Shown: positions 1 through 34,053 of the stretch, piece after piece
How the letters are laid out: each line of letters begins with the position of its first letter
Numbering within the stretch: the first letter of the stretch is position 1
Assembly: GCA_943350045.1 (NCBI GenBank)
Contig: CALQZW010000004.1
Coordinates: 1 to 34,053, forward strand
Source: Candidatus Nomurabacteria bacterium
GTDB taxonomy: Bacteria; Patescibacteriota; Minisyncoccia; Phycocordibacterales; UBA9973
Direction of reading: 5' to 3'
DNA length: 34,053 bases
Program-made: the position numbers and the translations under genes
The notes under the pieces: model-generated
What the model saw: only the letters and a program-made list of their open reading frames with translations
What the model was told of the DNA's origin: nothing
The model's database searches: none

Positions 1-491
1 TGCTTGGTGAGGAGTTCGCGGATTTCCTCTTCAACCATGTCAAGCATATCTTTGTCTTCAACCATGTCGCACTTGTTGAGGAACACGATAAGGTGCTTAA
101 CACCAACCTGTGAAGCGAGGAGGATGTGTTCACGTGTCTGTGGCATCGCACCGTCAGTAGCTGCAACCACGATGATTGCACCGTCCATCTGCGCTGCACC
201 AGTGATCATGTTCTTGATGTAGTCAGCGTGTCCTGGAGCGTCAATGTGAGCGTAGTGACGAGTAGGAGTTTCGTACTCGTTGTGAGAAAGAGAGATCGTG
301 ATTCCACGAGCCTTTTCTTCTGGAGCCTTGTCGATTTCTCCAACACCCTTGATCTTTGAACTGTAACCACCGCCCTGACGTCCGAGAACTGTAAGGATTG
401 CCGCTGTAAGAGTAGTCTTACCGTGGTCAACGTGACCGATAGTACCTACGTTTACGTGCGGCTTTGAACGATTAAAATCTTCTGTTGCCAT
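1..491 (-). CDS. tuf: Elongation factor Tu, N-terminal part (gene runs off the left edge)
   Basis: Minus-strand translation from ATG at 491: [32 protein letters not shown]...[39 protein letters not shown]...NKCDMV; EF-Tu G motifs. Confidence 0.97.
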
Positions 492-689
492 ATGATTTAA
501 TTGAATTAAGCCCTAATAATAGTGATTATTGGCACTGGCGGAGACACCAAGCTTTCTCTTCCCTACAGGAGTGTCCTTGCGGAAAATCCTTGTAAAATAA
601 AGATAAAACTGCCTCTGCCACGGCCACTAACCGATGATAATTACTCCCCCAGGCACGAAAAAATAGCCGGGGGAGAGCTATCAGTGTTG

Positions 690-717
690 ATATTATCAGA
701 TTTTAGGTCAATGTCAA
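690..717 (-). promoter_or_regulatory. Sigma70-type promoter of tuf
   Basis: Minus strand TTGACA (717-712), 16-bp spacer, TAATAT (695-690). Confidence 0.75.
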
Positions 718-753
718 CAGAAAAGCCGCCCCGTACGGGGCGGCTTTTCTGTT
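716..753 (-). terminator. fusA terminator, 38-bp perfect palindrome
   Basis: AACAGAAAAGCCGCCCCGTACGGGGCGGCTTTTCTGTT. Confidence 0.9.
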
Positions 754-767
754 TTACAGCATAGAGA

Positions 768-2927
768 TTATGCAGCTGTACGAGTCTTGATGATGTCGTC
801 TGCAACGTTCTTTGGAACGATGTCGTAGCGAAGGAATTCCATTGTGAATCCTGCACGACCTTCAGTCATAGAACGAAGACTTGTCATGTATCCGAACATT
901 TCAGAAAGTGGAACGACGGCTTTAACCACCTGGTTCATTCCGCGAGCTTCCATTCCTTCAATGATTCCACGCTTTGATGAAAGTGATCCAGCTACGTCTC
1001 CCATGAACTTGTCAGGAGTGATAACTTCAACCTTCATCATAGGCTCAAGGATAACAGGATTTGCACGACGAGCAGCTTCTTGAACTGCCATAGATGCGGC
1101 AATTTTAAAGGCCATTTCGTTTGAGTCAACATCGTGGTATGAACCGTCATAGAGCTCAACTGAAATATCAACCATCTTAAATCCTGCAAGAATACCGCGA
1201 TCGAGACCTTCTCTGAATCCCTTTTCACATGCTGGGATGTATTCGATTGGAATAACTCCTCCCTTGATGCTGTTAACGAACTCAAAGTGATCTTCATGCT
1301 TCACGTTCTTTGGAAGATCTTCAACTTCTTCTTTTGTAAGAACGGCCATTTTCTTCATCTTAACGCGAACATGTCCGTAGTTACCGCGACCTCCTGTCTG
1401 CTTGATGTACTTACCTTCTGCATCAGATTCGCCAGTGATAGTCTCACGATAAGCAACCTGTGGCTTTCCAGTGTTCGCTTCAACTGTAAACTCGCGCTTC
1501 ATGCGGTCGACGATAATGTCGAGGTGAAGTTCTCCCATTCCAGCGATGATTGTCTCTCCAGTTTCCTGGTCTGTAGACACGCGGAATGTTGGGTCTTCCT
1601 GAGCAAGACGACTGAGCGCCATACCCATTTTCTCCTGGTCGGCCTTTGTTTTTGGCTCGATACGCATAGAGATAACTGGTTCTGGGAACACGATACGGTC
1701 GAGCTCGATTGGATTTGCTTCGTCACAGAGTGTGTCAGAAGTAATTGTATCCTTGAGTCCTACCGCTGCTGCGATTTCTCCAGCAAATACCTTCTTTACT
1801 TCTTCACGCTCGTTTGCGTGCATTCGAAGAATACGTCCAACACGTTCTTTATTACGAGTACGTGGATTGTATACGTATGATCCAGCAGTAAGAGTTCCTG
1901 AGTATACACGGAAGAAGATGAGCTGTCCGACGAATGGGTCTGTTGCAACCTTAAACGCAAGCGCTGAAAGAGGTTCTGTATCAGAAGCTCCACGAGTAAT
2001 TACTTCTTCTGTGTCAGGATTGACTCCCATCATTGGTGGCACGTCGAGTGGACATGGAAGGTAGTCTACAACTCCGTCGAGAACGAGCTGAACTCCTTTG
2101 TTCTTGAGAGCTGATCCTGCGTATACAGGGAAGAGTTCGTTGGCAATAACTGCCTTACGAAGAGTCTTTTTGAGAGTAGCGAGGTCCGGTGTCTTACCAT
2201 CGAGGTACTCAGTCATGAGAGTGTCATCATTTGCTACGATAGCTTCGATGAGCTCTGCGTGGTACTTTTCTGCATCTGCCTTGTAGGCTTCTGGAATCGG
2301 TCCGCGAGTGATGACAGTTCCTTTGTCTCCAGAGAATGTTACCGCTTCCATTGTAAGGAGGTCGATAACACCTTCGTGGTTTTCTTCAAGACCGATTGGG
2401 ATCTGCATGCGAACTGCCTTCTTGTTCAAGCGATCAAGGATTGAGGCGTATGAACGCTCAAATGATGCTCCTGTACGGTCGAGCTTGTTGATGAAACAGA
2501 TACGTGGAACTTTTGCTTCGTCAGCATAGCGCCAGTTTGTTTCAGACTGTGGCTCTACTCCCGCAACTCCGTCGAACACCACAACAGCTCCGTCAAGAAC
2601 ACGAAGTGAGCGCTTTACTTCAACAGTAAAGTCGATGTGTCCAGGAGTGTCGATGAGGTTAAAGCGGAACTTCTGCTTCTTGTCCTCTTTGTTTTCGACG
2701 TATGTCGGTGTCCAAAATGCAGTAGTAGCGGCCGCAGTAATTGTAATACCGCGTTCACGCTCCTGTTCCATCCAGTCCATCACGGCCTCTCCCTCATGTA
2801 CTTCTCCGATTTTGTGAGAAACACCTGTATAAAAGAGCACACGCTCACTTGTTGTTGTTTTTCCGGCGTCGATGTGAGCAACGATTCCGAAGTTACGTAC
2901 TTTCTCTAGTGGATAATCTCTTTCCAT
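768..2927 (-). CDS. fusA: Elongation factor G
   Basis: 719 aa [72 protein letters not shown]; full-length EF-G. Confidence 0.98.
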
Positions 2928-2997
2928 AACAATGATAAATAATGACTAATGCTGTACCTGACTAAAAAACGAGACACCGACGTCTCATATGTTCGAA

Positions 2998-3026
2998 ACT
3001 ATACAGAAAAATACAGGTTTTTGCAA
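2998..3026 (-). promoter_or_regulatory. Promoter of fusA
   Basis: Minus strand TTGCAA-N17-TATAGT, followed by TTCGAA. Confidence 0.7.
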
Positions 3027-3031
3027 ATAAC

Positions 3032-3055
3032 AAAAGACCCCGTGAGGGGTCTTTT
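3032..3055 (-). terminator. rpsL-rpsG terminator
   Basis: AAAAGACCCC GTGA GGGGTCTTTT. Confidence 0.9.
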
Positions 3056-3073
3056 GAGGAAAGTGCTGGATTA

Positions 3074-3544
3074 TTACCAAGCAAGGTGAGCAAACGCTTT
3101 GTTTGACTCTGCCATTTTTCTGGTATCGTCGCGCTTTTTGATTGCTGGTCCTTCGTTGTTTGCTGCCTGCATGAGCTCTTCTGCGAGTTTCTCGTGCATA
3201 GGCTTACCTTTACGTCCGCGGGCTGCATCGATGATCCATCGGAATGCAAGTGCCTGCTTTCGTTCTGGGCGAACTTCGCGTGGAACCTGGTAGTTTGATC
3301 CACCAACACGGCGAGAGCGAACTTCGATTGCTGGTCCAACGTTGCGGATAGCTTCTTCGAATACTTCGATCGGCTCCTTGTTGCCTGTCTTTGCCTCGAT
3401 GAAATCGAGAGCTCCATAGACGATTTTACGAGATGTATCTTTCTTTCCGTCGAGCATCACGTAGTTGATGAATTTCTCGAGGCGCTCAGATCCAAATTTA
3501 ATGTCTGGAGTTGGAATATTTCGTTTCTTTACTGGTCTTCGCAT
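3074..3544 (-). CDS. rpsG: 30S ribosomal protein S7
   Basis: 156 aa, [47 protein letters not shown]...[25 protein letters not shown]. Confidence 0.97.
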
Positions 3545-3548
3545 AATA

Positions 3549-3974
3549 TTACTTCTTTACAGCGGCCTTAGGGCGCTTGTTACCATAGAGGGAGCGAGAC
3601 TTGCGGCGTTTTTCAACTCCTGCAGTATCAAGACGTCCGCGAACGATGTGGTAACGAACTCCGATGAGGTCCTTAACACGTCCCCCACGGAGCATAACAA
3701 CTGAGTGTTCCTGAAGGTTGTGTCCTTCTCCTGGGATGTAGGCAGTAACTTCCATTCCGTTTGTAAGACGCACGCGGGCGATCTTGCGGAGCGCTGAGTT
3801 CGGCTTCTTTGGAGTAGTAGTTGTAACCTTTGTACATACTCCACGCTTAAATGGAGCTGGGTACAAGATTGGCTTGTTTTTGATTGCGTTGAAACCACGA
3901 GAAAGCGCGACTGTGCGAGCTTTGCGAGTAACCTTAACGCGACCGCGTTTTGAGAGCTGATTGATTGTAGGCAT
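3549..3974 (-). CDS. rpsL: 30S ribosomal protein S12
   Basis: 141 aa, [12 protein letters not shown]...[67 protein letters not shown]. Confidence 0.98.
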
Positions 3975-4049
3975 GTATAGTATTTAAAAAGCCGTGACTT
4001 CTCCGGAAGCAACTCGAACAATATCCAGGGGAAACTAGCTTCGAACAAC

Positions 4050-4078
4050 ACTATACAGAAGAACTGAGAAAAATGCAA
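4050..4078 (-). promoter_or_regulatory. Promoter of rpsL-rpsG
   Basis: Minus strand TTGCAT-N17-TATAGT. Confidence 0.7.
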
Positions 4079-4111
4079 ATCGCCCCGCGGCCTACTGCCG
4101 CGGGGCGATTT
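4077..4111 (-). terminator. Terminator downstream of the 4123-6150 gene
   Basis: AAATCGCCCCGCGGC ctact GCCGCGGGGCGATTT. Confidence 0.9.
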
Positions 4112-4122
4112 CTTTCTACACT

Positions 4123-6150
4123 TTATGACAATATATACGTAATAATTGCCCTACTTACCCGAGCCCACAATGGAAGCTTCTTTGGAACTGGCTTTGGTGC
4201 CGGGAGTTCTAAATGAAACTCTCCTATAGTTGTATTCGTACTCAGCACTGCAGTACTTGGAGGTGGTGGAAGAATTGCATTTCCTTCACTATCCTCAGGA
4301 CCAGTATCAACAGTAAGCTTTTCTGAGAGGTATCCCTTTGTGACTTTCACGGCGATTGCACTTGCAACCGTCTTGTACGAAGCATCTGCGAGTTTTTGGT
4401 CTACACGAATCGTATAGTCTCCATTTGGAAGAAGTGCATAGTATCGACCAAGCATGTCGGTAACGCGATGCATAACTTCAACTCCAGTTGTTGCTTGTGT
4501 GATACGAATGATTGCAAACGGAATCGGATCGCCAGAGACACTTGAAGTAATACTTCCGAACGGACGAGCACGAAGTCCGATTTTACGAATGACAAATAGG
4601 AGGATATAGAGACCAAAGACGATGATATTGTATTTCGTCATCGACATTACAACAGTAACTCCAGCAACTCCAAATCCAAGATAGAAGAAGAAGTTTGAAA
4701 TACGGAGTAACCATGTTTCGCGTGATGAGTAGAAACGCATTAAGTGACGCTTCTTTTTCGCAAATTCATTCCAATCAAAGTGTTCTGGATCCATTGGAAT
4801 GTTACGAGTAATGACTTCTCCAGCGGATGCAATACTAAACGTTTCTCCGAAGTAAAGGTCGCGATACAACTCGTCGTGGTCATATCCTACAAGCTTTTGT
4901 GATGGGAAAGAATAGTTTGTCTTATGAGCAATAAGTGTATACGCACCTGGCTCTGGAACAACGAATCCGAAGCGCCCGTCGAGGTCTGTAATTGCAGTCG
5001 CAACGTCCTTACCTTCTATAGAACGAAGCACAACATAGGCGGGATCGAGTGGTTGCTTTGTAACTGAGTCATACACTGTTCCCCATGGCCGACGACGTTT
5101 TGCAAGCCCAACTGCTCCGAGGAGGAGTGACCAGAGTCGAGTAGGAATGAGCAAGAAATCAGAGAACGATGTTGGAGAGAGGAAGAGTCCTCCGAGTGAG
5201 GCAACAAGTCCACTAATGAGACCGATAGCTCCGATAGTACGAATGATTGCAGTTCCCTCTTCTGATTCAATGATTTTCTTGAGTCGGATGAATCCTGGGT
5301 CATCGATTGGCATCGGTCCTGGCTCAGGCAACGGAATCGGAGTTGGGTCAGGCATCGGTCCTGGACCAGGGCCTGGTACTGGTGGTGGAATCGGTCCAGG
5401 ACCGGGACCTGGGCCCGGGAGAGGATCTGGACCTGGATCAGGGCCGGGGCCTGGATCAGGTGGTGGAGGATCTGGTAAAGGAGGAATACCTCCTGTACCT
5501 CCACCAGTATCATCATCTGGAGGAGCATCAGCCACTCCCCATGTTGTCTGAACACATGCATACGCAAAGTCGCAGTCAAACGCCATCCATCCATGACCCT
5601 GAACCCATGCCCAGCCAACAAATCTTTTTGTTGTTAAATCGATAGATACTCCAGAACCAGGAGAACTTACAGGACGGAAGTTAATCCATCCTCCTCCCTG
5701 ACTCCAGGCACATCCCGTTAATATTCCACTGCTGGCTGGAACCATCTTGATTCCGTTATGACTACATTCAGAACCCGGAAGTGGCTCGAGATCTGGATCA
5801 TCGGTGGGGTTTGGATTGAGATTTATCCACCCAAGCGACTCTGACCATGCATATCCTGTGAGCTTGTCGTCGTAGACTCGGACAGGGTTAGTGGAACCAG
5901 AACCTGGTCTCCAATTTACTCGAGTAAAAATACTACAGTCAGAATTAGAACAGAGACGAGAGTATCTCAGTCCGTTTCCGTAATACCCACCTGAAGCATA
6001 TCCATCATCGCTAAATGGAGCGTCTCGAACGATATTTGGAGTTCCAAGAAATTCACTTATTAGTCCCGGTGTTTCAGCAAATGCAATTGCCGGTACGACA
6101 ATAACCAGAAAAGAAAAGACTGCGAGTATGTTTTTTCGAGTAAATATCAT
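4123..6150 (-). CDS. Multi-pass surface protein: signal peptide, three GxAWSxxxGWI repeats, Pro/Gly-rich linker, TM segments, two carboxypeptidase-regulatory-like domains
   Basis: 675 aa; repeats GYAWSESLGWINLNP, GCAWSQGGGWINFRP, GWAWVQGHGWMAFDC; PDPGPGPDPGPDPLPGPGPGPGP linker; GTVYDSVTKQPLDPAYVVLRSIEGKDVATAITDLDGRFGFVVPEPGAYTLIAHK and GSITSSVSGDPIPFAIIRITQATTG...TDMLGRYYALLPNGDYTIRV. Confidence 0.8.
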   Translation of the reverse strand: MIFTRKNILAVFSFLVIVVPAIAFAETPGLISEFLGTPNIVRDAPFSDDGYASGGYYGNGLRYSRLCSNSDCSIFTRVNWRPGSGSTNPVRVYDDKLTGYAWSESLGWINLNPNPTDDPDLEPLPGSECSHNGIKMVPASSGILTGCAWSQGGGWINFRPVSSPGSGVSIDLTTKRFVGWAWVQGHGWMAFDCDFAYACVQTTWGVADAPPDDDTGGGTGGIPPLPDPPPPDPGPGPDPGPDPLPGPGPGPGPIPPPVPGPGPGPMPDPTPIPLPEPGPMPIDDPGFIRLKKIIESEEGTAIIRTIGAIGLISGLVASLGGLFLSPTSFSDFLLIPTRLWSLLLGAVGLAKRRRPWGTVYDSVTKQPLDPAYVVLRSIEGKDVATAITDLDGRFGFVVPEPGAYTLIAHKTNYSFPSQKLVGYDHDELYRDLYFGETFSIASAGEVITRNIPMDPEHFDWNEFAKKKRHLMRFYSSRETWLLRISNFFFYLGFGVAGVTVVMSMTKYNIIVFGLYILLFVIRKIGLRARPFGSITSSVSGDPIPFAIIRITQATTGVEVMHRVTDMLGRYYALLPNGDYTIRVDQKLADASYKTVASAIAVKVTKGYLSEKLTVDTGPEDSEGNAILPPPPSTAVLSTNTTIGEFHLELPAPKPVPKKLPLWARVSRAIITYILS

Positions 6151-6156
6151 ACCCGT

Positions 6157-6795
6157 TTACGCAAGTGGCATTCCCATGCCAGTTAAGAGCATGAAAACAC
6201 GACTCATAAACGGAAGTACAGCCGGCCAGACAAAGAGTACGAAGACGAGAAGAAGCGGTAGAGAAACGTATTCGACCTTGGCACGAATATCACTCAAACG
6301 TGCACTATTTGGAAACAACGAGAACAGAATCTTTGATCCATCAAGTGGCGGAACTGGAATGAGATTAAAAAATGCCAACAGAAGATTTACGAGCGTAATG
6401 ACTGTTGCAATAGAAATATATGCAGGAGCGAACTCTCCCAAAATACCTGCAGCACGGATACTCAAACCAAAAACTACTGCGAAGAATATATTTACACATA
6501 CTCCTGCAGCGGAAACCGCCAAAGGACCCCAGCGCTTGTTGCGGAGATTGCTTTCAATATATGGAACTGGCTTTGCCCAGCCCACAACGAAGCCGGCCTG
6601 AAGCACGGTAAGGAGAAGCGGGAGAATAACTGAACCGATAGGATCAATATGTTTGAGCGGGTTTAGCGTTAATCGCCCAGCATGACGAGCTGTTGGGTCA
6701 CCTAAATATTCGGCGACATATCCATGAGCCGACTCGTGAACGACGACGGACATAATGAGAACTATTACATAGAAGATTGGGTCGATGCCTTGCAT
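6157..6795 (-). CDS. Site-2 protease-like (M50) membrane metalloprotease
   Basis: 212 aa, HESAH (HExxH) in an N-terminal TM; GWAKPVPY; NLLLAFFNLIPVPPLDGSKIL. Confidence 0.9.
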   Translation of the reverse strand: MQGIDPIFYVIVLIMSVVVHESAHGYVAEYLGDPTARHAGRLTLNPLKHIDPIGSVILPLLLTVLQAGFVVGWAKPVPYIESNLRNKRWGPLAVSAAGVCVNIFFAVVFGLSIRAAGILGEFAPAYISIATVITLVNLLLAFFNLIPVPPLDGSKILFSLFPNSARLSDIRAKVEYVSLPLLLVFVLFVWPAVLPFMSRVFMLLTGMGMPLA

Positions 6796-6847
6796 AAGTT
6801 ATATCTGTATGATACCATGCATTTGCTAAATAAAAAGCACAACCTCT

Positions 6848-7099
6848 ATGGCAAAAGTATGCGCAATAACTAAAAAGGGTTCAATTATGGCAGGCGGGTA
6901 CTCAAACCGTACTCGTGCTACAAAGTTCAACCCAACTGGAATGGTCCGCAAGTACCCAAATATTCAGAAAAAGCGAGTATTTGTAGCGGAACTCAACAAA
7001 ACTTTCGTAATCCCAGTCTCTACTCGTGGACTCCGAACCATCAACAAGCTTGGTGCGTTTATGGCCCTCAAGAAGGCAGGAATCATCAAAGTTAAGTAA
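6848..7099 (+). CDS. rpmB: 50S ribosomal protein L28
   Basis: 83 aa, MAKVCAITKKGSIMAGGYSNRTRATKFNPTGMVRKYPNIQKKRVFVAELNKTFVIPVSTRGLRTINKLG. Confidence 0.92.
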   Translation: MAKVCAITKKGSIMAGGYSNRTRATKFNPTGMVRKYPNIQKKRVFVAELNKTFVIPVSTRGLRTINKLGAFMALKKAGIIKVK

Positions 7100-7110
7100 A
7101 CCATTTCGTT

Positions 7111-7144
7111 ACAAAGCCCGCCGGCCTATGCCGGCGGGCTTTGT
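7111..7144 (+). terminator. rpmB terminator, probably shared with the convergent gene
   Basis: ACAAAGCCCGCCGGC ctat GCCGGCGGGCTTTGT then T-rich. Confidence 0.9.
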
Positions 7145-7153
7145 TTTTCCCCA

Positions 7154-8011
7154 TTATTTTTCCCGGCGAAACGTAACTCCGTCAGATACATAGGTAATCG
7201 TTCCTTCTTGGTCTGTACGCAAGGTCGTAATATTTTCCGTTGCAAGAGCGAGTAGCGGTTCCTTGTGCGGGTGGCCATAACTATTCTTCTCTCCTAAAGA
7301 CAGAATCGCAATATCAGGTCGAACGACCTGCAAAAACGCAGAACTTGTGGACGTTTTCGATCCATGGTGCCCTACTTTTAAAATATCACTCAGGAGTGCA
7401 CTGGCTGGGTTGCTTTGCAGAATCACAGTTTCAGTACGAATTGTTGAGTCTCCAGTAAACATAATCTCGCTTTCACCATATACCAACCTTCCCACCAAGG
7501 AGCTATCATTATTACTCCAGCCTGTCATATCACGGTCGGGAAACAGTACTTCGAAGACTACGCCATATTCTGAGTCGAGAGTAATTGTCATTCCCTTTCG
7601 GGCAAACAGGTGAGGAATATTCCTCTCTGTTATCTCTGAGTGGAACAAGGCGTACGTTTTTGATTGCGACTGAGTACCAGACTCTACGACGGCACCTACT
7701 GAGTACTCACGTAAGATATCGATAAATCCTGCATAATGGTCGGCATCCGGATTTGTCACCACGAGCACGTCGATAGACCTATCTCCAAATGGAACGTGCT
7801 CGGAGAGTGGTTCAATCAGTGACCCCGGAGGGCCTCCGTCGATAATCATCTGCCTTCCATTTGGTGCCTGTATATATATCGCATCTCCCTGCCCCACATC
7901 TAAAAACGAGACACGAAGCTCGGGTATTTTCTGTGCCCACGCCGGTGCTGATGCAAAGCCGAGAGTTGCGACACACAGTATGGAAAAAATAATAACTCGC
8001 ACTTTCTTCAT
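7154..8011 (-). CDS. Secreted metallo-beta-lactamase-fold protein, ComEC C-terminal-domain-like
   Basis: 285 aa; signal peptide; FLDVGQGDAIYIQAPNGRQMIIDGGPPGS, VVTNPDADHYAGFIDIL, MFTGDS, LKVGHHGSKTSTS, ILSLGEKNSYGHPH. Confidence 0.9.
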   Translation of the reverse strand: MKKVRVIIFSILCVATLGFASAPAWAQKIPELRVSFLDVGQGDAIYIQAPNGRQMIIDGGPPGSLIEPLSEHVPFGDRSIDVLVVTNPDADHYAGFIDILREYSVGAVVESGTQSQSKTYALFHSEITERNIPHLFARKGMTITLDSEYGVVFEVLFPDRDMTGWSNNDSSLVGRLVYGESEIMFTGDSTIRTETVILQSNPASALLSDILKVGHHGSKTSTSSAFLQVVRPDIAILSLGEKNSYGHPHKEPLLALATENITTLRTDQEGTITYVSDGVTFRREK

Positions 8012-8059
8012 ACGACTAGTATACTACGCTATGTCGGTTAAACTTTTCATAAACTCACT

Positions 8060-8647
8060 ATGGACTACTTCACAGCTAAAACATTTCAAATACCAGAACT
8101 TGTTGGAATCTCTGCAAAAAATATCGAGGAACATCTCAAGCTCTACGCCGGATACGTTAAATTTGCTAACCAAATTCAGAAAGACCTTACAGCTCTTTCT
8201 GTTGATGCCGAAAAAAACTCATACGTCACTGGAGAACTCAATCGCCGATTCGCATTTGAACATGACGGCATTCGCAATCACGAAGCATATTTTTCTCAGT
8301 TTGAAGGTGGAGCATCTGCTCTTGCCGAAGACGGGAAACTCATGACGCAAATTAAAAGTGATTTTGGTTCATACGATGCATTTCTCGCTCGCTTGAAAAC
8401 ACTTGCAATGACTCGCGGAGTTGGCTGGGCAATGCTCTACTACTGTAGCGATGTCGGACATCTCCTCATGCAGTGGGTAGACGAGCAGCACATCGGACAC
8501 CTTGCCGGTCCTCGACTCATTCTCGCAATCGACGTATGGGAGCATTCATATGTTGCCGACTATCATCCATCGGGAAAGAAGCAGTACATTGAGGACTTTT
8601 TCACAAATCTCAATTGGAAAAAAGTAGAAGAACGATTTGAGAAATAA
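8060..8647 (+). CDS. sod: Fe/Mn superoxide dismutase
   Basis: 195 aa; NHEAYFSQFEGG, GVGWAMLYYCSDVGHLLMQWVDEQHIGHLAGPRLILAIDVWEHSYVADYHPSGKKQYIEDFF (D-x-W-E-H-x-Y metal motif). Confidence 0.93.
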   Translation: MDYFTAKTFQIPELVGISAKNIEEHLKLYAGYVKFANQIQKDLTALSVDAEKNSYVTGELNRRFAFEHDGIRNHEAYFSQFEGGASALAEDGKLMTQIKSDFGSYDAFLARLKTLAMTRGVGWAMLYYCSDVGHLLMQWVDEQHIGHLAGPRLILAIDVWEHSYVADYHPSGKKQYIEDFFTNLNWKKVEERFEK

Positions 8648-8656
8648 TTCGCGTTA

Positions 8657-8686
8657 AAAAACACTACTCACCCGAGTAGTGTTTTT
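8657..8686 (+). terminator. sod terminator between convergent genes
   Basis: AAAAACACTACTC ACCC GAGTAGTGTTTTT. Confidence 0.88.
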
Positions 8687-10154
8687 ATATTACTCGCTGT
8701 CGAAGGTTGCGATATACGATATGAACAAGTACTGCGTACAAAATTATACATACAAGTAACGAGAGATTTGGGAGACTGACTGATGCATACGGAACTTGCG
8801 CAAATAATGAAACAATCTTTGCGATGTACGCGAGAATATAGTACGAAACTTTTGCAAATGGGAGTGCAAGTTCGGGTGATGCGAGACCGAGTAATCCTGC
8901 CCCCGCACCCGTGGCCATTACTATCGGTATCACAGGGAGAATAAAAATGTTTGCCGGGAGTGACACAAACGAAAACGTACCCATGTTGTAGAGAATATAT
9001 GGAGTCACTGCGATCTGAGCGGCAACAGTAGTCGTTACCATTTCTCGCAGCGGAACAAACCATAGCACTTTTTCTCGCACCCATGTAAACGTATTAGTCA
9101 CCACTGGTACAAGAAATATAAGACCGAGTGTTGCGAGAAATGATAGGTGAAATGAAGCATCGTAGACGAGATACTTTGGATTCCAGATAATCATCAGTCC
9201 ACCAGCTAAAATGAGGGCTCGGGTGGCAGTATATTGTCGACCAGTAGAGCGTGCAAAGATGCTGATGATTGCCATAATACCGGAGCGTACTGCAGAAGAT
9301 TGTAGTCCTGTCATTGTAACAAAAAGCACGACACCAAGTGCTCCTGCAACACTTCCGAATTGTGGAGTAATTCCTGGGACGCGAGCGAGCATTGCTCGAA
9401 ATGTATTCGCAACAATTGTTACGTTTGAACCAGAGAGCGCAATGATATGAATCGTTCCTGTCTCTACGAGCTCGTTACGAAACTCATCACTGATGCTCGA
9501 CTTAGCTCCAAGAATCAGGCCACTGAGTAATGCGGCTTCGGGTGCAGGGAGCACGCTTCGAAAACTTCGCATTATTGATTTTTGAAAGCGCCCAAGTACT
9601 GCAATGACTGGATTGCCTTTTGCACGATTCACGACTACAACATCTGATTTTGGGAGCGTATAGAGAATATCGTCTTTGAATAAATAAGAGACGTAGTCAA
9701 ACTCAGAACCTTGGTCTGTTGTAAAATTCTGAGGTACTCGGAGCATTCCAGTGACTTCGACAATATCTCCATATCGTACATCTTCGTATCTATCGACTCC
9801 AACCGAAACGGCAAAATCTGGTTGTTTGAGAATAAATGTCGTCTTTGATTCTTTCTGCACTGGCTCAGTCGACACCTTACCAGTAAGCGTCACTGAAGAA
9901 TCGACAGCACTAGTGAGCGCCGAGCCATCAGGGAGAGAGGCCTGCATGCGAAAGAATCCTGCAGTGCAGGCAATAACAGCCGTGATGAATATGATGGTGA
10001 CGTGACGACGAGTACTGCGAGCAAAAAGAAGTAACGCACAAAGCGCGGCGGCACTCAGTGCCGCCGCGCTTCCTAACACTCCCACACAGAAAAAGAGAAA
10101 GGCCACAAGCCCCACCTGATCTCCTTTTTCTATCAATGAACGCTTCCCTTCCAC
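8685..10154 (-). CDS. comEC: ComEC/Rec2 competence membrane protein lacking a C-terminal beta-lactamase domain
   Basis: 489 aa; ALLSGLILGAKSSISDEFRNELVETGTIHIIALSGSNVTIV...SAVRSGIMAIISIFARSTGRQYTATRALILAGGLMIIWNPKYLVYDASFHLSFLATLGLIFLVP; ends after TM region; GTG start at 10154. Confidence 0.92.
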   Translation of the reverse strand: MEGKRSLIEKGDQVGLVAFLFFCVGVLGSAAALSAAALCALLLFARSTRRHVTIIFITAVIACTAGFFRMQASLPDGSALTSAVDSSVTLTGKVSTEPVQKESKTTFILKQPDFAVSVGVDRYEDVRYGDIVEVTGMLRVPQNFTTDQGSEFDYVSYLFKDDILYTLPKSDVVVVNRAKGNPVIAVLGRFQKSIMRSFRSVLPAPEAALLSGLILGAKSSISDEFRNELVETGTIHIIALSGSNVTIVANTFRAMLARVPGITPQFGSVAGALGVVLFVTMTGLQSSAVRSGIMAIISIFARSTGRQYTATRALILAGGLMIIWNPKYLVYDASFHLSFLATLGLIFLVPVVTNTFTWVREKVLWFVPLREMVTTTVAAQIAVTPYILYNMGTFSFVSLPANIFILPVIPIVMATGAGAGLLGLASPELALPFAKVSYYILAYIAKIVSLFAQVPYASVSLPNLSLLVCIILYAVLVHIVYRNLRQRVI

Positions 10155-10876
10155 TCTTTGATTAGAGCATCTTCTTCTGATTTTGAAAACACCTTTTTAA
10201 ACCTTGCGCCCTTTACTCCTTTTACGCGTTTCTCACACACTGCCCATGTTTTATCTTTATGAATCGCACCAGCAACCATCGAGACATATGAATACGCAGG
10301 GGCATTTTTCGCAGAAGAACTTTTCTTTTTTGTTCCCGTACTTTTTGTCACATCTGTCGTATGCACTGAGCCGCCAAGTAATTTCTCATACTCAGTAAAC
10401 GCACCCGAGAAAAAGAGAAACTGTTCTTTGTCTGCGCAGGCAGTAGCTATTGCATCTACACGCTCGTTTCCAATATGTCCGCTGTGCCCGCTGACTTTCA
10501 CAAACACGACGTCATGTTTTTGTTTCAAGCGAAACAGTGCATTTGAAATTTCTTTCCAGATATCTTGATTGAGTACGTCGTCTCCTGTTTTTGTTTTCCA
10601 ACCATTTCGCGCCCAGCCATACATCCACGTCGTAGCTCCTTGGAGTACGTACGCAGAATCAGTATGAATACTAAGTTCTCCCTGATATTTTTTCTTTTCA
10701 ATATGCAAAAGCGCTTCAAGTACTGCAGTCATCTCCATGCGATTGTTCGTAGTCGCATCCTCTCTCCCTCCGAGTTCAGTAACCTTTCCTTCTGCTATGA
10801 CAACTGCACCCCACCCACCCCTCCCCGGGTTTCCGCGCGACGAGCCGTCGGTAAATACTGTAATTGTTTCTTTCAT
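10133..10876 (-). CDS. rnhA: RNase HI with a C-terminal HBD/viroplasmin-like domain
   Basis: 247 aa; FTDGSSRGNPGRGGWGAV, NNRMEMTAVLEAL, HTDSAYVLQGATTWMYGWARNGWKT, VSGHSGHIGNERVDAIA; C-terminus KTWAVCEKRVKGVKGARFKKVFSKSEEDALIKEW. Confidence 0.93.
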   Translation of the reverse strand: MKETITVFTDGSSRGNPGRGGWGAVVIAEGKVTELGGREDATTNNRMEMTAVLEALLHIEKKKYQGELSIHTDSAYVLQGATTWMYGWARNGWKTKTGDDVLNQDIWKEISNALFRLKQKHDVVFVKVSGHSGHIGNERVDAIATACADKEQFLFFSGAFTEYEKLLGGSVHTTDVTKSTGTKKKSSSAKNAPAYSYVSMVAGAIHKDKTWAVCEKRVKGVKGARFKKVFSKSEEDALIKEWKGSVH

Positions 10877-10899
10877 GCCTTCGTATTGTACCAGAACCC

Positions 10900-12648
10900 C
10901 TATTGAATATCGATAATTCGGAGACGAATCGTTGTTCGGCCAGCAAAAAATGACTGCTCTATAGTTGCTACAACAGTGACCTTCTCTCCATAGACTGCGG
11001 GTTTCGAAAACATTCCAGCATGAGCAAAAAAAGCGATTCCTGTTCTCTCCGTCTTGTTATCTCGAAAAATAATCTCAAGATGATTTTTTTCTTTTCCAAA
11101 CTGCCGAACAGATGCAATCCCAACTCCACGAAATAGAAAATGGGGCTTAGGATTTCCAAGTCCAAACGGAGCCATTTTCGAAAGCATTGCAACAGTAGAT
11201 TCGTTTACATCTGAAAGAGAAAGCTCTGCGTCAATCATCTTACTTCCCAGATCTCCAACTTCACGAACGTGAGTAGCGACAACTTTCATAAACTCTACCT
11301 CAAGAGTCTCTGCTGTTTTTTCAAGAATTGAAAAACCTCCAGCGAGTTCATGTCCGCCGAATCCTTGGAATACATGACTACACGCAGTCATGAGTTCGAC
11401 AACGTTTACGGATCCGTTTGAGCGACATGAGCCTTTCATAACACGCTCACCGTCTGCGTGATTCACCCCTTCGCCTCCCCAGACGAATACTGGTCGGTCA
11501 AACTCTTCCATAATTTTCCCAGCAACAATACCGAGCACTCCTACTCGCCACGAACTATGCCCGACGACTATTACCGGCCCGAGCTCACGCTGTTTCAATT
11601 CATCTAAAACGCCATCCATAATCTCGGAGACAATACGTTTACGCTCGTCGTTAATAGTACTTAAATGTGTAGCCAACGCTCCGGCACGAACTCCATCACG
11701 CTCAGCCAAAAGCTCAAATGCGCGCATCGGAGAATCCATACGACTTGCGGCGTTAATACGCGGAGTGAGCATGAACGTAAGATCATCTTCAACAAGTGTT
11801 CGCTGATCAATCTTTAGTTTTCTCAGCAAGCTTGTAATACCCGGTCGTGGAGATTTGCGAAATACCTGTAGTCCAAAGTGAGCAAGTACTCTGTTTTCTC
11901 CCGTAAGCGGAACCATGTCTGAGAGTGTAGCCAAGCCTGCCATATCGAGGAGCCATTTCTCCCATCCCGCAGTAAGCGCAGGCTTGGCAGACGGACGCTC
12001 TGTATCAAAATACTCTCCATATTTTTTAATAAACGCTTGAACAAACTTAAACATTACCCCAGAGCCGCAGAGCATGGGTTCAGGATATGTTCCAAGTTTT
12101 GGATTTACAATTGCAAACGCAGGAGGTAAATGCTCGTGCGGTAAATGGTGGTCAGTAACAATGACATCTATTCCGCTGGCCTGCGCCTGCGTAATTGACT
12201 CAATATCACTTGTTCCCAAGTCTATGGTCACAATGAGAGAAACATCTTCTTGGATAAATTTCTCAACGGCCTCCATGTTTAGGCCATATCCCTCGTCATG
12301 GCGGTCGGGAATATATACAGAAAAATTGTCGTGGCCAATCTTCTTGAGTAGGTCATGCAATATGACTGCTCCGGGAATACCGTCACAATCGTAGTCTGCG
12401 TAGACAACTATCTTTTCATTGGCCTCCACGGCCTCAAAAAGCCTCACCACGGCCTTTTCCATGTCGTGCATGAGAAAAGAGTCGTGCAAGTCAGTATATG
12501 CTGGCTGTAAGTAAGAATACGCGGATTCCGCAGTCGTGATTCCCCTGTTTATTAAAAGCCGAGTTAGGAGCGGAGAATACCCGTGCAGAGTATGCGTATC
12601 TGGATCAGGCTCTCCTTTTTGAGTAAATCGGCGTTGCATGAGTGCCAT
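10900..12648 (-). CDS. recJ: Single-stranded-DNA-specific exonuclease RecJ
   Basis: 582 aa; VYADYDCDGIPGAVILHDLLKKIG, VTIDLGTSD, VIVTDHHLPHEHLPPAFAIVNPK, GFGGHELAGGFSI. Confidence 0.95.
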   Translation of the reverse strand: MALMQRRFTQKGEPDPDTHTLHGYSPLLTRLLINRGITTAESAYSYLQPAYTDLHDSFLMHDMEKAVVRLFEAVEANEKIVVYADYDCDGIPGAVILHDLLKKIGHDNFSVYIPDRHDEGYGLNMEAVEKFIQEDVSLIVTIDLGTSDIESITQAQASGIDVIVTDHHLPHEHLPPAFAIVNPKLGTYPEPMLCGSGVMFKFVQAFIKKYGEYFDTERPSAKPALTAGWEKWLLDMAGLATLSDMVPLTGENRVLAHFGLQVFRKSPRPGITSLLRKLKIDQRTLVEDDLTFMLTPRINAASRMDSPMRAFELLAERDGVRAGALATHLSTINDERKRIVSEIMDGVLDELKQRELGPVIVVGHSSWRVGVLGIVAGKIMEEFDRPVFVWGGEGVNHADGERVMKGSCRSNGSVNVVELMTACSHVFQGFGGHELAGGFSILEKTAETLEVEFMKVVATHVREVGDLGSKMIDAELSLSDVNESTVAMLSKMAPFGLGNPKPHFLFRGVGIASVRQFGKEKNHLEIIFRDNKTERTGIAFFAHAGMFSKPAVYGEKVTVVATIEQSFFAGRTTIRLRIIDIQ

Positions 12649-12685
12649 TCTACCACGGCACTGTTTCGTGATAGACTGAGACTAT

Positions 12686-13195
12686 ATGAACGCGACAAAT
12701 TGTATCTTTTGTAAAATTATCGCAGACGAAGTTCCTGCAGTGAAAGTATATGAAAATGAGCACATCTTGGCTTTTTTGGATATTACTCCCATCAACCCAG
12801 GTCACACTCTCATCATTCCGAAAGAACACCATGAAAATATGTTCGAACTTCCTGAAGCACTTACCCTCGAAATGATGCGTGCTGTAAAAAAGATTTCCCA
12901 CGGAATCAAAGACGGACTTTCAGAACCAGGAATGAATATCATCATGAACAACGGAGTAGCAGCTGGGCAGACAGTATTTCATGCACACATTCACCTCATC
13001 CCTCGCAAAAATGGAGACGGACATGCAATGTGGAAAGGCGGAAAATATTCTGAAGGCGAAGCAGAAAAAGTAGCACGTGCGATTATTGCAGCGCTAGAGG
13101 TAGAGACAGAGAAAGTGCCCCTAAAAGAGACTTCCGCAGGCCGACGGGCCGAGGGAAGCGAAAGCCCAGCAGGGCTTTACGCGAGTCTCTTTTAG
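12686..13195 (+). CDS. HIT family (histidine triad) protein
   Basis: 169 aa; NCIFCKIIADEVPAVKVYENEHILAFLDITPINPGHTLIIPKEHHENMFEL, HAHIHLIPRKNGDG; last ~30 codons lie inside a large inverted repeat. Confidence 0.95.
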   Translation: MNATNCIFCKIIADEVPAVKVYENEHILAFLDITPINPGHTLIIPKEHHENMFELPEALTLEMMRAVKKISHGIKDGLSEPGMNIIMNNGVAAGQTVFHAHIHLIPRKNGDGHAMWKGGKYSEGEAEKVARAIIAALEVETEKVPLKETSAGRRAEGSESPAGLYASLF

Positions 13196-13204
13196 GGGCA
13201 CTTT
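13112..13204. repeat. 93-nt inverted repeat with 21-bp perfect arms and two inner hairpins
   Basis: AAAGTGCCCCTAAAAGAGACT (13112-13132) / AGTCTCTTTTAGGGGCACTTT (13184-13204); inner GGCC-GACG-GGCC and AAAGCCC-AGCA-GGGCTTT. Confidence 0.9.
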
Positions 13205-13212
13205 TGCAGTTT

Positions 13213-14334
13213 CTATTTCAGCGCTGTAATTCCCGGAAGTGTTCCTTTTGCAAGAAACTCGAGCGTTGCTCCCCCACCAGTAGACACAAAACTAAACGAA
13301 TCATGCATCTTCTTTTTGTCTACCAAGACTGACGTATCTCCTCCGGCAATAATCACCGTACCTTTTGCTTTTGCAAGTAAGTCCAATACTTTCTCAGTCG
13401 CCTTCGTGTACCCGCCTTCGTACCAACCCATCGGGCCATTCCAGACAATCATCTTTGCTTTCGCAATGCTTTCAGTAAGTGCTTCGATAGACGGAAGTCC
13501 GATGTCGTAAATCGATTCATCAGACTGAACATCTGAAACCGAGATAGTTACTTTTTTTCCGCCACGCATTACAACTACGGTATTTGGAATCAGCAATTTC
13601 TTGTTTTTTACAAGAGCAGAAAGATTCACGCCAGAGTCACTGACCGCACTCTGACCTACTGAGAAACCAGACGTGCGAAGGAAATCATTCGCAAGCGCTC
13701 CACCAATAACAACACTATCAGCAGATTTCAAATACTGTTTAATTAAAGGAATTTTCGTCTCTGCCTTTGCTCCACCTTGAATACAAAGAAACGGATGCTT
13801 TGGTGACAAAACCTTTGAAAGCTCAGTCACTTCTTTTTGGAACTGTAGCCCCGCAAACGCTGGAAGAAGTTTTGGGAGCGTAACAATACTCGCATCTTTT
13901 CTATGAGAGACAGGAAAGGCTTCGTTCACATAGAAATCTCCAAGACGAGCAAGTTCTTTTGCAAAAGAAACAGAACCCGCTTTCTCGCCTTCATGAGAGC
14001 GAAGGTTTTCTAAAAGTAACACATCTCCATTCTTCATAGAGATACGGATAGCTTCTACCTTATCGCCAAAGAGCTCGGGTATGCAAAGAAACGAACCTCC
14101 GTATTGTTTCTTGAGTACGTTCGCCACAGGACGCAAACTCTCAGTACTCTCGCGACCAATGTGACTAATCAAAACAACGCGAGCTCCCTGCTTTCGTAAT
14201 AAGTCTATAGTTGGATATGCCGCACGAATGCGCATATCGTCACGCACTTTTCCGTTAACCACGGGCACATTAAAATCGGCGCGTACGAGAACATATTTTC
14301 CCTTCAAACCTTTAGCTGTTTTGATTGATTGCAT
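13213..14334 (-). CDS. pgk: Phosphoglycerate kinase
   Basis: Start taken at MQSIKTAKGLKGKYVLVRADFNVPVVNGKVRDDMRI; VLLISHIGR, SVVIGGALANDFL, GPMGWYEGGYTKAT, GGDTS, STGGGATLEFL. Confidence 0.95.
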   Translation of the reverse strand: MQSIKTAKGLKGKYVLVRADFNVPVVNGKVRDDMRIRAAYPTIDLLRKQGARVVLISHIGRESTESLRPVANVLKKQYGGSFLCIPELFGDKVEAIRISMKNGDVLLLENLRSHEGEKAGSVSFAKELARLGDFYVNEAFPVSHRKDASIVTLPKLLPAFAGLQFQKEVTELSKVLSPKHPFLCIQGGAKAETKIPLIKQYLKSADSVVIGGALANDFLRTSGFSVGQSAVSDSGVNLSALVKNKKLLIPNTVVVMRGGKKVTISVSDVQSDESIYDIGLPSIEALTESIAKAKMIVWNGPMGWYEGGYTKATEKVLDLLAKAKGTVIIAGGDTSVLVDKKKMHDSFSFVSTGGGATLEFLAKGTLPGITALK

Positions 14335-15085
14335 GTGCGATTGAAATAATACTGACAAACTTTTTTGGAGTAAGACTTGATCGGCCAACGAGTAAACCAT
14401 CTGCTCCCCCTTCTACAAGAAACCCTTTCGCGTTCTTTTCATCTACTGACCCACCATAGAGCACAGGTACATGCACCGGAGTGCCATACATGTCAGAGAG
14501 AACTTTCTGGATATATATTTTCATTTCCTGAAAGTCTGCTGGAGTTGCTTCACGATGATTCTCAGTAGACGAGATTGCCCAGACCGGCTCATAGGCAATG
14601 ACAATGTTTTTCAGTGATGCCTTTGGAATACCAGCCAAACATTCCTCAATCTGCGTTTTTACAAATCCCAAATACCACATACCAGAGTCACGTTCGAGCT
14701 CTCCAACACAGAGTACGGGATTCATTTTCGTGCGAAGCGCTGACTTTATCTTTTTGTTTATGAAATCATTCGTCTCGCCAAGAGCACGACGTTCTGAATG
14801 CCCGATGATAGTATTGCGAATCTTCATACTCGAAAGCATGTCAGAGGAAACCTCACCGGTGTGAGCACCCTCTTTCTCAGAAGAAATATTTTGCGCAGAA
14901 ACAAAGAGACTTGCCGATGCCATTTTACTCAACTCAGGCAGAAAAATATATGGAGCAGAAATACCAACCGATACCATTTTATACTTCCCTGCTTCTTTTT
15001 TGATCGCAGAAAACTGAGCCTTTGCAAGCGCAAGCGTTTTCGGATTCATCTTCCAATTCCCTATGATGAGTTTCTTCGTGTTCAT
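14312..15085 (-). CDS. tpiA: Triosephosphate isomerase
   Basis: 257 aa; IGNWKMNP, VSAQNISSEKEGAHTGEVSSDML, IIGHSERR, VIAYEPVWAI, VLYGGSVDEKNAKGFLVEGGADGLLVGRSSL. Confidence 0.96.
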   Translation of the reverse strand: MNTKKLIIGNWKMNPKTLALAKAQFSAIKKEAGKYKMVSVGISAPYIFLPELSKMASASLFVSAQNISSEKEGAHTGEVSSDMLSSMKIRNTIIGHSERRALGETNDFINKKIKSALRTKMNPVLCVGELERDSGMWYLGFVKTQIEECLAGIPKASLKNIVIAYEPVWAISSTENHREATPADFQEMKIYIQKVLSDMYGTPVHVPVLYGGSVDEKNAKGFLVEGGADGLLVGRSSLTPKKFVSIISIAHAINQNS

Positions 15086-15115
15086 GCGTTTATTGTATCA
15101 CAGGATACGCAACAA

Positions 15116-15139
15116 AAAACCGCCCCATCGGGCGGTTTT
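15116..15139 (-). terminator. Terminator downstream of the fibre-like gene / upstream of tpiA region
   Basis: AAAACCGCCC CATC GGGCGGTTTT. Confidence 0.75.
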
Positions 15140-15150
15140 CTTTAACTAAA

Positions 15151-16686
15151 TTAACACGCAATGAAATATGTAGCCCAAGGAGCAAATCCAGTACCAGTTG
15201 AATTCGTCACCCATGAACGCCACTCGTAGTTTACACCGCACTGGATACTTGAACTTGGTCGTGAGAAGTTAATATTTGAGCCAGATGTTGCAATACCAGT
15301 CGGAACAGCACCGAGACCTGGGTAGTGGCCGGAAATGTACCCAGCTGACGTTTTCACCTCAAATCCTGCTGAAGTAATTGGAGTAGTACTTGAGAAGCGA
15401 CCATTGAACGTAAGGCCAATGTATGTACTTCCTACAGCATGTGATACATAACCAGATGTACCTTGGTTGGTTACCGTAGGAGTAGGTCCTGCACTTGATC
15501 CAGCTCCTGGTGGAGGCGGAAGAAGATATCCAAGTAAGGTATTGCTATTCCCGCAAGTATTCGCGTTTAGTGTTAGAGGCGCTAGATTATCAATAACATT
15601 GTCTGTAGCAGTTCCACAGCCGCTTGAACCCGAAGAACGACCTGCACGATACACAGGAACTGCATTTGTGACAACCACACTCTGACTTGTGTTTACTACC
15701 TTCATCTTCTCACCTCCAGCGTTCTGGAATGAGAGCTGTCCGTTTGCGTTGTTAATGATACGAGCATTGAAATCTGAACCAGCACTTCCGTTACCACGGA
15801 AGTCGATGAATGGAGTAGTCGCTGAACCACCGGCTCCGAGCTCGATAGATCCACCCTGGTTGTCTACGAGTTCTACGTTTCCGATTTTTCCGTCACCTGC
15901 AACAGTAAACTTTGCAGAGGGAGATGTTGTACCTACGCCCACTTTTCCGTCAGCACCGAGGTAGAGAACATCGGAATCGTCGTTCTTGCGGAAGTGAAGA
16001 TTACTTCCTCCCCAAAGCTTCCAACGGTTTGTGGCACTCTGTCCAAGAGAAAGTTGTGCTTCTCCTCCACGAAGCTCAAGAGCAGTAGCTGGTGCTACAG
16101 TATTTGGAAGACCTACACCAACTTTACCTGTTGTACGGAAAATGTTCGCTGAACCAGTTGTTCCAACTCCGGCAGTCCACTGTGCAGCGGCAGCTCCACA
16201 GTTTGTACCGTCCTGAAGACAAACATTCTTACCTCCGATTGTGACTGCTCCACCTACGAAACTTGCGTTACCGTAGACATGGAGAATATCAGTTGAAGGA
16301 GTTCCTACTGCAGATGCAGTTTTTGGAACGATTGCAGATGCGAGACGGTCGATGAATGAAGAAGGTGCTGAACCACTCGCTCCACCTCCTGACGTTGCTC
16401 CACATCCGCCTGTTGTTACGCCGTAACAAGGATCAACACCAATCTCTACACGTCGCTCAAATACTGAAGTGCCGGCGTTGTAGAGTCCTCCGTTTACACG
16501 GAGCAGTCCTGATTTTGTCTGACTTGCTGGTCCAACGTTAATCGGAGCGGCGACGTTACCTGTCGGCGGAGCACCTGATGGTGCCGAGTATGCACCTGTA
16601 GTCTGCGCATGCGCTCCAGCAGCTGAGAAGAGAAACATACTTGCGACTGCGAGAACTTTGAAGCTTTTTTTCATACTAATATTCAT
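15151..16686 (-). CDS. Secreted fibre-like surface protein (tail-fibre-like central repeats, fibronectin-like C-terminus)
   Basis: 511 aa; signal peptide; PPTGNVAAPINVGPASQTKSGLLRVNGGLYNAGTSVF; VGVGTTSPSAKFTVAGDGKIGNVELVDNQGGSIELGAGG; PPPPGAGSSAGPTPTVTNQG linker. Confidence 0.7.
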   Translation of the reverse strand: MNISMKKSFKVLAVASMFLFSAAGAHAQTTGAYSAPSGAPPTGNVAAPINVGPASQTKSGLLRVNGGLYNAGTSVFERRVEIGVDPCYGVTTGGCGATSGGGASGSAPSSFIDRLASAIVPKTASAVGTPSTDILHVYGNASFVGGAVTIGGKNVCLQDGTNCGAAAAQWTAGVGTTGSANIFRTTGKVGVGLPNTVAPATALELRGGEAQLSLGQSATNRWKLWGGSNLHFRKNDDSDVLYLGADGKVGVGTTSPSAKFTVAGDGKIGNVELVDNQGGSIELGAGGSATTPFIDFRGNGSAGSDFNARIINNANGQLSFQNAGGEKMKVVNTSQSVVVTNAVPVYRAGRSSGSSGCGTATDNVIDNLAPLTLNANTCGNSNTLLGYLLPPPPGAGSSAGPTPTVTNQGTSGYVSHAVGSTYIGLTFNGRFSSTTPITSAGFEVKTSAGYISGHYPGLGAVPTGIATSGSNINFSRPSSSIQCGVNYEWRSWVTNSTGTGFAPWATYFIAC

Positions 16687-16711
16687 GCTAATTACTAATG
16701 GTTATTAACTA

Positions 16712-18040
16712 TTAAAACTCTTCAACCTTAGGATTCACTGGACCAGTTCCTCCGCCCGGACCGGCGGCTGCCGCTATCGATACTGTCACTGTTCTATCTG
16801 ATAACACTGTTCCTGTGAGACTTCGACAGTTCTTGAGTCTAAAGGTCATGGTTCCTGTAGCACTTGCCGGGATAATGACAACTTCATCTCGGATACCATT
16901 TGGAGAAACTGTCTTTACTGTTCCAGTCGCACTTCCGAGCGCTCCGTTCCATGTTGTATATGTTCCCGGAGAAGAACTTTGTGCCTTACATGAACCAGCT
17001 TCGATATTGAGCGCCTCCCACTTGAGAGTTACAGGAGTTCCCCCTGCAGGTGGTGGTGCGATAGTAATTGCACCGGAGTTATTTACCAAAAGTGAGACGA
17101 ATGGACTTGTTCCTCCAGAGGTAGCTATTGTTACAGTGACTGTATCGGCAACTGGAGAACCAGTGAGGTCAGTACAGGTGATTGTATATGTCTTTGTAAT
17201 GATTGAAGCGGTTGTGTTTGCTCCGAGTGAGAGTGACTGAGATCCTCCGCTTGAAGATTTCGCTCCAGACCAGTCTACTGTTGCAGAACAATCTGTAGAT
17301 GAAACGTTTTGCGTGGTCCAGGTAAGAGCGATTGGTCCTCCTGAAGGTCCGAGAGCAAGGGAGTCATCACCATTTACCTTAAGATCTACTACAGGGGCAG
17401 TAAGGTTTAAGTGAGCATTTGCCCATGAAACCCAGCCGACGTTTATTCCTCCCCATGAAAATGAAGGACTCGCACTTGTTCCTGCGAGACTATTTGTTGT
17501 CGCAGTTGGGTTAAATGATACGCCGTATGGAGCAGAGGCAGGAGCTGTTGATGTTCCGCGAAGGCTCATACATCCATTCCAGCCACCGCCAGTAGTTGCA
17601 GTCGCAGCAGTATTTCCTGCGAGTGCGCGTGCCCAACCTGATACTTGGTTTGTTGCAAGATTAAGGGAGGCACGAGGTCCACACGAAGCTACATCTGCCG
17701 GTCGGAAACTGACCCAGCCGATGTTTGGACTCCATGCATAACCATCGAAGTAGCCGATACCAGTACCTGTGTCCATAATAACGTTTACTGAGTATGGTGA
17801 AGGTCCTCCTGAAGGAGTGGCCGTAGAACACACACTAGTGCCTGAAGCTGAACCCTGATTACAATTGAGGCTGATCCAGCCGATAGTTGAACTCCACAAG
17901 TACCCAGAGACGTTTCCGTTTGAACCATCTCCTGGCGCGGCCTGCACCTGAGTTGGTGAGCTAAAAATTGTTGTTATTCCAACAACGAGGGCGAGTGTAA
18001 GGAAAACTCCGTATATAAAAAAATGAGGCTTTGTATACAT
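16712..18040 (-). CDS. Secreted protein with GxxWSxxIGWI repeats and two tandem Ig-like domains
   Basis: 442 aa; signal peptide; GYLWSSTIGWISLNC, GYAWSPNIGWVSFRP; PVVDLKVNGDDSLALGPSGGPIALTWTTQNVSSTDC and PFVSLLVNNSGAITIAPPPAGGTPVTLKWEALNIEAGSC repeats. Confidence 0.7.
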   Translation of the reverse strand: MYTKPHFFIYGVFLTLALVVGITTIFSSPTQVQAAPGDGSNGNVSGYLWSSTIGWISLNCNQGSASGTSVCSTATPSGGPSPYSVNVIMDTGTGIGYFDGYAWSPNIGWVSFRPADVASCGPRASLNLATNQVSGWARALAGNTAATATTGGGWNGCMSLRGTSTAPASAPYGVSFNPTATTNSLAGTSASPSFSWGGINVGWVSWANAHLNLTAPVVDLKVNGDDSLALGPSGGPIALTWTTQNVSSTDCSATVDWSGAKSSSGGSQSLSLGANTTASIITKTYTITCTDLTGSPVADTVTVTIATSGGTSPFVSLLVNNSGAITIAPPPAGGTPVTLKWEALNIEAGSCKAQSSSPGTYTTWNGALGSATGTVKTVSPNGIRDEVVIIPASATGTMTFRLKNCRSLTGTVLSDRTVTVSIAAAAGPGGGTGPVNPKVEEF

Positions 18041-18042
18041 AA

Positions 18043-18387
18043 TTACTGAGCAGATTCTGCTTGCATTCTGTTAATCGCTGCCTGTCTCTGCTCTTCAGTG
18101 ATATCAGATGGTGCTTTTTGTTCCTTCTCCATGCGCTCTACGATTGATTCACGTGTAGTCTCAGAAAGTCCGCCTTCTGCTGACTCTGCAATGATTCTAT
18201 CCATAATTGCCTGACGGTCAGCCTCTGAGATACTTGCAGAATCCATCATGCGTGTAGCGTAGTAGTATCCACCCACGAGAAGTACGAGAACAAAAATGAC
18301 TGCAGTAATAATGAACTTTCGGCGACGGCCGGAAGTCGAAGGAACTGAAGAGGCACTCTGCGAAGACATCGGAGTATCCATATGCAA
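18043..18387 (-). CDS. Small single-TM protein with a coiled-coil-like extracytoplasmic repeat
   Basis: 114 aa; TM IITAVIFVLVLLVGGYYYATRM; repeats ADRQAIMDRIIAESAEGG / TRESIVERMEKEQKA / EQRQAAINRMQAESAQ. Confidence 0.7.
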   Translation of the reverse strand: MHMDTPMSSQSASSVPSTSGRRRKFIITAVIFVLVLLVGGYYYATRMMDSASISEADRQAIMDRIIAESAEGGLSETTRESIVERMEKEQKAPSDITEEQRQAAINRMQAESAQ

Positions 18388-18485
18388 CTATTGTATCACT
18401 CACGAATAGAACTGTGGCTACATTTCTGTGGAAAAGATTGTCTCGCTGTGGATAGTGTTTTTCAGGTAGACTATATATAGGTTAT

Positions 18486-18514
18486 TTGACATCCGAATAT
18501 AAGGAGAGTAGACT
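18486..18514 (+). promoter_or_regulatory. Promoter of nusA
   Basis: TTGACA-N17-TAGACT. Confidence 0.75.
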
Positions 18515-18601
18515 ATATCTGTATCTAATTAATAGCGTTTATTCGGGTAGTCGGCTCCAAAAGCCGGCGATTTTTGTTTAAACCCTTATCCAAATATATT
18601 T

Positions 18602-19774
18602 ATGTTAGACCTAAAAGCCCTAAAAATCGCCCTCGACCAGCTCGAGACTGAGCGAAAGATCCCACGTGAGAAGATTGTCGACGCAATCGAGCAGGCCCTT
18701 GCTGCTGCATACAAGAAAGACTACGGAAAGCGTGGACAGATCGTACGCGCTCAGTTTGACCTTGAAACAGGTCGTACTGACTTTTTTCAGATTAAAATCG
18801 TTGTAGATGACTCTACTGTGTACTTTGTTGACGAGGGAGAAGATTCTCCTGAACTCCCAGAGGGTGACGAGCGCGTACGCTTCAACTCAGAACACCATAT
18901 TCTCCTTGAAGATGCTCAGATTATGAAGTCGGACGCAGTTGTAGGAGAGGAAATCTCATTTCCCCTTGAAGCAAAAGAGGATTATGGCCGTATCGCAGCT
19001 CAAACAGCCAAGCAAGTCATCATTCAGCGCATTCGTGAAGCTGAACATGGCGCAATCATGGCAGAGTTTGGAGGACGCGAGGGAGACATTGTCTCTGGTA
19101 TCATCCAAAAGATGGAACGCGGAAATCTCTTTATAGACGTGGGTAGAATGACTGCCATCCTTCCAAAAGAGGAGCAGATTCCAAACGAGTTTTACCGCCG
19201 TGGAGAGCGCCTTCGTGCTTACCTATACGCAGTAGAAGAGAGCCCACGTGGTATTTCCCTTAAGGTTTCTCGTACTCATCCAAAGTTTATTACCGCTCTT
19301 TTTGCTCAGGAGGCTCCTGAAGTAGCAAGCGGAACAGTAGAAATCAAGTCTATTGCTCGCGAGGCAGGAAGTCGTACAAAAATCGCCGTATTTTCAGCCG
19401 ACGAGCACGTAGATCCAGTTGGATCATGTGTTGGACAGCGAGGAATCCGTGTAACAACAGTTATGAGCGAGCTTGGAGCTGAGAAAATCGACATTATCGA
19501 GTGGTCAACAGACCCAGCAAGCTTCGTAGCGGCATCACTTTCTCCTGCAAAGGCTTTGTCTGTAAAGCTAAACGACGCAGAGCACACAGCACTTGTTGAA
19601 GTTGCCGACGACCAGCTCTCGCTCGCAATCGGAAAGGGTGGACAGAACGTTCGCCTGGCAGCAAAACTTACTGGCTGGAGAATCGATATTAAAGGAGTAG
19701 CAGGTGAAACTGTCAGCTCAAGTGACGGTGAAACTGTTACAGAATCTGCTGAAGTAACAGAAACGACTGAATAA
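18602..19774 (+). CDS. nusA: Transcription termination/antitermination factor NusA
   Basis: 390 aa; LDQLETERKIPREKIVDAIEQALAAAYKKDYG; S1 region GDIVSGIIQKMERGNLFIDVGRMTAILPKEEQIPNE; KH regions DPVGSCVGQRGIRVTTVMSELGAEKIDIIEW, LSLAIGKGGQNVRLAAKLTGWRIDI. Confidence 0.97.
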   Translation: MLDLKALKIALDQLETERKIPREKIVDAIEQALAAAYKKDYGKRGQIVRAQFDLETGRTDFFQIKIVVDDSTVYFVDEGEDSPELPEGDERVRFNSEHHILLEDAQIMKSDAVVGEEISFPLEAKEDYGRIAAQTAKQVIIQRIREAEHGAIMAEFGGREGDIVSGIIQKMERGNLFIDVGRMTAILPKEEQIPNEFYRRGERLRAYLYAVEESPRGISLKVSRTHPKFITALFAQEAPEVASGTVEIKSIAREAGSRTKIAVFSADEHVDPVGSCVGQRGIRVTTVMSELGAEKIDIIEWSTDPASFVAASLSPAKALSVKLNDAEHTALVEVADDQLSLAIGKGGQNVRLAAKLTGWRIDIKGVAGETVSSSDGETVTESAEVTETTE

Positions 19775-19777
19775 TAT

Positions 19778-20362
19778 ATGGCAAACATCAATCACGCACC
19801 ATCGAAGTACATGCTCAACCTCTTGCATGTCATTCCAGCAGTTATTGACGAATCAGCAAAGACAATCAACGCAATCGTAGAAGTTTCAGCTGGTTCTATC
19901 AATAAGTATGAAATTATCACTGAAAGTGGTCAGCTCAAGCTCGACCGAGTGGGATATTCTTCAATGGCGTATCCATTTACCTACGGAGCAATCCCAATGA
20001 CATGGGATCACGACAATGACCCACTCGACGTAGAGGTTGTAAATATTACAGAGCCTCTCGTGCCTGGATCCCTTGTAGAACTTCGTGTTATCGGACTTAT
20101 GAAGTTTATCGACGGAGGTGAGGTAGATGACAAAATCATCGCAGTGCTTTCAGAAGACAAGCGCCAGGAACACATCACTCACGTAGACCAACTCGGAGAG
20201 TACTTTAAAAAACAAACTCAGTATTACTGGGAAAACTATAAGGCACTCAAGAAACCCGGCACTGGAGTCGTAGAAACATTCCACGGACCAGAAGAAGCTA
20301 TGAAGGTAATTGCCGAGTGTGTTGCAAAATACCAGAGTGAATACGCTCACAAAGTACAGTAG
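19778..20362 (+). CDS. ppa: Family I inorganic pyrophosphatase
   Basis: 194 aa; INKYEI...LKLDRVGYSSMAYPFTYGAIPMTWDHDNDPLDVEVV...VIGLMKFIDGGEVDDKIIAVLSED. Confidence 0.93.
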   Translation: MANINHAPSKYMLNLLHVIPAVIDESAKTINAIVEVSAGSINKYEIITESGQLKLDRVGYSSMAYPFTYGAIPMTWDHDNDPLDVEVVNITEPLVPGSLVELRVIGLMKFIDGGEVDDKIIAVLSEDKRQEHITHVDQLGEYFKKQTQYYWENYKALKKPGTGVVETFHGPEEAMKVIAECVAKYQSEYAHKVQ

Positions 20363-20412
20363 TTATCCACTATTATATTTTTTGAGAACTGTCGGTGTAT
20401 ACTAGGCATACA

Positions 20413-20664
20413 ATGCAGTCAAACAAAGGCAACGCCCTCATCAGTATAGTAATCATCATTCTCCTTCTTGCTTTTGGAGCGGTGTACTTCTGGAATATGC
20501 AGAAAGAACGCGCAGCCGAAGTTCGCAGACAGCAAGAATCTGGATTTGACTATTCATTCCTCAACGACGACGCCGGAGAATACAGCGTCATCGAGGCAGA
20601 TGCAGATGTTCGTTCTTATAACGACCTCATCGACCAGACAACGTTCGACGAAAGTCTCTACTAA
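20413..20664 (+). CDS. Small single-TM hypothetical protein
   Basis: ATG at 20413: MQSNKGNALISIVIIILLLAFGAVYFWNMQKERAAEVRRQQESGFDYSFL...; N-terminal TM, acidic tail. Confidence 0.6.
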   Translation: MQSNKGNALISIVIIILLLAFGAVYFWNMQKERAAEVRRQQESGFDYSFLNDDAGEYSVIEADADVRSYNDLIDQTTFDESLY

Positions 20665-20675
20665 TACGTTTCTTC

Positions 20676-20705
20676 AAAAAATGCCTTCACCTGAAGGCAT
20701 TTTTT
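20676..20705 (+). terminator. Terminator upstream of tig
   Basis: AAAAAATGCCTTC ACCT GAAGGCATTTTTT. Confidence 0.88.
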
Positions 20706-20732
20706 GACAATAATCCCATACATCTATAGACT
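20704..20732 (+). promoter_or_regulatory. Promoter of tig-clpP
   Basis: TTGACA-N17-TAGACT; start codon only 9 nt after the -10. Confidence 0.78.
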
Positions 20733-20741
20733 ACAATCACC

Positions 20742-21785
20742 ATGAAAAAAACAATCAATAAGCTACCAAAAAGCCAGCTCGCAATCGACGTGACTGTCCC
20801 CGAAGACGTCTTTGAGTCATACCGCGCAAAAGCGGTGGGAAACCTTGCAGAACACGTAGAAATCGACGGATTCCGTAAAGGAAAGGCACCGAAAGAACTC
20901 ATTGAAAAACAACTCCCAGCTATGGCAGTAATGGAAGAAATGGCAAGTCTCGCAATTAACGACCATTTTCCAAAGATTCTTATTGAAGAGAAAATTGATG
21001 CAATCGGCCGACCAAGTATTGCTATCAAAAAAATTGCTCCTGGAAATCCGTTTGAGTTTACTGCAACAGTTTCAATCCTTCCTGAGGTGAAACTCCCAAA
21101 ATACAAGGACCTTGCTGGAAAAGCTGTAGCCGAGAAAGCTGAAATCACTGTTTCAGATGAAGAACTCGACCAGGCAATCAAGGAACTCAAGAAAGCACGT
21201 GCTCACCAAGAGCTCGAACATAAAGACGAAAAGCACGACCACGCAGAGTTCGATAAACTTGAGTTTGATGCAACACTTACCGACGAATACGTGAAAGACC
21301 TTGGTCCTTTCGGTACCGTTGATGAGTTTAAAGCAAAGTTCCGTGAAAATCTCGTAGCAGACAAGCAGAATCAGGCTCGTGAAAAGCGCCGAATCGCAAT
21401 CCTCGAAGCTATCCTTGAGAAGACAGAGGTTGACGTTCCAGATGTACTTGTAGAGAGCGAACTTGAGGGACTTATGGGGCGACTTCAGGCAGATGTTGCA
21501 AATATTGGAGTTTCATTCGAAGAATACCTCAAGCATATCAATAAGACAGAGGAAGATATCCGAAAGGACTTCCAGCCAGATGCTGAGAAACGTGCAAAGA
21601 TGGAACTTGTTATGCATACTATCGGTACAAAGGAAGATATCAAGGCAAAACCAGAAGACATCGACGGAGAAGTCATGAAACTTATGGCAATGTACAAGGA
21701 TGCAGATGAAACCCGTGCTCGTGTCTATGTTACCCACCTCCTTACCAACGAAGCGATATTCCGCTTCCTAGAAGAACAAAAGTAA
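20742..21785 (+). CDS. tig: Trigger factor-like chaperone
   Basis: 347 aa; SQLAIDVTVPEDVFESYRAKAVGNLAEHVEIDGFRKGKAPKELIEKQL...FEFTATVSILPEVKLPKYKDL; directly upstream of clpP. Confidence 0.92.
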   Translation: MKKTINKLPKSQLAIDVTVPEDVFESYRAKAVGNLAEHVEIDGFRKGKAPKELIEKQLPAMAVMEEMASLAINDHFPKILIEEKIDAIGRPSIAIKKIAPGNPFEFTATVSILPEVKLPKYKDLAGKAVAEKAEITVSDEELDQAIKELKKARAHQELEHKDEKHDHAEFDKLEFDATLTDEYVKDLGPFGTVDEFKAKFRENLVADKQNQAREKRRIAILEAILEKTEVDVPDVLVESELEGLMGRLQADVANIGVSFEEYLKHINKTEEDIRKDFQPDAEKRAKMELVMHTIGTKEDIKAKPEDIDGEVMKLMAMYKDADETRARVYVTHLLTNEAIFRFLEEQK

Positions 21786-21788
21786 CCT

Positions 21789-22379
21789 ATGCTTATCCCA
21801 ACAGTTATCGAAAAATCACAGTTCGGCGAGCGTGCATATGACATTTACTCACGCCTTTTGCGCGAGCGAATCATTTTCCTCGGTGGGCCGATTGATGACC
21901 ATATGGCAAATATCGTCATCGCCCAGCTTCTTTTCCTAGAAAACGAGGACCCAAAGAAGGATATTAAGCTCTACATCAACTCCCCAGGAGGATCTGTTAC
22001 CTCTGCAATGGCAATGTTCGACACTATGAACCACATCAAACCTGATGTTTCAACAGTATGTGTCGGAATCGCAGCCTCTGCTGCAGCAGTTCTTCTCTCT
22101 TCTGGAGCAAAAGGAAAGCGCTTCTGCCTTCCAAACTCAGAAGTAATGATTCACCAAGTAATGGGTGGAACAGAGGGACAGGCTTCAGATATTGCTATTG
22201 CTGCAAAACATATTCTTCGCACAAAGGAGAATTTAAACAAGATTTTGGCTAAGAATACAGGAAAAACTCCGGCTCAGATTGAAAAAGACTCAGACCGCGA
22301 CTACTACATGACTGCCGAAGAGGCAAAAAAGTACGGAATCGTGGATGAAATCATCACGAAATCAAAGACTGGAAAATAG
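21789..22379 (+). CDS. clpP: ATP-dependent Clp protease proteolytic subunit
   Basis: 196 aa; [85 protein letters not shown]. Confidence 0.97.
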
Positions 22380-22384
22380 GTATG

Positions 22385-22415
22385 CAGAAAACCACCCACT
22401 ATGGGTGGTTTTCTG
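22385..22415 (+). terminator. clpP terminator
   Basis: CAGAAAACCACCCA CTA TGGGTGGTTTTCTG then TTTTT. Confidence 0.9.
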
Positions 22416-22430
22416 TTTTTATCCCTTTTC

Positions 22431-22459
22431 TCGACAGAATCAGAAATCTCTGGTATTCT
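22431..22459 (+). promoter_or_regulatory. Promoter of rny
   Basis: TCGACA-N17-TATTCT. Confidence 0.55.
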
Positions 22460-22629
22460 GAGCGTATCGAATTTTAGAAATTTAGTTCGCTGGTTCGCCG
22501 AAAGACTCACTCGTTTATTTTCCCCCTCAAACCATGTATTCCCCATCCACTTCAACCATTTACCCTAGGAATCGTGCGCCGAAGAACCGAAACCTTCGAG
22601 TCTGTTTTTAGACGGCCAGCTGGTCGTAC

Positions 22630-24159
22630 ATGAGTACATTTATTATAGTTTTGCTCTTGCTTGGAGCCTTAGTTTCTGGAACAGCAGCCGGTTACTACTT
22701 GCGACGTGTTGTTGCCCTCGGACAGCGTCGCTCGATTGAAATAGATATCAAGCAAATGCTTGTTGCTGCAAAGGAAGAAGCCCAGAAAATTACTGAAGAA
22801 GCTAACCGAAAGGCCGAAGACAAAGAGCGTGAAGTGCGCGAAAACGAGCGTGCAAAGACAAGTGCGAACAAGAAGACAGAAGACCGCCTTATAAAAAAAG
22901 AAGAACTCCTCGACGAGCGTCAGCGCGAAATCGACAAGGAAACTGAAATACAGAAGGCAAAAATTGAAGAAATAAAGAGAATTAAGGAACGCGCAGACAC
23001 AATGCTTGCCGAGCGCACAGTTGCCCTTCAAAAGACTGCTGGACTGACTCGCGACGACGCAAAAGCCGAACTTGTTCGAGAAATCGAAAAAGAGAACGAG
23101 GAAGACCTCATGATTCGCATGCAGAAGCTCGAGCAAGACTCACAGGAGCGTTTTGACCGCCGAGCTAAGGAAATACTCGCAACTGCTATTCAACGCCTCG
23201 CCTCAAGCACTGCAAGTCAAATCATGACTACGAACGTGGCGATTCCTTCCGACGATATAAAAGGAAAGATTATCGGAAAAGAAGGTCGCAACATTCGTGC
23301 ATTTGAACGTGCCGCTGGAGTTGAGCTCATCGTAGACGAGACACCAGGTGCTATCGTCATCTCTGCATTTGACCCAGTACGCCGACAGATTGCTCGCGTC
23401 GCACTCGAAAACTTGATTCTCGACGGACGCATTCAACCAGCCAAGATTGAAGAAATGGTTGAAAAGGCAAAAGAAGACATTAACAAGATCATTAAAGAAA
23501 AAGGAGAGCAGGCAGTGTACGAGTGTGGAATCTTTAACTTCGACCCACGTATCATTGCAATCCTTGGACGTCTCTACTTCCGTACAAGTTATGGACAGAA
23601 CGTTCTCCAGCATTCTATCGAAATGACGCATATTGCAGGAATGCTTGCAGAGGAGCTCGGAGCGGACGTTCAGATTGCCAAGCAGGGAGCGTTGGTTCAC
23701 GACATTGGAAAGGCACTCGACCATGAAGTACAAGGTACTCATATCGAAATCGGAATGCGTATTCTTCAGAAGTTTGGAGCTGACCCACGAGTCATCACTG
23801 CAATGAAGAGTCATCACGACGACTACCCTCATGAATCTATCGAAGCCGTCATTGTGCAGACAGCCGACAACATTTCAGGAGGTCGTCCAGGAGCACGCCG
23901 AGATTCAGTTGAAAACTACCTCAAGCGTTTAGCCGAGCTTGAAGCTCTCGTGAACGCCTTCCCTTCTATTGAAAAATCATACGCACTTTCTGCAGGACGC
24001 GAGATTCGTATCTTTGTTACTCCAGAGAAAATTAGCGATGTAGAAGCCAAAGAAATGGCTCGCGAAATTGCAAAGAAGATCGAGTCAGAACTCAAATACC
24101 CAGGTGAAATAAAGGTTACAATGATTCGTGAGACCAGAGTGATAGAATACGCGAGATAA
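22630..24159 (+). CDS. rny: Ribonuclease Y
   Basis: 509 aa; N-terminal TM, coiled coil, KH region KGKIIGKEGRNIRAFERAAGVELIVDETPGAIVISAFDPVRR, HD region HSIEMTHIAGMLAEELGADVQIAKQGALVHDIGKALDHE. Confidence 0.97.
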   Translation: MSTFIIVLLLLGALVSGTAAGYYLRRVVALGQRRSIEIDIKQMLVAAKEEAQKITEEANRKAEDKEREVRENERAKTSANKKTEDRLIKKEELLDERQREIDKETEIQKAKIEEIKRIKERADTMLAERTVALQKTAGLTRDDAKAELVREIEKENEEDLMIRMQKLEQDSQERFDRRAKEILATAIQRLASSTASQIMTTNVAIPSDDIKGKIIGKEGRNIRAFERAAGVELIVDETPGAIVISAFDPVRRQIARVALENLILDGRIQPAKIEEMVEKAKEDINKIIKEKGEQAVYECGIFNFDPRIIAILGRLYFRTSYGQNVLQHSIEMTHIAGMLAEELGADVQIAKQGALVHDIGKALDHEVQGTHIEIGMRILQKFGADPRVITAMKSHHDDYPHESIEAVIVQTADNISGGRPGARRDSVENYLKRLAELEALVNAFPSIEKSYALSAGREIRIFVTPEKISDVEAKEMAREIAKKIESELKYPGEIKVTMIRETRVIEYAR

Positions 24160-24203
24160 TCGTTATTTTCATTAGGCAATATAATCACGTAGCTGTATAG
24201 AGC

Positions 24204-24234
24204 AAAAATCCCCTTATTTTATAAGGGGATTTTT
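24204..24234 (+). terminator. rny terminator
   Basis: AAAAATCCCCTTA TTTTA TAAGGGGATTTTT. Confidence 0.9.
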
Positions 24235-24262
24235 CTATGTCCGGAAATAACCCTTTAAAACA

Positions 24263-24290
24263 TTGCTTATTTTAATGGGCTCGCTATACT
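24263..24290 (+). promoter_or_regulatory. Promoter of the HU gene
   Basis: TTGCTT-N16-TATACT. Confidence 0.55.
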
Positions 24291-24400
24291 TATTATAGCT
24301 TTATAGCGCTTGCTTAAAGCTCTAGAGCATTTACTAACAAAGTCGACTTAGCTTTGATCTATATATAACACGGTGTGTTATCGGTAGATCAACCAATCCT

Positions 24401-24673
24401 ATGAACAAAGCAGCCCTCGTTGACTGGGTACATGGAAAGATTGGCGGTACTAAAGTACAGGCTGAAGAAGTTGTTGACGGCATGATTGAGGCCATCACTA
24501 CTACTCTCAAGAAGGGTGGTGAGGTATCAATTGCAGGCCTCGGTATCTTCTCAGTGAAGGCTCGTGCTGCACGTATGGCTCGCAATCCTAAGACAGGAGA
24601 GCAGGTCAAAGTGCCAGCAACGAACGTACCAAAGTTCCGCGCAGCAAAGGCGCTCAAGGATGCAGTGAAGTAA
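24401..24673 (+). CDS. hup: HU family DNA-binding protein
   Basis: 90 aa; MNKAALVDWVHGKIGGTKVQAEEVVDGMIEAITTTLKKGGEVSIAGLGIFSVKARAARMARNPKTGEQVKVPATNVPKFRAAKALKDAV. Confidence 0.95.
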   Translation: MNKAALVDWVHGKIGGTKVQAEEVVDGMIEAITTTLKKGGEVSIAGLGIFSVKARAARMARNPKTGEQVKVPATNVPKFRAAKALKDAVK

Positions 24674-24761
24674 TTCACTACCCCTCGACGTCTCCTACAG
24701 AAAAGCCCTCGGTTGCCTATCAGCCAAGGGTTTTTCTTTTGTCTCTCTAAACCAGAATAAT

Positions 24762-24800
24762 AAACAAAAGCACTTAGAGAGAATCTAAGTGCTTTTGTTT
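24762..24800 (-). terminator. Terminator downstream of the minus-strand tRNA cluster
   Basis: AAACAAAAGCACTTAGA GAGAA TCTAAGTGCTTTTGTTT, 17-bp perfect stem. Confidence 0.88.
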
Positions 24801-24805
24801 TTCTT

Positions 24806-24879
24806 TGGTGCGGGATAGCGGAGTCGAACCGCTCACCACAGTTTGGAAAACTGTTGTTTTACCGATAAACTAATCCCGC
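24806..24879 (-). tRNA. tRNA-Gly (anticodon TCC), CCA encoded
   Basis: Reverse complement GCGGGATTAGTTTATCGGTAAAACAACAGTTTTCCAAACTGTGGTGAGCGGTTCGACTCCGCTATCCCGCACCA; cloverleaf, loop TTTCCAA. Confidence 0.95.
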
Positions 24880-24914
24880 ATATGTGCACGAGAGCCATGC
24901 ACGGCTTTTGCCAT

Positions 24915-24995
24915 TTAGCGATGGCGAAGAGAAACCTGCTTCTTTGTGACTTTCTTTGCGTGTTTCTTAAGAGCAACCTTCTTCTTTTTGTTCAT
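24915..24995 (-). CDS. 26-aa very basic micro-ORF between two tRNA genes
   Basis: Reverse complement reads ATG AAC AAA AAG AAG AAG GTT GCT CTT AAG AAA CAC GCA AAG AAA GTC ACA AAG AAG CAG GTT TCT CTT CGC CAT CGC TAA = MNKKKKVALKKHAKKVTKKQVSLRHR. Confidence 0.5.
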   Translation of the reverse strand: MNKKKKVALKKHAKKVTKKQVSLRHR

Positions 24996-25044
24996 ATAGC
25001 GAGTATCTTAACAGATTTTATAAAAATAGTCGAGTCGCAGTTGG

Positions 25045-25118
25045 TGGTCGGGGTGCCGGGAATCGAACCCGGCCCTCATGTTCCCAAAACATGTATACTA
25101 CCGATATACTACACCCCG
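25045..25118 (-). tRNA. tRNA-Pro (anticodon TGG), CCA encoded
   Basis: Reverse complement CGGGGTGTAGTATATCGGTAGTATACATGTTTTGGGAACATGAGGGCCGGGTTCGATTCCCGGCACCCCGACCA; loop TTTGGGA. Confidence 0.95.
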
Positions 25119-25213
25119 AGGCGTAAGCACGTGATGTACTATAGCAGATTATAGTACATAAAGACAACTGGCAAGCTTTCTGGTATAGTCTGGGCAAACA
25201 AAAACCATGCTCT

Positions 25214-25654
25214 ATGCCAAAATGTATAACATTACTCCCTCCAAGTGAGGGATATTCGGGAATCTCGATCACCGAAGGAATCTTGACCTCTCGAAACGAG
25301 GATGAAATACGGTGTATTCCGTTTACGAAAGAGGGTAAGGGAATCGGTGGGAAAAGTGTCCTATTTAGCACACTACACAAGCCGGAAGTCGACAGATTCG
25401 GCTACATTCACGAAGTATTTTACGACAAGGCTACAGATACTCTTCAAAAACCCTACGCGGAAAGCAGTAATGATTTAAGCCTTTTGCTCATTCGTGAAGT
25501 TCTATTTTTTAGAGTAGAACCTGCGGTGGGAACTCTGATACGAAATGTTAGGAGCACCCGTACGAGAGATGGTCTCGTGATCGCGTACCGAGGGTCAAAG
25601 ATCACGCTACGATACCCAAACTTTCGTGAGATTTCATTTCAATTACAATTTTAA
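25214..25654 (+). CDS. Hypothetical protein, family not recognised
   Basis: 146 aa ORF MPKCITLLPPSEGYSGISITEGILTSRNEDEIRCIPF...; TATAGT -10 at about 25181-25186 upstream; terminator immediately downstream. Confidence 0.6.
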   Translation: MPKCITLLPPSEGYSGISITEGILTSRNEDEIRCIPFTKEGKGIGGKSVLFSTLHKPEVDRFGYIHEVFYDKATDTLQKPYAESSNDLSLLLIREVLFFRVEPAVGTLIRNVRSTRTRDGLVIAYRGSKITLRYPNFREISFQLQF

Positions 25655-25659
25655 ACACA

Positions 25660-25690
25660 ACAGGCAGAACAATACTATTGTTCTGCCTGT
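25660..25690. terminator. Bidirectional terminator between the 25214 ORF and yraN
   Basis: CAGGCAGAACAAT ACT ATTGTTCTGCCTG. Confidence 0.85.
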
Positions 25691-25694
25691 ATTT

Positions 25695-26075
25695 CTATAC
25701 AATACAATTCTCTATTACAGAGACTCGTGCGAGTCGAGTCTTCATGTCGAGATGCACAATAGCAAGATCGCACTGCCATGACTCCCCTTTTGCATGATCA
25801 AGCAAATACTGCACAATTACCTTGCGAATCTTTATACGTTTTCGTACGTGCATGTTTTCCCCAGGTTCGATTCCTGCAATACTTGAGACTCGTTTCGACT
25901 TTACTTCGATGAAATATAATACCTCGTCTTTGCGTGCGACTATGTCAATTTCTCCAACTGGCTTTGTATAATTGCGTTCGACAATTTCATACCCCTTATT
26001 CTTGTAATACTTTTCTGCGACGCTCTCGCCCAACTCCCCCATTTTTTGTTGTTTGGATGTGAATTTTTTTGGCAT
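25695..26075 (-). CDS. yraN: YraN/UPF0102 family endonuclease-fold protein
   Basis: 126 aa; GELGESVAEKYYKNKGYEIVERNYTKPVGEIDIVARKDEVLYFIEVKSK. Confidence 0.93.
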   Translation of the reverse strand: MPKKFTSKQQKMGELGESVAEKYYKNKGYEIVERNYTKPVGEIDIVARKDEVLYFIEVKSKRVSSIAGIEPGENMHVRKRIKIRKVIVQYLLDHAKGESWQCDLAIVHLDMKTRLARVSVIENCIV

Positions 26076-26107
26076 ACTATTACTTCCTAAAAGACAGTAT
26101 GCACTAG

Positions 26108-26247
26108 TGTGGGTAAAACTTTCCTAAACTCGTGTCCTTAGTAAATCCTTTATTTATATAGGTATTCTTGTTTTCAGAGATGTCAAAATGTGTCCGTTAT
26201 ACACATATACACAGAGTTATCCACAGTTTGTCTGTTTCAGTGAATAA
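26108..26247. promoter_or_regulatory. DnaA-box cluster, candidate origin element
   Basis: TTATACACA 26197 and TTATCCACA 26217 (both 9/9 to TTATNCACA); 8/9 matches at 26108 (-), 26205 (+), 26239 (-); AT-rich run CTTTATTTATATAGG just upstream. Confidence 0.5.
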
Positions 26248-26299
26248 CTGTCTTTTTGATTTACGAAGGCGTCCTTAAAGCAGAAAATAGCGAAAATTG

Positions 26300-26372
26300 T
26301 GCACCCGGAGGGATTCGAACCCCCAACCCCTTGGTTCGAAGCCAAGTACTCTATCCATTGAGCTACGGGTGC
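26300..26372 (-). tRNA. tRNA-Arg (anticodon TCG), no encoded CCA
   Basis: Reverse complement GCACCCGTAGCTCAATGGATAGAGTACTTGGCTTCGAACCAAGGGGTTGGGGGTTCGAATCCCTCCGGGTGCA; loop CTTCGAA. Confidence 0.95.
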
Positions 26373-26464
26373 AGTTGTGCGTTGATTATATCTGAAAGCA
26401 GTAAATAGGCAACCTTTGCAATTTTTTAACGAAAAATGTATAGTGGTAAAGGTTTACCAGTGTC

Positions 26465-26535
26465 GCGGTCATGGTTTAGTGGTAGAACACGTCCTTGCCA
26501 AGGATGAGACGGGAGTTCGATTCTCCCTGACCGCA
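26465..26535 (+). tRNA. tRNA-Gly (anticodon GCC), no encoded CCA
   Basis: GCGGTCATGGTTTAGTGGTAGAACACGTCCTTGCCAAGGATGAGACGGGAGTTCGATTCTCCCTGACCGCA; loop TTGCCAA. Confidence 0.95.
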
Positions 26536-26584
26536 CAAATTATCATTTTCAAACAGGCGCACGTTGCTCCTGCTTCACTTAAAC

Positions 26585-28093
26585 ATGAATACTGTATCCG
26601 AACTCATATCAAAAGAGAGGATCCCTGCATATGTTACACATGTAACAGAAGCCCTGGAATCTTCTGGATTTGAGGCATATATTGTCGGCGGGTGTGTGAG
26701 AGACCTTATTCTTGGCCGTACGCCGAAGGACTGGGACGTCACAACCAACGCAACTCCAGAGGAGATCATTCCCCTCTTCACAAAAGCTGTATACGAAAAT
26801 ACATTCGGAACAGTGGCTGTTATTGTTCCACATGAAACAGAGGCGGATGTGACATACACAATTGAGGTAACTCCATACCGTAAGGAATCAGGGTACTCAG
26901 ACTCCCGACACCCAGACGCTGTAGAATTTAGTAAAACTATCGACGAAGACCTTTCTCGCCGAGACTTTACCATAAACGCCATGGCATATAGTGTCTCAAA
27001 GAATGTCCTATTGGACATGTATAAAGGACAAGAATCTCTAAAGGACAAGGTAATTACTACTGTCGGCCCAGCAAAGGACAGGTTTGCCGAAGATGCCCTC
27101 CGAATGCTTCGCGCCGTCCGTTTCTCAGCAGAACTTGGCTTTGCTATTTCACATGAAACAAGCGAAGCTATTGTTTCTCAAGCTGATTCTGTCACAAAAC
27201 TCTCAAATGAACGTATTCGGGACGAGTTTTCAAAGATTATCATGTCTCCAAGCCCTGCTCTTGGAATTACTCTCCTTGAGAAATATGGCCTTTTGAAACA
27301 TTTCCTTCCCGAGCTACTCGAAGGACTCGGATGTGAACAGAAGGGTGAGCATATTTATGACGTATATAACCACCTCTTGCATGCTCTCCAGCACGCAGCG
27401 GATAAGGGTTGGTCATTGGAAATCCGGCTCTCTGCCCTATTTCACGACATTGGCAAGCCTCGAACTCGCCGATGGGACGGAACAAAAGCTGGAGGCAAAG
27501 GGAAATATACCTTCTATGGACATGAAGTCGTTGGAGCTCGTATGACTCAAAAGATCCTAGAGCGCCTAAAGTACCCCAAGAAAACAAGCGAGTTGATTGT
27601 TTCACTCGTTCGCCAGCATATGTTCTTCTCAGACACTGAGGCCATTTCCCTCTCTGCAGTACGCAGAGTTGTAGCTAAAGTTGGTAAGGAAAACATCTGG
27701 ACCCTTATGAATATACGTGAATGCGACCGCGTGGGCATGAAAAAAGTAGAGGCTCCGTATCGCCTGCGCAAGTACCACGCTATGATTGACCAAGTACTGC
27801 GCGACCCCATCTCAGTCGGACAGCTTGCTATAGACGGGCAGATTCTAATTAGCGAGTTACACATGAAACCGGGCCCACGAATGGGGTGGATTCTACACGC
27901 TCTCCTTGAAGAAGTTCTAGATAACCCAGAGAAGAACACTCGTGAGTACCTAGACCCCAGAGTCGCAGAACTCAACCTACTCCCAGACATCGAACTCAAG
28001 ACTCTTGGTGAGAAGGCAAAGGAATCCAAGGAATCCCTTGAGGAACAGGAAATATCGAAGTTACACGCGAAACACGGAGTTCAGAAGAAATAG
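26585..28093 (+). CDS. cca: CCA tRNA nucleotidyltransferase with HD domain
   Basis: Start at MNTVSELISKERIP; GFEAYIVGGCVRDLILGRTPKDWDVTTNATPEEI, SRRDFTINAMAYS, FAEDALRMLRAVRFSAELGF, LFHDIGKPRTR. Confidence 0.95.
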   Translation: MNTVSELISKERIPAYVTHVTEALESSGFEAYIVGGCVRDLILGRTPKDWDVTTNATPEEIIPLFTKAVYENTFGTVAVIVPHETEADVTYTIEVTPYRKESGYSDSRHPDAVEFSKTIDEDLSRRDFTINAMAYSVSKNVLLDMYKGQESLKDKVITTVGPAKDRFAEDALRMLRAVRFSAELGFAISHETSEAIVSQADSVTKLSNERIRDEFSKIIMSPSPALGITLLEKYGLLKHFLPELLEGLGCEQKGEHIYDVYNHLLHALQHAADKGWSLEIRLSALFHDIGKPRTRRWDGTKAGGKGKYTFYGHEVVGARMTQKILERLKYPKKTSELIVSLVRQHMFFSDTEAISLSAVRRVVAKVGKENIWTLMNIRECDRVGMKKVEAPYRLRKYHAMIDQVLRDPISVGQLAIDGQILISELHMKPGPRMGWILHALLEEVLDNPEKNTREYLDPRVAELNLLPDIELKTLGEKAKESKESLEEQEISKLHAKHGVQKK

Positions 28094-28110
28094 AAAGTAT
28101 CACGTGAAAC

Positions 28111-28144
28111 AACGCCCCGCCCTTATTTATAAGGGCGGGGCGTT
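28111..28144. terminator. Bidirectional terminator between cca and xth
   Basis: AACGCCCCGCCCTTA TTTA TAAGGGCGGGGCGTT. Confidence 0.9.
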
Positions 28145-28164
28145 TCATATGTAACAATATGTAG

Positions 28165-28932
28165 CTATTTTACCTCTAGAAGGATTGGACAGTGATCCGA
28201 CCCATACCAGTCAGTCAGAATCTCCGTGCCTGTTACACGTGAAAGAAACTTGGACGATGCGATGAAATAATCGATTCTCCAGCCCACGTTTCGGTCACGA
28301 GCACGGGTAAATTGATCCCAATACGTATAGGCTCCTTCTTTGGTCGGGTAAAAGTGACGAAATACGTCAGTGAATCCCTGAGAAAGAAACTCATCCATCC
28401 AGGCACGTTCCACAGGAAGAAATCCGACATGTTTCTGGTTTTCCTTTGGACGAGCCAGGTCAATCTCTTCGTGAGCCACGTTTACGTCGCCGGTCACAAG
28501 AACAGGGCGTTCTTTGGCAATCTGTGTTACACGTGAAAGAAACGTGTCATAGAATTCGAGTTTATACTGGAGTTTCTCTGGAGCACCGCCTCCATTTGGG
28601 AAATAGCAGTTTACGAAGGTGAAATCCTTATAGTGCAGGATGAGGGTTCGTCCTTGTTCGTCAAAGCGGGGAACTCCGAGGCCGTATTCGACTGACTCTG
28701 GCACTTCTGTTGTATACACGGCAACACCGCTATACCCCTTTTTATATGTTGATGACGCAAAGTATGCCGTGTAACCTGGCAGATTTCGTGCACTCTCAGG
28801 AATCTGTGCCTCATCGGCCTTGGTTTCCTGTAGAGCCAAGATATCTGGCTTATAGGTATCAAAGAGAGGGAAGAACTTGTCGTCACGCAGCGTTGCACGG
28901 ATTCCGTTGGTATTCCATGAAATTATTCTCAT
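28165..28932 (-). CDS. xth: Exodeoxyribonuclease III / AP endonuclease
   Basis: Start at MRIISWNTNGIRATLRDDKFFPLFDTYKPDILALQETKADEAQIP; YFPNGG, VTGDVNVAHEEIDLARPKENQKHVGFLPVERAWMDEFL, RIDYFIASSKF, SDHCPILLEV. Confidence 0.96.
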   Translation of the reverse strand: MRIISWNTNGIRATLRDDKFFPLFDTYKPDILALQETKADEAQIPESARNLPGYTAYFASSTYKKGYSGVAVYTTEVPESVEYGLGVPRFDEQGRTLILHYKDFTFVNCYFPNGGGAPEKLQYKLEFYDTFLSRVTQIAKERPVLVTGDVNVAHEEIDLARPKENQKHVGFLPVERAWMDEFLSQGFTDVFRHFYPTKEGAYTYWDQFTRARDRNVGWRIDYFIASSKFLSRVTGTEILTDWYGSDHCPILLEVK

Positions 28933-28963
28933 ATCTATACGCAATAGTATCACATGAAACGTC

Positions 28964-28992
28964 TTGACGTATTTCACAGCAAAGCGTAGACT
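28964..28992 (+). promoter_or_regulatory. Promoter of the candidate ncRNA
   Basis: TTGACG-N17-TAGACT, same architecture as nusA and tig promoters in this window. Confidence 0.72.
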
Positions 28993-28998
28993 GCCTTG

Positions 28999-29316
28999 TA
29001 ATTGCAGATCTTTATTTTATTGGCAGATTGTATCGGGAATTGCAGCTATAAAGCCTGTACATCAAACAGGCCGTAGGTATTTTACACGCCGACTCCACGA
29101 AGCGGCATTATATATCTACACATATGCCAGCTAGGGTTTCACTAGAAGTGACCCTACGCGCAAGATCCGATACATCCTTTCCCAATGTAGGCGTACGTGT
29201 AGAATACAGTATGCTCTCCGGCACTGGTTCACTTGGTCGATTTTTTCGATCAAGCAAACACTATTGCGTCCCTTATTTGCTTTAAAGACCTCCTAATCTT
29301 GGGAGGTCTTTGTTAT
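28999..29316 (+). ncRNA. Candidate structured noncoding RNA, family not recognised
   Basis: Promoter TTGACG-N17-TAGACT (28964-28992), terminator 29284-29311, no coding ORF in between; many complementary helices including long-range TGTATCGG 29029-29036 / CCGATACA 29167-29174. Confidence 0.6.
29284..29311. terminator. Terminator of the candidate ncRNA, possibly shared with the convergent methyltransferase
   Basis: AAAGACCTCC taatcttg GGAGGTCTTT. Confidence 0.85.
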
Positions 29317-29966
29317 TTCTTCTTCAAGAGAACGATAGAATATACAACATCCTTACTCCCAAACGGTGTTTCATGGACGATGGAGCGAACGTTAAAATAT
29401 GGCTCAACAAGTGCACGAATCTCTTCGTCGCTAAAGAAATGATAGTGAACACCTTCGAGATTACGGTCAACGGTGCCGTCGTGCTTTGGACTATGATTGA
29501 AAAAATGTTCGGTTTCAGCAGAGAGGACTGCGAGAAAGAAGAAACCTTCGTGCTTAAGCACTCGAGCAACCTCCTTCATATACTCAGTATGATGAGAGGG
29601 GATAAGGTGGTGCAAAAGACCGATATCAATAGTTGCGTCAAAAGAAGCATCGGCGAGGGGTATAGAGAGCGCATCACCGGCAATGAAACGTGCTTCATTC
29701 TGTATTTTCTTGTTCTTTATCTCTTCATTCCCACGTGTAACAAGTTCTGAGTTGTTCTCAAGACCAATAACATGGAACCCAATACTCTGAAGCTCAAAGA
29801 GTAACCCTCCACGGCCTGCTCCGATATCGAGAATCATTGCGCCTTTCGGCAAATACAACATAAGCTCGTCGGCTCGGCGTGAAAAAGGAGTGTTCGTCCA
29901 GCGGTCTGTACCAGTGCGGTATGCGCGAGCGAAAAACTCATTCTGATCAGAGTACGACATATACAT
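29313..29966 (-). CDS. Class I SAM-dependent methyltransferase
   Basis: 217 aa; MILDIGAGRGGLLFELQSIGFHVIGLENN, FIAGDALSIPLADASFDATIDIGLLHHL. Confidence 0.9.
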   Translation of the reverse strand: MYMSYSDQNEFFARAYRTGTDRWTNTPFSRRADELMLYLPKGAMILDIGAGRGGLLFELQSIGFHVIGLENNSELVTRGNEEIKNKKIQNEARFIAGDALSIPLADASFDATIDIGLLHHLIPSHHTEYMKEVARVLKHEGFFFLAVLSAETEHFFNHSPKHDGTVDRNLEGVHYHFFSDEEIRALVEPYFNVRSIVHETPFGSKDVVYSIVLLKKK

Positions 29967-30026
29967 ATAGTATACAGGAGAACATTACAGAGTTCTCCTG
30001 TGGAGAAAAGAACGGTCAGAGAAATT

Positions 30027-30971
30027 CTAACGCTTCGAATGAAACTTCTTGTGAATCTCTTTCAGTTGCCTATCTGTAACGTGAGTGTATATCTGAGTTG
30101 TTTGAATGTTTGCGTGACCGAGCATTACCTGAACACTACGGATATCGGCTCCATTTTCTAAAAGATCTGTTGCAAAGCTGTGACGGAGTACGTGTGGAGT
30201 CACTTTTCGTGAAATACCTGCGCGAGTTGCGTATTCTCGAACAATACGTTCAATTGAGCGGGGAGTGAGTCGTCTATCAGTACCACTTGTATTGCGAGAA
30301 ACCTGCACAAACATCGGTTCGTCCATGTCTTTTCGCTTTGCGAGATATACACGGATTGCCTCTTTGGCGGCATCGGAGAGAAATACAACGCGAACCTTTT
30401 CGCCCTTTCCACGAATAGAGAACTCGTCTTTAGACAAGTCGAGGTCTCTATTGAGCGAACATAGTTCTGCGAGACGAAGTCCGGTAGAGAAGAAGAGTTC
30501 CAAAATAGCGAGGTCGCGTAAATACTTTACAGCCACAGCCTCATCTGCTTCTTTCGCCAGCATATCGCTCGGAGCCTGCAAGAGGCGGGAGAGTTCGTCT
30601 TTGGAAATAAGGTCTAAATGACGTCCACCAACTTTCGCCAACTCAATACGATCAGGAGAGAGGGAAGTGATTCCGCGTTTCATTAAGTACTTCAAAAAAC
30701 GGCGTAGGGCAATGAGATAGTAGTTTTGCGTATTCTTTTTCATCGTTGCCCGAGCCTGGCCTTTTACAAACACTCCCGGAGAGCGATTGAGCTCAAGACG
30801 AAACGAACGAAGAACTTCATCGGTTATGCCGGATGGACTCGAAACCCCTGTCATTTCAATAAAACGAGCAAGATAGTGGTCGTAATTGCGAACTGTTTTC
30901 AAGCTTGCACCACGCTCAATTTCCATATATTCAAGGAATTCTCGCTGTAAGCGCGCAATCTCAGTAGTCAT
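30027..30971 (-). CDS. xerC: Tyrosine recombinase, XerC/XerD-like
   Basis: Start at MTTEIARLQREFLEYMEIERGASLKTVRNYDHYL; FFSTGLRLAELCSL, VTPHVLRHSFATDLLENGADIRSVQVMLGHANIQTTQIYTHV. Confidence 0.93.
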   Translation of the reverse strand: MTTEIARLQREFLEYMEIERGASLKTVRNYDHYLARFIEMTGVSSPSGITDEVLRSFRLELNRSPGVFVKGQARATMKKNTQNYYLIALRRFLKYLMKRGITSLSPDRIELAKVGGRHLDLISKDELSRLLQAPSDMLAKEADEAVAVKYLRDLAILELFFSTGLRLAELCSLNRDLDLSKDEFSIRGKGEKVRVVFLSDAAKEAIRVYLAKRKDMDEPMFVQVSRNTSGTDRRLTPRSIERIVREYATRAGISRKVTPHVLRHSFATDLLENGADIRSVQVMLGHANIQTTQIYTHVTDRQLKEIHKKFHSKR

Positions 30972-31049
30972 ATATAGTATAAGTATACCAGAAACGAATG
31001 TCGGAAAATAACGTACCCTGGCATGAATTAGGGGAGACACGCTCTGCTC

Positions 31050-31078
31050 TTGCATTATTTTTAAATATATGCTACTAT
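31050..31078 (+). promoter_or_regulatory. Promoter of rpsO
   Basis: TTGCAT-N17-TACTAT, ATG 9 nt downstream. Confidence 0.65.
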
Positions 31079-31087
31079 TAGCCTGTT

Positions 31088-31351
31088 ATGTTGAAGACAA
31101 AAAAGAAACAGGCCGTCGTCAAAAAGGCACAAATCCACGACAAAGACACGGGTTCTTCCCATGTTCAGGTCGGTATTCTTTCAACACGCATCGATGAGCT
31201 TGCTCTGCACCTCAAGACGCACAAGAAAGACAACCACTCTCGCCGCGGACTCCTCAAGATGGTTGCTGATCGCCGTGCGCACCTCAAATACCTCGAACGA
31301 ACTGACAAGGAAGGCTATGCCGACGTTGTAAAGAAGTTCGAACTTAAGTAA
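31088..31351 (+). CDS. rpsO: 30S ribosomal protein S15
   Basis: 87 aa; HDKDTGSSHVQVGILSTRIDELALHLKTHKKDNHSRRGLLKMVADRRAHLKYL. Confidence 0.97.
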   Translation: MLKTKKKQAVVKKAQIHDKDTGSSHVQVGILSTRIDELALHLKTHKKDNHSRRGLLKMVADRRAHLKYLERTDKEGYADVVKKFELK

Positions 31352-31374
31352 AACCTTTTCTGGAATTACTTCCC

Positions 31375-31408
31375 AACACTCTCTTAGTTGCAAAACTAAG
31401 AGAGTGTT
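31375..31408 (+). terminator. rpsO terminator
   Basis: AACACTCTCTTAGTT GCAA AACTAAGAGAGTGTT. Confidence 0.88.
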
Positions 31409-31468
31409 GCTTTATGGTATACTTTGCTCGTGCTGTATTTTTTAATAATCTGTTCGTAATTTTTTTGT

Positions 31469-31987
31469 ATGAGTATTATCAAACACCCAGACCAGCGTGT
31501 CGCAATTTTTATCGATGCGCAAAACTTGTATCACAGTGCCCGCAATTTATATAAAACGTACGTTAACTTCGGAAATGTTCTCAAGGAAGCACTCGCGGGG
31601 AGAAAGCTCATCCGCGCAGTTGCATATGTAATCACGAGTGAGGCAGGGGATGAAAAAGGATTCTTTGACGCACTAACAAAAATCGGAATCGAGACAAAGA
31701 CAAAAGACCTTCAAGTATTCTCAAGTGGAGCAAAGAAGGCAGACTGGGACGTTGGACTTGCAGTTGATGCAATCAAAATGAGTCACAAAGTCGACACTGT
31801 TATTATTTGTTCAGGGGATGGAGACTTCATTCCACTTGTGGAATATCTTCAGATGAGTTCAGGAGTGCAGGTAGAAGTCGTAGCGTTCGGAAAGTCTTCA
31901 TCAATGAAACTCAAAGAAGCCTGCGACGACTTCCTCGACCTCTCTGAAAATCCAAATAAGTTTCTTATGAGAGCAGGGAAACGCTAA
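31469..31987 (+). CDS. NYN/LabA-like (PIN-fold) domain protein
   Basis: 172 aa; RVAIFIDAQNLYHSARNLYKTYVNFGNVL, KKADWDVGLAVDAIKMSHKVDTVIICSGDGDFIPLVEYLQ. Confidence 0.9.
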   Translation: MSIIKHPDQRVAIFIDAQNLYHSARNLYKTYVNFGNVLKEALAGRKLIRAVAYVITSEAGDEKGFFDALTKIGIETKTKDLQVFSSGAKKADWDVGLAVDAIKMSHKVDTVIICSGDGDFIPLVEYLQMSSGVQVEVVAFGKSSSMKLKEACDDFLDLSENPNKFLMRAGKR

Positions 31988-31998
31988 CACATATATAG

Positions 31999-34053
31999 TA
32001 TGCAAACCAAAGAATATTCAATTGAAGTAGGAGGTAAAAAAATCGTAGCACTGTTTTCTGATTTAGCAGATCAGGCAAACGGTTCAGTTATCCTAAAATG
32101 CGAAGACACTATCGTCATGGCAACTGCCGTGATTTCAAAGAGCGACAAAAACAATCCTGGATTTTTCAACCTCACAGTTGAATACCTCGAAAAGTTTTAC
32201 GCATCCGGTCTCATTCTCGGAGGTCAGTACAACAAGCGCGAAGGTCGTCCGTCTGACGAAGCGATTCTCTCTGCTCGAATTATCGACCGCACAATCCGTC
32301 CGTTGTTCTCTCAGCACATTAAAAATGCAGTACAGGTTGTTGCAACAGTACTTTCAGTCGGACAAGCAGATCCAGGAATCCTCGCAGTCAATGCATGTTC
32401 ACTCGCACTGGCGACAAGTGATATTCCATGGGCGGGACCAGTGGGAGCAGTTCATGTTGGTCGCGGAAAAGGCGACACAGAGGTTGTTCGTGTTGATCAT
32501 TACATTCCAAACACCGGCGAAAATAACTACGAGCTCGACATGACTGTGTGCGGAAAAGAGGGGAAGGTGGTCATGATTGAATCAATGGCATATGAATACG
32601 ACGAGGCACGTATTGGAACTGCACTCGATATAGCCATGCCGGAAATCGCAAAACTTGAACAGTGGCAAAAGGACATTGTAAAGGAAATCGGCAAACAGAA
32701 AAAGGACATGCCGAAACCTGAAGTATCAGAAGAAACGAAAGCATTGTTCGCAAGTACTGTTGGTACAAAACTTGATACTATCTTTGGAACTGATTCAAAA
32801 AAAGTACTATACGCACTCGAGGATGAATGGAAGACTCTTGTCGCAGAAAAGTATTCTGAGGATGAAAAGACACAGGAAGTTGCAGAGGACTATTTCCATA
32901 CAATGGTGGATCACCTTCTACACGAGAAAGCATTGAAAGAGAATAAACGTGCCGATGGACGTGCGCTCGACCAAGTACGCACAATTTTCGCAAAGGCCGG
33001 AGGATTTTCTTCAGTACTTCACGGAACAGGAATCTTCTACCGAGGAGAGACTCACGTACTTTCAGTGCTCACGCTTGGTGGACCAGAAGATGCAACTGAG
33101 ATTGAAGGGATGGAAATTCGTGGAAAGAAACGCTTCACTCATCACTACAACTTCCCAGCATACTCAGTCGGAGAGACGGGACGCTTTGGTGGAATTAACC
33201 GACGTGAAATGGGTCATGGATTTCTTGCAGAGAAAGCGCTGTACCCAGTGATTCCAGACACAGCAACATTTCCCTATACGATTCGTCTTGTCTCAGAATC
33301 AACTGCTTCAAACGGCTCGACATCTCAGGCATCTATCTGTGGATCGACTATCGCACTGATGGACGGAGGAGTTCCGATAAAGCGACCAGTAGCGGGAATT
33401 GCAATGGGACTGATTCTCGATAGCGAGAATGAAAACAACTACAAACTCCTCACTGACATCCAAGGCCCTGAAGATCATCATGGAGATATGGACTTTAAGG
33501 TTGCTGGGACTCGAGAAGGAATCACTGCGATTCAGCTTGATATCAAAGTAGGAGGAGTTCCTGTGCAAGCACTCAAAGACGCACTCGTAGAAGCAAAGAA
33601 GGCTCGCCTTCACATCATTGATGTTATTGAAAAAGAAATCTCAGCTCCGAGAGCAGACATTTCTCCAAATGCTCCAAAGATTCTTGTGATCAAAATTCGT
33701 CCTGACCAGATTGGAGGAGTTATCGGAAGCGGAGGAAAAACAATCAACGCCATCCGCGAGAAGACTGGAGCAGAACTTACCATCGAAGATGACGGAACAG
33801 TCTTCATCACCGGCAAGAATGGCTCAGCTGAGTCAGCTCGTACAATAGTAGAGGAGATGACTCACGAGTATATAGTAGGCGAGACAATGGAAGGTGAGGT
33901 CGTAAAAATTATTGAGGCTGGAGCGATAGTAAAAATCAGCTCAACAACAGATGGTCTTGTTCACATCAGCGAACTTGCTCCATGGCGTGTCGCAAAAGTG
34001 TCAGACCTGGTAAAAGAGGGAATGAAAGTGCCAGTGAAGGTTGTGGGAGTAGA
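31999..34053 (+). CDS. pnp: Polyribonucleotide nucleotidyltransferase (truncated by the right edge)
   Basis: ATG at 31999: MQTKEYSIEVGGKKIVALFSDLADQANGSVILKCEDTIVMATAV...REGRPSDEAILSARIIDRTIRPLF...GINRREMGHGFLAEKAL...KH IGGVIGSGGKTINAIREKTGAELTIEDDGTVFI, start of S1. Confidence 0.96.

Follow-up and report, generated by a model that had tools for sequence, protein, structure and literature searches.

The interval between an exonuclease III gene (xth) and a methyltransferase gene in a Candidatus Nomurabacteria genome raises the question of whether it encodes a structured RNA in its own right and, if so, of which kind. The original prediction placed an independent, highly structured noncoding transcription unit there. 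The window, that is, the whole stretch of 34,053 nt that was analysed, is contig C4 of the genome called G000 here (627 kb, 86.6% complete); its features at this locus are collected in Table 1.

The locus and its predicted transcript

The genes around the candidate RNA are arranged in the order cca (+), xth (-), RNA (+), SAM methyltransferase (-), Xer-type recombinase (-) and rpsO (+), and the RNA is present in a single copy in the genome. Gene xth is divergent from the RNA promoter and the methyltransferase gene is convergent with the RNA, with no gene on the plus strand downstream of the RNA ahead of it. This position excludes a leader or riboswitch role, and since no gene follows on the strand of the RNA we infer that a trans-acting role is the most likely one. 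The only cis-regulatory Rfam match in the stretches scanned is a SAM-I riboswitch on another contig (L142 1878-1994, G000:C40, minus strand).

Table 1. Features at the candidate RNA locus, in window coordinates; counterparts are those in the homologue from G002 (L034).
Feature	Position	Strand	Basis	Counterpart or remark
xth, exonuclease III family, left neighbour	28165..28932	-	PF03372, E 3e-28	
RNA promoter TTGACG-N17-TAGACT, divergent to xth	28964..28992	+	sequence and scan	counterpart present
Predicted transcript, about 315 nt	28999..29316	+	promoter and terminator	fold z -7.15
P1, joins 5' and 3' ends	29004-29009 / 29275-29280	+	MFE	
Conserved 5' motif GATCTTT-N3-TTAYTGG	29007..29023	+	pattern scan	shared
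P2/P2b, closing helix of multibranch domain	29029-29037/29166-29174 + 29040-29043/29160-29163	+		L034:913-922/1065-1074 + 925-929/1059-1063, compensatory changes
P3 hairpin GCCTGT/ACAGGC	29053..29071	+		CACCAT/ATGGTG, 4/6 pairs altered on both sides
P4	29073-29080 / 29112-29119	+		2 compensatory pairs, 1 conserved G-U pair
P4', putative alternative hairpin GGCAT/ATGCC	29104-29108 / 29124-29128	+	sequence inspection	GGTATATA/TATGTACC
53-codon ATG ORF, judged not coding	29124..29285	+	no Pfam match	no counterpart
P5 hairpin	29130..29159	+	MFE	TTTCTC/GAGAAA
P6 hairpin	29190..29215	+	MFE	CCGGAAAA/TTTTCCGG, same order
P7 two-part hairpin	29221-29228/29260-29267 + 29232-29240/29246-29254	+		L034:1098-1137, same two-part design
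Intrinsic terminator, 13 bp stem, 4-nt loop	29283..29312	+	scan	terminator of unrelated sequence at same place
Class I SAM methyltransferase, right neighbour, convergent	29313..29966	-	PF08241/PF13649	synteny anchor

The promoter is present as originally described and matches 9 of 12 consensus positions. A scan of the region found two such matches where 3.5 are expected in shuffles, so that chance could account for its score taken by itself; its support comes from conservation in the homologue described below, where TTGACA-N17-TATAGT (L034:847-875, 11/12 matches) has the same geometry and lies at a nearly equal distance from the shared 5' motif (16 nt from the -10 box to the motif, against 14 nt in the window). 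The terminator was likewise correctly foreseen, with a stem of 13 bp rather than 10 bp. Together, promoter and terminator predict transcription of 28999-29316.

The statement that this unit holds no plausible ORF needs a qualification, as a 53-codon ATG ORF overlaps the RNA. It ends just ahead of the terminator, and units with small ORFs occupy the same intergenic region in sister genomes, as would suit a short mRNA that encodes a 53-residue protein behind a structured leader. The ORF, however, has neither a Shine-Dalgarno sequence nor a Pfam match nor a counterpart in the homologue, insertions between the two RNAs are not multiples of three, and base pairs rather than codons are conserved, which makes an mRNA very improbable.

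A homologue in a second species and the common fold

The plus strand of the 28964-29316 region folds with a minimum free energy (MFE) of -108.2 kcal/mol (z -7.15; none of 100 dinucleotide shuffles as low) and beats its shuffles without the terminator as well (z -5.33), in line with the high degree of structure that had been proposed. Among 200 intergenic windows of the genome it ranks in the top ten by fold z (z -7.2; mean -2.2), and most of the other top-ranked windows, unlike the candidate RNA, score through one or two long hairpins. A long hairpin without an Rfam match is found in two copies elsewhere in the genome, at window positions 13110-13201, where it overlaps the end of a HIT-family ORF convergent with pgk, and at L120 5494-5583 (G000:C18; z -15.5 for the region); the copies have a conserved three-way-junction core, TCCGCAGGCCGACGGGCCGAGGGNAGCGAAANCCCAGCAGGGNTTTACGCG, and outer stems that differ in sequence but are each perfectly complementary.

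The equivalent intergenic place was located in five congeneric genomes through synteny of the methyltransferase gene, and a syntenic homologue was found in one of them, G002 (assembly nzgw482), which belongs to another species of the genus. It lies at L034:847-1194, the first transcription unit in an intergenic gap of 650 nt, with a terminator at its end. The 5' motif common to both RNAs occurs four times in 148 family genomes; those of G000 and G002 alone fall between xth and the methyltransferase gene, and the remaining two are within or beside unrelated genes. Sequence identity of the two RNAs is low, but their global alignment (window RNA versus L034:882-1158) has a z of 3.2, a score reached by none of 500 shuffles; the two are thus homologous in sequence beyond chance. 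The homologue also folds far better than its shuffles (z -6.0, and -4.69 without the terminator).

MFE structures computed separately for the two RNAs share P2, P2b, P3, P5, P6 and P7 in identical order. The common layout begins with a closing P2 of 9-10 bp, followed by an AA bulge, a P2b of 4-5 bp, P3, further branches and P5; P6 and the two-part P7 come after this domain. The strands of P2 are TGTATCGGG/TCCGATACA in the window RNA and GTAATTACAG/CTGTAATTAC in the homologue. P1 pairs the same regions in both, in a shifted register in the homologue (GATCTTT/AAAGATT), and its support is weak because of that difference. In the region of P4, the homologue's own MFE picks a different pairing; P4 may compete with P4' or make a pseudoknot on it. 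The complementary segments listed in the original prediction all exist in the sequence, and two of them, ATTGG/CCAAT and GCCG/CGGC, have no counterpart in the homologue and are not conserved.

The two RNAs were then compared in a structural alignment that was fitted by hand to the structure, with gaps padded with N since MAFFT alone misaligns the closing helix. Here both partners are altered in 24 of 70 pairs, and pairing is possible in 99% of cells, compared with 27-51% when the partner is slid; because of the fitting to the fold these counts are inflated, and generous above all for P5-P7. The compensatory changes in P2/P2b, P3 and P4 are firm, since conserved flanking sequence anchors these helices. 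When the alignment was made from sequence only, 34 of the 44 pairs of the window RNA could still form at register 0, compared with 15-25 when the register was changed, and few compensatory changes were seen. Helix order is therefore common to the two RNAs and kept via compensatory changes, in an alignment that is partly fitted to the fold; covariation was assessed over two sequences, no third member having been found. A genuine structured RNA gene at 28999-29316 is in our judgement highly probable.

The original prediction also set this RNA beside a putative segregation locus. Sites resembling parS (TGTTTCACGTGAAACA with 2-4 mismatches) do cluster at window 26632-28946, within and around cca and xth, and such clusters recur on the corresponding contigs of relatives (G001, G004, G005, L068 and L071), several with a perfect site. 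The adjacency thus holds as a matter of position, and the cluster itself is genuine and has been conserved within the genus; the link does not hold beyond position, as the contig carrying the G002 homologue is without a parS cluster. The same absence speaks against the idea that the segment is a DNA-level element for chromosome segregation, which the adjoining sites would favour together with the folding of both strands (minus strand somewhat better than shuffles, z -3.63, and z -2.27 without the terminator). The fold of the plus strand is much stronger, however, and the G-U pair of P4, the promoter and the terminator have all been kept, so that we give this explanation hardly any weight.

Known RNA families and distribution

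No Rfam family reaches threshold at the locus, where even relaxed thresholds return only noise, and the proposal of an independent, undescribed structured RNA is borne out by this result together with the syntenic homologue and its compensatory changes in several helices. The suggestion of a very diverged 6S-like RNA finds no support. Like 6S RNA (RF00013), the candidate is a stand-alone structured RNA; 6S RNA, however, is about 185 nt long and forms a long hairpin whose central bubble mimics an open promoter, and it binds RNA polymerase and templates pRNA, whereas the candidate of about 315 nt has a multibranch fold in place of the long closing stem, central bubble and terminal stem, and leaves the covariance model unmatched. 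As had been noted from the sequence, signatures of tmRNA, RNase P RNA and SRP RNA are lacking: none of these Rfam models matches here. The candidate resembles tmRNA (RF00023) in its similar length, in having its two ends drawn together and in a long closing helix, but has neither the tRNA-like end nor the tag reading frame of that RNA, and the tmRNA of this genome lies elsewhere (G000:C20:9262-9655). With RNase P RNA of type A (RF00010) it shares a similar length. A clear RNase P RNA was recognized in four of the six genus members; in the G000 assembly it was not found, and its gene probably belongs to the portion of the genome that the assembly lacks. The SRP RNA models (RF00169, RF01854) are unmatched at the locus.

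Across the six genus genomes, the 6S and SRP RNA models found nothing, small SRP RNA included. In tblastn searches with E. coli proteins, no homologue of Ffh or FtsY was detected in G004 (estimated to be 100% complete) or G000, and the same searches recovered trmD, smpB, grpE, rpsP and ftsE. The genus may be without a signal recognition particle altogether.

One might consider a housekeeping RNA that has diverged very far (RNase P, SRP, 6S or a second tmRNA), given that RNase P RNA, 6S RNA and SRP RNA are all unfound in a genome that is 86.6% complete. This explanation is largely refuted: the tmRNA is accounted for, G002 carries a separate standard type A RNase P RNA besides the candidate homologue, two genus genomes lack Ffh, FtsY and SRP RNA, and Rfam scores are nowhere near threshold. 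Nor is the candidate a universal housekeeping RNA, as searches did not detect it in four sister genomes, of which one was covered in full.

The two genomes of one genus are indeed its observed range. BLASTN of the RNA against 100 relatives, phages and plasmids returned nothing beyond chance, and nhmmer with a two-row profile gave zero matches. A covariance model built from the window RNA (R1) matched only itself in 61 genomes and missed the G002 homologue; the two-sequence model (R2) found no third member in 32 family genomes, 397 order genomes, the complete G004 or parts of G005. Model searches thus failed to detect the RNA in G001, G003, G004 (searched as a whole genome) and G005, a result that is not proof of absence because such searches miss relatives at this divergence, as R1 did. 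Weak matches at G412, L087, L088 and L188 were rejected, lying inside coding sequence or next to unrelated genes. Nearly all near-matches to the 5' motif in the genus genomes fall inside open frames; an intergenic one, in G005 (L101), has no model match.

The xth gene of G000 is 74-77% identical to that of each other genus member, and those share 89-92% (G004 not in the comparison), from which G000 branches outside the others. As the RNA is found in this basal genome and in G002, the genus ancestor would already have carried it unless it moved horizontally, and, with the same proviso, the distribution points to its loss or change beyond recognition in G001, G003, G004 and G005. In G001 and G004 the xth and methyltransferase genes are directly adjacent; a small-ORF unit separates them in G003 and G005. 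Small units with good promoters and terminators were observed between these two genes at L034 1248-1470, L037 570-882 and L033 2200-2380 (minus strand), in G002, G003 and G005; they contain tiny ORFs of 8-52 codons, with Ala-Gly-Asn motifs in two.

Such patchy presence and the low sequence identity would also be expected of a decaying remnant, a once useful or selfish RNA gene that is now drifting. Helices should be broken under drift, yet pairing is retained in 99% of cells (in the fitted alignment) and each of the two RNAs still folds far better than its shuffles, so that we regard decay as decidedly unlikely. We read the candidate instead as a new, lineage-restricted, fast-evolving structured noncoding RNA with two known members.

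Possible roles and significance

Our preferred reading, to which we assign a probability of about 0.55, is a stand-alone structured noncoding RNA gene of ~315 nt that the genus ancestor probably possessed, that evolves fast and that acts in trans with a protein or RNA partner. The RNA would work as a regulator or scaffold in complex with protein, its helical arms holding the fold; a protein or a second RNA could make contact at the conserved segment GAUCUUU-N3-UUAYUGG near the 5' end. If the segment acted by pairing, the gene might specify an antisense RNA that acts in trans to regulate mRNAs; its own promoter and terminator and a 5' motif that is conserved and partly unpaired would be consistent with that role. 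Against 581 start regions of G000, however, the segment forms duplexes no better than shuffled seeds do (top -18.1, versus an average of -19.7 for the shuffled seeds), and the conserved architecture is more elaborate than such RNAs need; antisense regulation is accordingly doubtful. The negative pairing result inclines us towards a protein partner, and the RNA is probably protein-binding.

Several large structured bacterial noncoding RNAs, such as raiA, ROOL, GOLLD, OLE and ARRPOF, have functions that are unknown or only recently found. The candidate resembles them in general terms as an independent transcript of hundreds of nucleotides with a multibranch fold and no ORF; it differs in that no such Rfam family scores, in being smaller than most and in occurring in two genomes of one genus. 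A bolder and rather unlikely reading is that it represents a large structured RNA of a new class, whose multibranch core is pseudoknotted and whose 5' contact motif is conserved, that would work as an RNA-protein machine or as a catalyst in a single patescibacterial lineage and evolve so fast that a covariance model of one member misses the next.

To our knowledge, little has been described of the noncoding RNAs in Patescibacteria, and our literature search found no paper on structured RNAs of this lineage. An RNA gene of 315 nt that has been kept through genus-level divergence in very small genomes probably does something. The homologue pair provides a concrete structural model, and it illustrates that synteny and structure can reveal RNAs missed by sequence and covariance searches. 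Should the new-class reading be true, Patescibacteria may commonly carry RNAs of this sort that escape notice.
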